From: Halorubrum sp. BOL3-1
Lineage (GTDB): Archaea > Halobacteriota > Halobacteria > Halobacteriales > Haloferacaceae
Length of the DNA: 64,000 nt
Assembly (NCBI RefSeq): GCF_004114375.1
Contig: NZ_CP034692.1
Coordinates: 558,001 to 622,000, forward strand
Direction of reading: 5' to 3'
The notes beneath the pieces are model-generated. The model worked only from the letters and a program-made list of their open reading frames with translations, did not search any database and was not told the origin of the DNA. The position numbers and the translations under genes were made by a program. Positions 1 through 64,000 of the stretch are shown one piece after another. Numbering within the stretch: the stretch's first letter is position 1; every line of letters starts with the position of its first letter.

Positions 1-454
1 GCGACCCCGGAGCGTGCCCCCGGATCACCAGAAAGGCGTTGATCATGAAGACGCCGACACCGAGCGTCACCAGCGACAGCCCGGCGAGCGCCGTCTCGGG
101 GGACCCGCCGGCGAGCGTCGCTCCCGACGCGTCGGCGGCGAGGGCGGCGCCGACGAGCAGCGCCGTCCCGAGGAACAGCAGCGACCCGTCCGCGGCCGCG
201 AGCCGGTCGTCGTAGAGGTCGTCGACCATCGGCACCGCCTCGAACCCCACTCGGTCGCTGTACCGGTGGACCCAGACGACGAACGGAACGATGTGGTACA
301 GCGTGCCGAGGATGACGGACCCGATCACGCCGAGGAGTAGCAGCGGTGCGCTGCCGGGACCGCCGAGGAGGGCCAGGCCGACGACGAAGTGTCGAAGCGG
401 GACCGTCATCGGCGGCCCTCGCGCCGCGTCGATACCGCCCGGAACTGCTCCCAT
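1..454 (-). CDS. Partial integral membrane protein, function unknown
   Basis: The reading frame is open from an ATG at 454 to the window edge, so the C-terminus is missing (about 151 codons visible). The product has several hydrophobic stretches, and a conserved-looking segment TLYHIVPFVVWVHRYSDRVG followed by a short acidic loop and two more hydrophobic segments. The His-rich YHIVPF/VHRY segment recalls membrane proteins distantly related to heme-copper oxidase subunits, but that is only a resemblance. A second ATG at 409 would also give a sensible start just before the first hydrophobic segment. The gene is divergent from the hyu operon. I do not recognise a specific family. Confidence 0.55.
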   Translation of the reverse strand, partial: MGAVPGGIDAARGPPMTVPLRHFVVGLALLGGPGSAPLLLLGVIGSVILGTLYHIVPFVVWVHRYSDRVGFEAVPMVDDLYDDRLAAADGSLLFLGTALLVGAALAADASGATLAGGSPETALAGLSLVTLGVGVFMINAFLVIRGHAPGS

Positions 455-617
455 GTCCGAATCGGGGCACGCGTCCCCCGTCCGACTGTCCCCGAAGATG
501 TTCGCGGCTTCGTCGCGGCGCCGGAAAGACGGTCTTCGCGGTAGTCCGTCGGGAAACCGAGCGCGCCGCGCCGGCGGACCGCGCGGGCTTAAGTCCGCGC
601 GGTGACGAGTCGGTCCC

Positions 618-695
618 ATGCCAAGCGACCGAGACATCGCGCCCCTCGGCGTCCGGGGCGTCTGGGGCGTCCGCGACCCCGCGGAGGTGTCGTAG
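618..695 (+). CDS. Possible 25-residue leader ORF before hyuA
   Basis: An ATG-started frame of 25 codons ends with TAG directly against the ATG of hyuA. The peptide is MPSDRDIAPLGVRGVWGVRD plus five more residues, with a repeated GV(R/W)G pattern. The sequence CTTAAG about 25 bases upstream could be a TATA box for a leaderless transcript starting here. It may be a translated leader coupled to hyuA or simply chance. No homology can be claimed. Confidence 0.22.
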   Translation: MPSDRDIAPLGVRGVWGVRDPAEVS

Positions 696-2768
696 ATGGG
701 CGGGCGATCGGTGGACGACCGAGCGACCGACGACCGAGCGACCGACGGCCGAGCGACCGACGACCGACCGACGGACCGAGCCATCGGCGTCGACGTCGGC
801 GGGACGTTCACCGACGTGGCGCTCTCGCTCGACGGCGACCTCGTCACCGCGAAGGTGCCGAGCACCGACGACCAGAGCGGGGGGGCCGTCGCGGGCATCG
901 AGAAGGCCTGCGAAGCCGCCGGTATCGACCCCGAGAGCGTGACCGACTTCTCCCACGCGATGACCGTCTCGGTCAACGCGCTGTTGGAGAACGACGGCGC
1001 GAGAACCGCTCTCGTGACGACCGAAGGGTTCCGCGACGTCCTGGAGATCGGTCGTCAGACCCGCCCGTCGCTGTACGACCTCGACGCCGAGAAGCCGACG
1101 CCGCCCGTCCCCAGGCGCCGCCGGTTCGAGGTGTCGGAGCGCGCGACCGCCGACGGGATCGAGCGCCCGGTCGACGAGGGCGACCTCGACTCGCTCGTCG
1201 CGGACCTCCGCGACGCGGACGTCGAATCCGTCGCGGTTTGCCTCCTTCACGCCTACGCCACCCCGGAGAACGAGCGGCGCGTCGCGGACGCCCTGCGGGA
1301 GGCCCTCGACGTTCCCGTGTCGGCCTCCCACGAGGTCCTCCCGGAGTTCCGCGAGTACGAGCGCACCTCGACGACGGTCGTCGACGCGTACGTGCGGCCG
1401 GCGATCGACGGGTACGTCGGTCGGCTCACCGAGCGCGCGCGGGACGTCGGTCTCCCCCAACCGCGGATCATGCAGGCCAACGGCGGCGTCACCGACGCCG
1501 ACACCGTCAGGCGGAACGCCGTGACGACCGTCCTCTCGGGACCCGCGGCGGGCGTCGTCGGCGCGAGCGCGGCGGCGACCGACGCCGACCGCGACGGGCT
1601 GATCACGTTCGACATGGGCGGCACCTCCAGCGACGTGAGCCTCGTCCGCGACGGCGAGGTCGAGCGGACCACGGAGTCCGCGGTCGCCGACCGACCGATC
1701 GGGACGCCGACGGTCGACGTCGAGACGGTGGGCGCCGGCGGCGGGTCGATCGCGTGGGTCGACGCCGGCGGCGCGCTCCGGATCGGCCCGCGCTCGGCCG
1801 GCGCCGACCCCGGTCCCGCTTGCTACGGCAAGGGCGGAACGGAGCCGACCGTCACGGACGCGGACCTCGTGTTGGGGTACGTCGGGGCGGACACCACCCT
1901 CGGCGGCGACCTGTCGCTCGACGCCGGGGCCGCCCGCGACGCGCTCGCGGCCCTCGCGGACGAGGCGGGGATGGACGGTCCGGTCGCGGCCGCGATGGGC
2001 GTCCACCGCGTCGCGAACGCCGACATGACCCGCGCGATCCGCTCCGTCACCGTCGAGCGCGGCCACGACCCCCGCGCGTTCGGTCTCGTCGCCTTCGGCG
2101 GTGCGGGACCGATGCACGCGGTCTCGATCGCGGACGGGCTGGACGTCGAGCGGGTCGTTGTCCCGCACGCCTCCGGCGTCCTGTCGGCGTACGGTCTGCT
2201 CGCGGCCGACGAGACCCGAGACGCGGTGCGGACGCACCACGGACCGCTCGCAGCGGTCGACGCGGACCGGGTCGACGCGGTCTACGGCGAACTGGCCGAT
2301 CGGCTGTTTCGCGAGGTCAGCGACCGGGACGCGGCGCGGGTGGCGTACGCCGCGGACCTCCGGTACGCCGGGCAGAGCTTCGAACTCACCGTCGACGTCG
2401 AGCGACCGTTCGACCCCGCGACGGCCGGCGAGCGGTTCGCGGCGGCCCACGAGTCGGCGTACGGCTACCGCGCGGACGAGCCGGTCGAACTGGTGAACTG
2501 CCGCGCGACGGCGACGGTTCCCCGGAGCGCGCCGGCGATCGAGTCCGTCGGGAGCGCCGGCGCCGAACCCCGGACCACGCGAGAGGCGGTGTTCCCGGAC
2601 GGAACGCACGAGACTCCCGTCTACGACCGAGAGCGGTTCCCGGCGGACGGGGCGGCCGAGGGGCCGGTCGTGGTCGAGGGCGACGAGAGCACGGTCGTCG
2701 TCCCGCCCGCCTGGCGCGTGCGACTCCGCGCCGACGGCGCGCTGATCGCGGAGGTGAGCGGCGCGTGA
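696..2768 (+). CDS. hyuA: Hydantoinase/oxoprolinase subunit A family protein (HyuA)
   Basis: This 690-residue protein is the ATP-binding subunit of the hydantoinase A/oxoprolinase family, which uses ATP to open cyclic amide rings such as N-methylhydantoin or 5-oxoproline. The ASKHA phosphate-binding motif GVDVGGTFTD sits about 30 residues in. Later family motifs include ITFDMGGTSSDVS, GAGGGSIAW and AFGGAGPMHA. The start is uncertain because the first 25 or so residues are tandem DDRAT repeats; the conserved part begins at RAIGVDVGG. It overlaps hyuB by four bases, so the two are co-translated. The substrate cannot be fixed from sequence: hydantoin, oxoproline and acetone-carboxylase-like activities all occur in this family. 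Confidence 0.93.
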   Translation: MGGRSVDDRATDDRATDGRATDDRPTDRAIGVDVGGTFTDVALSLDGDLVTAKVPSTDDQSGGAVAGIEKACEAAGIDPESVTDFSHAMTVSVNALLENDGARTALVTTEGFRDVLEIGRQTRPSLYDLDAEKPTPPVPRRRRFEVSERATADGIERPVDEGDLDSLVADLRDADVESVAVCLLHAYATPENERRVADALREALDVPVSASHEVLPEFREYERTSTTVVDAYVRPAIDGYVGRLTERARDVGLPQPRIMQANGGVTDADTVRRNAVTTVLSGPAAGVVGASAAATDADRDGLITFDMGGTSSDVSLVRDGEVERTTESAVADRPIGTPTVDVETVGAGGGSIAWVDAGGALRIGPRSAGADPGPACYGKGGTEPTVTDADLVLGYVGADTTLGGDLSLDAGAARDALAALADEAGMDGPVAAAMGVHRVANADMTRAIRSVTVERGHDPRAFGLVAFGGAGPMHAVSIADGLDVERVVVPHASGVLSAYGLLAADETRDAVRTHHGPLAAVDADRVDAVYGELADRLFREVSDRDAARVAYAADLRYAGQSFELTVDVERPFDPATAGERFAAAHESAYGYRADEPVELVNCRATATVPRSAPAIESVGSAGAEPRTTREAVFPDGTHETPVYDRERFPADGAAEGPVVVEGDESTVVVPPAWRVRLRADGALIAEVSGA
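714..773 (+). repeat. Four tandem 15-bp repeats at the 5' end of hyuA
   Basis: Four consecutive 15-base units of the form GACGACCGAGCGACC (later units with one to three changes) encode DDRAT-DDRAT-DGRAT-DDRPT. They lie before the first conserved HyuA motif, so they add a low-complexity charged tail to the N-terminus. Replication slippage is the likely origin. Confidence 0.85.
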
Positions 2769-4375
2769 GCGACGCGGACGCCGACCCGGAGATCGACCCG
2801 GTCTCGCTGGAGATCCTCCGCAACCAGTTGGAGAGCGTCGCGAGCGAGATGGGTCACGTGCTGATCCGCGGCGCGTACTCGCCGAACATCAAGGAGCGAC
2901 GGGACTGTTCGACCGCGCTGTTCGACGCTCACGGCCGGATGGTCGCGCAGGCCGAACACATCCCGGTCCACCTCGGCGCGATGCCCGACGCGGTCGCGGT
3001 CGTCCGCGAGAAGGACCCGAAGCCGGGCGACGTCTTCGTCGTCAACGACCCGTTCGCCGGGGGAACCCACCTCCCGGACGTCACGCTGGTCTCGACGATC
3101 GCGCCGGACGGCGAGGTCGTCGGCTACGCGGTGTCGCGCGCGCATCACGCCGACGTCGGCGGCAGCGCGCCGGGGAGCATGCCGCCCGGCGCGCGGGAGA
3201 TATACGAGGAGGGCCTTCGCCTGCCGGCGGTCCGACTCGTCGACGGCGGCGAGCCGAACGCGGCCGTCCGCGACCTGATCCTCGCCAACGTCCGGACGCC
3301 GGACGAGCGCGAGGCGGACCTCCGGGCGCAACGCGCCGCGAACGCCCGCGCCGAGGAGCGCGTCGGGGAACTGCTCGACGAGCACGGCAAGACGCTGATC
3401 GACGCGTTCGACGCCGTCATCGACTACTCCCGCGACCAGATGGAGACCGAGATCGGTTCCCTCCCCGACGGTACCTACCGGGCGAAGGACGTCCTCGAAG
3501 GCGACGGCGTGACGGACGAGGACGTTCCGGTCGCAGTAACTGTCACCGTCGACGGCGCCACGATCGACGTCGACTTCGCTGGGACCGCAGACCGGGTGGC
3601 GGGCAACCTCAACGCCCCGTTCTCGGTCGCGAAGAGCGCGGTCTACTTCGTCGTCCGCGCGGTCACCGACCCGGAGATCCCGCCGAACCACGGCTGTTAC
3701 GAGCCGGTGTCGGTCTCCGCGCCCGCGGAGTCGCTGCTCGACCCTGACCCGCCGGCCGCGGTCGTCGGCGGGAACGTCGAGACGAGCCAGCGCGTCACGG
3801 ACGTGACGCTGGCCGCGCTCGCGGAGGCGGTCCCCGACAGGGTCCCGGCAGGCGGGCAGGGGACGATGAACAACCTGATAATCGGTGACCGGAGCGGGGA
3901 GTTCACCTACTACGAGACCATCGGCGGCGGGTTCGGCGGCCGCCCGGCGAAGGACGGCATGGACGGCGTTCAGGTCGGGATGACCAACACGCTCAACACG
4001 CCGGTCGAGGCGCTGGAGACGGCGTACCCGCTCCGCGTCGAGCGGTACGCGCTGCGCCCGTCGAGCGGGGGCGACGGGCGCTACCGCGGCGGTCTCGGTC
4101 TCGAACGGACCGTCACCGTCGAGACGGACGCGACCGTCTCGCTCCTGACCGAGCGCCGGCGGACCGCCCCGCGGGGACTCGACGGCGGCGAGGACGGCGC
4201 GACCGGTCGGAACCTGATAGACGGCGAGACGGTCCCGGCGAAGGCGTCGGTCGACGTCGCGGCCGGAACGACGGTCTCCGTCCGCACGCCCGGCGGCGGC
4301 GGTCACGGCGACCCCGCCGAGCGCGACCCGGACGCGAGAGAGCGGGACCGACGGGACGGAAAAGTCGAGAAGTGA
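2765..4375 (+). CDS. hyuB: Hydantoinase B/oxoprolinase family protein (HyuB)
   Basis: This 536-residue protein is the hydrolytic partner of HyuA. It starts with GTG in a GTGA overlap with the hyuA stop, the usual arrangement for this pair. Typical family features are the N-terminal DPVSLEILRNQLESVASEMG segment, the RDCSTALFDA and AQAEHIPVHLGAMP motifs, VVNDPFAGGTHLPDVT, and the C-terminal GGGFGGRPAKDG and RTPGGGGHGDP glycine loops. The length is close to the usual 520-580 residues. It acts in the cytoplasm as a complex with HyuA. No transporter or other catabolic gene lies beside the pair to reveal the substrate. Confidence 0.93.
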   Translation: MSDADADPEIDPVSLEILRNQLESVASEMGHVLIRGAYSPNIKERRDCSTALFDAHGRMVAQAEHIPVHLGAMPDAVAVVREKDPKPGDVFVVNDPFAGGTHLPDVTLVSTIAPDGEVVGYAVSRAHHADVGGSAPGSMPPGAREIYEEGLRLPAVRLVDGGEPNAAVRDLILANVRTPDEREADLRAQRAANARAEERVGELLDEHGKTLIDAFDAVIDYSRDQMETEIGSLPDGTYRAKDVLEGDGVTDEDVPVAVTVTVDGATIDVDFAGTADRVAGNLNAPFSVAKSAVYFVVRAVTDPEIPPNHGCYEPVSVSAPAESLLDPDPPAAVVGGNVETSQRVTDVTLAALAEAVPDRVPAGGQGTMNNLIIGDRSGEFTYYETIGGGFGGRPAKDGMDGVQVGMTNTLNTPVEALETAYPLRVERYALRPSSGGDGRYRGGLGLERTVTVETDATVSLLTERRRTAPRGLDGGEDGATGRNLIDGETVPAKASVDVAAGTTVSVRTPGGGGHGDPAERDPDARERDRRDGKVEK

Positions 4376-4432
4376 CGGCGCGGAAACGCGAAAACTAATC
4401 GACTGGAAAGCCCACTGACTCCGCCGACCGAG

Positions 4433-6358
4433 TCACTTGAACCGGAACGTCTCCAAGTTCTTCGGGGCGAACGTCCGCACGTTGTAGTCGTGGTAAAGCG
4501 CCGAGGAGAGGTCTTGGACCGAACTCTCGTCGCCGTGGACGCAGAGGATCTTTTCCGGCCGCGGGTTCATCGTCTTCACGAAGTTCTCTAACCCCTGCCG
4601 GTCGGCGTGGCCGGAGAAGCCGTCGACGACTTCCATCCCCATCTGGAGGGTGAGCGTGTCGCCGCGGCTGCCGCCGCCCCAGCCGTCGACCGGGATCTCG
4701 TCCCAGCCGTTCTGGATCCGGCGGCCGAGGGTCCCCTGTGCCTGGTAGCCGACGAACACGAGGTTCGAGTCCGGGTCGGGTCCGATGTGGCGGAGCCACG
4801 ACATGATCGGCCCGCCCTCGATCATCCCGGAGGTGGAGATGATGATACACTCGTCGCCGTCGGTGACCTCCTGACGCTCGTCCTCGCCGGCGTCGATGTG
4901 GTTGAACTGCTCCGCGAGGAACGGGTTCTCGTCGTCGTGGAAGATGCGGTCTTGGAGGTCGTCGCGGAGGTACTCGGGGTAGGTGGTGTGGATCGCTGTC
5001 GCCTCCCAGATCATCCCGTCGAGGTGGACCGGCATCTCCGGGATCTCTCCTTCCCGCATCGCCTCCTCCAAGACGAGCATGATCTCCTGCGAGCGCCCCA
5101 CGGCGAACGCCGGGATGACGACCTTGCCGCCCTGCTCGTAGGTCTCGTTGATGACCTCCTTGAGCGCCTCCTCGGAGTCATCCTGGTCGGTCTGGTAGTC
5201 GCCGCGACCGCCGTAGGTGGACTCTAACACGAGCGTCTCGACCCGCGGGAAGTCGTTGACCGCGCCGTTGAACAGGCGGGTGTCCTCGTAGTGGATGTCG
5301 CTGGAGAACGCGACGTTGTAGAGGCCGTCGCCGACGTGGAAGTGGGTGACCGCGCTCCCGAGGATGTGACCCGCGTTGTGGAACGTGAGCTTGATGTCGG
5401 GCGCGATGTCCGTCACGTCGCCGTACTCCAAGGGGATTGTGTGTTTGATCGCGTCGCGGACCTGTGCGGACTCGTACGGGGGCGTCCGCCCGTCCTTCGC
5501 CGCGACGTCGAGGTAGTCGAGGGTGAGCAGCCCCATCAGGTCACGGGTCGGCTCAGTCGTGTAGATCGGGCCGTCGTAGCCGTACTTGAAGAGGAGGGGG
5601 ACCAGCGCGGAGTGGTCGAGGTGGGCGTGAGTCAACACGACCGCGTCGATGTTCTGTGCGCCCGCGCCGAGTGCCTCCGGCACTTGGAGGTACGGCACCT
5701 CGCCCTCGGCACCGGGCTTGTCGCCGCAGTCGATGAGGATCCGCGTCTCGGCGGTGTTGAGGATGAACGCCGAGCGGCCGACCTCGCGGCAGCAGCCGAG
5801 CGTCGTGATCCGGACCCACTCGTCGTCGGACATCTCCTCGCGGTGGATCTGGCGGCCGACCCGTTCGAGGATGTCGCGGCGCTCCTCGCGCTCGTTTTTC
5901 AGGAAGCCCCGGACGTTCGAGACGGTGGAAGACTCGATCGGCGGCGTCCGGACGACCTCGGGGGTCCAGCCGACCTCCTGGGTGATCTCGCGGAGCGTCG
6001 AGCCGCGGCGACCGATCACCATTCCGGGCTTTTCGGCCTCGATGACGACCTCGCCGGTGTCCTCGTGGAAGTCGAGGTCGGTCACGCCCGCGTCCTCCGG
6101 GATCACGTCGCGGACCTCGTCCTCGGCGCTCGCCGGGGGCGAGAGGGCGCTCGGGTCCGGTCTGACCGTGATCCGCTTGCGGAGCTTCGAGGCGAGCCGT
6201 CGGATCAGGTCGCCGTCGCCGGCGAACCGCTTGGGGTCGCGCGTGTACACGACCAGCTCCGGGCCCTCGTATTTGACATCTGTGACCGTGATGTCGTTCG
6301 GAATCTCCTGTTCGATCTCCGATTTCAACGTATCGAGTTGGTTGTCGACTTGACTCAT
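4433..6358 (-). CDS. fttA: Transcription termination factor FttA (aCPSF1), beta-CASP ribonuclease with KH domains
   Basis: This 641-residue protein cleaves nascent RNA at oligo-U tracts and terminates archaeal transcription. Residues 1-150 hold the tandem KH region, with the GMVIGRRG loop at about 112-119. A metallo-beta-lactamase core follows with the zinc motif HAHLDH at 244-249, then a beta-CASP domain with CIIISTSGMIEGGP and a late GFSGHADRQGL motif. The length and domain order match archaeal aCPSF1 orthologues. Family knowledge: it is near-universal in archaea and acts as a dimer together with RNA polymerase and Spt4/5. It is transcribed alone here, convergent with hyuB. Confidence 0.97.
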   Translation of the reverse strand: MSQVDNQLDTLKSEIEQEIPNDITVTDVKYEGPELVVYTRDPKRFAGDGDLIRRLASKLRKRITVRPDPSALSPPASAEDEVRDVIPEDAGVTDLDFHEDTGEVVIEAEKPGMVIGRRGSTLREITQEVGWTPEVVRTPPIESSTVSNVRGFLKNEREERRDILERVGRQIHREEMSDDEWVRITTLGCCREVGRSAFILNTAETRILIDCGDKPGAEGEVPYLQVPEALGAGAQNIDAVVLTHAHLDHSALVPLLFKYGYDGPIYTTEPTRDLMGLLTLDYLDVAAKDGRTPPYESAQVRDAIKHTIPLEYGDVTDIAPDIKLTFHNAGHILGSAVTHFHVGDGLYNVAFSSDIHYEDTRLFNGAVNDFPRVETLVLESTYGGRGDYQTDQDDSEEALKEVINETYEQGGKVVIPAFAVGRSQEIMLVLEEAMREGEIPEMPVHLDGMIWEATAIHTTYPEYLRDDLQDRIFHDDENPFLAEQFNHIDAGEDERQEVTDGDECIIISTSGMIEGGPIMSWLRHIGPDPDSNLVFVGYQAQGTLGRRIQNGWDEIPVDGWGGGSRGDTLTLQMGMEVVDGFSGHADRQGLENFVKTMNPRPEKILCVHGDESSVQDLSSALYHDYNVRTFAPKNLETFRFK

Positions 6359-6573
6359 ATCTCACTGCGGGTCGTCGAGGCCGCCGTCGTCGAATCGCGT
6401 CGCGCCGCGACTCGCCGCCGATCGGTCGACCGTGACGGAGTAGGCATAGTGGAAGTACTGTCCGTAATGTTCCGTGCGGGAACAGCCAGCGAAAACCCGC
6501 TTGGATCACGCTACCGCCCCGCCGTCATAAAACTCTTCGCAAAGGGCAAGCCACGGGCGCCCGAACGGCGCCC

Positions 6574-7098
6574 ATGCGCGTCACCCCGCAGACCGTCCGA
6601 GACGAACACGCCTGGGTCCGCGAGCGCGGCGAGGTCGTCGTCCCGATTCTCAACGACACTCGCGACCGCCTCGGCCGGCTCTTCGAGACGGATGTCGACG
6701 CGGTGGCGCCCGACGCGTACCGCCGCGAGGTCGACGCCGTCTTCGCCGACGGCGAGGTCGCGGTCAACGCCGCCGCCTGCGTCGCGCTCCTGCGCGACCT
6801 CGACGTGGCGGACGACTACCCCGGATTCGTCGTCGACGAGGTCTTGGGCCGGGAACTCGCGGCGACGATCGCCGGTGGTCGCCCGCTCTCGCTGCTCGCG
6901 CAGGCGACGTTCCACGTCGTGGACCTCCGCGTGGACCGCGACGCCACGGCCGAGATCGACGGCGGGGGCGCCGGGACCGCGGGCGCCGACGACCTCGACG
7001 CCGCGCTCGCGGCGGGGTTCCAGACGCGGCTTCCCGGGTGGAACTGGCGAGAGGGAGAGAGTCCGTTCGCGGTCGACGCCGAGGGTCTCGGGGAGTGA
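6574..7098 (+). CDS. Conserved-looking haloarchaeal protein, function unknown
   Basis: This 174-residue acidic soluble protein has no signal peptide or membrane segment. It is rich in Val-Asp and has a C-terminal FQTRLPGWNWREGESPF motif that looks conserved. A TATA-like CATAAAACTC lies about 45 bases upstream of the ATG. It is divergent from fttA and convergent with the SDR gene. Codon use matches the neighbours, so it looks like a real native gene, but I do not recognise the family. Confidence 0.75.
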   Translation: MRVTPQTVRDEHAWVRERGEVVVPILNDTRDRLGRLFETDVDAVAPDAYRREVDAVFADGEVAVNAAACVALLRDLDVADDYPGFVVDEVLGRELAATIAGGRPLSLLAQATFHVVDLRVDRDATAEIDGGGAGTAGADDLDAALAAGFQTRLPGWNWREGESPFAVDAEGLGE

Positions 7099-7120
7099 GT
7101 TCGTCGCGCCGCCGGCCCGA

Positions 7121-8023
7121 TCACGACGTGAAGTTCCGCACTAGCCCGTACGCCTTGTCCAGCAGCGCGTCTGGAAGGAGCCGGGCGAGGACGCCGACGC
7201 GGGCGACCGTGCCGGGCTGGACGCGGGCCGGCGGCTGCGTCGCGCTCGCGGCGTCGTAGACCGCGTCCGCGACCAGTTCCGGCTCGACCGCACCGGGACC
7301 GTCGCCGCCGATCAGCTGCGCGTCCTCGAACATCGCGTAGAACTCCTCGTAGGCGTCGGTCCGGTCGACCCCCTCGGCTCCTTCGGTCTCTGGCTCCTCG
7401 CCGTCGCTCCCGTCCGGGTCGACGCCCGCCTCCGCCTGCGCGCGCTTCGAGAAGTTCGTCTTCACCGGCCCCGGCTCGACGACGACCACGTCGATCCCGA
7501 GGTCCGCGACCTCGACGCGGAGCGCGTCCGACATCGCCTCTAGGGCGAACTTCGACCCGCTGTACACGCCGCCGCCGGGCATCGACACCCGCCCCGCGAC
7601 CGACGAGACGTTGACGATGGTCCCGTCGCGCTCGCGGCGCATGGCGGGGAGGACCGCCCGGATCAGCCGATGGGGACCGTACACGTTCACGTCGAACTGG
7701 TCGTGGAGCCGGTCGGTGGCGACGTCCTCGATCGGTCCGAACTGCCCGTAGCCGGCGTTGTTGATCAGGGCGTCGATCGCGCCCTCCTCGTCGAGAATTC
7801 GGTCGACGACGCGGTCGACGTCGTCCTGGTCGGTGACGTCAAGCGTGGCGAGTTCACAGCCCGCCTCGCCGAGCGCTTCGACGTCCGCGGGGTTCCGCGC
7901 GGTGGCGTACACGGTCCATCCCTCGTCCAGGAAGGCGTGCGCCGCGGCGCGGCCGATACCCGAGGAACAGCCGGTGATGAGTACCGTCTTCTGCACGCGT
8001 CGTCGGTCGGTCCCCGGCGGCAT
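7121..8023 (-). CDS. Short-chain dehydrogenase/reductase
   Basis: A classical SDR oxidoreductase of about 300 residues. The Rossmann motif TGCSSGIG occurs near the N-terminus, NNAGYGQ in the middle, and the catalytic Tyr-x-x-x-Lys as YSGSKFA, with SVAGRVS supplying the catalytic Ser. The PGPVKTNF motif after the active site is typical of this subgroup. A GTG at 7996 (VQKTVLITG) is an alternative start that would align better with the usual SDR N-terminus. The substrate is unknown. The C-terminal half carries an acidic, Glu/Asp-rich insertion at roughly residues 200-225, common in halophile enzymes. Confidence 0.9.
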   Translation of the reverse strand: MPPGTDRRRVQKTVLITGCSSGIGRAAAHAFLDEGWTVYATARNPADVEALGEAGCELATLDVTDQDDVDRVVDRILDEEGAIDALINNAGYGQFGPIEDVATDRLHDQFDVNVYGPHRLIRAVLPAMRRERDGTIVNVSSVAGRVSMPGGGVYSGSKFALEAMSDALRVEVADLGIDVVVVEPGPVKTNFSKRAQAEAGVDPDGSDGEEPETEGAEGVDRTDAYEEFYAMFEDAQLIGGDGPGAVEPELVADAVYDAASATQPPARVQPGTVARVGVLARLLPDALLDKAYGLVRNFTS

Positions 8024-8116
8024 AACTCTCCCGACCGACCGCGCCGCTCGCGGTCCGCGGGGACATCGAACGAAAAACGGTGCGAGGCGTCTCACCCCTC
8101 GCCGTCGTCCGCGTCG

Positions 8117-8902
8117 CTACTCCTCGTCGCCGTCGCCGCTCTCGTCCGCCGACTCGTCGTCCCCGTCGTCCGTCGGGAGCAGGTCCCGCTCGTCGAGGAT
8201 TTCCTCTAACTCGTCGGTCGACCGCTCGGTGTACTCCTCGTCGTCGACTGTGATCGTTGCGACGCCGACGCCGTCGGGCGACAGCTCGCCGTCGTTCGAC
8301 CGCGCGAGCGTGTCGAGTGCGAGCCCGACCGCCTCGTCCGTCGAGAGGCCCTCCTCGTACTCCTCCTCGAGGTAGTCGCGGAGGTCGCTGCGGTCCGAGC
8401 CGATCGCCAGCGCCTGCCACTCGTAGGGGGTGCCGGAGGGGTCGGTCTCGAACAGGCGCGGCTCGCCGTTCTCGATCCCGCCCACGATGAGCGCGACGCC
8501 GAAGGGGCGCGCGCCGCCGACCTGCGTGTACTGCTGGATGTGGTCGGTGATGTTCTTCGTCAGCGTTTCGATGCCGACCGGCTCGCCGTAGCGGAGCTGG
8601 TTCACCTGCGCCTGTCGCCGCGCGAAGTCGATGAGCTGGCGGGCGTCGGCGACGTGGCCCGCGCTCGCGACGCCGACGTGGTTGTCGGCCTTGTGGAGCT
8701 TCTCGATGCTCTCCGGCTCCATCAGCGGGGAGCGGGCGCGCTTGTCCGCCGCGAGGACGACTCCGTCCTCGGCGCGGATCCCGACGCTCGCCGTCCCTCG
8801 TTTCACCGCCTCTCGGGCGTACTCGACCTGGTAGAGTCGGCCGTCCGGAGAGAAGATGGTGATGCCGCGGTCGTACGCCTGTTGTTGGGATTGGCCCTGC
8901 AT
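8117..8902 (-). CDS. psmA: Proteasome subunit alpha (PsmA)
   Basis: This 261-residue protein forms the outer heptameric rings of the 20S proteasome, gating entry to the beta-subunit chamber. It begins MQGQSQQQAYDRGITIFSPD and has the alpha-subunit signature DGRLYQVEYA. The RPFGVALIVGG segment and an acidic C-terminal tail rich in Asp/Glu are typical of haloarchaeal PsmA. An upstream extension of the frame is possible but has no family support, so the ATG at 8902 was chosen. It is four bases downstream of rnp2, in a minus-strand operon with RNase P genes, a linkage known from many archaea. Confidence 0.97.
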   Translation of the reverse strand: MQGQSQQQAYDRGITIFSPDGRLYQVEYAREAVKRGTASVGIRAEDGVVLAADKRARSPLMEPESIEKLHKADNHVGVASAGHVADARQLIDFARRQAQVNQLRYGEPVGIETLTKNITDHIQQYTQVGGARPFGVALIVGGIENGEPRLFETDPSGTPYEWQALAIGSDRSDLRDYLEEEYEEGLSTDEAVGLALDTLARSNDGELSPDGVGVATITVDDEEYTERSTDELEEILDERDLLPTDDGDDESADESGDGDEE

Positions 8903-8906
8903 GATA

Positions 8907-9386
8907 TCACTCGATGTCGAACGTCGTCGCGCCGACGCGACCCGACTCGACCCGCACGTCGCACGCGTCTCCGCGCACGGCAGCGGGCCGCTCGGTGCCC
9001 TCGAACGCGACGTCTCGCTGTGTCGAACTGGCGGTCGCGCGACGCATATATCTTTCCTCACAGGCACGCACCGTCCCCGAAATCCCCCGCACGCGGATCC
9101 CGACCGGCTCGCCGTCGACCTCGCTCACGGAGGCGATCGCGGCGCGCGCGCCGTCGACGTGGCCGTGTCTGACGCGGACGACGGCCTCGCCGGTCCCGTC
9201 CGCGTGCGAGAACGACAGCAGCGTGAGGTCGGCGTCGGCGCTCCCGGCGTCTCCGAGGAGGTTGCCGGCGCTGTACCACAGCGCGCGCTGGAATCCCCGT
9301 CGACCGATCTCGGCGTCCGACCACGACTCGGTCCCGACAGCGAGGTACCGCCACCGCGGTCGCAGGTGTTTCGGGAGGTGTTTCAT
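8907..9386 (-). CDS. rnp2: RNase P protein component 2 (Pop5/Rnp2)
   Basis: A 159-residue homologue of Pop5, a protein subunit of RNase P, which removes the 5' leader of pre-tRNA. The N-terminus MKHLPKHLRPRWRYLAVG is the characteristic start of the haloarchaeal family. The body forms the small alpha/beta fold that pairs with Rpp30 (Rnp3). It lies between the methyltransferase gene (10 bases away) and psmA (4 bases away), so it is co-transcribed with both. Its partner gene rnp3 lies two genes upstream on the same strand. Confidence 0.94.
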   Translation of the reverse strand: MKHLPKHLRPRWRYLAVGTESWSDAEIGRRGFQRALWYSAGNLLGDAGSADADLTLLSFSHADGTGEAVVRVRHGHVDGARAAIASVSEVDGEPVGIRVRGISGTVRACEERYMRRATASSTQRDVAFEGTERPAAVRGDACDVRVESGRVGATTFDIE

Positions 9387-9396
9387 AGCGAGCGAG

Positions 9397-10020
9397 TCAC
9401 GCCCGAAGCCCGCGGGTCCGTTCCGCGACGATCACCGCCACCTGGTCGTGGACGCGCTCGACGGCGGTCACCGCGAACCCCTCCTCCGTGAACGCCTCGA
9501 CGAGCGTGCCGACAGTCGCCGGGTCGTCGACCTCGGGGCTGTAAAACGGCGCGCCCGGGTCCGGTCCCTCGAAGAACGCGACGTCACCGAGGACGATCCG
9601 GCGCGCGCCCGTCTCCGCCATTACCCGGACCGCCTCGCGCTTCTCGTCGTCCGCGAGGTGGTGGAGCGCGAAGTTCGAGGTGACCACGTCGACGGCCCGT
9701 CCGTCTTCGAGTCCGGGGTCGCGGAACTCGCCGTAGGCGAACTCGACGTTCTCGACGCCGCGCTCGTCGGCCTTCCGGCGCCCCTCGTCCATCATCCCCT
9801 CGCTAACGTCTCGCGCGAGCACGCGCTCGGCATCGGCGGCGACCCCGAGCGCGATGGCGCCCGTCCCCGCACCCAAGTCGAGGACGACGTCTTCTGGCTC
9901 CGGCGCCGCGCGATCGATCACGAGGCTCGCGCAGGCGCGGTACTCGCCGCTCTTCGAGTCGTCGTACGCGGCCGCCTTCTCGGAGAACCGCTCCGCGTGT
10001 TCCTCAACCGTCTTCTTCAT
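9397..10020 (-). CDS. Class I SAM-dependent methyltransferase in the RNase P operon
   Basis: This 207-residue enzyme has a clear SAM-binding motif I, VVLDLGAGTGAIA, and a motif IV region VVTSNFALHHL. The ATG at 10020 (MKKTVEEHAERF) was chosen over a GTG three codons earlier. It overlaps the 3' end of rnp3 by 17 bases, so translation is probably coupled. The substrate is unknown; its fixed place between two RNase P protein genes suggests an RNA or translation-related target, but that is inference. Its length and composition are typical of small-molecule or RNA methyltransferases. Confidence 0.9.
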   Translation of the reverse strand: MKKTVEEHAERFSEKAAAYDDSKSGEYRACASLVIDRAAPEPEDVVLDLGAGTGAIALGVAADAERVLARDVSEGMMDEGRRKADERGVENVEFAYGEFRDPGLEDGRAVDVVTSNFALHHLADDEKREAVRVMAETGARRIVLGDVAFFEGPDPGAPFYSPEVDDPATVGTLVEAFTEEGFAVTAVERVHDQVAVIVAERTRGLRA

Positions 10021-10771
10021 ATCTGCCACGTCGGACCCCCGGCTCTATGAAGGCCTCGGAGCGACGCTCCCGGTTGCGGTCGACGAGGTCCCCCCACGCT
10101 TGAAGCCCCTCCCGCACGGCTTCGGCGTCGAATCCGACGGCCTCTCCCACGGCGACTACTCCCCGAGGCGCCCGGAGCTGGAGGTGCGAGCGGGCGTTCG
10201 CGCTCACGACGTACGGCGCGTCGTAGTGGGAGACGATCTCGCGGAGCTTCCGGAGGTCCGAGAGCGCTCGGACCCGTTTCCCCCCGGTCGCGCGCAGCGC
10301 CGGGCCGAAGTCGAACTCGACGCGGACGCCGTTGTCCCGGGCCGCCTTCGCGAGGACGTGGTTGAACTCGCCACTCCCCGACATCGGGCGGACGAGGGCG
10401 TCGACGCCGGGCTGCTCGACCGCGAACCGGTTCAGGGCGTCGTCACCCCCGACGACGCAGACCACGGTCCGGTCGGTGCGGAAGTTCCCGACAGCGCCCG
10501 AGGCGCTCGTCGGGTCGTCGGCGTCGATCTCGACCGCGTCGACCACGTCGATCCCGTACTCCTCGCTGAGCGCGGCCGGGTCGCGGACGGGGCTCTCGTG
10601 GCCGTCGGCCCCGCCGGAGTCGCCCTCGCTGGAGTCGCCGTCCGCTCCGACGGCGTCGAGCGCCTCGCGCGTCCGGACGATGACCCCGTCGTAGCCGTGC
10701 CGAGCCGCGGTCGCGGCGTGGCGCGCGACGGTCGCCTCCCCGCCGGGACGGGCGTGAACGGCCTCGTACAT
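10004..10771 (-). CDS. rnp3: RNase P protein component 3 (Rpp30/Rnp3)
   Basis: This 255-residue protein is the TIM-barrel-like Rpp30 subunit, which binds Pop5 and stimulates the catalytic RNA of RNase P. Family features are the N-terminal MYEAVHARPGG, GYDGVIVRTRE, the VRPMSGSGEFNHVLAKAARD segment and the late SANARSHLQLRAPRGVVAVG stretch. An acidic, Ser/Gly-rich insertion lies at about residues 45-65, a common halophile elaboration. It heads the rnp3-methyltransferase-rnp2-psmA operon. Confidence 0.94.
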   Translation of the reverse strand: MYEAVHARPGGEATVARHAATAARHGYDGVIVRTREALDAVGADGDSSEGDSGGADGHESPVRDPAALSEEYGIDVVDAVEIDADDPTSASGAVGNFRTDRTVVCVVGGDDALNRFAVEQPGVDALVRPMSGSGEFNHVLAKAARDNGVRVEFDFGPALRATGGKRVRALSDLRKLREIVSHYDAPYVVSANARSHLQLRAPRGVVAVGEAVGFDAEAVREGLQAWGDLVDRNRERRSEAFIEPGVRRGRYEEDG

Positions 10772-10833
10772 ACCCCGTCGTTTCGCGGCCGGCCGTATCG
10801 TCGTTGCGCTTTTCCGCCCGGTATCGGAGCGCG

Positions 10834-11670
10834 TCAGCCGTCGTCGGACGGGTCTTCCCGCTTCTCCCACTCCCGCCGCGGATCCTCGCCGGTGAACCAC
10901 GCCGCGATCCCGTCCGGGTCGTCCTCGTGGTACGCCTGCCGTCGGCTCCACTCGACGGTCGCCTTCGCGAGTGTGATCGGGATCAGGTACGGGAGCAGGA
11001 CCGCCTTGCCCCCGACCGCGGCCGCGACCGGGTCGAGCGCCCCGGGACCGACGACCGCCTGAACCGCGATCAGCGCGACGGTGACCGCGGGGACCGTGAG
11101 CATCCCGATGACAACGTAGAAGGAGACGACCCGCTGTGCCGCCTCGACGACCATGTAGGGTGACAGGTTCTCGTAGGCGCGCTCGGCGAAGAACTCGCGC
11201 CGCACTTCCGCGACCTGTGCGCCGCAGACTCCGACCGTCGCCAGCCCCACCGTCAGCGTGAGGTACGAGAGCGCATCGGCACCGACGTACCCCAGCGGGA
11301 ACGCGATAAAGAGGAAGATTCCCAGCGACCGGACGACGACCCGGGCGTTCCGGCGGTAGACCGGCGGGAGCCACGAGCCGAGGCGGATCGGTTCCGGATC
11401 GGTTCCCCACACCGCCTCGTCGCGCTCCGCGTCCTCGGAGTAGCCGACGATATAGAACGACCGGTCCTCCAGGCGGATCGGCCGCTCCGCGAACAGCGCG
11501 GCGACGCTGTACGCGGCCACCATGACGACCACCTCGATCCAATAGACGGCGAGCAGTTCGCCGACGCGCCAGCCGAACGCGACGACCCCCGCGAGTGGGA
11601 GGCAGTTGGTCGCGACCACGAGCGCGAGAGTCGACCGGCTTCCCGCAGGCGGGCGATCGGCGGTGACCAT
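10834..11670 (-). CDS. DUF6498-type integral membrane protein
   Basis: A 278-residue polytopic membrane protein. The N-terminal segment NCLPLAGVVAFGWRVGELLA followed by VYWIEVVVM matches the pattern of the DUF6498 family as I remember it. Several more hydrophobic helices follow, with a charged cytoplasmic C-terminal tail. An in-frame ATG exists 35 codons upstream, but it would add an Arg-rich leader, so the ATG at 11670 was preferred. Its function is unknown. It is divergent from the DUF357 gene, and the space between holds AT-rich promoter-like sequence (AATAAAATC). Confidence 0.82.
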   Translation of the reverse strand: MVTADRPPAGSRSTLALVVATNCLPLAGVVAFGWRVGELLAVYWIEVVVMVAAYSVAALFAERPIRLEDRSFYIVGYSEDAERDEAVWGTDPEPIRLGSWLPPVYRRNARVVVRSLGIFLFIAFPLGYVGADALSYLTLTVGLATVGVCGAQVAEVRREFFAERAYENLSPYMVVEAAQRVVSFYVVIGMLTVPAVTVALIAVQAVVGPGALDPVAAAVGGKAVLLPYLIPITLAKATVEWSRRQAYHEDDPDGIAAWFTGEDPRREWEKREDPSDDG

Positions 11671-11773
11671 CTGTCGGACCTCCGGTCTCGGTCGGAATAA
11701 AATCTCCCGGTCCCGTCGCCGGCGCGGCGCCCCCGATCCGACCGTTTTTGTCCGCCCGTCGGAACACTCGCGC

Positions 11774-12058
11774 ATGCCCGCTGACCTACAGGAGAAGACG
11801 GACCGCTACGAGCGGATGCTCGCGGACGCGCTGGCGGTCGCCGAGCCGCGGCCGCCGGTCGACACGCCGCTCGGGGAGGCCGCTGCCGACGTGACAGAGA
11901 TGGCCGAGTCGTACCTCGACGACGGCCGCTATTTCCGGGCGGACGGCGACCCCGTGAACGCGCTCGCCTCCTTCTCGTACGGCTACGGCTGGCTCGACGC
12001 GGGCGTCCGGCTCGGGCTGTTCGCGGTGCCCGACGACACCGAGCTGTTCACGACCTGA
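11774..12058 (+). CDS. DUF357 domain protein
   Basis: This 94-residue protein matches the small archaeal DUF357 family in length and pattern: an N-terminal helix with EKTDRYERML, and a C-terminal helix pair with YLDDGRYFRADGDPVNALAS and FSYGYGWLDAGVRLGL. The family is widespread in archaea, all-helical and of unknown role. CGTTTTTGT about 30 bases upstream is a plausible promoter element. The frame is open further upstream, but the conserved part begins at this ATG. Confidence 0.88.
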   Translation: MPADLQEKTDRYERMLADALAVAEPRPPVDTPLGEAAADVTEMAESYLDDGRYFRADGDPVNALASFSYGYGWLDAGVRLGLFAVPDDTELFTT

Positions 12059-12139
12059 CCCGGTCGCGGCCGGTCCGCCCGGAGCCTTTCGGATCGCCGC
12101 GAGGGACGCGCTTATGCGGCGACGGTCTCCAGAGGCCCC

Positions 12140-13258
12140 ATGGACGAACTCGCGGACCTGACCGAGCGGCTCGTCTCGATCCCCTCCCACGAGGACGAAA
12201 CGGTTGCGGGCGACGCGATCGCGGAGTGGCTGCGCGCGGAGACGGACGCGGCCGTCGAGCGCGACGACGCGGGCAACGTCCTCGCGTTCGCGGGCGCGAC
12301 CGACGACCCCGACGCCGACTCGCTCGCCCTGGTCGGCCACCACGATGTCGTCCCGCCCGCGCCCGGGCAGACGACCGGCGAGGGGACGGACGGCGACTAC
12401 GTCGTCGAGCGGCGAGACGGCCGGATATACGGGCGCGGGACCGCGGACATGAAGGGGTCGGTCGCGGCCGCGATGTGCGCGTTCCGCGACGCGACGCCGC
12501 CGGCGGACCGGGAGCTGGTCTTCGCCTCGTTCGTCGGGGAGGAGGTCGGCGGTGAGGGGGCGCGACACGCGATCGGCGCCGGGTTCGCGCCGGACCGGGC
12601 GGTCGTCGCGGAGGGGTCGACGAACTACTCGAAGCCGGGCGTCACGGACGTGGTCGTCGGCCACCGCGGTCGCCGGGGATCGCGACTCGTCGCGCACGGG
12701 GAGGCCGCCCACGCATCGGAGCCGGACGCCGGCGAGAACGCGATCTACCGCGCCTACGACGCCATCGACGCGGTCCGCGGACTCGACACGCCCCGAGCGA
12801 CGGTCCTCGGCAACGACGTGTCGGGGTCGCTCGCGGTCACGATCGTCGACGGCGGCGACACGTGGAACGTGATCCCGGAGCGCTGTGAGGCGACGGTCGA
12901 CGAGCGCACGGTCCCCGGCGGTCGCGCCGACTTGGCCGGTGTCGCCGACGCGACGCCGGGCGTCGAACTCGTCGTCGATCAGGACCTCCCGCCGATGGCC
13001 TGCGCCGATCCGGCGTTCGCGGACGCCGCGCTCGACGTCGCCCGCGCGGTCCACGACGATCGGGGCCTCGACGACCCCGAACACGTCACCAAGCCGCACG
13101 CGACCGACGCGGGCCGGCTCGCGGGCGCGGGCACGGAGTGTCTCGTCTGCGGCGCCTCCGAGCTGGGGGAGGCACACACCGACACGGAGAGCGCCAGTTT
13201 AGACGTCCTCGACCGCTGTTACGAGATATACACCCGGCTCGCGGAGCGGGAGCTGTAG
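12140..13258 (+). CDS. M20 family metallopeptidase, DapE/ArgE-like
   Basis: A 372-residue zinc hydrolase that removes acyl or aminoacyl groups from amino acid derivatives. Metal ligands are visible: GHHDVVPP (His68), GRGTADMKG (Asp103) and the catalytic/ligand pair GEEVGGEG (Glu134, Glu135). The dimerisation domain contains the conserved HRGRRGSRLVAHGEAAHAS, and the last ligand His is in GEAHTDTES near the C-terminus. Family members include succinyl-diaminopimelate desuccinylase and acetylornithine deacetylase; which applies here is not clear. It lies just upstream of rpl39e. Confidence 0.91.
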   Translation: MDELADLTERLVSIPSHEDETVAGDAIAEWLRAETDAAVERDDAGNVLAFAGATDDPDADSLALVGHHDVVPPAPGQTTGEGTDGDYVVERRDGRIYGRGTADMKGSVAAAMCAFRDATPPADRELVFASFVGEEVGGEGARHAIGAGFAPDRAVVAEGSTNYSKPGVTDVVVGHRGRRGSRLVAHGEAAHASEPDAGENAIYRAYDAIDAVRGLDTPRATVLGNDVSGSLAVTIVDGGDTWNVIPERCEATVDERTVPGGRADLAGVADATPGVELVVDQDLPPMACADPAFADAALDVARAVHDDRGLDDPEHVTKPHATDAGRLAGAGTECLVCGASELGEAHTDTESASLDVLDRCYEIYTRLAEREL

Positions 13259-13351
13259 CGGCTGCGGGGGGCCGTTGGGCCGATCGCCTCTGCCCGCGCG
13301 CAACCCCGTATGGAAGGGGTTTTATGCGACCCGCGGAAAGTGTGCGCCACT

Positions 13352-13504
13352 ATGGGAGACAAGTCGAAGGCCCAAAAGAAGCGGCTGGCGAAGGCGGAAC
13401 GCCAGAACACCCGCGTCCCCGCGTGGGTCATGATGAAGACGGACATGAACGTGACGCGAAATCCCAAGCGGCGCAACTGGCGCCGGAACGACTTAGACGA
13501 GTAA
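13352..13504 (+). CDS. rpl39e: Ribosomal protein L39e (eL39)
   Basis: A 50-residue basic protein of the large ribosomal subunit that lines the peptide exit tunnel. The sequence [20 protein letters not shown] and the C-terminal [18 protein letters not shown] are diagnostic. The stop is immediately followed by the ATG of rpl31e, so the two are co-translated. A TTTTATG element about 30 bases upstream is a likely TATA box. Confidence 0.97.
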
Positions 13505-13783
13505 ATGTCCACGAACGACTTCGAGGAGCGTGTCGTCACCGTCCCGCTCCGCGACGCGAAGGACAAGCCCGTTCAGCAGCGCGCCGACTACGCGATGAAG
13601 ATCACGCGCCGGCACCTCGCGAAGCACTTCTCCGTCGACGAGGACGACGTGGTCATCGACGGGTCCGTCAACGAGGCCGTCTGGACGAACGGGCGACAGA
13701 ACCCGCCCAGCACGGTTCGGGTCCGCGCGGCTCGGTTCGTCGAGGACGGCGAGCCGGTCGTCGAGGCCGAGCACGCAGAGTAA
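13505..13783 (+). CDS. rpl31e: Ribosomal protein L31e (eL31)
   Basis: A 92-residue large-subunit protein located near the tunnel exit. Recognisable by [22 protein letters not shown] and the [20 protein letters not shown] segment. It begins right after the rpl39e stop and ends one base before the GTG of eif6. This L39e-L31e-eIF6 order is conserved across archaea. Confidence 0.97.
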
Positions 13784-13784
13784 C

Positions 13785-14450
13785 GTGTTACGGGCGACCT
13801 TCACCGGCTCGTCGTACGTGGGCGTGTTCGCCCGCGCCGTCGACGACCTTCTGCTGGTCCGGCCGGACGTCGACGAGGCGCTCGCCGGGGACCTCGGGGC
13901 GGAAATCGGCGCCGAGCCGCTGCTCACGACGGTCGGGCGGTCCAACACGGTCGGTGCGCTCGCGACGGGCAACGAGAACGGCGTTCTCGTGTCCTCGCGC
14001 GCGACAGAACGCGAGAAGGACCGGATCGCGGACGCCGCTGGAGTCCGGGTGGCCGAGCTGCCGGGCGAGATCAACGCCGCCGGCAACGTCGTCCTCGCGA
14101 ACGACTACGGCGCGTACGTCCACCCGGACCTCTCGCGCGAGGCGGTCCAGACGGTCAAAGACGCCCTCGACGTCCCCGTCACTCGCGGCGACTTCGGCGG
14201 CGTCCGGACCGTCGGCACCGCGGCGGTCGCCAACAACACGGGGGTGCTCTGTCACCCGCAGTCGACCGAATCGGAGCTTCAGACGGTCGAGGAGGCGCTC
14301 GACGTGCGCGCAGACCTCGGCACCGTCAACTACGGCGCGCCGCTCGTCGGCTCCGGTCTCGTCGCGAACGACGAGGGATACGTCGTCGGCGAGGACACGA
14401 CCGGTCCCGAGTTGGGCCGGATAGAGGAGACGCTCGGCTTCATCGACTGA
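13785..14450 (+). CDS. eif6: Translation initiation factor 6 (aIF6)
   Basis: A 221-residue anti-association factor that binds the large ribosomal subunit and blocks premature joining. It shows the pentein-fold repeats: [12 protein letters not shown], then three copies of a GNxxGVL/NDx[15 protein letters not shown]-type segment. The start is GTG, one base after the rpl31e stop. The length is as expected for archaeal aIF6. Confidence 0.96.
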
Positions 14451-14722
14451 GCCGTTCGTCGACGCTCCCGCCTTCGTTTTCGAACCACTCGCGTATTTAC
14501 CAGCCGCAGCGGAGTCGAGTGCGGTATGCCCGCAATCGAGTGCCGGGACCACCGAGTACGACGGTAACGGCCGTGCTCGTGGCGCTCGCCGTCGTTCGGT
14601 TTCGACGGGCAGACGTCTCCGGGTGACGGCCGCCGTCTCCGGTGCCGCGCCGCGGTCCAGACGTCGCGGCCGCGTGTCCCTTTTTAGGAAGATACTTCCC
14701 TGTCCCTGCCGGATCGAGGAAC

Positions 14723-14899
14723 ATGAGTGCCTACACGGTAAGTGGACGGTTCCAGAGCCGAGACGGCTTCCAGCCGTTCACGAAGGACGTCGAGGCGGAA
14801 AACGAGGATCTCGCCCGCGAGCGGATCTACACCAACGTCGGGAGCCAGCACAACCGAAAGCGCACCCAGATCGAGATCGAGGAGGTGTCCGCGGCATGA
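14723..14899 (+). CDS. rpl18a: Ribosomal protein L18a/LX (eL20)
   Basis: A 58-residue protein of the large subunit, matching the short archaeal LX form: SGRFQSRDGFQPFTKDVEAE and RERIYTNVGSQHNRKRTQI. The stop overlaps the ATG of the prefoldin gene (ATGA). TTTTTAGGAAG about 35 bases upstream is a likely TATA region, followed by a short GGAAG-ATA-CTTCC inverted repeat. The 272 bases between eif6 and this gene otherwise show nothing. Confidence 0.95.
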   Translation: MSAYTVSGRFQSRDGFQPFTKDVEAENEDLARERIYTNVGSQHNRKRTQIEIEEVSAA

Positions 14900-15360
14900 T
14901 GGGCGGCGGACAACAGCAGCTCCAGCAGCTCTCTCAGGAGCTGCAGGCGCTCGACGAGGAGATCGAGGCGCTCGAAGACGAGGTCGCCGGCTACCGCGAG
15001 GAGAAGACCGACATCGACGACGCGGTCGAAGCCATCGAGACGCTCGACACGGGCGCGACCGTTCAGGTCCCGCTCGGCGGCGGCGCGTACCTCCGCGCGG
15101 AGGTCCAGGACATCGACGAGGTCATCGTCTCGCTCGGCGGCAACTACTCCGCCGAGCAGCCGCAGGACGACGCTATCGACGTGCTCCGGCGCAAGCAGGA
15201 GGCCCTCGACGAGCGCATCGAGGAGACGGAAGCGGAGGTCGACGACCTGGAGTCCGAGAGCGACGAGCTCGAACAGCAGGCCCAGCAGATGCAACAGCAG
15301 ATGCAACAACAGCAGATGCAACAACAGCAGATGGAGCAGGGCCAAGACGGCGAGGAGTAA
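14896..15360 (+). CDS. pfdA: Prefoldin subunit alpha
   Basis: A 154-residue chaperone subunit that holds unfolded proteins in a jellyfish-like hexamer with prefoldin beta. It has an N-terminal coiled coil (QQLQQLSQELQALDEEIEAL), a central beta-hairpin region with VQVPLGGGAYLRAEV and VIVSLGGNYSAE, and a second coiled coil. The C-terminal tail is a long Gln/Met repeat (QQMQQQ units), longer than usual. It overlaps rpl18a by four bases and precedes ftsY by 16. Confidence 0.95.
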   Translation: MMGGGQQQLQQLSQELQALDEEIEALEDEVAGYREEKTDIDDAVEAIETLDTGATVQVPLGGGAYLRAEVQDIDEVIVSLGGNYSAEQPQDDAIDVLRRKQEALDERIEETEAEVDDLESESDELEQQAQQMQQQMQQQQMQQQQMEQGQDGEE

Positions 15361-15376
15361 GACGGGGGCTTAGACC

Positions 15377-16479
15377 GTGTTCGACGGACTGAAGGACAAG
15401 CTCTCCGGCTTCCGAGAGGACGTCGAGGAGTCGACGGAGGTCGAGAAAGAAACCCCCCCGAAGAGGAAGCGACCGCCCAGAGTGACGCGACAGACGAGGG
15501 GGACGCCGCGACGGCTGAGGCCGCCGCGGCTGGCGCCGCCGAGGCGGCCGAGACCTCCGCCGGCGACGACGAGCCGGGTTCGGACGACGAGCCGAGCACC
15601 TTCCGGCGCGCGAAGGCGTTCGCGACCGGGCGGATCATCATCGAGGAGGAGGACCTCGAGGAACCGCTGTGGAACCTCGAGATGGCGCTGCTCGAAAGCG
15701 ACGTGGAGATGAGCGTTGCCGAGCAGATCCTCGACAGCGTCCGCGAGAGCATGCTCGGGGAGTCGCGAAAGCAGGTCGAGACGACGGGTGAACTCGTCGA
15801 GTCGGCGCTTCACGACGCCCTCGTCGACGTCATCGCGGTCGGACAGTTCGACTTCGAACAGCGGATCGCGGCGGCCGACAAGCCGGTCACCATCGTCTTC
15901 ACCGGCGTCAACGGCGTCGGGAAGACGACGAGCATCGCGAAACTGTCGAAGTGGCTCGCGGACCGCGGCTACTCCTCGGTCCTCGCGAACGGCGACACGT
16001 ACCGCGCGGGCGCGAACGAGCAGATCCGCGAGCACGCCGACCGGCTCGGGCGCGACCTGATAAGCCACGACCGAGGCGGTGACCCGGCAGCGGTCATCTA
16101 CGACGGCGTCGAGTACGCCGAGGCGAACGACATCGACGTGGTGTTGGGCGACACGGCCGGCCGGCTCCACACGAGCGACGACCTGATGGCCCAGCTGGAG
16201 AAGATCGACCGCGTCGTCGAGCCCGACATGACCCTCTTCGTCGACGAGGCGGTCGCGGGTCAGGACGCGGTCAACCGCGCGAAGGAGTTCGACGACGCGG
16301 CCGCGATCGACGGCGCCGTGCTGACGAAGGCCGACGCCGACTCCTCCGGCGGCGCGGCCATCTCGGTCGCGTACGTCACCGGCAAGCCGATCCTCTTCCT
16401 CGGCACCGGGCAGGGGTACGACGACCTCGCCCTGTTCGACCCCGAGGACCTCGTTGAGAGCCTGCTGGACGAGGAGTGA
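15377..16479 (+). CDS. ftsY: FtsY, SRP receptor GTPase, reading frame broken by a frameshift
   Basis: FtsY docks the signal recognition particle at the membrane. The N-terminus MFDGLKDKLSGFREDVEEST is in one frame. After a run of seven Cs (15453-15459) the acidic linker and the NG domain continue in another frame without loss of content: AEAAAAGAAEAAETSAGDDE, FRRAKAFATGRIIIEEEDLE, then the GTPase motifs GVNGVGKTT, DTAGR and TKADAD. One more C, or two fewer, restores a single frame. Everything else is intact and FtsY is essential in archaea, so a sequencing indel or recent slippage is likelier than real loss. If the indel is real, the downstream frame could only start internally, for example at the ATG at 15682. 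Confidence 0.93.
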
Positions 16480-16568
16480 ATCCCGGCGCGATCCCGGTCT
16501 TCCGTTCGTCCGGTCCACCGCATTCCCCCGATCTACTACTATCCTGCTCCGCTCTCCGAACTCCGCGG

Positions 16569-17438
16569 CTACGCCACCGCGATCCGGGACCGAAACTCCG
16601 CCCGTCCGTTCGCCGGGAGGCCGGTCGCCCGGAACAGCGCGCCCGCGCCGTCCCCCTCGCGTTCGCGGTCGCCGCCGGCGAGCGCGGTGGTGAGGTACAG
16701 CGCGTCGCGCGAGGGACCGGCGAACGCGAGGGACGCGACCTTCCGCGCGGGGAGTTCGATCGCCGCGACCGCGCTCCCCGTCGGGTCGTATCGGACGGCT
16801 CGCCCGCCGTCCCACCGAGCCGACCAGAGGTGGTCCTCGGCGTCGACTGTCAGCCCGTCGGGGACGCCGTCCCCGGGCGGGGTCTCGACGAAGGATCGGC
16901 GGTTCGCTATCTCGCCGGTGACGTAGTCGTAGTCGAACGCGTCGATCCGACGCGCCTCGGACTCCGTGAGATAGAACGTCGTCCCGTCCCCGGAGAACCC
17001 CATCCCGTTCGGGATGTCCACCCCTTCGACGACGACGCGCGCCGAGCCGTCGGTGTCGATTCGGTAGACATCACCGAGCGCGTCCGCGCCCGGCATCGTT
17101 CCGGCGAACACCCGTCCCTCCGGGTCCGCGACGACGTCGTTGAACCGCGTGTCCGCGTCGACCGTGAGAACGGTCTCGGCGTCGGACGTCCCCGGAACGA
17201 AGCGTTCGACCGCCCCGCGTGTGAACAGAAGCAGCGCCCCGTCGGACTCGATCGTGTATCCGCCGAGTGGGACGCCGTCCGTCTCGTAGGCGACCGCGTT
17301 CTCGCCCGTCTCGGGATCGTATCGGTACAGCACGCCAGCCGGGATGTCGACCCAGTAGAGCCGGCGCTCCACCGGGTGCCACAGCGGTCCCTCGCCGGTA
17401 TGCGCCCGCGTCTCGGCGACGCGTTCGGTTCGAGCCAT
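16569..17438 (-). CDS. SMP-30/gluconolactonase family lactonase
   Basis: A 289-residue six-bladed beta-propeller enzyme expected to hydrolyse sugar lactones. Family motifs are GEGPLWHPVERRLYWVDIP near the start, the metal-binding Asn in FNDVVADPEGRVFAGTM, PNGMGFSGDG, and PDGLTVDAEDHLWSARW with the catalytic Asp. The ATG at 17438 gives the expected start; the frame upstream is only noise. No sugar dehydrogenase gene lies beside it, so its pathway is not evident. Confidence 0.92.
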   Translation of the reverse strand: MARTERVAETRAHTGEGPLWHPVERRLYWVDIPAGVLYRYDPETGENAVAYETDGVPLGGYTIESDGALLLFTRGAVERFVPGTSDAETVLTVDADTRFNDVVADPEGRVFAGTMPGADALGDVYRIDTDGSARVVVEGVDIPNGMGFSGDGTTFYLTESEARRIDAFDYDYVTGEIANRRSFVETPPGDGVPDGLTVDAEDHLWSARWDGGRAVRYDPTGSAVAAIELPARKVASLAFAGPSRDALYLTTALAGGDREREGDGAGALFRATGLPANGRAEFRSRIAVA

Positions 17439-17524
17439 ACGCCTCCTTCCCGAACGTCGCCACTTGAGTGTGTCTGCTGACCCGGCGCGGCGCGCCTCGT
17501 TCTCGCGTCTCGTTCCCAATCCAG

Positions 17525-18388
17525 TCAGTCGTCGCCGGGGCGCCCGGTCGGTTCCCCAGGTTCGCCGCCGGGGTGCGCCGGCGTCGACCGCGACTCGGCT
17601 CGGTCGACGATCCGCGCCGCGCCGTACACCGACCCGACGCCGAGCGCGACGCCGGCCACGACGTCGGTGAGCCAGTGGATCCCGAGGTACATCGTGGAGA
17701 ACACCACGGCGGCCGCGACCGCGGCGGCGGCGGGCGTCCACCGGGGATGGGTGCGCCGCGAGCGCCACGCGACGGCGAGGACGGCCACCGACAGGGAGGT
17801 GTGGAGCGACGGGAACACGTTCGTGTTCGACGCGACCGCCGCGGTGAGGTCCTGCGTCTGCGGGTATACCTGATACATCAGCCCCGACACCGTCTCCAAG
17901 TGGTTCCGCGGTCCGTAAGCGATGAACACCGTGTAGCAGACGGTGCCGACCGCGTAGTTCAGCATGTACGCGACGAGCAGTTCCTTCAGGTATCGCCGTC
18001 CGTTCCCCTCGGAGAGAAAGTACGTCACCGGCGCCGCGACGAGGAGGAACGCGAACCCGACCATGTAGCTCACCGTGAAGAACTCCAGCGTCGCGTCCGG
18101 CGTCAGCCGCTGAAGACTCGCCACGAATCCGCCTTCCAGCGCGTACAGTTCGTCGGTGATGTTCCAGTCGAGCGCGCGGGAGAGCCGCAGCCGATACCCC
18201 TTCGTGATCTGTTTGGCCGCGAGCAGCGCGAGCGCCGCTCCGAGGTAGGGAGCGACCTCTCGGACGCGGTCGTCGACGTCGGTCATCGCCCGTGACATCT
18301 GTCGAGGCCCGATACAGAGGAGGGCTGTGACCGCCGTCCCGGTGACGACGAAAAAGCCGGTGGCAGCGGTCACTTCGAGGAGCGCCAT
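17525..18388 (-). CDS. PAP2 superfamily membrane phosphatase
   Basis: A 287-residue membrane protein with about six hydrophobic segments and the acid-phosphatase motifs of the PAP2 family: a K-x6-R type motif in KGYRLRLSR, PSLHTS, and the last motif with catalytic His-Asp in YLGIHWLTDVVAG. Members dephosphorylate lipid phosphates such as phosphatidic acid or prenyl diphosphates at the membrane. The ATG at 18388 begins directly before the first membrane helix. The gene stands alone on the minus strand, divergent from the DUF3179 lipoprotein. Confidence 0.9.
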   Translation of the reverse strand: MALLEVTAATGFFVVTGTAVTALLCIGPRQMSRAMTDVDDRVREVAPYLGAALALLAAKQITKGYRLRLSRALDWNITDELYALEGGFVASLQRLTPDATLEFFTVSYMVGFAFLLVAAPVTYFLSEGNGRRYLKELLVAYMLNYAVGTVCYTVFIAYGPRNHLETVSGLMYQVYPQTQDLTAAVASNTNVFPSLHTSLSVAVLAVAWRSRRTHPRWTPAAAAVAAAVVFSTMYLGIHWLTDVVAGVALGVGSVYGAARIVDRAESRSTPAHPGGEPGEPTGRPGDD

Positions 18389-18558
18389 CGTCGTTTTTAC
18401 AATATCGTCGCGACATATGAGTGACACGGTGTCGGAGCGCGAGGCCGCCGCGTTCACAGCCCCAGAGGATCGACCTGCGGCGTGTTTTTCGGTCGAGTAG
18501 ATCCTCATCGGAATACGCGATGTCCGGGCCCCGTACCTGCTCACGATCCCGAAGCGTG

Positions 18559-18577
18559 TGTGTGTGAAAAACACACA
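18559..18577. promoter_or_regulatory. GT/CA-rich perfect hairpin upstream of the DUF3179 lipoprotein gene
   Basis: TGTGTGT and ACACACA arms flank a GAAAA loop, about 40 bases before the ATG of the next gene. It lies in the 231-base divergent region between the PAP2 and DUF3179 genes. It may be an operator or a structured 5' end; nothing shows which. Confidence 0.45.
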
Positions 18578-18619
18578 TTCGGTCAAGCGTTAATTCCTCG
18601 TCATCCCTTCGATCAGGTG

Positions 18620-19729
18620 ATGGAATTCACCCGTCGTCGGTTCGTCGCGACCGCCGGCCTCGCGGCACTCGCAGGGTGCGCCAGCGGCGCAAACGGCGGC
18701 TCCGAGGGATCTTCGACGGCGGCGGCAGGGTCGAACGCCGACGGATCGGGGTCCGGAACCGACGGTGCTGTCCCGACCGCCGAGGAGACGCTCACTCTCT
18801 CGATGACCCCGGACGAGATCGAATCCCTCGCGATCTCGGGCGGGCCGCCCAAAGACGGGATCCCGTCCATCGACGACCCCTCGTTCGTCGACCCTGACGA
18901 CGCCGGTTTCCTGGATCCGGGGGACCCCGTGTTCGGCGTCACGCTGAACGGTGACACCAAGGCGTACCCACAGAAGATCCTCGCGCAACACGAGGTCGTC
19001 AACGACCGTCTCGGTGACCTCGCCGTCGCGGTGACGTACTGCCCGCTGACCGGGACCGTCCAGGGTTTCGAGCGTGGCGAGACGACGTTCGGCGTCTCCG
19101 GCCGCCTCATCAACAACAATCTGGTCATGTACGACCGAGCGACCGAGGCGTGGTGGCCACAGATTCCCGCGACGTCGATACCCGGTCCGTGGAACTCCTC
19201 GCCCGGAACCCGATCGCTACGGGAGTTCAGACTCGTGTGGACAACGTGGGAGCAGTGGCGAAGTTTCCACCCCGACACACAGGTCCTCTCAACGGACACC
19301 GGCTTGGCGAAAAACTACGGCAGAGACCCGTACGGATCGTACAATCCGCTTGGGGGCTACTACGCCAGCGAGAACACCCTGTTCGAACCGCTCAGTGACG
19401 ACAGCCGCTTCGAGAGAAAACGCGTCTTCATGTGTGCCCGGAGCGCCGAGGGCGCCGTCGCGTTCGACAAATCTTCTCTCCTTACGGAACGAGTGATGTC
19501 GGGTGAACTGAACGGGACACCGACCGTCGCGGTCGCCGATCGGCGGTTGGATACTGGATACATTTACCTAAATCCCGACGAGCGGGCGGTCACGACCGAC
19601 GGCGATACGGTGCTTGTCGGTGACACCGCGTACGAACCCGACGCACTTCCGCTGGAGCGACTCCACACGTTCGACGCGATGTGGTTCGCCTGGCACGGGT
19701 ACTATCCGGACACCAATGTCTACGCATAA
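18620..19729 (+). CDS. DUF3179 protein, predicted Tat-exported lipoprotein
   Basis: A 369-residue DUF3179 protein. The N-terminus FTRRRFVATAGLAALAGC combines a twin-arginine signal with a lipobox, so the mature protein is probably lipid-anchored at Cys20 outside the cell. A Ser/Gly/Asp-rich linker follows. Family motifs are KDGIPSIDDPSF, QHEVVNDRLGDLAVAVTYCP and FGVSGRLINNNLVMYDR. The usual CPxC pair here is CPLTG, with the second Cys missing. The role of the family is unknown. It overlaps the next gene by 14 bases. Two further full DUF3179 genes in the window lack signal peptides. Confidence 0.9.
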   Translation: MEFTRRRFVATAGLAALAGCASGANGGSEGSSTAAAGSNADGSGSGTDGAVPTAEETLTLSMTPDEIESLAISGGPPKDGIPSIDDPSFVDPDDAGFLDPGDPVFGVTLNGDTKAYPQKILAQHEVVNDRLGDLAVAVTYCPLTGTVQGFERGETTFGVSGRLINNNLVMYDRATEAWWPQIPATSIPGPWNSSPGTRSLREFRLVWTTWEQWRSFHPDTQVLSTDTGLAKNYGRDPYGSYNPLGGYYASENTLFEPLSDDSRFERKRVFMCARSAEGAVAFDKSSLLTERVMSGELNGTPTVAVADRRLDTGYIYLNPDERAVTTDGDTVLVGDTAYEPDALPLERLHTFDAMWFAWHGYYPDTNVYA

Positions 19730-20309
19730 CACCGCTGTGCGGCTCGAAACTGCCGTCTCGAGAACGATTGCGGCTACAGGTGCGGTCTTCCGTCGTACCG
19801 ATGCGACACTTGTCGTCGTCGGAACCGCGGTCGGGTATCTAATAGCTTACTTATACGCGCTCGGGCACCTCGCGCCGGGGATCGGCGGGTTCGATCTGTT
19901 CGTCGTGTCCGGCGCTTTCGAGAAGTTCTTCCGGCCTGAACTGGGTCCGTTCTCGTTCACGCCCGTGGCTCGGGTGTCGGCCGGACCGGTGACCTATCTG
20001 TTCTCGCTCAACACCGTCTTGGGGGTCGGGATCGCCGGTCTGGTCGGTCTCAACCTCGGTCTGACGTATCTCGCGTGGCGCCAGCCGGCGGCCTGTGGAG
20101 TCGGGTCCTCGTCGTCCGGAGTCATCGCCAGCGTTCCGGCAGTCCTGTCGGGCACCGCCTGCTGTGGTCCGGTCGTGCTCATCGTCCTCGGGATTCAGGC
20201 GTCGGGCATCGTCGTGACGGCGTTCCAGTTCCTGCTACCGATAGCCGTCGTGCTGTTGGTCGGCAGTCTCGTCCTCGTCGGCCGACAGATCGACCCCGCG
20301 GGTCCGTGA
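19716..20309 (+). CDS. Small polytopic membrane protein with a Cys-Cys-Gly-Pro motif
   Basis: A 197-residue protein with about five hydrophobic helices. Helix 4 is preceded by SGTACCGPVVLIVLGIQASG, a paired-cysteine motif inside or at the edge of the membrane, reminiscent of metal or thiol-redox membrane proteins. The first helices carry LGHLAPGIGGFDLF. The start overlaps the DUF3179 lipoprotein gene, so the two are probably co-translated and may act together at the membrane. I do not recognise a named family. Confidence 0.78.
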   Translation: MSTHNTAVRLETAVSRTIAATGAVFRRTDATLVVVGTAVGYLIAYLYALGHLAPGIGGFDLFVVSGAFEKFFRPELGPFSFTPVARVSAGPVTYLFSLNTVLGVGIAGLVGLNLGLTYLAWRQPAACGVGSSSSGVIASVPAVLSGTACCGPVVLIVLGIQASGIVVTAFQFLLPIAVVLLVGSLVLVGRQIDPAGP

Positions 20310-20325
20310 GCCGGTCGTCGACTCG

Positions 20326-21288
20326 TCACCCGCGACCGGTGGTCGCGTGGAACGCGTCGGGTCCGTGGTCGTCCTGCCACGCGAAGGCGTAGAGCCGTCG
20401 CGTCGGAACCCGCCGCAGCCGTCGTCCGTCGTCGCTTTTCCCCGTCGCAGGCGCCCAGACGGTGCCGTCGCCGCGGAGGGTCCCGTCCTCGATCCGGAGC
20501 GAGAAGTCGGGTCGCTCGAAGGCGTGGAGGCCGTCGTCCGCCGCGAGGACGACGACGTCGGTCTCGCCCACCGTCGCCTCCACGACGCCACCGGCCCCCT
20601 CGACGACCGGGAGCGGAAACCCGAGTGCGCCGCCGTCGGTCGGCGTCACGCCGAGGACCACGGCCTTCGGGTCGAGGTCGTCCCGATTCCACTCGCGCTC
20701 CGGTCCCTCGCCGCGCATGCCGCGGAGGCCGAACGCCTCGCGCTCCTCGTAGGCCGCGTAGCCGGAGGGGTCGTACCCGCTCGCCGCGGCCGACCCCTCG
20801 GAGTCCGGTTGGAGAACGACCCCGTCGGGGTAGGCCTCACGAAAGGCCGCGTACGTCGTCATCGGGCCGGGTCGAACTCGGAGGCGTTCGCCGGCGAGTT
20901 CGCCGGCGATACACCTGCCCGTCGACTGTTTCCACTCAGAGTCGGTTTCGCGGTCGTACAGGACGAGGTCGTCGTCGACCAACTTTCCCGAGACGCCGAA
21001 CGTGAGCCGGCGTCCGTCGACGGTCGCGTCGTAGACGACGCCGCTCCCGCAGATCGGACACCACGTGACGGCGATCGGATCGCCGTCGCCCTCCGCGGCG
21101 GGAGCCACGTCGTTGACGACCTCGTGGTAGTTGAGAATCCGGATCGGGTACGCGCGCGCCGGCGCCACACCGTCGTCGGGGTCGACGACCAGTACCTCGT
21201 CCTCCGGCTCGCCGAAATAGCCGTCTCCGAACGTCGGATCGTCGACGCTCGGGATCGCGTCTTTCGGGAGGACGGAGACGACGTTCAT
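20326..21288 (-). CDS. DUF3179 protein, cytoplasmic form
   Basis: A 320-residue DUF3179 protein without signal peptide. It begins MNVVSVLPKDAIPSVDDPTF and has YPIRILNYHEVVNDV, the complete Cys pair WCPICGSGVVYD, FGVSGKLVDDDLVLYDR and SEWKQSTGRCIAGEL. The C-terminus ends with RRLYAFAWQDDHGPDAF. A GTG at 21321 would extend it by 11 residues and overlap the hxlR stop by four bases; the ATG was chosen because the paralogue at 39660 starts at the same motif. Its co-directional neighbour hxlR is the likely regulator. Function is unknown; the conserved CPxC suggests metal or redox chemistry. Confidence 0.9.
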   Translation of the reverse strand: MNVVSVLPKDAIPSVDDPTFGDGYFGEPEDEVLVVDPDDGVAPARAYPIRILNYHEVVNDVAPAAEGDGDPIAVTWCPICGSGVVYDATVDGRRLTFGVSGKLVDDDLVLYDRETDSEWKQSTGRCIAGELAGERLRVRPGPMTTYAAFREAYPDGVVLQPDSEGSAAASGYDPSGYAAYEEREAFGLRGMRGEGPEREWNRDDLDPKAVVLGVTPTDGGALGFPLPVVEGAGGVVEATVGETDVVVLAADDGLHAFERPDFSLRIEDGTLRGDGTVWAPATGKSDDGRRLRRVPTRRLYAFAWQDDHGPDAFHATTGRG

Positions 21289-21317
21289 GGCCGATTCGCT
21301 CGGACCGTTCGGATCGC

Positions 21318-21677
21318 TCACTGGTCGTCCGGCGGCGCGAGGTGTTCCTTGCCCCAGTCGCGCATGGCGACGATCACGGGCTCTAGCGACCGCCCTTGGT
21401 CCGTCAGCGAGTACTCCACCCGGAACGGTTTCTCGCTGACGACGGTCCGGTCGACGAACCCGTGTTCTTCCAAGTCTTCGAGGACGTCGGACTGGACCTT
21501 CCCCGAGATCCCGTCGACGTCCTCTTTGAGCGCGTTGAATCCCAGCGGACCGTTTTCGAGGAGCCGGTGGATAACGACCGGGTGCCATTTCCTGCCGATC
21601 AGCGTCGCCGTCGTCGTGATCGGACACCACTCGCTGCCCGCACACCACACTTCCAGCGGCTCCGAGTCCGTACTCAT
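21318..21677 (-). CDS. HxlR family winged-helix transcriptional regulator
   Basis: A 119-residue HxlR/DUF24 regulator. The family pattern is plain: CPITTTATLIGRKWHPVVIH, LLENGPLGFNALKEDVDGIS, and VEYSLTDQGRSLEPVI. Such proteins bind palindromes as dimers and often sense thiol-reactive or redox signals through N-terminal cysteines; here Cys12 and Cys18 are present. It lies directly upstream of a DUF3179 gene and 63 bases downstream of a redoxin gene on the same strand, so it may control either. Confidence 0.93.
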   Translation of the reverse strand: MSTDSEPLEVWCAGSEWCPITTTATLIGRKWHPVVIHRLLENGPLGFNALKEDVDGISGKVQSDVLEDLEEHGFVDRTVVSEKPFRVEYSLTDQGRSLEPVIVAMRDWGKEHLAPPDDQ

Positions 21678-21698
21678 ACCCGATCTACGGCCGTCCCG

Positions 21699-21707
21699 GA
21701 AATAAAG
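21699..21707 (-). promoter_or_regulatory. TATA box of the hxlR-DUF3179 operon
   Basis: On the minus strand the sequence CTTTATTTC lies about 25 bases before the hxlR ATG, the normal spacing for a leaderless haloarchaeal transcript. Confidence 0.5.
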
Positions 21708-21740
21708 GTACGTTTGGTAAGTTGGTGAGGTGACGAAATC

Positions 21741-22226
21741 CTAATCCGAGACCTCTTCCAGCGCCTCGTACAGCGGCGTCAGGTTCGGAGTCGCCTCCGG
21801 ACCCTCACCGACCCACCGATACCGCACCGTTCCCTCCGTATCGAGGAGGAACAGGGCGCGCTTCGAGACGCGTCGATGCCCGAGAAGCTCCGACCGGAAC
21901 ACGTCGTACGCCTCCGCGACGCCGCCGTCGCTGTCGGAGAGCAACGGGAAGTCGATGTCGTGCTGCTCTGCGAACGCCCGGTGCGAGAACACGCGGTCCG
22001 TCGAGATCCCGAACACGGACACGTCGGGATCGACGTCGAACCACGAGAGGTCTCGGATCGAACACAGCTGTTCCGCACAGCCCGGATGGAAGTCGAACGC
22101 GTAGAAGGCGAGGACCACCGGACCGTCGCCCAGAGCGTCGTCGAGCCGATACGTCGGTACCTCCGTATCGCTCCCACCGGTTCCGGGGAGCTCGAAGGAC
22201 GGTGCGGCGTCCCCAACGGTGACCAT
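21741..22226 (-). CDS. Redoxin/peroxiredoxin (AhpC-TSA family)
   Basis: A 161-residue thioredoxin-fold peroxidase of the Bcp-like group. The active-site loop DFHPGCAEQLCSIRD gives Cys50 as the peroxidatic residue, with Cys55 as the likely resolving one. VFGISTDRVFSHRAFAEQHD and FPLLSDSDGGVAEAYDV are typical of the family. The ATG at 22226 matches the usual start. It is divergent from an isochorismatase-like gene across a region with GGTAACC palindromes. A second, closely similar redoxin lies at 24884. Confidence 0.92.
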   Translation of the reverse strand: MVTVGDAAPSFELPGTGGSDTEVPTYRLDDALGDGPVVLAFYAFDFHPGCAEQLCSIRDLSWFDVDPDVSVFGISTDRVFSHRAFAEQHDIDFPLLSDSDGGVAEAYDVFRSELLGHRRVSKRALFLLDTEGTVRYRWVGEGPEATPNLTPLYEALEEVSD

Positions 22227-22250
22227 ACGTCGGTGGACGGCACCTCGATT

Positions 22251-22305
22251 GGTAACCCTTGCGTCGTGACGGAGCCGCACTCACCGGTCGGTAACCCGGT
22301 TACCG
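22251..22305. promoter_or_regulatory. GGTAACC/GGTTACC operator cluster between redoxin and isochorismatase genes
   Basis: A single GGTAACC sits at 22251, and a perfect palindrome CGGTAACC-C-GGTTACCG at 22289-22305. The arms are 8 bases with a one-base centre. A further GGTTAC lies at 22327. The same palindrome recurs about 3.1 kb away at 25431. It fits a dimeric regulator site shared by the divergent promoters. Confidence 0.65.
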
Positions 22306-22361
22306 GAACCTTCGCGCGAGCTTAATGGTTACACGATCATACCAATTTACTGAAAGGAATC

Positions 22362-22985
22362 ATGAGCGGACTCGAAATAGACGCCGACAGCACCGCCGTA
22401 CTGATCACGGACCCGCAGATCGACTTCCTGAAGCCCGAGAGCGTCGTCTGGGGCAAGGTGGGCGAGACCGTCGAGGAGAACGCGGTCGTCGACAAGATCC
22501 GACACCTCCGCGACGCCGCTCGGGAGGGCGACGTGCGCGTCTTCTACTCCCCGCACGAGTACGAGAACGCGGAGTACGAGAGCTGGGAACACCTCAACGC
22601 GATCGACCAGATAATGTTCGACACGCGGATGTTCGACGTCGCGGGCGACGGCGCCGACTTCGTGCCGGAGCTCGAACCGGACGACAACACGTTCGTCCTC
22701 TCGCCGCACAAGCAGCTCTCCGGCTTCTGGAGCAACGACGTCCAGATCCAGCTCCGCCAGCGCGGGATCGACACGCTCGTGCTCGCGGAGATGAGCGCGA
22801 ACCTCTGCGTCGAGTCGCACCTGCGCGACGCCGTCGAGAACGGCTTCGAGGTGCTGACGGTGACGGACGCCACGGCGGTCGCCGGCGAGGAGGCACTCCA
22901 GGCCGCGCTCACAAACTACGGGTTCATCGCCCACGAGACCGCCGAGACCGACGACGTCGTCGAGCGGCTGGCGGCCGCGAAGTAG
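22362..22985 (+). CDS. Isochorismatase-family cysteine hydrolase
   Basis: A 207-residue hydrolase with the family triad: Asp17 in ITDPQIDF, Lys117 in SPHKQLSGF, and nucleophile Cys149 in EMSANLCVES. Members hydrolyse isochorismate, nicotinamide or N-carbamoyl compounds. The size is usual. The substrate is not evident; YcaC-like proteins of this type are often induced by oxidative stress, which would fit the redoxin neighbours, but this is inference. The promoter region carries GGTAACC palindromes. Confidence 0.9.
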   Translation: MSGLEIDADSTAVLITDPQIDFLKPESVVWGKVGETVEENAVVDKIRHLRDAAREGDVRVFYSPHEYENAEYESWEHLNAIDQIMFDTRMFDVAGDGADFVPELEPDDNTFVLSPHKQLSGFWSNDVQIQLRQRGIDTLVLAEMSANLCVESHLRDAVENGFEVLTVTDATAVAGEEALQAALTNYGFIAHETAETDDVVERLAAAK

Positions 22986-23059
22986 AGACCCGTGACGGGG
23001 CGTGGTAGCCACGCCACACGATCGGTATACTTCTTTAAGAACCGACAATAAGTGAGTGT

Positions 23060-24607
23060 ATGGACCTGCCGTCAGCGAGCGACCGTCTCGCGTTCAACCC
23101 GGAGGGCGTCGCCATCGCGGTCGTCGCGTTCCTGCTGACGCGCGGAACGGTCGCCGACCTGTTGCTGACGGACACGGGACTGGCGATGAAGGCGAGTGCG
23201 GTGTTCGTTCTGGTGGTGGGGTTCGGTGTCGTTCTGTACGGCGTCAACCTCGCGGTCAGCGCCCGGGACCGCGCGTACGGCCGGACCGTCCTCGCGTGGT
23301 TCGTCGCCGGTTCCGTGGCGGTCGGAATCGCGCTCGGACCGCTGGCGATGGCGTCTTCGCCCGGTGGTGCCACCGCGGCTGCGGCCGCCGTCGGAATCGT
23401 CGGCGGCGGCGCGGGGCTCCTCGTCGGAATCAGGGGGGCGGAGGCGGACCGCCGGCAGGCCGTCGTGGACCGTCAGATCGAGCAGGCGCGACTCCTCAAC
23501 CGGATCCTCAGACACGAGGTCCGGAACTCCGTCACGATCCTCCGGGGGCACACGGATCTTCTGTTCGAAGGACAGGGGGAAACCGCTGACCGTAGCAAGG
23601 CGGCGATCACCGACGCGATCGCTCGGATCGACCGAGCCGTCGACGAGACGCGATTCCTCACCGTCGGCACCGTCGACGGCGGCAGCGCGCTCGGTCCGGT
23701 GCGCGTCGACGAGGCCGTACGGCGACACGCGGAACGGACCGCTCGCGTCGAGTCGTCTCCGTCGGTCCCGTCGGCGACGATCAGGGCGGACCAATACGTG
23801 GGCCGGCTGCTTGACGAACTCGCGGCGCTTCCCGACGGGGCGGACGCCGGCGCCGAACCGATTGTAGTCGGCGTGCGGGACCGACACGTGGAGTTGTCCG
23901 TCACTGCCCCCGGAGCGTGGCTCAGCGACCGCGAACGCGAGGTGCTAGTCGAGGGCATCCCGGAACAGGAGCGCAACGACGTGGACTACGGCGTCCCGGT
24001 CCTGCGGCTCCTCGTGGCCAGGTACGGCGGGGAGATCAGCGTCGACGCGATCGACGACACGACGACCGTTCGGGTGCTGCTCCCGCGGACCGGCAGAAGC
24101 GCCTCGGGGAGGGACGCGCCGGGGACCGCGAGCGGGACGCTGTGGCGGACGCTCGGCATCGGGCTGGCGGCCGGCGTCGCGATGGGGGCCTTCTTCCAAG
24201 CGACGGCCGGAACGCTGCCGGTGATCGGTGCGTTGTACGGGGCGTCCGTCTCGTCGGTGGGGTGGATCGCGCACCTGTTCCACAGCGCCGTGTTCGCGAC
24301 GGTGTTCACCGTCGCTCGGTCGGAAGCGGCCGGCGATCTGTTCGGCGACTCCATCGGTGCCACCGTCGCTGTGGGGATCGCGTACGGGCTCGTTTTGTGG
24401 TTCGTCATGGCCGGGGTCGTCATGGGCCTCTGGTTGAACACCGTGGGGGTCACGATACCGGTCCCGAACCTGAACGCGGCCTCGCTCGCCGGCCATCTCC
24501 TGTGGGGGGGACTCGTCGGCGCGCTCTCGGCGACCCTCCCGCCACTCCCCGACCGACGGATGGTTCGAGATCGGATATCGGCCGCCGTCGGACGATGGAC
24601 GCCCTGA
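23060..24607 (+). CDS. Membrane histidine-kinase-like protein with degenerate ATPase domain and C-terminal membrane domain
   Basis: A 515-residue protein. Residues 1-125 form four hydrophobic helices. A HisKA-like segment follows with H-box LLNRILRHEVRNSV (His152). The region where HATPase_c belongs (about 245-355) lacks the N box and the G1 Asp-x-Gly-x-Gly; only a YGVPVLRLLVARYGG echo of the G2/G3 part remains. After residue 365 a second membrane domain of about four helices follows, with a WIAHLFHSAVFATVF segment. It is probably unable to bind ATP and may be a phosphoacceptor or sensor only. It lies between the isochorismatase and redoxin genes. Confidence 0.82.
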   Translation: MDLPSASDRLAFNPEGVAIAVVAFLLTRGTVADLLLTDTGLAMKASAVFVLVVGFGVVLYGVNLAVSARDRAYGRTVLAWFVAGSVAVGIALGPLAMASSPGGATAAAAAVGIVGGGAGLLVGIRGAEADRRQAVVDRQIEQARLLNRILRHEVRNSVTILRGHTDLLFEGQGETADRSKAAITDAIARIDRAVDETRFLTVGTVDGGSALGPVRVDEAVRRHAERTARVESSPSVPSATIRADQYVGRLLDELAALPDGADAGAEPIVVGVRDRHVELSVTAPGAWLSDREREVLVEGIPEQERNDVDYGVPVLRLLVARYGGEISVDAIDDTTTVRVLLPRTGRSASGRDAPGTASGTLWRTLGIGLAAGVAMGAFFQATAGTLPVIGALYGASVSSVGWIAHLFHSAVFATVFTVARSEAAGDLFGDSIGATVAVGIAYGLVLWFVMAGVVMGLWLNTVGVTIPVPNLNAASLAGHLLWGGLVGALSATLPPLPDRRMVRDRISAAVGRWTP

Positions 24608-24811
24608 GTCGCCGCCTCGGTGAAATACCGGCCGATCAAGACGGCCGCAGTCGGCCGACGGAGGAGACGATCGTCGCTACCAGTTCCGCCAAGAGCGCGA
24701 TCGTCATACGTTGGCGACGGGACCGTAGTTTATGAACGAATGCTGGCTGTACGGCGTCGAGGCACGCACGATGACGGCCGTCTGTCGGGGATGCCGTCGG
24801 GTTCCCGGACG

Positions 24812-24845
24812 CACAATATTGTGTGTGCGATCGTACCACACGATC
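24812..24845. promoter_or_regulatory. Palindromes upstream of the second redoxin gene
   Basis: CACAATATTGTG is a perfect 12-base palindrome at 24812-24823. Six bases on, GATCGT and ACGATC arms (24829-24834 and 24840-24845) flank ACCAC. Both lie 40-70 bases before the redoxin ATG, a position fit for repressor or activator binding. Confidence 0.45.
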
Positions 24846-24883
24846 GGCCGGGACTCATATCGCTCGGTCGCCGCATTTCATGT

Positions 24884-25399
24884 ATGCTTCAGACCGGACA
24901 GCAGGCGCCGACCTTCGAGCTCCCCGGCGCAGGTGGCGGCCGGATAGACACGCACGGACTGACCGAGTACGCCGACAGCGGGTGGGCCGTCGTGGTGGTG
25001 TTTTATCCGCTCGACTTCCACCCCGTGTGTACCTCGCAGATGTGTACGCTGCGGGACAGCGAGGCGCTGTCGCTGGTGGAGAACACGGTCGTGCTCGGTA
25101 TCTCAACCGACGGCGCGTACAGCCACCGCGCGTTCGCCGAGGAACACCGGATCGACTTCCCGCTGCTCTCGGACAGCGACGGGCGCGTCGCCGAGGCGTA
25201 CGGCGTGCTCGCAGATGAGGTGGACGACCACCGCGATGTCGCGCGGTCGGCGGTCTTCGTGATTGACTCCGATCGCACCGTCCAGTACGCGTGGCGGAGC
25301 GAGGAGACCGCAGACGAGCCGGACCTCGAGACCGTCGAGCGCGCGGCGCGCTGTCACGGTGACGAGTGTGAGCTCCCGGACGGGAAATCGTACCTGTGA
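24884..25399 (+). CDS. Redoxin/peroxiredoxin (AhpC-TSA family), second copy
   Basis: A 171-residue paralogue of the redoxin at 21741. The active-site loop YPLDFHPVCTSQMCTLRD gives Cys49 (peroxidatic, in the PVCT motif) and Cys54. ISTDGAYSHRAFAEEHRIDF and FPLLSDSDGRVAEAYGV match its paralogue closely. Two further cysteines occur near the C-terminus (ARCHGDECELPDG), absent from the first copy, and could act in resolving or metal binding. The frame extends far upstream, but the family start is the ATG at 24884. Confidence 0.92.
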   Translation: MLQTGQQAPTFELPGAGGGRIDTHGLTEYADSGWAVVVVFYPLDFHPVCTSQMCTLRDSEALSLVENTVVLGISTDGAYSHRAFAEEHRIDFPLLSDSDGRVAEAYGVLADEVDDHRDVARSAVFVIDSDRTVQYAWRSEETADEPDLETVERAARCHGDECELPDGKSYL

Positions 25400-25430
25400 G
25401 GCCGACCGCCCGCCGGCCGCCCTAACCGGA

Positions 25431-25446
25431 CGGTAACCCGGTTACC
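25431..25446. promoter_or_regulatory. GGTAACC-C-GGTTACC palindrome, second copy
   Basis: CGGTAACCCGGTTACC is the same palindrome as at 22289, lacking only the final paired G. It lies between the second redoxin gene and a TATA-like CTTTTATGC at 25461. This is a likely operator of the same regulator. Confidence 0.6.
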
Positions 25447-25485
25447 CGTTCGTTCGCGCGCTTTTATGCGATGTCCTCGCATCTG

Positions 25486-25502
25486 GGTTACTAGAAGTAA
25501 CC
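25486..25502. promoter_or_regulatory. GGTTACT-AGA-AGTAACC inverted repeat
   Basis: Seven-base arms with a three-base centre, half-sites related to GGTTACC/GGTAACC but with different spacing. It sits about 25 bases downstream of the TATA-like CTTTTATGC, so at or near the transcription start of whatever reads into the small ORF at 25533. Confidence 0.55.
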
Positions 25503-25532
25503 TGTATCGGCTCACCGGCGCGAGAACAGATC

Positions 25533-25679
25533 ATGGTAAGCACACTCACCGGACTGATCGCTGATCAGACGCTCGGCTACGGCGGGACGGCGACCGTCGT
25601 CGACCTCGATACCGAATCGACTCGGTTCGTCGATCGGGGCTCCGACGGGCGGTCGTTCGACGCGACGGACTGCCCGTGA
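25533..25679 (+). CDS. Possible 48-residue small protein behind the GGTTACC operators
   Basis: An ATG frame of 48 codons: it starts MVSTLTGLIADQTLGYGGTA and ends with ATDCP. A TATA-like element and two palindromes precede it, so the stretch is probably transcribed. No family recognised; it may be a real small protein or the remains of a longer gene. Confidence 0.35.
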   Translation: MVSTLTGLIADQTLGYGGTATVVDLDTESTRFVDRGSDGRSFDATDCP

Positions 25680-25795
25680 CGGCAGTTCCGGTTCGCGCTG
25701 AGCGTCTCTGTGCGAGCGGTACACAGACGCGACGTTTTTAGGTGAACGGCGGGGGCATTCATCGGCGGGAGAAGGCACACGCTCCCGCTTTCCCC

Positions 25796-25948
25796 ATGAC
25801 GAGTGACTCGCCGCTCGGTCGCTGTCCGACCTGCGGAACGGCGATCCCGAGCGGTCGGACGCTCGTCGAGTACGAACGCGCGAACGGCGAGCGACGGCGG
25901 TTCGCGGACTGCCCGGAGTGCGGCGGGGTCGTCACGCCCGAGAAATAA
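25796..25948 (+). CDS. Small two-CPxC zinc-ribbon protein
   Basis: A 50-residue protein with two knuckles, LGRCPTCGTAIP and FADCPECGGVV, making a four-cysteine zinc ribbon. It resembles a small haloarchaeal zinc-binding family (DUF7837-like, from memory). Such proteins may bind nucleic acid or a protein partner; the role is unknown. GTTTTTA about 60 bases upstream may serve as promoter or as a terminator of the preceding transcript. An ATG 18 codons upstream is less likely. Confidence 0.72.
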   Translation: MTSDSPLGRCPTCGTAIPSGRTLVEYERANGERRRFADCPECGGVVTPEK

Positions 25949-26038
25949 ACGCGTCTGGGCGGGGTGCCAGCGGCCGCTTGGGCCGGCAGTCCGCGGACTT
26001 GGGGGGAGTGTTTTACCGTTCGACGCCGAGGGGTCGGT

Positions 26039-26776
26039 ATGGACGAGACGCCGTTCGTCGGTCCGACCAGTCAAGCGGTTCCGGCCGTCAGCGCCGAGGA
26101 GATGCGCGCGGTCGACCGCGTCGCCGTCGAGGACGTCGGCCTCGACCTTCCACGGATGATGGAACATGCCGGGCGCGGACTCGCCGAGGCCGTGCTCGAC
26201 CGTCGAGGTAGCGGTCCGGTCGCGGTCCTCGCCGGCAACGGCGGGAACGGCGGCGGCGGACTCGCGTGTGCCCGCCACCTCGCGAACCGGGGTCTTTCCG
26301 TCCGGGTCGTCCTCGACCGAGACCCCGCCGAGGTCGACGGCGTCACCGCGGAACAGCTCCGGATGCTAACGGCGATGAACGTGCCGGTCGAAGCGGTCGG
26401 CGGCGTCGGTTCCGGCTCCGACATCGACGCCTCCCTCGACGGCGTCGTCGTCGACGCGCTGATCGGGTACGGGCTTTCCGGCGCGCCACGCGGTCCCGCC
26501 GCGGAACTGATCGCGGCCGCGGCCGACGCGGCGGGACCCGTCGTCTCGCTCGACGTTCCCTCCGGCGTGGACGCGACGACCGGCGAGGCGCCGGGCGCCG
26601 CGGTCGACCCCGACGTCACCGCGACGCTCGCGCTCCCGAAGACCGGGCTCGCGGCGGTCGGCGGCGACCTCCGGCTCGTCGACCTCTCGATCCCGGCGAC
26701 GGTGTACGGCCGCGTCGGCGTCGAGTACGACGACCCGTTCGGGGACGGGTTCGCGGTCTCGCTGTCGAGGGCGTGA
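26039..26776 (+). CDS. nnrE: NAD(P)H-hydrate epimerase domain protein (YjeF-N)
   Basis: A 245-residue stand-alone YjeF_N protein, expected to interconvert R- and S-forms of hydrated NAD(P)H during metabolite repair. Motifs: EEMRAVDRVAVEDVGLDLPRMMEHAG, the glycine loop GNGGNGGGG, VVDALIGYGLSGAP and SLDVPSGVDATTGE. The usual NNGGDG Asp is replaced by Gly in the loop. There is no fused dehydratase (YjeF-C) domain. It begins shortly after a TTTTACC promoter-like element. Confidence 0.88.
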   Translation: MDETPFVGPTSQAVPAVSAEEMRAVDRVAVEDVGLDLPRMMEHAGRGLAEAVLDRRGSGPVAVLAGNGGNGGGGLACARHLANRGLSVRVVLDRDPAEVDGVTAEQLRMLTAMNVPVEAVGGVGSGSDIDASLDGVVVDALIGYGLSGAPRGPAAELIAAAADAAGPVVSLDVPSGVDATTGEAPGAAVDPDVTATLALPKTGLAAVGGDLRLVDLSIPATVYGRVGVEYDDPFGDGFAVSLSRA

Positions 26777-26814
26777 CGCGGCCGGATGCGGGGAACGGAG
26801 AACCCGGACGCCTC

Positions 26815-26921
26815 GTCACCGCGATGGCCTCGTCGTCCGGGCTCCGGTCGTACGCGTCCCCGAACGTCGGATCGCCGACGCTCGGGACCGCGTCCTTCGG
26901 GAAGGCGTCTCGAACGTTCAG
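26815..26921 (-). pseudogene. N-terminal remnant of a fourth DUF3179 gene
   Basis: Read on the minus strand, about 35 codons give LNVRDAFPKDAVPSVGDP followed by TFGDAYDRSPDDEAIAV, aligning with the start MNVRRVLPRDAIPSVDDPRF of the DUF3179 gene at 39660. The expected ATG is now CTG, and homology stops at nnrE. An IS200/IS605-like end lies 38 bases away, so loss may have involved a transposon. Confidence 0.8.
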
Positions 26922-26958
26922 GGTCGTGACGACGGATCGACCGAAATGACTGATAGCT

Positions 26959-26996
26959 AGCGGAAGCCGCGCTTCAGGGCGGGGAGGAAGTCAACT
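26959..26996. mobile_element. Degenerate IS200/IS605-type right end
   Basis: AGCGGAAGCC, a short GC-rich hairpin around TTCAG, then GGGGAGGAAGTCAA matches the pattern of the right end of haloarchaeal IS200/IS605 elements downstream of tnpB. No transposase or TnpB frame is next to it, so it is a solo remnant. Confidence 0.5.
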
Positions 26997-27045
26997 GATC
27001 GCCTTCGGTCCCGCTCGAGGGACGTCCGGGTCCGTCGACCTCCTC

Positions 27046-27296
27046 ATAGTGATTACTGCGAGCCTCTACCGCCGTGACGATCCGTGTCGGTGATGAGAGC
27101 CGCCGAACCAGCGTCTTTCGATACCGTCGATGAAACTATTCGCAGTAATCCACTCTTCGTTCACTGTATTTTCTGTATTGACCGGTTCTCTTTGCCTGCT
27201 ATTCGAATAGATCGTCGCGCAAGACTCGCGCCCTCTATTCAGCACGCCGTTCGTATCAGATTTAGAGGATTTCAACAGAGCCGCAGTAATCTCTAT
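27046..27296. mobile_element. MITE-like element with 15-bp terminal inverted repeats
   Basis: ATAGTGATTACTGCG at the left end and, inverted, ATAGAGATTACTGCG at the right end (14 of 15 identical). A third CGCAGTAATC lies inside at about 27141. The 251-base body is clearly AT-richer than its surroundings. On the minus strand it is open in one frame from end to end. The right end abuts the stop codon of the aldehyde dehydrogenase gene. Confidence 0.6.
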
Positions 27297-28738
27297 CAGA
27301 GCACGATCGACTTCTTTCGGATCATCTGTTCTATCGCCGCGTGGATGCCCTCGCGGTTGATCCCGGAGGCGTCGTTCCCGCCGAACGGAACGTCGCCCAG
27401 CCCGTGCGAGGGCGCGCCGTTGAGACGGACGCTCCCGGCGTCGACGCGCTCGGCGACCCGCATCGCGCGGTCGTGGTCGGTCGTGAACACCGAGGCGTCG
27501 AGGGCGAGTTCGTCGTCGTTGGCCAACTCGATCGCCTCCGCCTCCGTCTCGAACGTGGTCACGGCGGCCACGGGGCCGAACTGTTCTCGGTGGATGATCT
27601 CGGCGTCCTGCGGGACGTTCGCGAGCAGCGTCGGCTCGTGGAACGCGCCGTCGCGCTCGCCGCCGACGACCAGGTCCGCGCCGTCCTCGACCGCGGCGTC
27701 GACGAGCCCCGCGACCTCCTCGGCGTGGGACTCGTCGATGAGCGGTCCGAAGTTCGTCGACTCGTCGAACAGGTCGCCCGCGACCCACGACCCCATGGTC
27801 GCCGCGAGCTGCTCCACGAGGTCGTCGTGGACCGACTCGTGGGCGATCACGCGAGAGACGGCCGAGCAGCGCTGCCCGCTGAGCTTGAACGAACCGGTCG
27901 CGCAGGCCCCCGCCGCGTCCGAGAGGTCGGCGTCCGGGAAGACGAGCGCGGGCGCGTTCCCACCCAGTTCCATCACGAGGTTGGTGATGCCGGACTCCGA
28001 GGCGACGTGTTTCCCGGCGCCCGAGGACCCCGTCATGGCGATGGTGTCGACGCGGTCGTCCCCCGCCAGCGTGTCGCCGATCTCCCGGCTCCGACCGGGG
28101 ACGAAATTGAACGCACCGTCCGGGAGGTCGGCGGCGGAGACGACGACATCGGTGAGGAGCGCCGCCGTCGCCGGGGTCTTGCTCGACGGTTTGACGACGA
28201 CGGCGTTGCCCGCGGCGAGGGCCGGCGCGACCTGGAGTACGGTCGTCTGGAGCGGGTAGTTGTACGGCGCGACACAGAGAACAGTCCCGATCGGCTCGGG
28301 CCTGACGATCGCGGTCCAGTCCTCGTGGCCCGGGGTCGCTCCCTCGCGGTACTCCCCGTACGTCCGCGCTAAGTCGCGGGCTTCGCCGGCCGCCAACCGG
28401 AATCGACGCGCCGCGTTCGTCGGGGCACCCCGTGCCGAGGAAACGGGCTTCCCCGCCTCGCGAACGATCGAGTCGGTGAACTCGTCCGCCCGGGACTCGA
28501 GTTCGTCGGCGATCGACTCCAGCCACCGGGCTCGTTCGACCGGCGTCGTCTCCCGTAACGCCGACTGCGCGTCGGCCGCGGCGGCGAGGGCGTCCTCGGC
28601 CTGCTCGCTGTCGGCGGCCGCGACGCGAGCGAACTCGCCGCCGTCTGCGAGGTCACGGACTGTGATACTGTCGGCGCCCTCGCGCCACTGGCCGTCGACG
28701 TAGAGCCGCTCGGACCGCAGTGAGTCGGGATTGGTCAT
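27296..28738 (-). CDS. Aldehyde dehydrogenase family protein
   Basis: A 480-residue NAD(P)-dependent aldehyde dehydrogenase, close to the usual length. Catalytic residues are visible: Asn160 (APYNYP), Lys183 (VVKPSSK), Glu257 (MELGGNAP) and nucleophile Cys291 (SGQRCSAVSR). The SGQRC context is seen in GapN-like non-phosphorylating glyceraldehyde-3-phosphate dehydrogenases and lactaldehyde/succinate-semialdehyde dehydrogenases, so the exact substrate is open. The final residues lie at the edge of a MITE-like element, but the conserved C-terminus (NREGIHAAIEQMIRKKSIVL) looks complete. Confidence 0.94.
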   Translation of the reverse strand: MTNPDSLRSERLYVDGQWREGADSITVRDLADGGEFARVAAADSEQAEDALAAAADAQSALRETTPVERARWLESIADELESRADEFTDSIVREAGKPVSSARGAPTNAARRFRLAAGEARDLARTYGEYREGATPGHEDWTAIVRPEPIGTVLCVAPYNYPLQTTVLQVAPALAAGNAVVVKPSSKTPATAALLTDVVVSAADLPDGAFNFVPGRSREIGDTLAGDDRVDTIAMTGSSGAGKHVASESGITNLVMELGGNAPALVFPDADLSDAAGACATGSFKLSGQRCSAVSRVIAHESVHDDLVEQLAATMGSWVAGDLFDESTNFGPLIDESHAEEVAGLVDAAVEDGADLVVGGERDGAFHEPTLLANVPQDAEIIHREQFGPVAAVTTFETEAEAIELANDDELALDASVFTTDHDRAMRVAERVDAGSVRLNGAPSHGLGDVPFGGNDASGINREGIHAAIEQMIRKKSIVL

Positions 28739-29056
28739 CTACCGATTACAGACGCGATATAATAAAGAGTGTTTGGCGGCCGTTCGTCCGACACGCAGCA
28801 TCGGATCGGCGGGCACAACCGGACTTTCCGTGTCATCTGCGAACCGGCTCACAGCCGAGGTGACGTCGACGAGGGTTCGTCACGAGTGGCGTCATCTCGC
28901 GTCTGAAGACTGGAGAATTCTGGTGTTCACGTGTGTAGTTATTTTGCCTATAGATCTGAGTGTTATTTTTTATATTTTATAATACCTTCGCCGGTTGACG
29001 GTACGAATACACAACGAACACAGTATCATACGCTCGGTTCCCGAAGTCGTCGCCGT
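28739..29056. other. AT-rich intergenic promoter region between aldehyde dehydrogenase and halocyanin fusion genes
   Basis: 318 bases without a convincing gene. GATATAATAAAGAG (about 28755-28768) is a TATA candidate for the aldehyde dehydrogenase. A long AT tract, TGTTATTTTTTATATTTTATAA (28961-28982), lies about 80 bases before the halocyanin ATG and is by far the most AT-rich stretch in the window. Confidence 0.6.
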
Positions 29057-31186
29057 ATGACACGGAACATACGCGACACCGACAGACGGAGACTGCTACA
29101 GGTGCTCGGTGCTGGCGCGACGGTCGGCCTGGCCGGCTGCGGGAGCAGCGACGACGGCGATGACGGGACGGACGGGTCGGACGGCGACGACGGGACCGAC
29201 GGGTCGGATGGCGGCGACGGAACGGACGACGCCGACGAGTCGGTGCCGGGCGCGGACGTGCTCGGCGGCCCAGACGATCTTCAGGGGTCGGCGACGGTCG
29301 AGGCGCTGTCGCTCGACGCCGACCGGGGGGCGGGACAGAACGTCTTCTCGCCCGCCGTCGCGTGGGTCGAGGAGGGCGCGACGGTCACGTGGGAGATCGC
29401 GAGCGGGAGCCACTCGGTGACCGCGTACCACCCCGAGACGGACGCGGTGCTGCGGATCCCCGAGGAGGCCGAACCGTTCGACTCCGGAACGGTTTCCGAG
29501 GGGACCTTCGAGCACACCTTCGAGACGCCCGGCGTCTACGACTACTACTGTCGACCGCACCGCGGACTGGGGATGGTCGGACTGGTGGTCGTCGGTGAGG
29601 CGACGGCCGGACCGGGGACCGCGCCGATCGAGGACCTCGACAGCGCCGAGAGCAACGGGCTGGCCGACCTCTTGGAACTGGCCGGGGTCGAGGTCGAGGC
29701 GCCGACGGCGACCTACGGCTGGACCGACGGCACGTGGGACTCGTACTGGTACTCGCTGTACAACATGAGTACGACGATCACGCTGTCGGGCAACGGGGTC
29801 CTTTTCCCTGCCAACGACCAGCAACGGGACCAGTTCGAGCAGCGGTTCCCGGCGATCGTCGAGGCCGCTGATGCCGACCGGCCGCCGGTCATCGAGCCGA
29901 ACCTCAACATGGCGCCGTTCACCGAGGGCGACCCTCACTTCACCGAACAGCCGGTCTTCGACGGCGACAGCGGGCGACCGGACGCCCGGACGCTGACGTG
30001 GGACCGGTCGCGGTCGTCGATGACGGTCAGTCCCTCCTCGCTAGGCTGGACCCATCTCAAGGGGATCACTTGGGCGAAGAACTTCGAGGACCACGCGGAG
30101 ATCCTCCCGCCCGCTCTCGCCCCGCTGTTCCGGGCGATGGTGCTCTCGACGATGGCGCAGGTCGGGACCGTCTTCGGGCTGGTCTCGGAGCAGGGCGGCG
30201 GGAACTTCCGACTGAACGACGAGAACCTCCTGCTCGGCTCCGCGTTCCGGCCGGGCGAGGGGCTGGTCGACGAGACGCCGCGCCCGCGCCATCACTCCGC
30301 GATGTTGTGGTTCCTCTCGAACCTCAACAGCTTCGCACAGGGCGGCTGGTTCGGCTACGAGAATCCCGAGCCGCTGATCCCCGCGGAGAACGTCCAGGCC
30401 CTCACCAACGGGATGGGGAAGACGACGATGAACGCCGTCGACCCCGCCGACGTCGAGAACACGCGGCTGGCCGGCGAGCTGCTCGGCGCGATCGGCTGGT
30501 TCGGGACGCAGACGAACCAAGACCAGCTCCGGAGCGCGGCCGCGGACTACGCCGACGGCCTCGCCGGTCGTATCGAATCGAACCTCGACGGTAACGGCCG
30601 CGTCGACAACGGCGCCGACAACCAGGCCGCGACGCAGGGTATCGTCGGCCAGGGGCTGTTGTGGGCCTCACAGATCGACGGCGTCGACCACGCGGACACG
30701 GCGGACGACGTGCTCGGCTATCTCACCGAGGAGCTGTACGACGACGAGGCCGGTACCTTCGCGTCCGGGTCGGACGACTCGACGTACACCATCACCGCCC
30801 GAGACGCGGGCGACATCACCGGCGGGCTGAACGCCGCCGACGTGCTGCTCGACCGACCGGAGGTCCAGTCGCAGTACGCGTCCTTCTTCAACCAGACGTT
30901 TAATCGCGGTCGGCTCCAGCGAGCCGAACGACCCAACTCCCGGGACGAGAACGCCGAGTTCACGCTTCCGCTGCCTCCGATGGCCGGCGGCGACTTCGGG
31001 CAGGCGGCCGTCTACAACCGGGAGGTCGCGTACGACACCGAGAGTGACGAGTGGTCGGTCACGGACGACACCTTCGACACCGAAATGGCGCTGTACCTCT
31101 CGAATCAGGAGATCTGGATCAGCCAGTGGAGCGGTGAGTTCTACGATGGTCGCGGCGTCCCCGGACAGACCAATACGCCGGAGTGA
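29057..31186 (+). CDS. Halocyanin-domain lipoprotein fused to a large alpha-helical domain
   Basis: A 709-residue predicted lipoprotein. The start MTRNIRDTDRRRLLQVLGAG with VGLAGC at 23-28 gives a Tat-type signal and lipobox. An Asp/Gly-rich linker follows. Residues about 80-185 are a halocyanin (type-1 copper) domain: SGSHSVTAYH, and the ligand loop YYCRPHRGLGM with Cys, His and Met. The remaining 520 residues are a Trp/Asn-rich helical region, perhaps an alpha/alpha-toroid, with GWTHLKGITWAKNFEDHAEI and NQAATQGIVGQGLLWASQ. I do not recognise that domain. The fusion suggests an extracellular electron-transfer partner or a copper-linked enzyme. Confidence 0.85.
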   Translation: MTRNIRDTDRRRLLQVLGAGATVGLAGCGSSDDGDDGTDGSDGDDGTDGSDGGDGTDDADESVPGADVLGGPDDLQGSATVEALSLDADRGAGQNVFSPAVAWVEEGATVTWEIASGSHSVTAYHPETDAVLRIPEEAEPFDSGTVSEGTFEHTFETPGVYDYYCRPHRGLGMVGLVVVGEATAGPGTAPIEDLDSAESNGLADLLELAGVEVEAPTATYGWTDGTWDSYWYSLYNMSTTITLSGNGVLFPANDQQRDQFEQRFPAIVEAADADRPPVIEPNLNMAPFTEGDPHFTEQPVFDGDSGRPDARTLTWDRSRSSMTVSPSSLGWTHLKGITWAKNFEDHAEILPPALAPLFRAMVLSTMAQVGTVFGLVSEQGGGNFRLNDENLLLGSAFRPGEGLVDETPRPRHHSAMLWFLSNLNSFAQGGWFGYENPEPLIPAENVQALTNGMGKTTMNAVDPADVENTRLAGELLGAIGWFGTQTNQDQLRSAAADYADGLAGRIESNLDGNGRVDNGADNQAATQGIVGQGLLWASQIDGVDHADTADDVLGYLTEELYDDEAGTFASGSDDSTYTITARDAGDITGGLNAADVLLDRPEVQSQYASFFNQTFNRGRLQRAERPNSRDENAEFTLPLPPMAGGDFGQAAVYNREVAYDTESDEWSVTDDTFDTEMALYLSNQEIWISQWSGEFYDGRGVPGQTNTPE

Positions 31187-31349
31187 CGTCGAACGGTCGG
31201 GCGTCCGCGACACCGTCCGTCTTTGTTGACCGCGCCGGAGCCGTCGCAAAGCTGGTTCGAAGCGTCCGCAGTCCGCCGAGATTCACGTCGCGCGCGCGAC
31301 ACGATGATTCTCGTCACGTGTAGCGCGACAAGTCACGTCACAGAGGTAC

Positions 31350-31389
31350 GAGGCGGAAGCCCACGACTTCAGTCGTGGGTCACTGACGT
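31350..31389. mobile_element. Solo IS200/IS605-type end with a perfect hairpin
   Basis: AGGCGGAAGCC leads into CCCACGACT-TC-AGTCGTGGG, a perfect 9-bp stem, followed by TCACTGACG. This is the shape of right ends of haloarchaeal IS200/IS605 (IS1341-like) elements. No tnpA or tnpB frame is present in the adjacent 160 bases, so it is a remnant or a non-autonomous copy. Confidence 0.6.
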
Positions 31390-31402
31390 GTAACGCGACC
31401 GT

Positions 31403-32461
31403 TCACTCGTGTAGCCGATCGGTCTGTGATTCGATTATGTCCTCCTGCATCGTATCAATCTTCGCGAAGTGACAGAGCGGGTTACCGGGATAGACGACCG
31501 GATTCTCGAGTACGCCGACCAAGATCCCGGTGAACGGAGCCTCGACGACCGTCGCGTCGGACTTGAACGGGTTCGCGATCCGACAGATCACTTCGTCCTC
31601 GTGAACTAACTCGCCCTGTTCGTAGTACATCTCGACGATTCCGCCGGAATCGGCCCGGAGCCACGTCTTTTCGCTCCAGTCGTCGATAACGGTTCGCCAC
31701 CCCGGCCACCGAACCGTCTCCTGTTGATAGATGCCGTATTCAGCGAAAACGCTCCGGACACCCTTGAGCGCGTGGTCGATTAACTCCCGCTCGAAGCGGT
31801 GTGCTTCACCCATCTCTAAGGTGACCGTTGGAACTCCCCCGTCCGTCGCTTCGCGACGGAGCATTCCCGAGGAGCCTTCGCCGGCCATGATGAGGTTCGT
31901 CCCGAACGCTCGCGCGAGGCGGGCAGCGCCCTCGTCGTCCATGTCTGCACGAACGTGAAACATATTCGTCCGCCCGCGGGTCGACGTGTGGAAATCGAGA
32001 CCCAGATCGCACGGCTCGATGAAATTACGGTAAATCCGGTAGGCGATTCGGTTCGACCCCGTACTGTCCTGTTTCCCCGGGAAGGCGCGATTGAGGTCCC
32101 GCTCGTAGATGGGGAGATACCGTTCTTGGGTGACGAACCCCTGGACGTTCAGAACGGGGAGACAGACGAGCGTCCCACAGACGTCCGAGTGGTCCCACTC
32201 TTGAGAAACTTCGCGAACGACTTCGATACCGTTGAGTTCGTCGCCGTGGATCGCGGCCGAGAGAAACACGGTCGGCCCCGGGCGTGACCCGTTGATGATC
32301 GTGACCGGGATGCGAACCGGATCGCCGAGATACGTTTCGCTTACCGGGTAGCGGAACTCTTCGGTTTCGCCCGGTTCGACGCGACCGCCGTCGAACGTGA
32401 ACGCTTCAGGCTCTCTGTCGGTCATCTTCTCAGAGAGGAAGACTCCGTTTCGGGTAAACAT
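31403..32461 (-). CDS. Succinylglutamate desuccinylase/aspartoacylase family zinc hydrolase
   Basis: A 352-residue M14-like amidohydrolase of the AstE/AspA family. Zinc ligands are HGDE (in AAIHGDELNG) and the His of LGLDFHTS; YERDLNRAFPG carries the substrate-binding Asn-Arg; the catalytic Glu lies in VTLEMGEAHRFE. A beta-barrel C-terminal domain follows (SGGIVEMYYEQGELVHEDE). Members cleave N-acyl amino acids. It is divergent from a RimK/retropepsin gene, a pairing known from ATP-grasp peptide-ligase neighbourhoods, so its substrate may be the product of that ligase. An alternative ATG is at 32425. Confidence 0.9.
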   Translation of the reverse strand: MFTRNGVFLSEKMTDREPEAFTFDGGRVEPGETEEFRYPVSETYLGDPVRIPVTIINGSRPGPTVFLSAAIHGDELNGIEVVREVSQEWDHSDVCGTLVCLPVLNVQGFVTQERYLPIYERDLNRAFPGKQDSTGSNRIAYRIYRNFIEPCDLGLDFHTSTRGRTNMFHVRADMDDEGAARLARAFGTNLIMAGEGSSGMLRREATDGGVPTVTLEMGEAHRFERELIDHALKGVRSVFAEYGIYQQETVRWPGWRTVIDDWSEKTWLRADSGGIVEMYYEQGELVHEDEVICRIANPFKSDATVVEAPFTGILVGVLENPVVYPGNPLCHFAKIDTMQEDIIESQTDRLHE

Positions 32462-32538
32462 ACTGAGAGTGTGTAATCATGTTACACGCTCCCAAAACTC
32501 GTAATAATCGCTCCCCCCGATATCGCAGTAAGCGTCAC
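32462..32538. promoter_or_regulatory. Divergent promoter of the AstE-like and RimK-retropepsin genes
   Basis: CTCGTAATAATCGC in the middle of this 77-base spacer can serve as a TATA region in either direction, close to the usual distance from each start. A short frame beginning with ATG at 32479 joins the RimK frame, but the family-like region starts later. Confidence 0.45.
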
Positions 32539-33924
32539 ATGACCGCCTCCTCAGATTCACCCGGACGAGAGAACACGACTGAATCGGGTCGACCCGTGAG
32601 CGCCGACGAGCCACAGACCGCCAGCGAGACGACGCGCGTCGGCGTCTTGAGCACGCACAACAGCAAGGAGACGAAGGCGATCCTCAACGCCGTTCGGATG
32701 CTGGGACACGAGCCCGTCTGGATCCGGAACGAGAACGTCACGTCGTGGATCGAGGACGGGACGGTCCACCTCTCGCCGCGCGTCGACGTCCTCGTGAATC
32801 GGATGCTGTTCACGAAAAGCGATCACCAGCTCGAAGACCTCCAACTGGCCGCGCTCTACGAGGAGACGACACCCGTCGTCAACTCTCCGCGGGCCGTGAC
32901 GAACACGCTACACAAGTATCGAGCGGGGGCGAAGCTCGCGGCGGCGGGCCTCCCGGTTCCGGACGCCTACTTCGGACGGTCTCCGCGAACCTTCGAGGAG
33001 TGGCCCGAATACCTTTCCGCCAACGCCGCACACAAGCACACCATCGGGACGAACGGACAGCGGATGTCGGTCGTCTCGCCGACGGACCCGATCGGTCCCA
33101 AGATCGACGACGAGCAGTCGTTCGTCCAAGAATTCTTGGAAGACAGTGACAGTCGGCCCTCCGACGTGCGTGTCTATGTAGTGGGTGGAAAAATAGTCGG
33201 TGCGATGCGACGCCACGCCCCCGAGGGGGACTGGCGAACCAACGTCGCCCTCGGCGGTGAAGTCGAGGGAGTCACGAACGAACTCGGTGAGAAACCCCGA
33301 CAGATAGCTAAAGAGGCAACAGCGGTCTTGGGTTTGGACCTGGCCGGCGTCGATCTGATGCCCGTCGACGGTGAGTGGTTCGTCCTCGAGGTCAACGCAA
33401 CGGCGGGGTTCAAGGGCCTGTTTTCGGCGACCGGAGTCTCTGCGGCCCCGCATATCGCTCGCCTGGCCATCGACCGAGTCGGCGGCCGCGTCGCTCGGTC
33501 TCGAGTCGTCGAATTGGAATCGACATTAGCTGATTCGGTGCCGGATTGTAAACCACCGCTCGTACAGGAGGACGGCGACGACGGCACGCTCGGCTACACC
33601 TCCCGAATACGAATCAACGGCCGTGACGGAGCGGGACAGGCAGTCGCGAAGTCCGACACCGGTGCCAAGCGGACCAGTATCGACACGGACCTCGCCGGTC
33701 GAATCGGCGCCGGACCGCTCGTCGGAACGACACAGGTTCGGTCGGGGACGGGAAACGGGACGGAAACCCGCCCGCTGGTCGACGTCGATCTGTGCCTGAA
33801 CGGGCGATGGCGGACCGTCACGGCCAGTATCACCGACCGGACGGAGATGACCTATCCCGTCCTGCTCGGTCGGGACGTCCTCGAAGCCTACACGCTCGAT
33901 ATCAGTAAGACGGTGGAGGAATAG
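32539..33924 (+). CDS. RimK-like ATP-grasp ligase fused to a retropepsin-like (RimB/pfam05618) domain
   Basis: A 461-residue fusion. Residues about 33-335 are an ATP-grasp domain like RimK/LysX: VGVLSTHNSKETKAILNAV, VVNSPRAVTNTLHKYRAGAK, FVQEFLEDSDSRPSDVRVYV, and the Mg-binding GVDLMPVDGEWFVLEVNATAG. Residues about 350-461 match the retropepsin-like family once called ATP-dependent zinc protease: KSDTGAKRTSID as the Asp-Thr-Gly site and MTYPVLLGRDVLE near the end. In bacteria RimK adds glutamates to a target and RimB removes or trims them; having both in one chain suggests a reversible peptide-tagging enzyme. An ATG 20 codons upstream is possible. Confidence 0.9.
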   Translation: MTASSDSPGRENTTESGRPVSADEPQTASETTRVGVLSTHNSKETKAILNAVRMLGHEPVWIRNENVTSWIEDGTVHLSPRVDVLVNRMLFTKSDHQLEDLQLAALYEETTPVVNSPRAVTNTLHKYRAGAKLAAAGLPVPDAYFGRSPRTFEEWPEYLSANAAHKHTIGTNGQRMSVVSPTDPIGPKIDDEQSFVQEFLEDSDSRPSDVRVYVVGGKIVGAMRRHAPEGDWRTNVALGGEVEGVTNELGEKPRQIAKEATAVLGLDLAGVDLMPVDGEWFVLEVNATAGFKGLFSATGVSAAPHIARLAIDRVGGRVARSRVVELESTLADSVPDCKPPLVQEDGDDGTLGYTSRIRINGRDGAGQAVAKSDTGAKRTSIDTDLAGRIGAGPLVGTTQVRSGTGNGTETRPLVDVDLCLNGRWRTVTASITDRTEMTYPVLLGRDVLEAYTLDISKTVEE

Positions 33925-33934
33925 GACACGTGAG

Positions 33935-34216
33935 ATGAGCGTCACGAGACGGGCCGTTCTGGAACAGCTTGCTGCCGCGAGCGACGCAGAGCGGACGGAG
34001 ACGACATCCGTCGAGGCACTGGCAGCGGCGCTCGGGGCCGACGTGTCGACGGTCGAAGCACATCTCGACGGATTGGAGGCCTGTGAACTCGCTCGAAGAG
34101 AGGCTACTGGGTGCGTGCGAGTGACGATTACCGGCGAGCAGCTCCTCGAACTCGACACTGATGAGATGCTGATCGTCGACGCCTCCACACCACAGCAGGA
34201 GTACAGAGAGCGATGA
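33935..34216 (+). CDS. Small winged-helix DNA-binding protein
   Basis: A 93-residue protein with an HTH pattern: TTSVEALAAALGADVSTVEA, then HLDGLEACELARREATGCVR, typical of ArsR/MarR-like winged helices. It begins 11 bases after the RimK fusion and is on the same strand, so it is likely its operon regulator. No cysteine-rich metal site is present (one or two Cys only). Family not more closely identified. Confidence 0.78.
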   Translation: MSVTRRAVLEQLAAASDAERTETTSVEALAAALGADVSTVEAHLDGLEACELARREATGCVRVTITGEQLLELDTDEMLIVDASTPQQEYRER

Positions 34217-34266
34217 TATTTAACTGTACTCCGCGTAATCGGTATCCGAATGGAGATAGATAACTG

Positions 34267-34866
34267 ATGTCAGATCAAGAGGCGAGTCACTCCGAGGGAG
34301 AACAGCCCGACGAAGTGCAGTACGATCCGACGTCCAGCCGCTACGACCTCTTCGAGTGCCCCGAATGTGATAACATCGTCCTCGCGCTGGGGCGAGACGA
34401 GCCCCCGATGTCCTGTCACGACGAACCGATGGAGCGCGTCACCGACGTGGAAATGAGCGTCAATCCGCCGGAAGTCAAGCAGGTGCTGCTTCAGGCCTTC
34501 GGGCTGCCGAAGGCGGGACTCGACATCTGCCTGTGCGTCATCGGTGAAGGCCCCCTGTCAGCGAACGAGGTCGCCGAGTCGCTCGGCTACGATCGGAGCA
34601 CCGTCACTCGATACCTCAATACGCTCGTCGAGCTCGGACTGCTTCGCCGCTCCGAACTGAACCGCGAAGAGGGCGGCGTGGTCAACGTCTATCACTCGGT
34701 CGACATCGAACGGATGCGACGCGACACGCTGATCGGATTCTACGTCTGGGCGGGCGAGGCCGCCGCGCTCATAGAGGACGCGAACGTGACCAAACAAGAG
34801 TATCTCAACGAGAACCCGGATCAGGAACTCCCCGAGCTGTTCTGGGATTCGTTTCGCGACGCGTGA
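34267..34866 (+). CDS. TrmB-like helix-turn-helix regulator with N-terminal zinc-binding segment
   Basis: A 199-residue protein. The N-terminal FECPECDNIVLALGRDEPPM with a following SCHDEPME gives a Cys-x2-Cys...Cys-His metal site. An HTH domain follows: GPLSANEVAESLGYDRSTVT, RYLNTLVELGLLRRSEL. The C-terminus has KQEYLNENPDQELPELFWDS. It overlaps the next membrane protein gene by four bases and is 50 bases downstream of the small winged-helix gene. It probably senses a metal or redox signal, but this is inference. Confidence 0.86.
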   Translation: MSDQEASHSEGEQPDEVQYDPTSSRYDLFECPECDNIVLALGRDEPPMSCHDEPMERVTDVEMSVNPPEVKQVLLQAFGLPKAGLDICLCVIGEGPLSANEVAESLGYDRSTVTRYLNTLVELGLLRRSELNREEGGVVNVYHSVDIERMRRDTLIGFYVWAGEAAALIEDANVTKQEYLNENPDQELPELFWDSFRDA

Positions 34867-35747
34867 GTCGACACCGGACACACGCCCTGCGCAAACGCCT
34901 TCTCGGCGTCGGGCACGGCGTTCGAGGGGCGCTCCGGGACCTCCTCTCACAGGAGTTCTCCCACTCGACGGGCCACGTGACGGCGATACTCAACGGCTGT
35001 CTGTTCGCTCCGTCCCTGCTCGCGTTCTGGTTCGTGAACGGCGTCCTCGATTTTTCGACCGCGATCGCCGTCGGCGCGGTCGCAACGCCGGCGGGCCTCC
35101 AGATACGCCTGCTCGCGTATCTTCTGGTCGTACCGGCGTTCCTCCTCACGAGGATCGCCGTGCACCTGATCCACCCCGTACATCGGAAGCAGGTTCTTTC
35201 GGGGTCGTGCCCGAGCGTGCGACTGATGAGCCTCGACTGGTTCAGCGTGGGGATACTGACGACGGGCCTTCCCCTCGCGATACAGAACGTCGGACCGTGG
35301 GTCGGAATGAACGCGGTCTTCCTCGTCGGCGTGTTTCTCGCTCCCAGACTGCTGCCGACCGCTCGTCGGAACCACGTCAAGTTTCTCGCGCTCGTGCTCG
35401 GTGGTGTCGTGTTCCTCTACGCGAGCTACGGTGGGATAGTGCCGTGGCTTCCGAATCCGGCGACCGTTCTCGGTCCCGTCGCGACGGCCGCGCTCGGGGA
35501 CGGCACTACCCGCTGGCTGTTCCGGGTGGTGAACAGTATCGTCGTCGGTCCGCTCCTCGTGGCTCTGTTCGGGATCGCGATGAACCGCATCCTGACGCGG
35601 CCGGAACTGACCGACATCCCGGTCGTTCGTCACGCGCTCCCCCGCCGGGATCCCGACGCCGTCGTCGTCACCAGCGCCGCGTTCGGGACGGCGTTCTACC
35701 TGCTCGTCGTCACGGCCGCGACCGGCCACCTGATCGTCGTCCCGTAG
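34863..35747 (+). CDS. Polytopic membrane protein, function unknown
   Basis: A 294-residue protein with about seven hydrophobic helices, starting with GTG in a GTGA overlap with the upstream regulator. The N-terminal 25 residues are basic. Segments such as NGCLFAPSLLAFWFVNGVLD and PAFLLTRIAVHLIHPVHRKQ are recognisable features but match no family I know. Tight coupling suggests the regulator and membrane protein act together. Confidence 0.78.
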   Translation: MSRHRTHALRKRLLGVGHGVRGALRDLLSQEFSHSTGHVTAILNGCLFAPSLLAFWFVNGVLDFSTAIAVGAVATPAGLQIRLLAYLLVVPAFLLTRIAVHLIHPVHRKQVLSGSCPSVRLMSLDWFSVGILTTGLPLAIQNVGPWVGMNAVFLVGVFLAPRLLPTARRNHVKFLALVLGGVVFLYASYGGIVPWLPNPATVLGPVATAALGDGTTRWLFRVVNSIVVGPLLVALFGIAMNRILTRPELTDIPVVRHALPRRDPDAVVVTSAAFGTAFYLLVVTAATGHLIVVP

Positions 35748-35863
35748 CGCCTCCCGATCGATCGAGCGCGATCAGCGGGACTATTTATAATAAAACAGCG
35801 GAAGTATGCGACTGACGTACACACGCGCCGTGTGATTAGGTCCGTTCCCCGTGGATCGCTATC

Positions 35864-36253
35864 TATGGGAACGGACACCTCCTCCGGTCCATCGACGGGG
35901 GAGACCACGTGGGATAAAACGCTCTCGGTGGCGGAATTACCGGCCGGGTCAAAACGGCGAGCGGCGGCGACACCACCGTGGCGGTGACTCATTACGACGG
36001 AGGGCACGCCGCGCTCGACAACGACTGTCCCCACCAGAGTTGCCCCCTCAACAAGGGGTCGATCGAGACCGGCTGCCTCCGGTGTCCCGGGCACGAGTGA
36101 GACTTCGACCCGACGGCCGGCGAGACCCCCGGCTCGCACGACGACTCCGTAGAGACGTTCCCGGTCGAGGAGCGCGAGGACGGGGTCTATCCCCGGTATC
36201 GTGGTTCAGGGACTACTGCTGCCGGGGGTACTGACTGGACCGGGGATCGGTGA
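35864..36253 (+). pseudogene. Broken Rieske [2Fe-2S] domain gene
   Basis: From an ATG at 35864 the frame gives WDKTLSVAELPAG, then needs a one-base shift to continue VKTASGGDTTVAVTHYDGGH, NDCPHQSCPLNKGSIETGCL and RCPGHE. An in-frame TGA follows, then DFDPTAGETPGSHDDSVETF and PVEEREDGVYPRY. The two Cys-Pro-x-His clusters are the Rieske cluster ligands (CPHQ...CPGH). One frameshift plus one stop make it a pseudogene. Confidence 0.85.
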
Positions 36254-36278
36254 TGCGAACGATGGCTGACGGTTTCCC

Positions 36279-36814
36279 ATGAAAATCCGAACGATGACCA
36301 GTACCGCGTGGAACCGAATCACTGATCGGAACGAAACGTGGGCGCTGGCGGTCGTGTTCGGAGTGGCTTCGGTTCCGTGGACGTACGTCTTCGTGGCCGG
36401 ATTACACGTCCCGCTGTGGCCGTCGTTCATCGCGTTCGCGACGTTCTACGCCGGCGGTGGTGTGACCTCCGCGGCCTCGTTCGGGGCTACGCGAGCAACC
36501 TCGCCGGCATCGTCTACGCCGTTCTGACGCTCGCGGTGGTGGACACATACCTCGGCGGTGGGGTCGTTGCTCTTAGCGTCACCGTGGGGGCGTTCATGTT
36601 CCTCGCCGGTCTCCGCGAGTTCGTTCCGCTGCTGTCGTTCACGCCGGGCGGATTCTTCGGATACGCGACCATGTTCAGTGCCGACGCCGCGAACGCGACT
36701 GCGTTCGGCGTGACCGGACTTCCGGGAGAAACACTCGCAGCCGTACTATCGATGCTTCTCGGCGCAGGTATCGGGTTTGCGACTGACGCGGTGAGTCCGA
36801 GTCTCGCGGACTGA
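36279..36814 (+). pseudogene. DUF1097-like membrane protein gene with a frameshift
   Basis: The first frame gives NETWALAVVFGVASVPWTYV and FIAFATFYAGGGVTS; near 36465-36480 the match moves to another frame: GLVRGYASNLAGIVYAVLTL, then FMFLAGLREFVPLLSFTPGG and FFGYATMFS. Together they make one polytopic membrane protein of the DUF1097 type. A single-base loss near the junction explains it. It directly follows the broken Rieske gene, so decay is more likely than sequencing error, though either is possible. Confidence 0.75.
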
Positions 36815-36863
36815 CAGACGGTGTTCGCTGCGAGTGTCGCACCCTCCTCGGAAGGTCTCCCGG

Positions 36864-38396
36864 TCACCGCGTCACGCGCCGGGCCAGCGAGAAGACGAAG
36901 ACGGCGGTCAGAAACGCGCCCGCGAGACCTTCCGACGCGGCGACGAACCGGCCGACGTCGCTGACCGGGTACACGTCCCCGAGCCCGAGCGTCGCGAACG
37001 TCACGATACTGAAGTAGAAACCGTTCAACACGGCGTCGGCTCCGTGACTGCCGTAGCTCACGATCTCACCGCCGGTGGAGAGGCCGCCCGACGCCGGATA
37101 GACGAACGCACTGCCGACCATGACGGCCAGGGCCAGCGCGGCGGTCCGGCCCGGTCGCTCGCCGTATCCGGCGACCGCATCGAGAAAGCCGTTCGTCGTC
37201 CAGCGCACCGTCGCGTCGACACGATGTATCAGCGAGTGGTCCGCCGATCCGGCGTGGGCGGCGTAGCGGCGCCGGCGATATCGCAGCTCTCGGACGAAGA
37301 ACATCGACGCCGTCTCGCTATCGCCGGCGTCCGATGCGCCCTGCTTGGCCTCCAGGTACGTGTGTTCGAGCCCCTCGACGCTCTCGGACTCGTCGGCGTT
37401 GCCGATATACTCGTGGATCCGCCAGCGATTCGATCGCAACAGGTCGCGGTAGGCCGCGAAGTGGAAGCCGTCGAATCCCGTTCGGTAGAATCGATACCGA
37501 TCGAGCGTGTCCGGTTCACACTCAAGATCGACGTCACCGACAGTCGCGTCCGTGAGATCGTACGTCGCAACGCCCGTATCGGGTTGGTCGAGATCTCCCG
37601 CCGAGATAGTTGCGTCTCTGAGACGACACTCGATATCGGTCGCCGGATATATTCGGAGTCGTTCGAACGACCCCTCGGAAAGATCGATCCCCGTCACGCT
37701 CTCGTCGACACCAATATCGTCGAAGGTCGCGTATTCGCTCGCGGCACCGACGAACTCGACATCGTCTCGGAACGCCGTGGACACGAACTGCGCCCTTCCG
37801 AACGAAACGTTCGCGAAATGCGCCCGTCCCCCGATAGTGACGCTATCGAAGTTCAGCCACTCCCGAACGCTACATTGGGCGAATTCCACGCTCCCGTCGA
37901 AACGGGTGTCGCGGATTCGGAGACTTCGCTCGAACGATCCGCGGCGAGCGCGAAAGCACGCCGTCGATGCGGAGGGCCTCCCGAGGACCGTCCCCCTGAC
38001 CTCGACCTGCCGTTCGAAGACCGTGTCGCTCACGTCCATACCGTCGATGTGACACTCCTCGATGGTCATCGGGTGACCAACCACCGATCCCGAGAGGTCG
38101 AACACCCCGTCGACGGTCACCTCACGGAACGTAATGTGGGCGACGTCGCTTCCGTCGACGACGAGTTGGGAGAGGTCCAACTCCTCCAGATGGACATCGA
38201 CGTACTCCTGCCGGGAGGGATCATCCGCGCCGATGTCTGCGAGGAAGGCCGCCCGCAGCGTCGATGACGTGACGTCGGCTGTGCGACGCTCCGCCGGCGT
38301 GAGGTGGAACACACATCGATCCCGGTCTGTGGCTACCGGACGCGAACACGACCACTCCGACCCGTCAGCATCACACGGATGGCTACACCGATTCAC
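36864..38396 (-). CDS. Pentapeptide-repeat protein fused to a two-helix potassium channel pore
   Basis: A 510-residue fusion. The N-terminal 35 residues hold a Cys/His cluster (RCSHPCDADGSEWSCSRPVA, DRCVFHL). Residues about 60-290 are a pentapeptide-repeat-like beta helix with many A/D-F/L-x-x-x steps (FDLSGSVV, FDGSVEFAQCSV, ANVSFGRAQFVSTAF). After a charged linker (LRYRRRRYAAHAG), two helices flank a P-loop with the selectivity filter TFATLGLGDVYP at about 466-477. A soluble beta-helix sensor joined to an Ion_trans_2 pore suggests gated K+ transport; the ligand is unknown. Confidence 0.9.
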   Translation of the reverse strand: MNRCSHPCDADGSEWSCSRPVATDRDRCVFHLTPAERRTADVTSSTLRAAFLADIGADDPSRQEYVDVHLEELDLSQLVVDGSDVAHITFREVTVDGVFDLSGSVVGHPMTIEECHIDGMDVSDTVFERQVEVRGTVLGRPSASTACFRARRGSFERSLRIRDTRFDGSVEFAQCSVREWLNFDSVTIGGRAHFANVSFGRAQFVSTAFRDDVEFVGAASEYATFDDIGVDESVTGIDLSEGSFERLRIYPATDIECRLRDATISAGDLDQPDTGVATYDLTDATVGDVDLECEPDTLDRYRFYRTGFDGFHFAAYRDLLRSNRWRIHEYIGNADESESVEGLEHTYLEAKQGASDAGDSETASMFFVRELRYRRRRYAAHAGSADHSLIHRVDATVRWTTNGFLDAVAGYGERPGRTAALALAVMVGSAFVYPASGGLSTGGEIVSYGSHGADAVLNGFYFSIVTFATLGLGDVYPVSDVGRFVAASEGLAGAFLTAVFVFSLARRVTR

Positions 38397-38483
38397 GAGG
38401 AGCGGTCACCTCCGAGCGGGAGCGTGGGTGTGGGAGCATCATGTGGTGTTGTGTCTCTATCAGCGCGTCTCTTTGCCCAAAGT

Positions 38484-38933
38484 TCAGTCGGCATCGGCGC
38501 GGAGCGCTCCGAAGCGAAAGAACGTGGCGACCCGTAAGAGTCCCGCCACCCACGCCAGGGTCGCACACACCACGCCGAGGAGGCCGACGACGGGCGGGAA
38601 ACTGGTCGGATTCGGGGACAGTAGCGCCCCGAAGCTCGACGCGAGTTCGGAAAACCCGAGGACGAACAGGGGTACCGCGACGACCCGTTCGGCGCGGTAT
38701 GCGTAGATACCCCCGATAATCCCGACGACAGGGAGCACGAAAGAATACAGCGCGGGCCCGATGCCCCCCGTTGCCGTTTCGAACACGCTCGTCGAGGTGG
38801 GATAGAGCGCGACGAGTACGACCGAATACCCGACGACGGCGAACAGCGCACCGATATTGAGCATCTTCTCGATCGATCCGACCGTCGATTCCATTTCGTC
38901 GACGGACGGGCGGTCCGGGTATTCTGATGTCAT
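38484..38933 (-). CDS. Four-helix membrane protein, function unknown
   Basis: A 149-residue protein: a charged N-terminus (SEYPDRPSVDEMESTVGSIE) followed by four hydrophobic segments. LYPTSTSVFETATGGIGPAL lies between helices 1 and 2. Codon use is like its neighbours. No family recognised. It is co-directional with the potassium channel gene, 87 bases upstream. Confidence 0.72.
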   Translation of the reverse strand: MTSEYPDRPSVDEMESTVGSIEKMLNIGALFAVVGYSVVLVALYPTSTSVFETATGGIGPALYSFVLPVVGIIGGIYAYRAERVVAVPLFVLGFSELASSFGALLSPNPTSFPPVVGLLGVVCATLAWVAGLLRVATFFRFGALRADAD

Positions 38934-39089
38934 CCCGTCTCTCTCGTCGGGATATAATGGTCTCTCGGGTGTTGAAGCCGATCACACGTCCGGCCGAAGC
39001 GTCTCTCATCGGAGGAAAATTACGTTCTCGCGGTCGGAACAGCGTGCTATCGAGACCGTGGCGATGCGAGTCACTGACCGTCGATAGGG

Positions 39090-39646
39090 CTTGACGACTA
39101 CCCGGAGCCGTACGGGCTGCCGGAGAACCCGGCGAGAGCGGACGACGTCGACGCCGCGGTTGCCCCGAGTTCTACGGAGAGCCGGAGGCGGGGACGGAGC
39201 CGCCGAGCCGGGACGACCTCCAGATTCTCACCGCCCAACTCGACCGCATGCCGCTCGACGACGGGACGCCGATCGACTCCGGGCCGGTGATCGGTCCGAA
39301 CGCGGAGAACGCGCTCGAACCGGAGATCCCGGTGTTCGTCAGCGATATGAGCTTCGGCGCGCTCAGCGAGGAGGCGGAGGTCGCCATCTCGAAGGGCGCG
39401 GACGGCGTTGCCGTCGCCAACGCTGCGATGTAGGCGATCGGGTGTCTCGGGACGCGCGCGTGTGACTCGAACAACTGTCCGGTTGGGGTCGCGACACAGA
39501 AGGGGAACCTCCGGAACCGGCTCGTGGTCGACTCGACCGCAGAGAGCCTCGCGAACTACTCCGCAGCGACGGTCAAGCTCGCGGAGGTGATGGCCCGGGC
39601 GTGGGGTCACGACGCCCTCGGCGGCCCAGAGAGATGCCGACGGTGA
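39090..39646 (+). pseudogene. Remnant of an FMN-binding glutamate synthase-like gene with an internal deletion
   Basis: The pieces LDDYPEPYGLPENPARADDV, then (after a frameshift) PEFYGEPEAGTEPPSRDDLQ, IPVFVSDMSFGALSEEAEVA, and DGVAVANAAM, an in-frame TAG, then AIGCLGTRACDSNNCPVGVA and ATQKGNLRNRLVVDST follow the order of the family. The join ISKGADGVAVANAAM brings together parts that in the full protein are well over 100 residues apart, so a large internal part has been deleted. The C-terminus is also altered. Confidence 0.85.
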
Positions 39647-39659
39647 GCGGTCGCCGGCG

Positions 39660-40670
39660 TCACTCGAGCGAGTCGGGTCGGTAGAACGCGTCAGGACCGT
39701 GGTCGTCCAGCCAGGTGAACGCGTAGAGGCGTCGCGCCGGCAGCCGGTCGAGCCGACGGCCGTCCGCCGCAGTGCCCGTGGCCGGGTCCCACGTCGTCCC
39801 GTCTGCGGCGACGCCGGTATCGGTCACTTCGAACTCGTGGCCCGGGTCCGCGTACGCGTGGACGCCCCCTTTCGTCGCGAACGCGACGACGTCCCGTTCA
39901 CCGACCGTCGTCCGAACGCCGCCGGCGGCTCGCACCCATGGGACCGGAAAACCGACCGCGTCGCCGTCGGACTCGACGCCTACCACGACCGTCTTGGGAT
40001 CGAGGTTCACGGGACCTTCCCACTTCCGCTGGCCGGCCGCCCCTCGGTGGGCCGCGAGACCGAACCCCTCGCTCGAAGCGTACTCCTCGTACGGCGACGC
40101 GTCGTAATCGACCGGGGCCGGGTCGTCGTCGTCGCTCGCGGCCTCGCTCTCTCCGCCCGGCGGGGCGAGGACGACGCCGTCGGGGTACGAGTCACGGAAC
40201 TCCCGGACGGACAGCATTGCGGCGGGACGCACCGAAAGCGACTCGCCCTCGAACGCGCCGGCGATACACTCGCCGGTGGACTGTTTCCACTCGCTCCCGG
40301 TCTCCCGGTCGTACATGACGAGGTCGTCGTCCGCGAGCTTTCCCGAAACCCCGAACTCCAGCGTCCGGTCCGCGTTGGTCCGATCGTACACGATCCCGCT
40401 CCCACAGAGGGGACACCACGTGACCGCGATCGGGTCGCCGCCGGTCGCGTCGCCACCCGTCGCGTCGCCGCCGGATGAGTCGGTCGCGTCGTCGACGACG
40501 TCGTTCACGATCTCGTGAAACTGGAGGTACCGCACCGGATACGCGCGCGGCGGGTCAGCGAAGCCCACGGAGATGACCTCGTCGTCGCCGCTCCCGCCGT
40601 ACGTTTCGCTGAACCGGGGGTCGTCGACGCTCGGGATCGCGTCTCGCGGGAGAACTCGTCGGACGTTCAC
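39660..40670 (-). CDS. DUF3179 protein, cytoplasmic form, second copy
   Basis: A 336-residue DUF3179 protein starting MNVRRVLPRDAIPSVDDPRF. Motifs are YPVRYLQFHEIVNDVVDD, WCPLCGSGIVYDR with the full Cys pair, FGVSGKLADDDLVMYDR and SEWKQSTGECIAG; the end RRLYAFTWLDDHGPDAF matches its paralogue at 20326. A tandem repeat (GGDATGGDATGGD) lies just before the CPLC motif. A TATA box is placed 25 bases before the ATG, so the mRNA is probably leaderless. Unlike the copy at 20326 it has no adjacent hxlR gene. Confidence 0.91.
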   Translation of the reverse strand: MNVRRVLPRDAIPSVDDPRFSETYGGSGDDEVISVGFADPPRAYPVRYLQFHEIVNDVVDDATDSSGGDATGGDATGGDPIAVTWCPLCGSGIVYDRTNADRTLEFGVSGKLADDDLVMYDRETGSEWKQSTGECIAGAFEGESLSVRPAAMLSVREFRDSYPDGVVLAPPGGESEAASDDDDPAPVDYDASPYEEYASSEGFGLAAHRGAAGQRKWEGPVNLDPKTVVVGVESDGDAVGFPVPWVRAAGGVRTTVGERDVVAFATKGGVHAYADPGHEFEVTDTGVAADGTTWDPATGTAADGRRLDRLPARRLYAFTWLDDHGPDAFYRPDSLE

Positions 40671-40690
40671 GTTGGTGGCTGACGTTCACT

Positions 40691-40700
40691 CGATATAATT
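40691..40700 (-). promoter_or_regulatory. TATA box of the DUF3179 gene
   Basis: On the minus strand AATTATATCG lies about 25 bases before the ATG at 40670, ideal for a leaderless transcript. The rest of the 239-base gap up to the histidine kinase gene shows no other feature. Confidence 0.5.
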
Positions 40701-40909
40701 CGGTCGCTCGCGGACGGGAGCCCGATGTGGACCGCCGGTGCGGACCGTCCAATCGGAGAACGACGCTCGGTCAATTGGAGACGGGTCGACGGTACCGACA
40801 TATGTTTCACTAATAGGGAATAAACGGTCGTCATACAATCCGGTGGCTGCTCCGTCATTCGGCCCAACGGACCGTGGCCACCCTAACGCTCCGAAAGAGA
40901 ATTTGACAC

Positions 40910-42004
40910 ATGAGTGACGGACCGACCGAGGAACGAGACGCTCGCGAACCGGGAGCAGGCGACCGCCGATCTCCTATCGAGGAGCGGTACCGGAAGGTCT
41001 TCCAACACAGCAACGACGCCGTCATGATCGTCGACTTCGAGACCGAGTCGTTCGTCGACGTCAATCCGACGGCGTGCGAGCTGCTGGGATACTCTCGGGA
41101 GGAACTCCTCTCGATGAACCCGGAAGAGATCCATCCGGAAGATTTCGATCACGTCCGCGAGGAGTTCGTCTCGCAGGTCAGATCGGAGGGGTCCGGATTC
41201 ACCGACGACCTGACGTGCCTGACGAAGAGCGGACACGAGATTCCGACGGAGATCTCCGGGGCGACACTAGACCCGTCGGGAGAGGGAGCTGCGACAGACC
41301 CCGAGCCTACTCGGATGATCGCGATGCTCCGCGATATCTCCGACCGTGTCCGGAACCGACAACGACTCGAGGAGAAGGTTGAACGGCTCGACCGATTCGC
41401 CGGCATCGTCTCGCACGACCTCCGGAACCCGCTGTCCGTCGTTCAGGGTCACGCGGAACTCGCCCGCGAGACGGGCGACCCCGCGCACTTCGACGCCGTC
41501 GAGGACGCCGCCGCTCGCATGGAAGAGATGCTGTCGGATCTCCTCCGGCTCACCCGCGAGGGTGATCTGGTCGGAGAGCAGACCGAAGTCGACTTGGAAG
41601 CGATCGCGCGAGACGCCTGGGCCGACTGTGACACGGAGCCGGCGACCCTCGATGTCGAGTCGTCGACGACACTCCGAGCGGACCGAGACCGGCTCCGCGA
41701 ACTGCTCGTGAACCTCTCCGAGAACGCTTGCGACCACGGCGGACCGGATGTAACGGTCCGAGTCGGTGTACTCGACGGAGAGGAACCGTCCGGGTTCTAC
41801 GTCGAAGACGACGGGACCGGAGTTCCGCCGGGAAACCGAGACGCCGTCTTCGAATGGGGACACACGACGACGGAAGACGGGACCGGGTTCGGGCTAGCGA
41901 TCGTCGACGAGATAGCGGAGGCGCACGGGTGGAGGATCGCCCTCGAAGAGCCGGAGAACGGCGGGGCACGATTCGAGGTCACCGGCGTCGAGACGAGCGC
42001 GTGA
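40910..42004 (+). CDS. PAS-domain histidine kinase
   Basis: A 364-residue soluble sensor kinase. A PAS domain covers about residues 25-145 (FQHSNDAVMIVDFETESFVD, LLGYSREELLSMNPEEIHPE). The H-box FAGIVSHDLRNPLSVVQGH gives phospho-acceptor His169. The ATPase domain is complete: N-box LLVNLSENACDHGG, G1 VEDDGTGVPPG, and G2 TGFGLAIVDEIAEAHGW. No membrane segment, so the signal is intracellular or membrane-permeable. No response regulator is nearby, which is common in haloarchaea. Confidence 0.94.
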   Translation: MSDGPTEERDAREPGAGDRRSPIEERYRKVFQHSNDAVMIVDFETESFVDVNPTACELLGYSREELLSMNPEEIHPEDFDHVREEFVSQVRSEGSGFTDDLTCLTKSGHEIPTEISGATLDPSGEGAATDPEPTRMIAMLRDISDRVRNRQRLEEKVERLDRFAGIVSHDLRNPLSVVQGHAELARETGDPAHFDAVEDAAARMEEMLSDLLRLTREGDLVGEQTEVDLEAIARDAWADCDTEPATLDVESSTTLRADRDRLRELLVNLSENACDHGGPDVTVRVGVLDGEEPSGFYVEDDGTGVPPGNRDAVFEWGHTTTEDGTGFGLAIVDEIAEAHGWRIALEEPENGGARFEVTGVETSA

Positions 42005-42294
42005 GTCGCCGGTTCGGAAGGAGATTTAAAATCGGTTGGTCTGAGTCAAGAGCGGCGAATCGCGGAGGCGACGGAGGGCTGACGGACGGGACTTCGAGGC
42101 TACTCGTTCGACGCCTACGCGCCCACGCGGGACATCGGAAGACCCGTGACGCGTTGGTCACTTGACCGTGTCCGAACACCTCCCTCGAACGATCGACCGC
42201 GCTACCGGATTTGAATAGTATAAATGTACCCCACGCGTGTCCGTCCGACGCCGACGCGCAGTATTCATTAATTTTTGCTGAGCCATTGTCGTGT
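42005..42294. other. Intergenic region without a gene
   Basis: 290 bases after the histidine kinase gene. The second half is AT-richer (AATAGTATAAATGTACC near 42217 is a possible TATA region for the next gene). No further feature seen. Confidence 0.5.
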
Positions 42295-42567
42295 ATGGGT
42301 GAGAACAGTACTCAGTCGGGCCCCGTTCCGGAGCGAAGCGACGCGGTGCCCGACTCGTACGCGATCCACGTGGACGACCGAGGCGTCGACGTGTGGCAGT
42401 ACCGCGTCGATGTCCGCGATCCGGACGGGAGCTGGCGGTTCGTCGAGACGCACGACACCAAAGACGACCTGCGTGTCTCGCTCGGTTTCGCAACGCCGAC
42501 GCCGCCGACCGACGAGGGGTACTGGGTGTACAGCAGGACCTACGACTGCGAGACGGACTGTAAGTAG
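42295..42567 (+). CDS. Small acidic haloarchaeal protein, function unknown
   Basis: A 90-residue soluble protein. The core SYAIHVDDRGVDVWQYRVDV followed by RDPDGSWRFVETHDTKDDLR looks like a small compact beta domain; the tail YSRTYDCETDCK has two cysteines four residues apart. The frame is open for 28 more codons upstream, but the acidic body starts at this ATG. No family recognised. Confidence 0.65.
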   Translation: MGENSTQSGPVPERSDAVPDSYAIHVDDRGVDVWQYRVDVRDPDGSWRFVETHDTKDDLRVSLGFATPTPPTDEGYWVYSRTYDCETDCK

Positions 42568-42597
42568 CGGGCGACGACGGGGCCAGACTGCGTCCCC

Positions 42598-42942
42598 TCA
42601 CTCGGTCGAGGCGGCCCACTCCAAGAGCGGTTCGAGCCGCGTCCGTAGCTCGCCCCCGTTCTCGGTCAGCGAGTATTCGACGCGGGGCGGGATCTCGTTA
42701 TACTGGGTTCGGTCGATCAGTCCGGCTTCCTCGAACTCGTCGAGCCGCTTCGAGATGGTCGAAGTGCTCGCCGTCGGCAGGTGTTCTTCTATCTCCGCGA
42801 ACCGGAGCGAGTCGTGCGCGCCGATGATGCTAGCGAGCTGTATCGCGTACTTCCGGCTCAGCGTGTCGATGACCCCGGTGAGCGGACAGTAGCACGTACC
42901 GTCGACGTCGCAGACGGGCGCTTCTGCGGTGGGATCTGCCAT
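42598..42942 (-). CDS. HxlR family winged-helix regulator next to merA
   Basis: A 114-residue HxlR/DUF24 regulator. It shows CYCPLTGVIDTLSRKYAIQL, RFAEIEEHLPTASTSTISKR, LDEFEEAGLIDRTQYNEIPP and VEYSLTENGGELR. Three cysteines cluster near the N-terminus (CDVDGTCYCP), a plausible metal- or thiol-sensing site. It is divergent from merA with a perfect palindrome between them, so it likely controls merA and itself. Upstream ATGs would add up to 24 residues. Confidence 0.92.
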   Translation of the reverse strand: MADPTAEAPVCDVDGTCYCPLTGVIDTLSRKYAIQLASIIGAHDSLRFAEIEEHLPTASTSTISKRLDEFEEAGLIDRTQYNEIPPRVEYSLTENGGELRTRLEPLLEWAASTE

Positions 42943-42971
42943 AGCTTTACGGCCTCCAACGTACTCCATAG

Positions 42972-42986
42972 CTTCGGACTCCGAAG
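42972..42986. promoter_or_regulatory. Palindromic operator between hxlR and merA
   Basis: CTTCGGA-C-TCCGAAG is a perfect palindrome with 7-base arms, directly between the two divergent genes and just upstream of the merA TATA box. It is the best candidate site for the adjacent HxlR dimer. Confidence 0.65.
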
Positions 42987-42990
42987 TATA

Positions 42991-43001
42991 AGAACTTCCC
43001 A
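42991..43001 (+). promoter_or_regulatory. TATA box of merA
   Basis: ATTATAAAATA ends 20 bases before the merA ATG, so transcription should start at or next to the ATG (leaderless). Confidence 0.6.
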
Positions 43002-43020
43002 TTATAAAATACAAACACGA

Positions 43021-44571
43021 ATGACCAGCGCGACAGACTACGATCTCGTGATTCTCGGCGGCGGTGCGGCAGCGTTCGCGGCCATCACCGAAGCCAGCCG
43101 GCGGGACCTCTCGACGGCGATGGTGAACACCGGTCTACCGATCGGCGGCACCTGCGTCAACGTCGGCTGTGTCCCGAGCAAGCACCTGCTCGCCGTCGCT
43201 GAAAACGGGGCCGCAGCGTCGGACAACCCCTTCGACGCCGTCACGCACCCCGAGGAACCGACCGTCGACTGGGCTGAGGCACTTGACGGCACTGACGGCC
43301 TCGTTGAGCGGTTCCGACGGGAGAACTACGTCGACGTCGCCGAGCACTTCGAGACTGACATCTACGAGGGGTACGGCGAGTTGGTCGACAGCGAGGAACG
43401 AAGTCCCTCGGGCAACCGGAACGCGGAGCGTTCCAGTAACGACACTACAATCGAAATCGTCGACGGCCCCGACGAAGGCACGCGCATCACCGGGGAGAAG
43501 GCGCTCGTCGCGACGGGTAGTTCCCCCTGGGCACCGCCTATCGACGGGCTCAAACGCGTTGACGAGCGAAGCTCGTCAGCCCATCAGACGCAGTCTGATG
43601 ACATCGACTACTACACGAGCGAGACGATTCTAGAGGAGCGCGACCTCCCCGAGGGCATCGTCATGCTCGGCGGCGGATACATCGCGCTCGAATGGGGCCA
43701 GATCCTTCACCGCGTCGGCGTCGACGTGACGATCCTCCAGCGCTCCGAGCGCGTCCTCTCGGGGATGGAGGGTCGACTCGGTCGGGAGGTTCGACAGGTG
43801 TTCCGTGAGGAGGGTATCGACGTGGTGACCGGCAACAGCTTCCAGCAGGTTCGATCGTCGGCGACCGACGGCGGTGTCGAGGCAACCCAGCAGGGCGTCA
43901 CGGTCGAGACGACCGTCGATGGCGACTCGCGGGCGTTCACCGCGGACGCGCTGTTCGTCGCGACCGGCGTGCAACCGAACAGCGAGAACATAGGTCTCGA
44001 CGCGGTCAACGTCGAGACCCAGGACGACGACACGATTCGCGTCGACGAGCACTTCCAGACGACCAACCCCGACGTGTACGCCGCCGGCGACGTGATCGGC
44101 GAGCCCGAGCTGGAAACCGTCGCCGCCAAGGAGGGAAACCACGCGGTCAAGAACGCCTTCGGTAACGAGCAGAAAGCCATCGACTACGACGCCGTCCCGG
44201 CGGTCGTGTTCACCACTCCCGAGGTCGCTGCTGTCGGCACGACCGAACTGGAATCTGTGGACGAACACGGCACCTGTTCCTGTCGGACCGTCCAGATGGA
44301 AGATGTCCCGCGGGCAAAAGCAGTTAAGAATACGGACGGACTCGTCCGGGTCGTCAAGCACCACGAGACCGACGAGATCGTCGGCGTCCACATGATCGGG
44401 CCACGTGCGGCGGACACGATTATGGAAGCGACGTTAGCCGTGAAGCTCGGCCTGACCGTGGATGACATCATCGACACCGTCCACCCGTTCCCGACGTTCA
44501 GCGAGGCGTTCAAACATGCCTGCCAAGCGTTCCGTCGGGATACCGAGACGATGAGCTGCTGCGTCGAGTAA
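43021..44571 (+). CDS. merA: Mercury(II) reductase (MerA)
   Basis: A 516-residue flavoprotein that reduces Hg2+ to Hg0 with NADPH in the cytoplasm. It has the FAD motif LVILGGGAAAFAA, the redox-active pair GGTCVNVGCVPSK (Cys45, Cys50), the NADPH motif VMLGGGYIALEWGQ, YAAGDVIGEPELETVAAKEG, and the C-terminal SCCVE (Cys513-Cys514), the mercury-delivery pair that separates MerA from lipoamide dehydrogenases. There is no N-terminal HMA domain. Two in-frame insertions at about residues 124-138 and 181-194 consist of paired DNA hairpins and are absent from the usual family plan. No merB, merP or merT was seen next to it. Confidence 0.94.
   Translation: MTSATDYDLVILGGGAAAFAAITEASRRDLSTAMVNTGLPIGGTCVNVGCVPSKHLLAVAENGAAASDNPFDAVTHPEEPTVDWAEALDGTDGLVERFRRENYVDVAEHFETDIYEGYGELVDSEERSPSGNRNAERSSNDTTIEIVDGPDEGTRITGEKALVATGSSPWAPPIDGLKRVDERSSSAHQTQSDDIDYYTSETILEERDLPEGIVMLGGGYIALEWGQILHRVGVDVTILQRSERVLSGMEGRLGREVRQVFREEGIDVVTGNSFQQVRSSATDGGVEATQQGVTVETTVDGDSRAFTADALFVATGVQPNSENIGLDAVNVETQDDDTIRVDEHFQTTNPDVYAAGDVIGEPELETVAAKEGNHAVKNAFGNEQKAIDYDAVPAVVFTTPEVAAVGTTELESVDEHGTCSCRTVQMEDVPRAKAVKNTDGLVRVVKHHETDEIVGVHMIGPRAADTIMEATLAVKLGLTVDDIIDTVHPFPTFSEAFKHACQAFRRDTETMSCCVE
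43392..43434. repeat. Tandem hairpin insertion 1 in merA
   Basis: Two adjacent hairpins: CGAGGAAC-GAA-GTCCCTCG (8-base arms, one mismatch) at 43392-43410 and GGAACGC-GGA-GCGTTCC (perfect 7) at 43418-43434. The pair encodes a Ser/Glu/Arg/Asn-rich insertion in a loop. Confidence 0.75.
43560..43600. repeat. Tandem hairpin insertion 2 in merA
   Basis: TGACGAGC-GAA-GCTCGTCA (43560-43578) and CATCAGAC-GCA-GTCTGATG (43582-43600), both perfect 8-base stems with three-base loops. The first contains GCGAAGC, known as an unusually stable DNA mini-hairpin. It lies in frame and adds about 14 residues before DYYTSE. Confidence 0.85.
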
Positions 44572-44819
44572 CCCCCGCCAGCACTATCCGAGTGATATCC
44601 ATACGGTCGCCGAAACGGCCGGGCACAACGGGACCGAGGGACGGGCAGTCATGCTGGATATAGAGAACGAGTTCAACACCAAGCGACGTTCAATTCAGAT
44701 CGGGCAGGTCGAAGACGCCATTAGCTACGGTTGTAGGGTTGTCAACGGGGTGTCATAGAAGCGTCCTCATACCCGGATCAAGACCGCTCAATACAGATGA
44801 CGGAGCGGTCGATCTGCTG
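44572..44819. other. Intergenic stretch after merA
   Basis: No convincing gene. A frame open from just after the merA stop contains an ATG at 44651 and could encode 35 residues (MLDIENEFNTKRRSIQIGQV and 15 more). It is of ordinary composition and may be a fragment of a lost gene. The hairpin-rich repeat begins right after. Confidence 0.4.
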
Positions 44820-45165
44820 GATCGGTGCGGTGGCGCGCGCCTCCGAGCGCCCGACAGGGCGCGAGGAGCGCGTGCGAGGGAGTCGCGAGCGGTGCGAGGT
44901 GTAAGCGAAGCGAGCACCTCGACGCGAGCGGCGAAGCCGCGAGCAGCGAGCGACGAGGCTGGGGAGGCGTGAGGTGCGGTTGCTGGCGTTCCCGCGAGCA
45001 GCGTGGCGCTCCGCGCCACGAGCAGCCGGCGTGGACGCCGGCGACGAAGCGAGCGGGAGCACGGAAGTCCCAGCCCGCGCAGCGAAGCGAGCAGGGTCGT
45101 CTTGCGGAGGGCCGGGACTCGAAGGGGCAGTCGAGCGAGTCCTCGCGGCTGGGGCCTCGGCCGTG
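44820..45165. repeat. Hairpin-rich intergenic repeat, copy A
   Basis: The core 44953-45130 matches, inverted, the core of copy B at 51835-52014 at nearly every base. It contains CGTGGCGC-TCC-GCGCCACG (45002-45020) and GCCGGCGT-GG-ACGCCGGC (45025-45042). The left part holds CGAGGTG...CACCTCG (44895/44915) and GCGGC-GAA-GCCGC (44928-44940), which differ in sequence from copy B but keep the hairpin format. About 190 bases after it, up to the aldo/keto reductase gene, show only an AT-rich tract (TTTTTATCAACAATATTAG). Confidence 0.85.
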
Positions 45166-45358
45166 TTCACCACACCAGTAGCGACTCCATTTTTATCAAC
45201 AATATTAGATGCGAAACATCAGTTTTATATACAGGTTCGTTCTACCGGGCGATTCGGCGAGATACGGCTGAAGACAATACCGTGTGAACTGTCCGACACC
45301 ACCCTCGGAGTGGGACTCACACGCGGAGCGGGACTGCCCCGTGAGAGATTTTTGCGAC

Positions 45359-46222
45359 TCACTGCGGGTCGATCGCGTCCAGATCCGCCACGCCCTCGTC
45401 GGTCAGATCCAGCGTCGACGCCGCAACGTTCGATTCGAGGTGGTCGACGCTCGACGTGCCCGGGATCGGCAGAGTCACGTCGGAGTGGTCGAGCAGCCAC
45501 GCGAGCGCGACCTGCCGGGGCGTCGCGTCGCGTCGGGCGGCGACCTCGTTGATCGCGTCCGCGGAGTCGTCGTCGTCGACCGCGTACATCGGTCCCCACG
45601 GGACGAAGCCGATACCGCGGTCTTCACACGCGCGCAGCACGTTTTCGTCGTCGCGGTGCCCGACGTTGTACCGGTTCTGAACGGTGGCGACGTCGACGAT
45701 GTCGAGCGCGGTCTCCAGCTGCTCGACGGTGACGTTCGAGAGCCCGACGTGGGCGATCTGGCCGGCGTCTTTCATCTCCGCGAACGCGTGAACTGACTCC
45801 TCGAAGTCGGTGTCCGGGTCCGGGCGGTGGAACTGGTACAGGTCGATCGTGTCGGTCCCGAGCCGGTCGAGGCTACACAGGACTTGGTTCTTCAGGAAGT
45901 CCGGGTCGCCGTGGGGGAGCCAGTCGCCCCCGCGGTTGCGAAGCAGGCCGGCCTTCGACGCGACGACCACGCCGTCGGGGTCGCCGAGCGCCTCGCCGAT
46001 GAGGCGCTCGGATACGCCGGGACCGTAGGAGTCTGCGGTATCGATGAAGTCGACGCCGACCTCCACGGCCCGTTGGAGTACCGCCTTCGCCTCGTCCTCG
46101 TCGTCGAGTCGGCCGACGATGTCCCCGCCCGTGATCCGCATCGCGCCGAAGCCGAGGCGGTCGACGGTTAGGTCGCCGCCGATATCGAACGTCTCGCTCC
46201 TGTCGGTGGTGTCTGAAGCCAT
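45359..46222 (-). CDS. Aldo/keto reductase
   Basis: A 287-residue NADPH-dependent oxidoreductase. The AKR tetrad is visible: Asp and Tyr in FIDTADSYGPGVSERLIG, Lys in VVASKAGLL, and His in LYQFHRPDPD. IAHVGLSNVTVEQLE and the C-terminal PIPGTSSVDHLESN are standard cofactor-binding motifs. The size is usual for bacterial/archaeal YdhF/Tas-like members. The substrate is unknown. It stands alone, divergent from the Lrp gene. Confidence 0.94.
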   Translation of the reverse strand: MASDTTDRSETFDIGGDLTVDRLGFGAMRITGGDIVGRLDDEDEAKAVLQRAVEVGVDFIDTADSYGPGVSERLIGEALGDPDGVVVASKAGLLRNRGGDWLPHGDPDFLKNQVLCSLDRLGTDTIDLYQFHRPDPDTDFEESVHAFAEMKDAGQIAHVGLSNVTVEQLETALDIVDVATVQNRYNVGHRDDENVLRACEDRGIGFVPWGPMYAVDDDDSADAINEVAARRDATPRQVALAWLLDHSDVTLPIPGTSSVDHLESNVAASTLDLTDEGVADLDAIDPQ

Positions 46223-46363
46223 AGTCGACCGATCGACGCCTGGGCTGAAAGCCGTGGGGATGGCGGAAGGGGGTGTGCCGGGGACGCCCGTCCCGACACC
46301 GCCCTCGCTCGCCCGTGTTGCGTGCGTCGCTACTCATAAACCGTCCGCGCGCGACCATGAGGT

Positions 46364-46852
46364 ATGGACGCCGAGCGCGAGGTACTCGACGTGTTGGCGC
46401 GGAACGCCCGCGAGGACATCGACGACATCGCGGCCCAGACGGGTCTCGACGCGGCGGCGGTCGCGGACGCGATCGACGCGCTGGAAGCGAAGAGCGTCGT
46501 CCACGGTTACCAAGCGGTGGTCGACTGGGACCGCGTCAACGAGGGGAAGATCCGCGCGGTCGTCGAGATCAACGTCGAACTCGACCGCGAGACGGGGTAC
46601 GAGCAGGTGGCCGACCGGATCGCGAAGTTCCCCGCGGTCGACGCCCTCCACCTCGTCTCCGGCGACTACGACTTCGCCGTTGAGGTGCTCGGAGAGACGA
46701 TGCAGGACGTCTCCGAGTTCATTTCCGAGCAGGTCGCGCCCATGCCGGCGGTCACCCAGACGGTGACCCACTACATCATGGACACGTACAAGGACGGCGG
46801 GATCCGGTTCGAGGACGGCGACGACGACGACCGCCTCTCCGTGTCGCCATGA
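46364..46852 (+). CDS. Lrp/AsnC family transcriptional regulator
   Basis: A 162-residue regulator: an N-terminal HTH (VLARNAREDIDDIAAQTGLD, AAAVADAIDALEAKSVVHGY) and a C-terminal RAM ligand domain (DALHLVSGDYDFAVEVLGET, THYIMDTYKDGG). Such proteins bind amino acids and control their metabolism. It overlaps the downstream aminotransferase gene (ATGA), so the pair is co-translated and the regulator likely responds to that enzyme's substrate or product. Confidence 0.93.
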   Translation: MDAEREVLDVLARNAREDIDDIAAQTGLDAAAVADAIDALEAKSVVHGYQAVVDWDRVNEGKIRAVVEINVELDRETGYEQVADRIAKFPAVDALHLVSGDYDFAVEVLGETMQDVSEFISEQVAPMPAVTQTVTHYIMDTYKDGGIRFEDGDDDDRLSVSP

Positions 46853-47991
46853 GGCTCTCCGACCGGGTGCGCACCCTCCCTGAGTCGGGGATCCGGAAGT
46901 TCTTCGATCTCGCGGAGGCCCGAGACGACGTGATCTCCCTGGGCGTCGGCGAGCCGGATTTCTCGGCGCCGTGGGCCGCTCGCACCGCCGCCATCGACTC
47001 CTTGGAGCACGGGAAGACCTCCTACACCGCGAACCGCGGGATGGCCGCGCTCCGCGAGCGGATCGCCGCACACCACGAGCGCTACGACCAGTCGTACGAC
47101 CCCACCGAGGAGGTCCTCGTCACGACCGGCGCGAGCGAGGCGGTCGACCTGGCTTTCCGCGCACTCGTCGATCCCGGCGACACCGTCGCCGTCCACGAGC
47201 CGACGTACATCTCGTACGGACCGGGGATCGAGCTGGCGGGCGGCGAACAGCTGACGGTCCCGACCCGCGCCGAGGACGACTTCACGCTGACACGGGAGGC
47301 GCTGGAGGACGCGGGCGCCGCCGACGCGGACCTGCTCGTCTGCTGTTACCCGAACAACCCGACGGGCGCAACGATGACCGACGAGGAGTACGCCGAGGTG
47401 GCGGCGTTCTGTCGCGATAACGACCTCCGCGTGGTCGCCGACGAGATCTACGCGGCGCTCACCTACGACGGCGACCACGCCTCGATCGCGAACCGGCCCG
47501 GAATGCGCGAGCGAACGGTCGTCGTCAACGGCTTCTCGAAGGCGTACGCGATGACTGGACTCCGGCTCGGCTACGCGCTGGGCCCCGAGGAAGCGATCGA
47601 CGCGATGAACCGCATCCATCAGTACACGATGTTGTCGGCACCGACGACGCCGCAGTACGCCGCCATCGAGGCGCTGGATCGTTGCGACGATGAGGTGACC
47701 GAGATGGTCGACGAGTACGACCGCCGCCGGCGATTGGTCGTCTCCCGGTTCAGCGAGATGGGCTTAGACACCGTCGAGCCGGGCGGCGCCTTCTACGCCT
47801 TCCCGGACTGCGGCGGCGACGACGAGGCCTTCGCGGAGGCGCTGCTGGAGGCGCAGGGCGTCGCGGTCGTCCCCGGCTCCGTCTTCGGAGCGGGCGGCGA
47901 GGGACACCTCCGGGTGTCGTACGCGACCTCGATGCGCGAGCTGAAGGAGGCGACCGACCGGATCGCGACGTTCGTCGAATCGCGAAACTGA
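46849..47991 (+). CDS. Pyridoxal-phosphate aminotransferase (class I/II)
   Basis: A 380-residue fold-type I aminotransferase. The PLP lysine is Lys231 in NGFSKAYAMTGLRLGY; other ligands are CYPNNPTGATM (Asn), VVADEIYAALTY (Asp198, Tyr201), and the N-terminal GVGEPDF substrate loop. The final Arg lies in GEGHLRVSYAT. The family includes aspartate and aromatic aminotransferases; the exact amino acid is not clear. It is coupled to the Lrp gene. Confidence 0.94.
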   Translation: MRLSDRVRTLPESGIRKFFDLAEARDDVISLGVGEPDFSAPWAARTAAIDSLEHGKTSYTANRGMAALRERIAAHHERYDQSYDPTEEVLVTTGASEAVDLAFRALVDPGDTVAVHEPTYISYGPGIELAGGEQLTVPTRAEDDFTLTREALEDAGAADADLLVCCYPNNPTGATMTDEEYAEVAAFCRDNDLRVVADEIYAALTYDGDHASIANRPGMRERTVVVNGFSKAYAMTGLRLGYALGPEEAIDAMNRIHQYTMLSAPTTPQYAAIEALDRCDDEVTEMVDEYDRRRRLVVSRFSEMGLDTVEPGGAFYAFPDCGGDDEAFAEALLEAQGVAVVPGSVFGAGGEGHLRVSYATSMRELKEATDRIATFVESRN

Positions 47992-48078
47992 CGGCGCGCG
48001 TTTCCGTCATAGGTCCTTGTTACCTAATCATAAGATTAATCAGTTGACACGATGACAGTAGTCCGAGAGTGATCGATC

Positions 48079-48819
48079 GTGTCCACCGTGATCGGCCCGG
48101 TAACCGAGGAGATGCTCGTGCTGGCTGTCGGCGTCGTCGCGGCGATACTCGGCGTTTACCTCGTACTCTGGGGCGTTATCGGTTTCAGGCGGGCGATCGC
48201 GGTGTGGCGAAGCGATCCGGTCCCGATCGGTGAGGCGTACCGCTCCGACGGGACGATCGAAGTCGAGGGGACCGCCGAGGAGCTCTCTCGGACCCTCCGG
48301 TCGCCGTACGACAACGCTCGGACCCTCGCGTACAGCTACTCGAAAAAACGGAAGGAGCGGGAGCAAAACGAGGACGGCGAGTACGAGACGGAGTGGAAGA
48401 CCCTGGATTCGGGAGGCGAGTCCGCCCCCTTCCTGGTCACCGACGACACCGGGTCCGTTCCGGTCGACCCCGCCGCGGCGACCCTCGGACTGGACACCGA
48501 GTACAGCAATCGAACCGGAGATATCAAAAAGACCGAGAGCCGGATCGACCCTGGAGACGGGATCCACGTGATCGGACAGAAGCGCTCCGCGGTCGAGACC
48601 GACGCCGAGTTGGACGACCACCGGACGTACATCGGTGACGGCCGGGAGGCGCCGACGTTTCGGGTCACCGACGGCGGCGAACTGGAGACCGTCGCGCGGA
48701 TGTTCGGGCGGTCGCTGGGCAGCGTCGTACTCGGTGCGGCCCTCGTCGTCGGCTTCGGGTACCTGGTTCTCTCGTCGTTCCCCGGAATCGCTGCCGCGTT
48801 CGGAGTGAGTGGTATCTGA
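48079..48819 (+). CDS. GIDE-domain membrane protein (MULAN-like, without RING)
   Basis: A 246-residue protein with a hydrophobic helix at each end and a soluble domain between. The middle has EGTAEELSRTLRSPYDNART and LAYSYSKKRKER, then PFLVTDDTGSVPVDPAAATL, the pattern of the GIDE domain known from eukaryotic MULAN/GIDE E3 ligases. The RING finger is absent, as in other archaeal forms. The role in archaea is unknown. The start is GTG; an AT-rich element (CTAATCATAAGATTAATC) lies about 50 bases upstream. Confidence 0.82.
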   Translation: MSTVIGPVTEEMLVLAVGVVAAILGVYLVLWGVIGFRRAIAVWRSDPVPIGEAYRSDGTIEVEGTAEELSRTLRSPYDNARTLAYSYSKKRKEREQNEDGEYETEWKTLDSGGESAPFLVTDDTGSVPVDPAAATLGLDTEYSNRTGDIKKTESRIDPGDGIHVIGQKRSAVETDAELDDHRTYIGDGREAPTFRVTDGGELETVARMFGRSLGSVVLGAALVVGFGYLVLSSFPGIAAAFGVSGI

Positions 48820-48890
48820 GACGCCGACCGTCAAACCCGCCGGGTCCAGTCCGACTGATCCGACCGTGGACGGCTCGGAGAGCGACGATA

Positions 48891-48945
48891 GCCGATAAAC
48901 TATAAACTTAAATCGAATTTATCTACATTTACGAACGATTATGAT
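48891..48945 (+). promoter_or_regulatory. AT-rich promoter region of the acyl-CoA dehydrogenase gene
   Basis: CGATAAACTATAAACTTAAATC and the following AT-rich bases up to GATTATG contrast sharply with the GC-rich surroundings. Several TATA-like hexamers lie 20-70 bases before the ATG. Confidence 0.55.
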
Positions 48946-48966
48946 GAATTCAGCGAAACGGTCTGT

Positions 48967-50169
48967 ATGGAATTCCAACTGACGGACGAGCAGAAACAGC
49001 TACGCGAGGAGGTACGGAAGTTCGCAGACGAGGAGATCCGACCGGTGGCGACGGAGTACGACGTCGAGGAGTCGTACCCCCACGAGGTCATGGACAAGGC
49101 GGCCGATATGGGGCTGCTCGCGCCGCACGTCCCAGTGAAGTACGGCGGCATCGACTACTCGTCGCTGGAGAACGCAATCTTGACCGAGGAGCTGTTCGCG
49201 GCCGACCCCGGGATCGGTCTCTGTATCTCCAGCGCCGGCTTCGGCGCGGAGGCGCTGATGGAGTTCGGCACGGAAGAACAGAAGGAGCGCGTCCTCCCGG
49301 AGGTAACCGCGGGCGACGCCGTGATGGGGTCGGCCATCTCAGAGCCGCAGGCGGGGTCGGACGTCACCTCGGTCGCGACGCGCGCAGAGAAACGCGAGGC
49401 GCAGAGCGCCTCGGAACGGAGCGGCAGCGCCGCGGAGAAGGACGGCGACGAGTGGGTGATCAACGGCTCGAAGATGTGGATCACGAACGGCACGGTCGCT
49501 GACTACTTCGTCGTCGTCTGCGAGACGGACCCCGACATCGAGGACCGCTACTCGGGCTACTCGCAGATACTCGTCGAGGGCGACCGCGACGGACTCACCC
49601 GCGACAAGATCACCGGGAAGCTCGGGATCCGGGCGAGCGACACCGCCGAGCTCCGGTTCGACGACGTGCGGGTGCCGGAGGAGAACCTGATCGGTCAACG
49701 CGGGATGGGCTTCCTCCAGCTCATGCAGTTCTTCGACGAGACGCGGACCGCGGTCGCCGCGCAGGGCGTCGGGATCGCGCGCGGCGCCGCCGAGCGCGCG
49801 CTGGAGTACGCCGAGGAACGTGAACAGTTCGACCGACCGATCTCCGAGTTCCAGGCGATCAAACACAAGCTCGCGGAGATGCACACGAACACCGAGGCGG
49901 CGCGCTGGCTCACCTATCGCTCCGCGTGGGCGGTCGACAACGAGTCCGGCGACCTGACCGCGCTCGCGTCGATGGCCAAGGAGTTCGCCTCGCGGGTCGC
50001 CGTCGACGTGGCCGACGAGGCGGTCCAGGTCCACGGCGGCGCCGGCTTCGTCAACGACCACGACGTCGAGCGGCTCTACCGCGACGCCAAGATCACCCAG
50101 ATCTACGAGGGCACTACCGAGATCCAGAAGAACATCGTCGCCCGCGAACTCCTCGACGAGGGGGCCTGA
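48967..50169 (+). CDS. Acyl-CoA dehydrogenase
   Basis: A 400-residue FAD enzyme that introduces a double bond into acyl-CoA in fatty or branched-chain acid oxidation. Family motifs: MGSAISEPQAGSDVTSVATR, VINGSKMWITNG, LGIRASDTAELRFDDVRVP, and YEGTTEIQKNIVAREL with the catalytic Glu at about 376. Residues about 143-158 (REAQSASERSGSAAEK) are an insertion made of two DNA hairpins flanked by near-repeats of GCRGAGAA. The acyl chain specificity is not known. No electron-transfer flavoprotein gene is adjacent. Confidence 0.93.
   Translation: MEFQLTDEQKQLREEVRKFADEEIRPVATEYDVEESYPHEVMDKAADMGLLAPHVPVKYGGIDYSSLENAILTEELFAADPGIGLCISSAGFGAEALMEFGTEEQKERVLPEVTAGDAVMGSAISEPQAGSDVTSVATRAEKREAQSASERSGSAAEKDGDEWVINGSKMWITNGTVADYFVVVCETDPDIEDRYSGYSQILVEGDRDGLTRDKITGKLGIRASDTAELRFDDVRVPEENLIGQRGMGFLQLMQFFDETRTAVAAQGVGIARGAAERALEYAEEREQFDRPISEFQAIKHKLAEMHTNTEAARWLTYRSAWAVDNESGDLTALASMAKEFASRVAVDVADEAVQVHGGAGFVNDHDVERLYRDAKITQIYEGTTEIQKNIVARELLDEGA
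49395..49433. repeat. Tandem hairpin insertion in the acyl-CoA dehydrogenase gene
   Basis: CGAGGCGC-AGA-GCGCCTCG (8-base arms) at 49395-49413 and GCGGC-AGC-GCCGC at 49421-49433. It is in frame, at a surface loop before the VINGSKMWITNG motif. GCAGAGAAA before and GCGGAGAAG after resemble a target duplication. Confidence 0.75.
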
Positions 50170-50238
50170 GGACGGATGTGAGTCGGTCGCTGCCCGCAAC
50201 CGGTACGTAAAAACTGCGGGCGGACGTACGACTCCGGT

Positions 50239-50988
50239 ATGAGCAACGACGGGGACGCCGACACGGGCGACGGCGCGTTTCGGACCGGGGACGGGGCGAG
50301 TCCGGAGGAACGCCTCAAGCGCCAGCGCGACGACCTCCGACTGTTGAACCAGGTGATGCGCCACGACATCCGAAACGACCTCCAGCTCGTCGGCGCGTAC
50401 GCCGAACTGCTCGACGACCACGTCGACGAGGAGGGCGAGGAGTACCTAGACATTATAAAACGGAACACCCAGAGCGCCGTCTCGCTCACCACGACGGTCC
50501 GCGACCTCGCGGAAGTGATGCTCCGGGACGACGCCGATCCGAGCCGCGTCCCGCTCGATCGAGTCCTCTCACAGCAGGTCGAGGAGGTCCGGTCGGCGTA
50601 CTCGGAGGCCGTCTTCACGGTCGAGGGGGCGTTCCCCGGAGCCGAGGTGGTCGGCGACGAGATGCTAAGCTCCGTGTTCCGGAATCTCCTGCGAAACGCG
50701 GTCCAGCACAACGACGAGACGCCGCCGAAGGTGACGGTGGCGGCGACCGTCGAGGAGACCGACGGCGTCGCAGAGGTGCGAATCGCGGACAACGGGCCGG
50801 GGGTCCCCGAGGACCAGCGCGACGAGGTGTTCGGCAAAGGCGAGAAGGGACTCGACAGCCCCGGCGCCGGGATCGGACTGTATCTGGTTCGGTCGCTCGT
50901 CGACATCTACGGCGGCGACGTGTGGATCGAGGACAACGAGCCGAAGGGCGCGATATTCGTCGTCAGGCTTCCGCTCTCTGACGGGTGA
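50239..50988 (+). CDS. Soluble histidine kinase without sensor domain
   Basis: A 249-residue kinase: a short acidic N-terminus, H-box LLNQVMRHDIRNDLQLV (His42), N-box VFRNLLRNAVQHND, G1 IADNGPGVPEDQ, and G2 GAGIGLYLVRSLVDIYGG. All ATPase motifs are intact, in contrast to the degenerate relative at 23060. No PAS, GAF or membrane domain is present, so input must come through a partner. It follows acyl-CoA dehydrogenase by 69 bases on the same strand. Confidence 0.93.
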   Translation: MSNDGDADTGDGAFRTGDGASPEERLKRQRDDLRLLNQVMRHDIRNDLQLVGAYAELLDDHVDEEGEEYLDIIKRNTQSAVSLTTTVRDLAEVMLRDDADPSRVPLDRVLSQQVEEVRSAYSEAVFTVEGAFPGAEVVGDEMLSSVFRNLLRNAVQHNDETPPKVTVAATVEETDGVAEVRIADNGPGVPEDQRDEVFGKGEKGLDSPGAGIGLYLVRSLVDIYGGDVWIEDNEPKGAIFVVRLPLSDG

Positions 50989-51029
50989 TGCGTCGGGTCG
51001 GGGAGGCGTCTCGCCCCGTCGACCCCGGA

Positions 51030-51458
51030 CTACTCGTCTTCGTACTCCATCGCGACGGAGTTGATACAGAACCGCTTCCCGGTCGGCTCGGGACCGTCGT
51101 CGAACACGTGTCCCAGATGGGAGTCGCAGTTCGCACACCGGACCTCGGTGCGGCGCATCCCGTGGCTGGTGTCGACCGTCGTCGTCACCGACTCCTCCTC
51201 GGCGGCGTAGAAGGCGGGCCAGCCGCAGCCGGACTCGAACTTGGTCTCGGCCTCGAAGAGCACGGTCCCGCAGGCGTGACAGCGGTACTCCCCGTCGTCG
51301 GGGTGGTGATCGACGTACTCGCCCGAGAACTTCGCCTCCGTGCCGCTCTCGCGGAGTACGCGGTACTCCTCGTCGGTGAGTCGCTCGCGCCACTCCTCGT
51401 CGGTCAGCTCGCTCGGGTCGATGTCCGCGGCCTCGGCCGAATCGCTCGTCTCGCTCAT
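51030..51458 (-). CDS. msrB: Peptide-methionine (R)-S-oxide reductase (MsrB)
   Basis: A 142-residue repair enzyme that reduces the R-epimer of methionine sulfoxide in proteins. The structural zinc cysteines are Cys60/Cys63 and Cys108/Cys111 (YRCHACG, VRCANCD); the catalytic Cys131 lies in KRFCINSVAM. ESGCGWPAF and HLGHVFDDGPEPTG are family signatures. The frame continues upstream into the hairpin repeat, but the family start is the ATG at 51458. It is divergent from the CDGSH gene, so oxidative-stress co-regulation is possible. Confidence 0.96.
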   Translation of the reverse strand: MSETSDSAEAADIDPSELTDEEWRERLTDEEYRVLRESGTEAKFSGEYVDHHPDDGEYRCHACGTVLFEAETKFESGCGWPAFYAAEEESVTTTVDTSHGMRRTEVRCANCDSHLGHVFDDGPEPTGKRFCINSVAMEYEDE

Positions 51459-51542
51459 ACCTCCGATACGCACCGCACGGGCAAGGGGGTTGCGGCGGTC
51501 AGCGTCGCAAACGGTATGCGGGTCGCGTCCGACGGCAAATCT

Positions 51543-51779
51543 ATGACGCGCGAAGTGACCCACGAGGCGCAGGGACCGGCGATACTCGACGAATCGGACA
51601 CCGGCGACGACGGCAAGATCTACGTCTGTCGGTGCGGTCTGTCGGACTCGAAGCCGCTCTGTGACGGCTCGCACAACGCGACCGCGGACGAGGCGGATGG
51701 AGCCGTGTATAAGTACGCGAACGACGACGCCGACGGCGAGCGACGCGAAATCGACGAGATCGCGTACGGCGAGGAGTGA
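51543..51779 (+). CDS. CDGSH iron-sulfur domain protein
   Basis: A 78-residue protein with the mitoNEET-type [2Fe-2S] site: YVCRCGLSDSKPLCDGSH, three Cys and one His. MTREVTHEAQGPAILDES is the usual start of the haloarchaeal family, so the ATG at 51543 was preferred over that at 51516. CDGSH proteins carry redox-labile clusters and may act in electron transfer or cluster repair. Confidence 0.92.
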   Translation: MTREVTHEAQGPAILDESDTGDDGKIYVCRCGLSDSKPLCDGSHNATADEADGAVYKYANDDADGERREIDEIAYGEE

Positions 51780-51824
51780 GCAGTTGCGCTTATAACTGAT
51801 CGGAGACGCGAGCAACACGAACAC

Positions 51825-52125
51825 CGCCTCGCGGCTGCCCCTTCGAGTCCCGCCCCTCCGGAAGACGGTCCTGCTCGCTTCGCTGCGCGGGCTGTGACTT
51901 CCGTGCTCCCGCTCGCTTCGTCGCCGGCGTCCACGCCGGCTGCTCGTGGCGCGGAGCGCCACGCTGCTTGCGGGAACGCACAGCAACCGCAGCCTCACGC
52001 CTCCCCGGCCTCGTCAGTCGCCTCCGCGCTGCTCCGGCGACTGACTCCAGCGAGAATCGAAGATTCTCCGGCAGCCGGCGGCTCCGCCGCCGGCGACCTC
52101 GCGCGTGCGGTTCGCGCGCATAGAA
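51825..52125. repeat. Hairpin-rich intergenic repeat, copy B (inverted)
   Basis: The core 51835-52014 is the reverse complement of copy A at 44953-45130 with few changes. The outer part holds TCAGTCGCC...GGCGACTGA (52014/52036), GAGAATC-GAA-GATTCTC (52052-52068), and GCCGGCGGC-TCC-GCCGCCGGC (52074-52094). These stems have no sequence match in copy A, which has other hairpins there. The whole 390-base space between the CDGSH and top6A genes is filled by it. Confidence 0.85.
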
Positions 52126-52170
52126 GGGCGCTCACCGGCACGCGCCACCCCTGTGATCTGGGGGTTCTTT

Positions 52171-53256
52171 CTACAACACGCCCATTTCCCCGAGCCGCTC
52201 GGGGAGGTACGTGTCGGTGACGAAGTCGAGACCGCGGCTCGCCAGCGACTGCTGTTCGGACTTCTTCCCGATGTCGAGCTGGAGTTCGATCTGTTCCTCC
52301 CAGTAGTCGGTCTGGAAGCGGGGGTCCTCCAACTCGGATTCGAGGGCGTTGATGTCCGAGTCGGCGAGTGGATCGCTGGGGAGGTCGTACTCGACGATGT
52401 CCTCCGGCTGGATCCCCACGAACTCTGCCTGCGGCGTCGCGAGATACTTCGAGAGGTGCGCGGACTTGATCGACCCGTACGCGACGGAGCCGTAGATCCG
52501 GTAGGACCACGGGTCGCCGTCGGCGAACACCGCGATCGGCACGTCGAGTTCGTCGTGGACGCGCTTCGTGATCCGGCGGGTCGCCCGCGCCGGCTGGCCT
52601 TTCAGGTGGATGACGAGGCAGTTGTACGCCTCGTCGAACCCGTTCTCGACGAGCCGGTCGCGCATCCCGCCGGTCTCGACCGCGAGCGCGAAGTCGATGT
52701 CGTCTTCGAGGAACTCGATCATATCCGGGTTGTTCGGGATCTGATACCCGCCCGCACCCACGTCCTCCTGACAGTGGATCTCGCGCTCGCCGCGGCGGGT
52801 CTGCTCGCGGATGAGGAGGGGACCCATCAGGGTCGCGCCCGACTCCTCCGGGCGCATGTGGAAGTCCTCGCGGGTGACGCCCGTGACGATCTCCAAGTCC
52901 TCCACGAGGTCGTTCGACTCGTCCTGCGAGGAGAACTGCGCCTCGTCGTTGTCCCACGACTCGGAGAGGTAGTACAGCTCACGCAGGGTCGACGAGCGGT
53001 CGTCGTCGAGCTGGTCCGCGAGGAACTCGATGGTGTAGGCGGCCTTCAACAGCTTTCGCGCGCCCCGCACCGAGTTGGCGCTGCGCGTCGAGGTGCGGTC
53101 GCCGTAGGTCCAGACGCCGCTCTCCTCGTCGTACTCGATGTTGCTCTTGGTCCGCGTGGGAAGCGTCATCTCCGGGATGTCCCCGGCGGCGAACTGGTCG
53201 TAGAAGTCCGCGGCCAGGTCGATCAGCTCGTCTCGTGCGTCGCTTTCGGTCGTCAT
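52171..53256 (-). CDS. top6A: DNA topoisomerase VI subunit A
   Basis: A 361-residue Spo11-like subunit that cuts both DNA strands. The catalytic tyrosine is in [12 protein letters not shown] (Tyr95/96); the Toprim metal site follows with [14 protein letters not shown] and [19 protein letters not shown]. The start is an ATG overlapping the last base of the top6B stop (TAATG), so both subunits are made from one message. The length matches haloarchaeal Top6A. Confidence 0.96.
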
Positions 53257-55721
53257 TAGGCGTTCACCGTCAGTTTCTCCGTCTCCACGCCGCCGACGCT
53301 GACCTCGAAGTCGGGGTCGCCGTCGACCGCGTACGTCAGTTCCCGCTCGTCGCCCGGGGGCACCTCGGGTTTCCACTGAACGAACCACTCGCCGTCCATG
53401 TCAACTACCGTCCCGTCCGAGAGGTCGGTCGGCTCCGTCGAGACGATGTCCGTGACCTCTAGCTGCTCGTTCACGTCCGAGTGGTTCTCGACGACCAGCG
53501 TCACCGTCTCGCCGTTCACCTCGCGCTCGACGCTGACGTTGTTCATGATCCGCGCCAGCGCCCCGTCGATGTCGGGCCGCGGTCGGTCCGTCACCTCCGA
53601 GACCTTGTCGGCCATTTCGGGGAGGATCTTGCCGAGAACGTCCTGTTTCTCCCGGCGCTGTTGCATCGAGCGCCGCTTGTTGAGGAACGACTTCAGCTCG
53701 CGGGCCGCCTCGCGCACCGCCAGTTCGATCTCGTCTTCGATCGCGGGGACGTTCGCGAGCGCGTCCTTCGACTCGCTCGTGAACGGGACGTTCGTGGAGG
53801 CGACGTGGATCGAGATGACGGCCGACCCGTTCGGCATGCCGGAGCCGCCGGGCTGGTCGAGTCCGTAGTTCCGCCAGCCGATCGACTTGATCACGTCCGT
53901 CGTCGCGCAGGCGCCGCGCTGGTAGACGAGCGGGACGCGGTTCGCGAACCGGAGCAGCTCGACCGATCCCTCCGCCGGAATCGACCCGCCGTAGGCGATC
54001 CCGGCCTCGACGATGAACGGGTCGCCGCCGTGGACCTCCGCGTCGCGGGTCGCGGCCGCGTAGAAGTCCGCGTCGTACTCCTTCCGAAGGCCGGCCTCAA
54101 CCAGTTCGGCCGTGATCGGCGCGAGGCAGTCTGTCGGCGGCGCGAGGATGTCCGTCGTCCGCATCGCTTCGAGGAGGTCGGCGGCCGCGTCGCGGTCGCC
54201 CGCGATCGACTTCACCTTCGGCGGGTCGTCGGGCACGGTTCGCGCCCGCGACCAGAACGCCTCGACGACGTTCTCGCGGGCGGTCTCACCGAACGTCGCG
54301 TCGCGCTGCTCGGCGACGAACGACGCCGCGTCCGCGACGAGCCGTTCGAGGTCGTCGCGCGCGACCCGGAACGCGTCGCCGTCGACCTCTTTGAACCTGC
54401 GCGCGAGCGCCTCGGCCATCGCCTGTACCGCGGCGTCGTCCTTCCGGGTCGACGTCGCGTCGTCGACCAAGGCGTAGGTGTCGGGAACCAGCGGCGACTC
54501 GTCGGTGCCGGCGTCGCCGTCGTTCTCGTCGGACGCGTCGGCGTCTCCGTCGCCCTCGCCGTCGATTCCCGTGATCGCCCGCCACGCGGCGTCGACCGCG
54601 TTCTCGCGGACGGTTCCGCCGAACGTCTTGTCCGTGTCGCCTTCGACCGTCTCCGCGACGTTGTCGACGATTGCGGCGAGTTCAGAGCGGGAGAGCCGGT
54701 CGTTGTTCGACACGGTCTCGGCAACGCCCTCCGCGAAGGCGGTCGTCGCGTCCTTACCCTTGTTGGCGACCGCCTCCGCGACCGCGGCCGCGACGTCCCG
54801 GTCGTCGTGGGCGCGCGGCGGGGACCACGACAGCTCTCGGCCGTAGTACACGTCACGGAAGTTGTCGATGACGCCGGCGGCGGTCTTCTTGCCGACGCGC
54901 GTGAACTCCTCTTGGAGGAATCCGGAGACGGAGTACGACTCGGTCGCCTCCAGCATCTTGATCAGCGCTCCCAGTTCGACGCCGTGCGGGTGCGGCCGGA
55001 TCTCGTGGGTCTCCGCCGGCAGCTCGTCGGTCGCGCGCTCGAACTTCAGCGGCTCGTCGAGTCCCGGCTCGCGCAGTTCGATCCGCGCGTGGGGGTTGAC
55101 GACCGCGGTGTGTTTCACGTAGTCGTGGAGCTGCTGGCGGGCGCGCATGTTCGCCTCCATCTCCAGTTCGATCCGCGTGCCGTGGGGGCGGTCCCACGTC
55201 GTCTCCTCGCCCGCCTTGATCTCCGGCTCGTTCGTATCCGTATCGATGATCAGCTCGAAGTACTGTGCCCGGGACCGGCTCTTCGGCCGCGAGGTGATCT
55301 TCGCCGGCTGGCCCGAAGTCAACTGAGAGTACAGTACAGCGGCTGAAATACCGATTCCCTGTTGACCGCGATTCTGCTCTCTAGTGTGAAACCGACTACC
55401 ATACAGAAGCTTCCCGAACACTTTTGGAAGCTGTTCTTTCGTGATCCCCGGCCCGTTGTCCTCGACGACGAGCCGGTAGTAGTCACCCACCTCCTCGATC
55501 TCGATGTAGATATCGGGGAGGACACCGGCCTCCTCGGTCGCGTCGAGGGCGTTGTCGACCGCCTCCTTGACGGCGGTGACCAGCCCGCGGGCGCCCGAGT
55601 CGAACCCGAGCATGTGTTTGTTCTTCTCGAAGAACTCGGCGATGGATATCTCGCGCTGGCCCTCGGCCAGTTCCTCTGCGATCCCCTCCTCGTCGCCGAT
55701 CGTCGACTGGAAGGATGTCAT
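53256..55721 (-). CDS. top6B: DNA topoisomerase VI subunit B
   Basis: An 821-residue GHKL ATPase that drives strand passage with Top6A. Residues 1-220 hold the ATP site: [33 protein letters not shown], and the lid [16 protein letters not shown]. An H2TH-like and transducer region follow with a large acidic halophile insertion at about residues 320-480. The C-terminus is an Ig-like domain ([17 protein letters not shown]). The codons for residues 93-135 are strikingly AT-richer than all around them although the protein is fully conserved. Confidence 0.96.
55320..55445 (-). other. Low-GC3 codon island inside top6B
   Basis: In the 43 codons from [13 protein letters not shown] to SQLTSGQ only 20 end in G or C by direct count, while codons on both sides almost all do. 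Rare codons such as TCA, GTA, AGA, TTT and CTT cluster here. The amino-acid sequence is the highly conserved ATP lid, so only the synonymous positions are unusual. Confidence 0.75.
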
Positions 55722-55840
55722 TCGGTGTCCGTCTCTTCCACCGAGGCACCTAAAAACGCACCGCCAGCGCGGTGGAAGTGGATCTCCACGTCAGACGGCG
55801 TTTCGTCGCCCTCTTCGGGAGTGTGTCCCACACGACGGCG

Positions 55841-56842
55841 ATGTCCGATCCGGCCGACAGGTTTCTCACCGCGACGCCCCACGTTCAGAACATGACCGGA
55901 TGGACCGCGGACGAGATGCCGCGACTAGGCGGGAAGACGGTGGTCGTCACGGGCGCGAACAGCGGCCTCGGCTTCGAGGGCACCCGCGCGTTCGCCGCGA
56001 AAGGCGCGACCGTCGTGATGGCGTGCCGGAGCGTCGAGCGCGGAGAGGACGCCGCCACGGAGATCCGCGCCGACGCTGGCGGCGAGGTCGACGGCGAACT
56101 CGACGTGCGCGAGTGCGACCTCGCGTCGCTCGACTCGGTGGCGTCGTTCGCCGACGGCCTCGCCGCCGACTACGACGCGGTCGACGTCTGCTGTAACAAC
56201 GCCGGGGTGATGGCGATCCCGCGGAGCGAGACGGAGGACGGGTTCGAGACCCAGTTCGGCGTCAACCACCTCGGCCACTTCGCGCTCACCGGTCGCCTCT
56301 TTCCCCTCCTCGACGCCGCCGAGGGGATCGGTGGCAACGCGCGCGTCGTCACCCAGTCGTCCGGCGCCCACGAGCAGGGTGAAATGGACTTCTCCGACCT
56401 CAACTGGGAGCGGTCGTACGGGAAGTGGCGGGCGTACGGGCGCAGCAAGCTGTCGAACCTGCTGTTCGCCTACGAGCTCCAGCGACGCCTCGACGTGTCC
56501 GACGACGGCCCGGAGGTCCGCAGCGTCGCGTGTCACCCCGGCTACACCGACACGAACCTCCAGATGCGGACCGCCGCGGAGAGCGGCAACCCGCTGATGA
56601 AAGTCGGCATGAAGGCCGCGAACGCGGTGCTGGGACAGGACCCCGAGATCGGCGTCGAACCCATGCTGTACGCGGCGACGGCCGACGTCGACGGCGGCGC
56701 TTACGTCGAACCGGGCGGCCTGATGAACATGCGCGGGCATCCGACGGTCGGCCGGTCGAACGACGCCTCCTACGACCGCGACGACGCCCGGAGACTCTGG
56801 GAGTACTCGACCGAGGCGACCGACGTCGGGTTCCCGGTCTGA
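55841..56842 (+). CDS. Short-chain dehydrogenase/reductase, retinol-dehydrogenase-like
   Basis: A 333-residue SDR. TVVVTGANSGLGFEGTRAFA is the Rossmann motif, CCNNAGVMAIP the NNAG motif, and the catalytic set is SSGAHEQG with YGRSKLSNLLFA (Tyr-x3-Lys). FGVNHLGHFALTGRLFP is typical of the retinol dehydrogenase-like group. A late ATG at 55892 (MTGWTADEMPRLGGK) is an alternative start. The substrate is unknown. It is divergent from top6B. Confidence 0.92.
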   Translation: MSDPADRFLTATPHVQNMTGWTADEMPRLGGKTVVVTGANSGLGFEGTRAFAAKGATVVMACRSVERGEDAATEIRADAGGEVDGELDVRECDLASLDSVASFADGLAADYDAVDVCCNNAGVMAIPRSETEDGFETQFGVNHLGHFALTGRLFPLLDAAEGIGGNARVVTQSSGAHEQGEMDFSDLNWERSYGKWRAYGRSKLSNLLFAYELQRRLDVSDDGPEVRSVACHPGYTDTNLQMRTAAESGNPLMKVGMKAANAVLGQDPEIGVEPMLYAATADVDGGAYVEPGGLMNMRGHPTVGRSNDASYDRDDARRLWEYSTEATDVGFPV

Positions 56843-56867
56843 CCCGGCGTGGGCGCGGTCGACCGTC

Positions 56868-57449
56868 TCAGTGAAGTGTTCCCTCCCGGACGTGCGCGTC
56901 GTGCGCGAACGGCGCGTAGCCGACGTCGACCGCGCGGTGGCCGGTCTCGGCGGCGATCTCGCGGATTGGGTCGATCATCGCGACGTAGTCGGCGGCGTCG
57001 AACGACTCCTTTCGACCGTCGAGGTAGCCGAGCCGTTCCAGCGACGCCCAGACGCGGGTGTCGACGACCGCGTGGCGGTCGCCGTCGAGCGCGGCCACCA
57101 CGCACGACGCGGTCGGCGGCTTGAACCCGGCGAGTCCCGTTATCAGGTGGATCGACGAGAAGCCGCCGTCGACCGCGCGGGCGTTTTCAGTCACTTCTCG
57201 GCACCGGGCTTCGGAGCTCTTCTCGACGTGGTAGGCGCTCCGCGCCGACGACTCGTAGGCGATCTCGTACAGCTGGTCTCGGGTCAGGTGACCCTGCGAC
57301 CGGTACGTCTCGCCGAGCTCGTCGAGCCGCTCGGGGAGGACGCCCTGCGTCTCGGCGTAGCGGTCGAGGTTCTCGGCGACGAACGCGTCGAGGTCGTCCG
57401 CGTCTGCGCGAGGACCGTCGATGTCGGTGTACGGGTCGTCGGTCTCCAT
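56868..57449 (-). CDS. Conserved-looking haloarchaeal protein, function unknown
   Basis: A 193-residue soluble protein. The middle has GFSSIHLITGLAGFKPPTAS and VVAALDGDRHAVVDTRVWAS, then LERLGYLDGRKESFDAADYV. The VVDTRVWASL segment and helical pattern recall helix-hairpin-helix/OGG-like folds, but no catalytic motif is clear. An ATG nine codons upstream exists; METDDPYTDIDG was chosen as start. It is convergent with the SDR gene. Confidence 0.75.
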   Translation of the reverse strand: METDDPYTDIDGPRADADDLDAFVAENLDRYAETQGVLPERLDELGETYRSQGHLTRDQLYEIAYESSARSAYHVEKSSEARCREVTENARAVDGGFSSIHLITGLAGFKPPTASCVVAALDGDRHAVVDTRVWASLERLGYLDGRKESFDAADYVAMIDPIREIAAETGHRAVDVGYAPFAHDAHVREGTLH

Positions 57450-57567
57450 GCGGAACGCTCCTCGCTCGGCGCTCAAAACGGCGGCGCCGTCGCTCGGAGG
57501 GTGAATATACGCGGAACGCGTTTCGAGAGCTGTCCGAGTTCGCCGGTAGCGGATGCCGCCGGGCGAG

Positions 57568-57762
57568 CTACAGCCGAGTGAGGTTCGTCGCGCGCGGACC
57601 CTTGTCCGCCTCCTCGATCTCGAACTCTACCTCCTGTCCCTCCTCGAGGTCCGGGCCGCCGACGTCTTCCATGTGGAAGAACACGTCCTCGTCAGCGTCG
57701 TCAGTCTCGATGAATCCGTAACCGCCGGTGTCGTTGAAGAAGTCGACCTTGCCTGTCGCCAT
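57568..57762 (-). CDS. cspA: Cold shock domain protein
   Basis: A 64-residue single-domain nucleic-acid binding protein. RNP1-like GGYGFIETDD and RNP2-like DVFFHMEDV are present, with the start MATGKVDFFNDTGG typical of haloarchaeal CspA. It acts as an RNA chaperone. A TATA-like ACACTTATGCC lies about 35 bases upstream. Confidence 0.96.
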   Translation of the reverse strand: MATGKVDFFNDTGGYGFIETDDADEDVFFHMEDVGGPDLEEGQEVEFEIEEADKGPRATNLTRL

Positions 57763-57917
57763 CGCACCCTAATCGTCTCCCGACGTGGGCATAAGTGTTG
57801 TGTGCGCCGCTTTCGCCGGGCACCCCTGAATCGAGTCCGGTCGATCGCCCCGACTCGCTTTTGATTCCAAATTCTGACTCGCCTCAGACTTCGCTTTCGA
57901 ATGGGAAAATCCACTAA

Positions 57918-57940
57918 GGGAGTACCCCGTAGTACTACCC
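57918..57940. promoter_or_regulatory. Operator-like palindrome before copA
   Basis: GGGAGTACCCC is followed at once by the perfect 10-base palindrome GTAGTACTAC and CCC, ending three bases before the copA ATG. The AGTAC core occurs twice. It overlaps the expected leaderless start site, as for a copper-responsive repressor. Confidence 0.55.
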
Positions 57941-57943
57941 AAG

Positions 57944-60610
57944 ATGAGCATCAGAACCACTCACCTCGACATCACGGGGATGAGCTGCGCCAACTGCTCG
58001 ACGACCGTCGGCGACGCCGTGGAGTCGCTCGACGGGGTCTCGCGGGCGGACGCGAACTACGCCACCGACGAGGCGAGCGTCGAGTACGACCCGGACCGGA
58101 CCTCGCTCGCAGCGATTTACGACGCGATCGAGAACGCTGGCTACGGCGCGGTCTCCGAGACCGCGACCGTCGCGATCACCGACATGAGCTGTGCGAACTG
58201 CGCGGACGCCAACCGCGACGCGCTCGGATCGGTTCCCGGCGTCGTCGACGCCGAGGTGAACTACGCGATCGACGAGGCGCAGGTGCGGTACAACCCCGCT
58301 GAAACCTCGATTCCGGCGCTGTACGACGCCGTCGAGGACGCGGGCTACTCGCCGGTTCGGGAGGCCGGGGGCACGGACGGCGAAGACGTCGACGGCGAGG
58401 AGGCAGGCGGGGAGAGCGGCGGCTCCGGCGAGAGCGCGCGGGACGCGGCCCGGAACGCCGAGATCAGCAAACAGCGCCGACTGACGCTGTTCGGCGCCGC
58501 GCTCTCCGCGCCGCTCCTCTCCCTCCTCGTCGACAACCTCCTCCTCGGGGGTGCGGTCGTTCCGGATCGGGTCTTCGGCGTCGGGGTCCACTGGTTCGCG
58601 TTCGCGCTCGCAACGCCGGTCCAAGTCGTGCTCGGCCGGCCGTTCTACAGGAACTCCTACGACGCGCTCGTCACGAACGGACGCGCCAATATGGACGTGC
58701 TGATCGCCTTAGGCTCCACGACGGCGTACGTCTACTCCGTCGCCGTCCTCCTCGACGTCGTCGCCGGGAGCGTCTACTTCGACACGGCCGCGCTCATCCT
58801 CGTCTTCATCACGCTCGGCAACTACCTCGAAGCCCGCTCGAAGGGGCAAGCCGGGGAGGCGCTCCGGAAGCTATTGGAGATGGAGGCCGACACCGCCACC
58901 CTCGTCGACGAGGACGGTAACGAGGAGGAGGTCTCGGTCGAAGACGTCGCGGTCGGTGACCGGATGAAGGTCCACCCCGGCGAGCGGGTCCCGACCGACG
59001 GCGTCGTCGTCGAGGGGCAGTCGGCCGTCGACGAATCGATGGTCACCGGCGAGTCGGTCCCGGTCGAGAAGGCCGAGGGCGACGAGGTCGTCGGGTCGAC
59101 GATAAACGAGAACGGACTCCTCGTCGTCGAGGCGACGAAGGTCGGCGCGGACACCGCCCTCCAGCAGATCGTCCAGACGGTGAAGGAGGCCCAGTCGCGC
59201 CAGCCCGACATCCAGAACATCGCGGACCGGATCTCCGCGTACTTCGTGCCGGCGGTCATCGCGAACGCGCTGCTGTGGGGCGTCGTCTGGTTCCTCTTCC
59301 CCGAGACGCTCGCTGCGTTCGTCGACCGGCTCCCGCTGTGGGGCCAGGTCGCCGGCGGTCCCGCTCCGGTCGGCGGCACCGTCTCGGTGTTCGAGTTCGC
59401 GGTCGTCGTCTTCGCCTCGTCGGTCCTGATCGCGTGTCCCTGCGCGCTCGGCCTCGCGACCCCGGCCGCGACGATGGTCGGCACGACCATCGGCGCACAA
59501 CACGGCGTCCTGTTCAAAGGCGGCGACGTCCTCGAACGCGCGAAGGACGTCGACACCGTCGTCTTCGACAAGACCGGGACGCTCACGCGAGGGGAGATGG
59601 AACTCACGGACGTGGTCGCGCTCGGCCGCGAGGGCGACATCGCCACCGACGGCGGCGCGGTCGCTGAGGGAGACGCGGAGAGCGCCCATACAGCGGTCGA
59701 CGAGGACGAGGTCCTCCGGCTCGCCGCCAGCGCGGAGCGCGGCAGCGAACACCCCCTCGCCCGCGCCATCGTCGACGGCGCCGACGCCCGCGGTCTCGAC
59801 CTCGTCGACCCCGAGTCGTTCGAGAACGTCCCCGGACACGGCGTGAGAGCGACCGTGTCCGGCGACGAGGTACTCGTCGGTAACCGGAAGCTGCTGCGGG
59901 ACGCGGGGATAGACCCCTCATCCGCCGCGGAGACGATGGAACGACTCGAACGCGAGGGGAAGACGGCGATGCTCGTCGCCCGGATACCCGCCGGTGCGGA
60001 CGCAGGGGAACTCCTCGGCGTCGTCGCCGACGCCGACACGGTGAAACCGAGCGCGGAGGAAGCCGTGAGCCAGCTCCGCGACCGCGCGGTCGACGTGATG
60101 ATGATCACGGGCGACAACGAGCGCACGGCCCGCGCGGTCGCGGAGCAGGTCGGAATCGCCCCCGGGAACGTCCGCGCGGAAGTTCTCCCCGAGGACAAGT
60201 CCGACGCGGTCGAGGAGGTTCAGGCGGACGGCAGCCGGGCGATGATGGTCGGTGACGGCGTCAACGACGCCCCGGCGCTCGCGGTCGCGGACGTCGGCAC
60301 CGCCATCGGCTCCGGGACCGACGTGGCCATCGAGGCCGCGGACGTGACGCTGATGCGGGACGACCCGGTCGATGTCGTGAAGGCGATCCGGATCTCGGAC
60401 GCGACCCTTCGGAAGATCAAACAGAACCTCGTGTGGGCGCTCGGCTACAACACCGCGATGATCCCGCTCGCGTCGCTCGGCCTGCTCCAGCCCGTCCTCG
60501 CGGCCGGCGCGATGGCGTTCTCGTCGGTGTCGGTGCTGACGAACAGCCTCCTGTTCCGGCGGTACGACCCCGACCGCGACTACGCGGTCTTCGGGTTCCT
60601 CCGGCGCTGA
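57944..60610 (+). CDS. copA: Copper-exporting P1B-type ATPase (CopA)
   Basis: An 888-residue heavy-metal pump. Two N-terminal HMA domains carry GMSCANC (residues about 12-18) and DMSCANC (about 83-89). After an acidic Gly-rich linker come eight membrane helices with the ion-binding [14 protein letters not shown] in helix 6. Cytosolic motifs are [10 protein letters not shown], the phosphorylation site [20 protein letters not shown] and [11 protein letters not shown]. The CPC motif plus YN/MxxSS-type ends ([23 protein letters not shown]) fit Cu+ specificity. No copper chaperone gene is adjacent. Confidence 0.96.
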
Positions 60611-60679
60611 CCGTCCCTGACCGTCCGCTTTCGGCCGGCGTCCCGAAGCCCCAAGACGGCCCGGCGCGTACACCGGCGC

Positions 60680-61336
60680 ATGTCGACCCTCCTCGTCGTC
60701 GGCGGCAGCGGCTTCATCGGACGCGACGTCTGCCGGTTCGCCGTCCGCGACGGACACGAGGTCCGGAGCGTGTCGCGTCGCGGTCGCCCCGACGTCGACG
60801 AGGAGTGGGCCGACGCCGTCTCGTGGACGACCGCAGACCTCTTTCGACCGAACGCGTGGCGCGACCGGCTCGACGGGGTCGGCGCCGTGGTCCACTCGGT
60901 CGGCACGCTGTCCGAGGCGCCGACGGAGGGCGTCACCTTCGAGCGCGTCAACGGCGACGCGGCGGTTCTCACGGCCTTGGAGGCCGAGCGTGCCGGCGTC
61001 GACGCGTTCGTCTTCCTCTCCGCGGCAGCGAAACCGCCCGGCGTCCGGAACGCCTATCTGACGGCCAAGCGCCGCGCGGAGGCGTCCGTCGCCGACCTCG
61101 ACCTCGACACCGTCGTCCTCCGGCCGGGACCGGTGTACGGCGAGGGACAGCCGCACCTCCCGAGCGTCGTCGACCGGGTCCTCCGGTTCGTCGCGAGCGC
61201 GCCGCCGATCGCGTCACGGCTCGGTGAGTCGCGGCCGCTCTCCGTCGACACCGTCGCGCGGGCGACGTACCGCGCCGCGCTGGACCCCGAAGCGCGACTG
61301 CTCGACGTCGCTGATATCCGCGATCTCGCGCGATAA
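60680..61336 (+). CDS. NAD(P)-binding epimerase/NDUFA9-like protein
   Basis: A 218-residue atypical SDR. LLVVGGSGFIGRDVCRFAV is the cofactor motif; VFLSAAAKPPGVRNAYLTAK carries the Tyr-x3-Lys; LRPGPVYGEGQ follows. The family (NDUFA9/YfcH-like) binds NAD(P) and often serves as a scaffold or quinone-linked protein rather than an enzyme. It follows copA by 69 bases on the same strand. Confidence 0.9.
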   Translation: MSTLLVVGGSGFIGRDVCRFAVRDGHEVRSVSRRGRPDVDEEWADAVSWTTADLFRPNAWRDRLDGVGAVVHSVGTLSEAPTEGVTFERVNGDAAVLTALEAERAGVDAFVFLSAAAKPPGVRNAYLTAKRRAEASVADLDLDTVVLRPGPVYGEGQPHLPSVVDRVLRFVASAPPIASRLGESRPLSVDTVARATYRAALDPEARLLDVADIRDLAR

Positions 61337-61353
61337 GAGGGGACTCGGGAGAC

Positions 61354-62049
61354 CTACTCCCCGTAGACATCCGCACACGCGTCGGCGATATCACCGGGCG
61401 AGTGATACCCGCGGAGCGACTCGCGCCGCTCGCCCTCCTCGAACAGCAGCACCGACGGAGCGGCCTCGACGCCGAACTCCCGTCGGAACTCGGTCGTCGC
61501 TTCCCCGTCGATCCCCGCGACCGCGACGTCGTCCGGAAACGCCGACTCCGCCTCGTCGAGGTCCCCTTTCAGCCGATCGCAGGGGTCACAGAAGCGCTTC
61601 CAGACGATCACCGCGGCCCGCTCGTGTCCGTCGAGGAACGGTCCGTAGCTGTCGTCGTCGATCTCAGGGCCGTCGGCCGGGACCGGCGACGGCGGAGCGA
61701 TATCGGTGATCAGCATCGCCATGTTAGCCCGCTCGACCAGCGGGTACTCGCCGTCGACGTGGGAGTTCAGCGCGAGCAGCGCAACGAACTGGTCCCTGGT
61801 GACCCCGAGTTCGTCGATCCGCTCGTCGGCCTCCTCCGGGTTGATCCCGAAGACGTCGGCGACCGCCCGGTGGTACTCGGCCTCCTCCACGTGCGCGTAG
61901 GAGTCGTGGTAGATCCCGCGGGTCGACCCGAACTCCAGCGTCAGCGTCACCTCCTCTCCGTCGACCGAGACGACGCCTTCCGACTCGAGCGCGTCGAGCC
62001 GTTCCGCGGGCGAGAGGCCGTCGACGTCGGAGTTAGCGGTGTCGCTCAT
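61354..62049 (-). CDS. Thioredoxin-fold protein with CDPC motif, last gene of the liv operon
   Basis: A 231-residue protein. The first 125 residues are a helical domain (LDALESEGVVSVDGEEVTLT, EEADERIDELGVTRDQFVAL), and the rest is a thioredoxin fold with VIVWKRFCDPCDRLKGDL (Cys154, Cys157) and VEAAPSVLLFEEGERRESLR, with the cis-proline AAPSV. It overlaps livF by four bases, so it is translated with the transporter. A redox link to a branched-chain amino acid importer is unusual; it may simply share regulation. Confidence 0.87.
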   Translation of the reverse strand: MSDTANSDVDGLSPAERLDALESEGVVSVDGEEVTLTLEFGSTRGIYHDSYAHVEEAEYHRAVADVFGINPEEADERIDELGVTRDQFVALLALNSHVDGEYPLVERANMAMLITDIAPPSPVPADGPEIDDDSYGPFLDGHERAAVIVWKRFCDPCDRLKGDLDEAESAFPDDVAVAGIDGEATTEFRREFGVEAAPSVLLFEEGERRESLRGYHSPGDIADACADVYGE

Positions 62050-62789
62050 ACGCCGAGGTACTCCCGTCTGACCTCGTCGTTCGCCTCGATCTCCGCCGAA
62101 GTCCCTTGGTAGACGACGCTGCCCTGGTCGAGGACGTAGCAGTAGTCGGCGAGTTTGATCGCCGCGGCCGCGTTCTGCTCGACGAGCAGGATCGTCTTCC
62201 CTTGGTCGGCGATCTCTTGGATGATATCGACGACGTCCTGTACGATCTGTGGGGCGAGCCCCTCTGACGGTTCGTCTAGCATGAGTAGTTTGGTGTCCTG
62301 TTTGAGCGTTCGAGCGATAGCGAGCATCTGCTGTTCCCCGCCGCTGAGCGTGCCGGCTTTCTGGTCGCGACGCTCGTCGAGACGAGAGAACTGCTCGTAT
62401 ATCTCCTCGTCGCTGACGCCGGTCTTGCCGGTCTCGACCGACCGGCCGATCCGGTTCAGAAGGTTCTTCGAGATGTCCGGGACGTGGAGGTTCTCGGCGA
62501 CGGTCAGGTTCGAGAACATCCGTCGTTCTTCGGGCACGAGGGACAGCCCGCGCGCCGAGATGTCTTCGGGCTTCTGGCCGGTGATATCGGTACCGTCGAA
62601 CCGAATGGTGCCGCTCCGCACTTCCGGTGGGGTCGTCCCCGTGATGCTTCGCAGCGTGGTGGTCTTGCCGGCGCCGTTCCGCCCCAGCAGGGCGATGATC
62701 TGCCCCTCTTCGACGTCCATCGTCACGTCCCGGAGGATGTGACTCTCCCCGTAGTAGGAGTTGACGCCCTCGAGTTCGAGCAGGCTCAT
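62046..62789 (-). CDS. livF: Branched-chain amino acid ABC transporter ATPase (LivF)
   Basis: A 247-residue ATPase of the HAAT family. Walker A GRNGAGKTT, signature LSGGEQQMLAIA, and Walker B KLLMLDEPSEGLAPQ with the LivF-typical SEGLAP. It overlaps livG (ATGA) and the thioredoxin-like gene. It powers import of leucine, isoleucine, valine or related compounds such as urea or amides. Confidence 0.95.
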   Translation of the reverse strand: MSLLELEGVNSYYGESHILRDVTMDVEEGQIIALLGRNGAGKTTTLRSITGTTPPEVRSGTIRFDGTDITGQKPEDISARGLSLVPEERRMFSNLTVAENLHVPDISKNLLNRIGRSVETGKTGVSDEEIYEQFSRLDERRDQKAGTLSGGEQQMLAIARTLKQDTKLLMLDEPSEGLAPQIVQDVVDIIQEIADQGKTILLVEQNAAAAIKLADYCYVLDQGSVVYQGTSAEIEANDEVRREYLGV

Positions 62790-63541
62790 ATCTCGACACC
62801 CCCGAGGTACGCCTCCTGAACGCTGGGATCGCCGCGGATCTCTTCCGGCGTTCCGTCGGCGATCTTCGCCCCGCGGTTGAGCACCGCGATGCGGTCGGAG
62901 ACGCGGAAGATGATCTCCATGTCGTGTTCGATCAAGACGATCGTGACCCCGCGTTCGTCCTTGATGCGCTGGATGAGGTCGACCGTGTCGTCGGTCTCGT
63001 CGGGCGACATCCCGGCGGTCGGCTCGTCGAGGAAGAGGAGGTCGGGATCCCCGGCGAGCGCGAGCGCCATCTCGAGTCGACGCTTGTCGCCGTACGGCAG
63101 CGACTTGGCCTTGATGTCGCGTTGCTCGTACAGCCCCATGTCCTCGAGCGTTCGTCTCGCGCGCGCGGAGACGTCGTCGTAGCCGGCGAGACGCTTGAAG
63201 AAGTTTAGGCTGAACGAGCCGTGTTCGGCGCCCAACGAGGCGACGACCGCGTTCCGCTCGACGGTCAGGTCGGGGAAGATCGACGCCGTCTGGAACGACT
63301 TGCTCAGGCCCTGTTGGACGATCTCGTGCGGCTCCTTCCCGGTGATGTCCTCACCGCGGTACCGCACCGTCCCGTCGGTGGGGTTCAACAGTCCCGTGAT
63401 GAGGTTCACTGTCGTCGATTTTCCCGCGCCGTTCGGTCCGATGATACTCATCAACTCGCCCTCCTCGAGCTGGAGGTCGATCTCGTCGACTGCCGTCAGT
63501 TCACCGAACTGTTTCGTGAGTCCGTTTGTTTCCAGAAGCAT
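62786..63541 (-). CDS. livG: Branched-chain amino acid ABC transporter ATPase (LivG)
   Basis: A 251-residue ATPase. Walker A GPNGAGKST, signature LPYGDKRRLEMALAL (the LivG-type Y-G-x-x-R-R-L-E), and Walker B LLFLDEPTAGMSPDET. The stop and start overlaps on both sides show tight translational coupling with livM and livF. Confidence 0.95.
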   Translation of the reverse strand: MLLETNGLTKQFGELTAVDEIDLQLEEGELMSIIGPNGAGKSTTVNLITGLLNPTDGTVRYRGEDITGKEPHEIVQQGLSKSFQTASIFPDLTVERNAVVASLGAEHGSFSLNFFKRLAGYDDVSARARRTLEDMGLYEQRDIKAKSLPYGDKRRLEMALALAGDPDLLFLDEPTAGMSPDETDDTVDLIQRIKDERGVTIVLIEHDMEIIFRVSDRIAVLNRGAKIADGTPEEIRGDPSVQEAYLGGVEI

Positions 63542-64000
63542 CAGGAGTCATCCTCCGAGAGTTGCTCGCGAACGGTCGACCGGGCGCTGCTGACGATCCC
63601 CCAGATGCCGGCGGGGAACAGCCAGACGACGGTCACGAAGAGCGTCCCGAGGACGAGCAGCCAAAAGGCTATCTCGCCGGAGACGATGTTCTCGATGTAG
63701 AGGAACGCGACCGTTCCCGCCACCGGGCCGAAGACGGATCCGATCCCGCCCAACACCGTGATGATCACGATGTCGCCGCTCGTGATCCAGAACAGCGATC
63801 CGACGGCGACGTACTGTGCGTGGATCGTGTGAAGCCCGCCGGCGACGCCGGCGAACGCGCCCGAGAGAACGAACGCGGTGATCTTGTACCGCCAGACGTT
63901 CAGTCCGAGGAACCTCACGCGCTGTTCGTTCTCCGCGATCGCTTGGAAGATGGTCCCGTACGGCGACCTGACGATCCGGACGGCGACCGCGACGGCAAGC
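63541..64000 (-). CDS. livM: Branched-chain amino acid ABC transporter permease (LivM), partial
   Basis: The C-terminal 152 codons of a LivM permease; the 5' part is beyond the window edge. SPYGTIFQAIAENEQRVRFL matches the conserved cytoplasmic loop motif (the EAA-like region), followed by YKITAFVLSGAFAGVAGGLH and VLGGIGSVFGPVAGTVAF, two typical helices. The stop overlaps the livG start. livH and the binding protein are presumably upstream, outside the window. Confidence 0.94.
   Translation of the reverse strand, partial: LAVAVAVRIVRSPYGTIFQAIAENEQRVRFLGLNVWRYKITAFVLSGAFAGVAGGLHTIHAQYVAVGSLFWITSGDIVIITVLGGIGSVFGPVAGTVAFLYIENIVSGEIAFWLLVLGTLFVTVVWLFPAGIWGIVSSARSTVREQLSEDDS

Follow-up and report, generated by a model that had tools for sequence, protein, structure and literature searches.

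How two perfect hairpins came to stand side by side within the reading frame of merA, the mercury(II) reductase gene of Halorubrum sp. BOL3-1, is the question raised by this locus. The sequence analysed, hereafter the window, is a stretch of 64,000 nucleotides (contig NZ_CP034692.1, positions 558,001 to 622,000). We consider it probable that the double hairpin, designated site B, is one copy of a class-wide haloarchaeal family of short, non-autonomous, mobile double-hairpin DNA elements. The features on which this reading draws are the following.

43021..44571, + strand: merA, mercury(II) reductase, 516 amino acids, intact (TIGR02053, 486 bits, over the cut-off, 9e-146)
43387..43437, + strand: site A element, 51-nt insert (17 residues), peptide DSEERSPSGNRNAERSS (covariance model match 43390-43440, 35.7 bits)
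43393..43409, + strand: site A hairpin 1, GAGGAAC-GAA-GTCCCTC, one mismatch
43418..43434, + strand: site A hairpin 2, GGAACGC-GGA-GCGTTCC
43558..43602, + strand: site B element, 45-nt double hairpin with in-frame peptide VDERSSSAHQTQSDD (covariance model 38.1 bits, E 3.7e-8 in the window)
43560..43578, + strand: site B hairpin 1, TGACGAGC-GAA-GCTCGTCA, perfect 8-bp arms, GAA loop
43582..43600, + strand: site B hairpin 2, CATCAGAC-GCA-GTCTGATG, perfect 8-bp arms, GCA loop
45000..45045, + strand: intergenic unit copy in a GC-rich hairpin array (covariance model 41.2 bits)
51920..51965, - strand: intergenic unit copy, same sequence as the copy at 45000 (covariance model 41.2 bits)
52049..52097, + strand: intergenic unit copy, GAGAATC-GAA-GATTCTC, GGCA, GCCGG...CCGGC (covariance model 42.5 bits)

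The two hairpins lie exactly where the preliminary description had placed them (43560-43600), and the open reading frame around them is intact. That description put the addition at about 14 residues; the residues are indeed extra with respect to orthologues, but their true number is 15 (45 nt). Orthologous MerA proteins mostly comprise 484-485 amino acids, whereas the window protein reaches 516 because it hosts two in-frame elements, at sites A and B. Had all haloarchaeal merA genes carried the site B residues without palindromic DNA, the idea of an insertion would have been refuted; about 50 haloarchaeal MerA proteins lack them, and a universal MerA segment is rejected on these same orthologues. 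Among the haloarchaeal MerA compared, the site B insert was found only in the window, in Halorubrum trapanicum and in Halomarina sp. BCD28. It is identical at 45 of 45 positions between the window and H. trapanicum, while the whole genes are 82% identical (1234/1497) and the 150 bases on either side 83-87%; with Halomarina BCD28 it agrees at 44 of 45 positions against a background identity of 78%. Near-identical 45 bases are common to three otherwise diverged merA backgrounds.

The 64-nt strand at site B folds as two hairpins, with z = -3.7 as DNA and -4.5 as RNA, and all loops of the window merA hairpins (GAA, GCA and GGA) are of the C(GNA)G type. Hairpins with a 3-nt loop and arms of at least 8 bp number 12 in the window against 3.0 expected, an approximately fourfold excess; hairpins of other loop lengths show a modest excess at most. 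Pairs of neighbouring hairpins whose loops are GNA or AGA occur four times in 1.08 Mb of genome, compared with none in a Markov shuffle and none with control loops. These local statistics cover about 1.08 Mb of genome stretches, together with model and pattern searches, and not the whole genome.

Site A, which the preliminary description overlooked, lies about 120 bases upstream of site B in the same gene. Its insert (15-17 residues) is present in the window and in eight other MerA, namely those of Halobellus captivus, Natrinema zhouii, Halovivax, Halarchaeum, Halorubrum sodomense, Halomarina halobia, Salinigranum rubrum and one MAG, and absent from the remainder. A third insert, of 18 residues at site C, is found in seven MerA but not in the window. 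Site C (e.g. L033, L043 and L006) holds a 54-nt double hairpin, GGAGC-GAA-GCTCC ... GCGGGC-AGA-GCCCGC, and matches a window position between codons of 44160-44170, where the window is empty. These comparisons rest on 54 related loci from named haloarchaeal genomes, most of whose MerA were aligned with that of the window. In a merA tree built with the inserts left out, a single clade of carriers is rejected at each site (p-AU 8e-5 for A, 2e-96 for B and 4e-27 for C). Both window inserts appear as gaps in alignments to solved MerA structures (5x1y, 4ywo); an AlphaFold MerA model with a mean pLDDT of 48 was too poor for loop placement and was set aside. The merA copy of Halobellus rufus CBA1103 (L054:2501-3951) contains several stops after a frame change, indicating either a broken copy or a sequencing error.

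With the site A sequence as a lead, an in-frame copy in acetyl-CoA synthetase (ACS) and modules of the intergenic arrays were found in the source genome. The consensus unit, derived from 91 pattern-matched loci, reads GAC-[AGC - hairpin 1, variable 7-bp arms - GGCA - hairpin 2 ACCGGAC-GNA-GTCCGGT]-GAC, with 42 nt between the GAC triplets in its canonical form; the hairpin 1 loops are non-GNA in many copies. A 26-nt hairpin 2 pattern, with two mismatches allowed, matches 66 of 391 genomes of haloarchaea, spread over 24 of 86 genera, and the reversed 26-nt pattern matches none of the 391. A covariance model, R1, built from in-gene copies, finds about 50 copies in the genome of the window (E < 0.01). 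Within the genus 49 of the 52 species contain R1 copies, up to 62 each, and 31 of 43 sampled haloarchaea have matches, with E-values down to 1e-15 per genome; no R1 match was obtained in about 204 other Halobacteriota genomes. The exact pattern CCGGACGNAGTCCGGYGACG has no match in viral contigs, so that viral carriage, tried on this search, received no support, although variants are not excluded. The survey is skewed to the GGCAACCGG subtype of hairpin 2, and site B itself and the insert of L256 (AGCCGTCAGACTGCGTCTGACGAGCC...) show that further putative subtypes exist. L256, an acetyl-CoA synthetase orthologue of G039, carries this second, different 51-nt double-hairpin insert elsewhere in the enzyme, with the peptide SRQTASDEPSDSDGVGD.

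Among the R1 matches are sites A and B of merA as well as three intergenic units in the window. A model of in-gene copies thereby recovers site B and the intergenic units together, which bears out the earlier suggestion that the merA hairpins share their format with the intergenic repeats. The window contains long GC-rich intergenic arrays of short hairpins at 44820-45180 and 51800-52120, with recurring outer segments GGACTCGAAGGGGCAGTC ... GCTGGGGCTTCGG; similar arrays occur at L108:12200-12500, L121:2500-2800, L123:18300-18640 and L103:15600-15900.

Under a looser rule, 71 coding copies fall in 34 host families, so that the unit is present in at least 34 gene families. The hosts include DnaK (Hsp70), leucyl-tRNA synthetase, aconitase, CobN, penicillin amidase, AMP-binding enzymes and acetyl-CoA synthetase, as well as heavy-metal P-type ATPase, formate-dehydrogenase-like, thioredoxin-reductase-like and short-chain dehydrogenase proteins and histidine kinases, and plasmid records name additional host genes. 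Alignment of DnaK with a solved structure (2v7y) shows the insert as a clean gap. Coding status was called solely from the codon-position GC of the flanks, and the coding copies are not independent, 17 being in kinases and nine in ACS. Of the pattern-found coding copies, 45 of 46 are read in frame +0 and one in +2; of those found with the model, 18 of 19 are in +0 and one weak match is in +2; neither set includes a minus-strand copy. Five of the six frames are stop-free in nearly all units, so stops do not impose the single coding frame. The +0 reading gives a Ser/Gly/Asn/Asp-rich loop of 15 residues. All model-found coding copies are 45 nt long, whereas noncoding copies in the source genome range from 34 to 51 nt and are a multiple of three in only 9 of 43 cases (p = 4e-9). 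In several histidine kinases the unit is repeated in tandem at an exact period of 45 nt, e.g. SVEHGSTSSRTESGD repeats (L311:1087-1266, L312:1093-1227, L313:1048-1137 and L329:1027-1167). The sequenced runs adjoin the conserved RNSVEHG motif of the kinase genes, and since the SVEHG codons form hairpin 1, this hairpin may in part be host sequence in these genes.

Acetyl-CoA synthetase provides filled and empty sites within one genus, 11 and 19 respectively. With small variations the filled genes read CGG-GAC-[42 nt, AGC...GGT]-GAC-GAC, and the empty ones CGG-GAC-GAC. The added length in host genes is 45 nt (51 at merA site A), the sites are precise, and the resolved cases lie at a GAC GAC pair of Asp codons. 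Both the ACS site and merA site A show an extra GAC, and GAC precedes 33 of 54 pattern-found coding copies. As far as sequence comparison allows, the pattern fits insertion at an Asp codon with duplication of GAC. Other placements of the ends are possible, and the duplication is not proven because GAC is very common in haloarchaea. The preliminary idea that a hairpin unit, mobile or self-copying, may insert in genes thus gains support from the number of host families, the one frame and strand and the empty sites; active movement has not been shown, however, and self-copying remains an inference.

The alternative that survives best, although we think it unlikely, is that the inserts are not transposing now: each would have originated rarely at its site and then passed by horizontal transfer and short-tract homologous recombination among merA (or ACS) alleles. 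The near-identical insert at one site in three diverged merA genes would be expected from such exchange, merA is frequently plasmid-borne, and the ACS copies occupy a single site common to many species. Recombination does not explain, however, why 34 unrelated gene families, and intergenic arrays too, contain the unit, and at site B identity falls from 100% to 83-87% within 150 bases on each side. For site B in particular, spread among merA genes by short-tract recombination could nevertheless have occurred, and this counts against our reading of a mobile family, as does the fact that no movement is observed and no mobilising enzyme is identified.

Mobilisation in trans of a REP- or PATE-like element by IS200/IS605-type Y1 (HUH) transposases seems improbable to us. 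Such enzymes work on single-stranded hairpins, IS605-related palindromic elements (PATEs) are known in Haloquadratum (PMC3119063), and 41 of the 52 genomes of the genus contain Y1 genes. Yet the copy number of the unit is unrelated to the number of Y1 (PF01797) genes (rho 0.02, p 0.88), and genomes with zero Y1 genes hold up to 62 copies. Moreover, PATEs are described in the same source as lacking target duplication and as having near-terminal palindromes. Y1/IS605 mobilisation was rejected because the copy number does not follow that of PF01797.

The pattern of base changes in the arms bears on the remaining alternatives. In an alignment of real sequences only, nine pairs show two-sided changes, and 98.5% of the structure cells are paired compared with 29-43% in slid controls. 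The alignment behind R1 has one composite row, which R1 retains; the covariation result is the same in the alignment without it. Two-sided changes occur in six of the seven pairs of hairpin 1, which lies outside the search pattern, so that the search cannot have produced this covariation. Between host families the hairpin 1 arms differ by 43 two-sided changes, 32 of which keep a Watson-Crick pair, and 21 one-sided changes, whereas among ACS orthologues there are no two-sided and eight one-sided changes (Fisher p = 4e-4). Some of the two-sided counts stem from copies in a shifted register. Pairing appears to be maintained in the source from which new copies arise and to erode after insertion into a gene; its retention between hosts and loss among orthologues imply that pairing matters for spreading and not for the host gene.

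Retention of the hairpins for an action in the host mRNA, such as stability, pausing or processing, would account for the strong RNA fold (z -4.5) and for their constant position on the coding strand. It is hard to reconcile with the eight one-sided losses of pairing among ACS orthologues, with the absence of the element from most orthologues and with the lack of an Rfam match, and we regard it as very unlikely. No Rfam 15 match was obtained at E up to 0.1 in 43000-45400, and a known Rfam RNA was rejected on this basis.

Nor do we give much credence to the view that the insert is kept for its peptide, as a halophilic linker of which the palindrome is a by-product. The single frame, the hydrophilic Ser/Gly/Asn/Asp-rich loop and the insertion at loops are what this view would predict, but the residues vary while the bases stay paired (44 well-paired units encode 43 different peptides), the unit also occurs between genes, orthologues work without the insert, and between hosts paired changes are commoner than one-sided ones (43 vs 21). 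Covariation and peptide diversity led us to reject peptide selection as the main cause. Chance palindromes, although short inverted repeats are frequent in GC-rich coding sequence, are excluded by their absence from shuffles and control loops and by a covarying family with model E-values to 1e-15 per genome.

For a mobile double-hairpin family the following mechanism can be inferred. Copying or insertion would depend on the folded hairpins, most likely in the form of single-stranded DNA, given the extraordinary stability and nuclease resistance reported for GNA-loop minihairpins in DNA; the frequent non-GNA loops of hairpin 1 weaken this tie. An unidentified host or trans-acting activity, for which no enzyme has been identified, would copy the folded single strand and duplicate about 3 bp. 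Selection would then retain only those copies whose orientation and frame yield a tolerable surface loop, and such selection on the encoded loop is the simplest explanation for the single orientation and frame. A broader interpretation is advanced only tentatively, as one that may well prove wrong: that these are ancient, still-active, hairpin-only haloarchaeal DNA elements without a transposase of their own, whose folded single strands are copied by some host activity that has so far not been linked to DNA mobility, and that they are adapted to life inside essential genes through the neutral 15-residue loop they encode, are the first archaeal counterpart of the Rickettsia palindromic elements (RPEs) and serve as a standing source of new protein loops.

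By analogy, the closest known kind would be the RPEs, in-frame palindromes of about 150 bp (PMC10969869), together with other protein-coding palindromes of Rickettsiales; they lie within a large number of unrelated and presumably functional genes, and outside genes as well (PMC10969869, PMC3733652). In-frame insertion in many unrelated genes, empty orthologues and extragenic copies are all met by the haloarchaeal unit. It differs in its archaeal host, its length of 45 nt, its two separate 3-nt-loop hairpins and its nearly exclusive use of one frame and strand. Common descent with RPE families fails on size, and no sequence relation has been shown. In CGTC-tagged REPs, for which the reports come from bacterial phyla, the loops measure 4-5 nt, the tails are unpaired and CCA-like, and there is no dedicated transposase (PMC3733652). 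Like CGTC- and GTAG-tagged REPs, the haloarchaeal units are small palindromic repeats, sometimes intragenic and often in dimers or clusters; unlike the CGTC type, they have 3-nt loops, no CCA-like tail, two tandem hairpins in the same orientation and an archaeal host. The Y1 (HUH) association of GTAG REPs and other IS200-IS605-derived repeats is not met.

In form the unit resembles the double-hairpin elements (DHEs) of Allomyces mitochondria, which are organelle DNA and consist of two adjacent hairpins; DHEs are optional between relatives, and a case for their mobility has been made (Paquin et al. 2000, cited in PMC7218506). With the PATEs and SMRs of Haloquadratum it shares the nature of a transposase-free haloarchaeal mobile repeat with palindromes. 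The study of these repeats (PMC3119063) derives the PATEs of Haloquadratum walsbyi from IS605 elements, gives about 110 bp for SMR-A and describes haloarchaeal MITEs and SMRs with terminal inverted repeats; in the parts consulted, in-frame coding copies are not mentioned. Unlike MITEs, the haloarchaeal unit has internal hairpins and not long terminal inverted repeats. No archaeal family of such elements was found described in the open-licence literature; subscription papers were mostly outside this search, and priority is not established.

The recurrence of the merA element of about 45 bases in at least 34 kinds of gene, nearly always in the same orientation and frame, points to a very small mobile DNA that persists within proteins by being translated into a harmless loop of 15 residues. 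Rickettsiales are the group in which in-frame palindromic elements are best documented, and the archaeal family has a sharper architecture of 45 nt, two hairpins and one frame. With DnaK, leucyl-tRNA synthetase, aconitase and further conserved enzymes among its hosts, such a family would show that, outside Rickettsiales too, selfish DNA can evolve so that proteins tolerate it. The filled and empty pairs occur in a group with genetically tractable members, making movement and peptide effects directly testable, and for annotators there is a warning that insertions confined to one lineage of a haloarchaeal protein may represent DNA parasites and not adaptations.

The loops themselves correspond to a known physical motif. 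Minihairpins of d(GCGAAGC) and of the C(GNA)G type are extraordinarily stable and nuclease-resistant in DNA (PMC4686876), and the loops in the window fit C(GNA)G; this is an in vitro motif, however, and not a genomic family. Hairpins with 3-nt loops and near-identical flanks also recur on plasmids and the chromosome, probably inside insertion-sequence genes (L057:3461-3481, L058:11757-11773, L065:6941-6961 and 10957-10977, L132:5062-5078 and L133:18562-18582).
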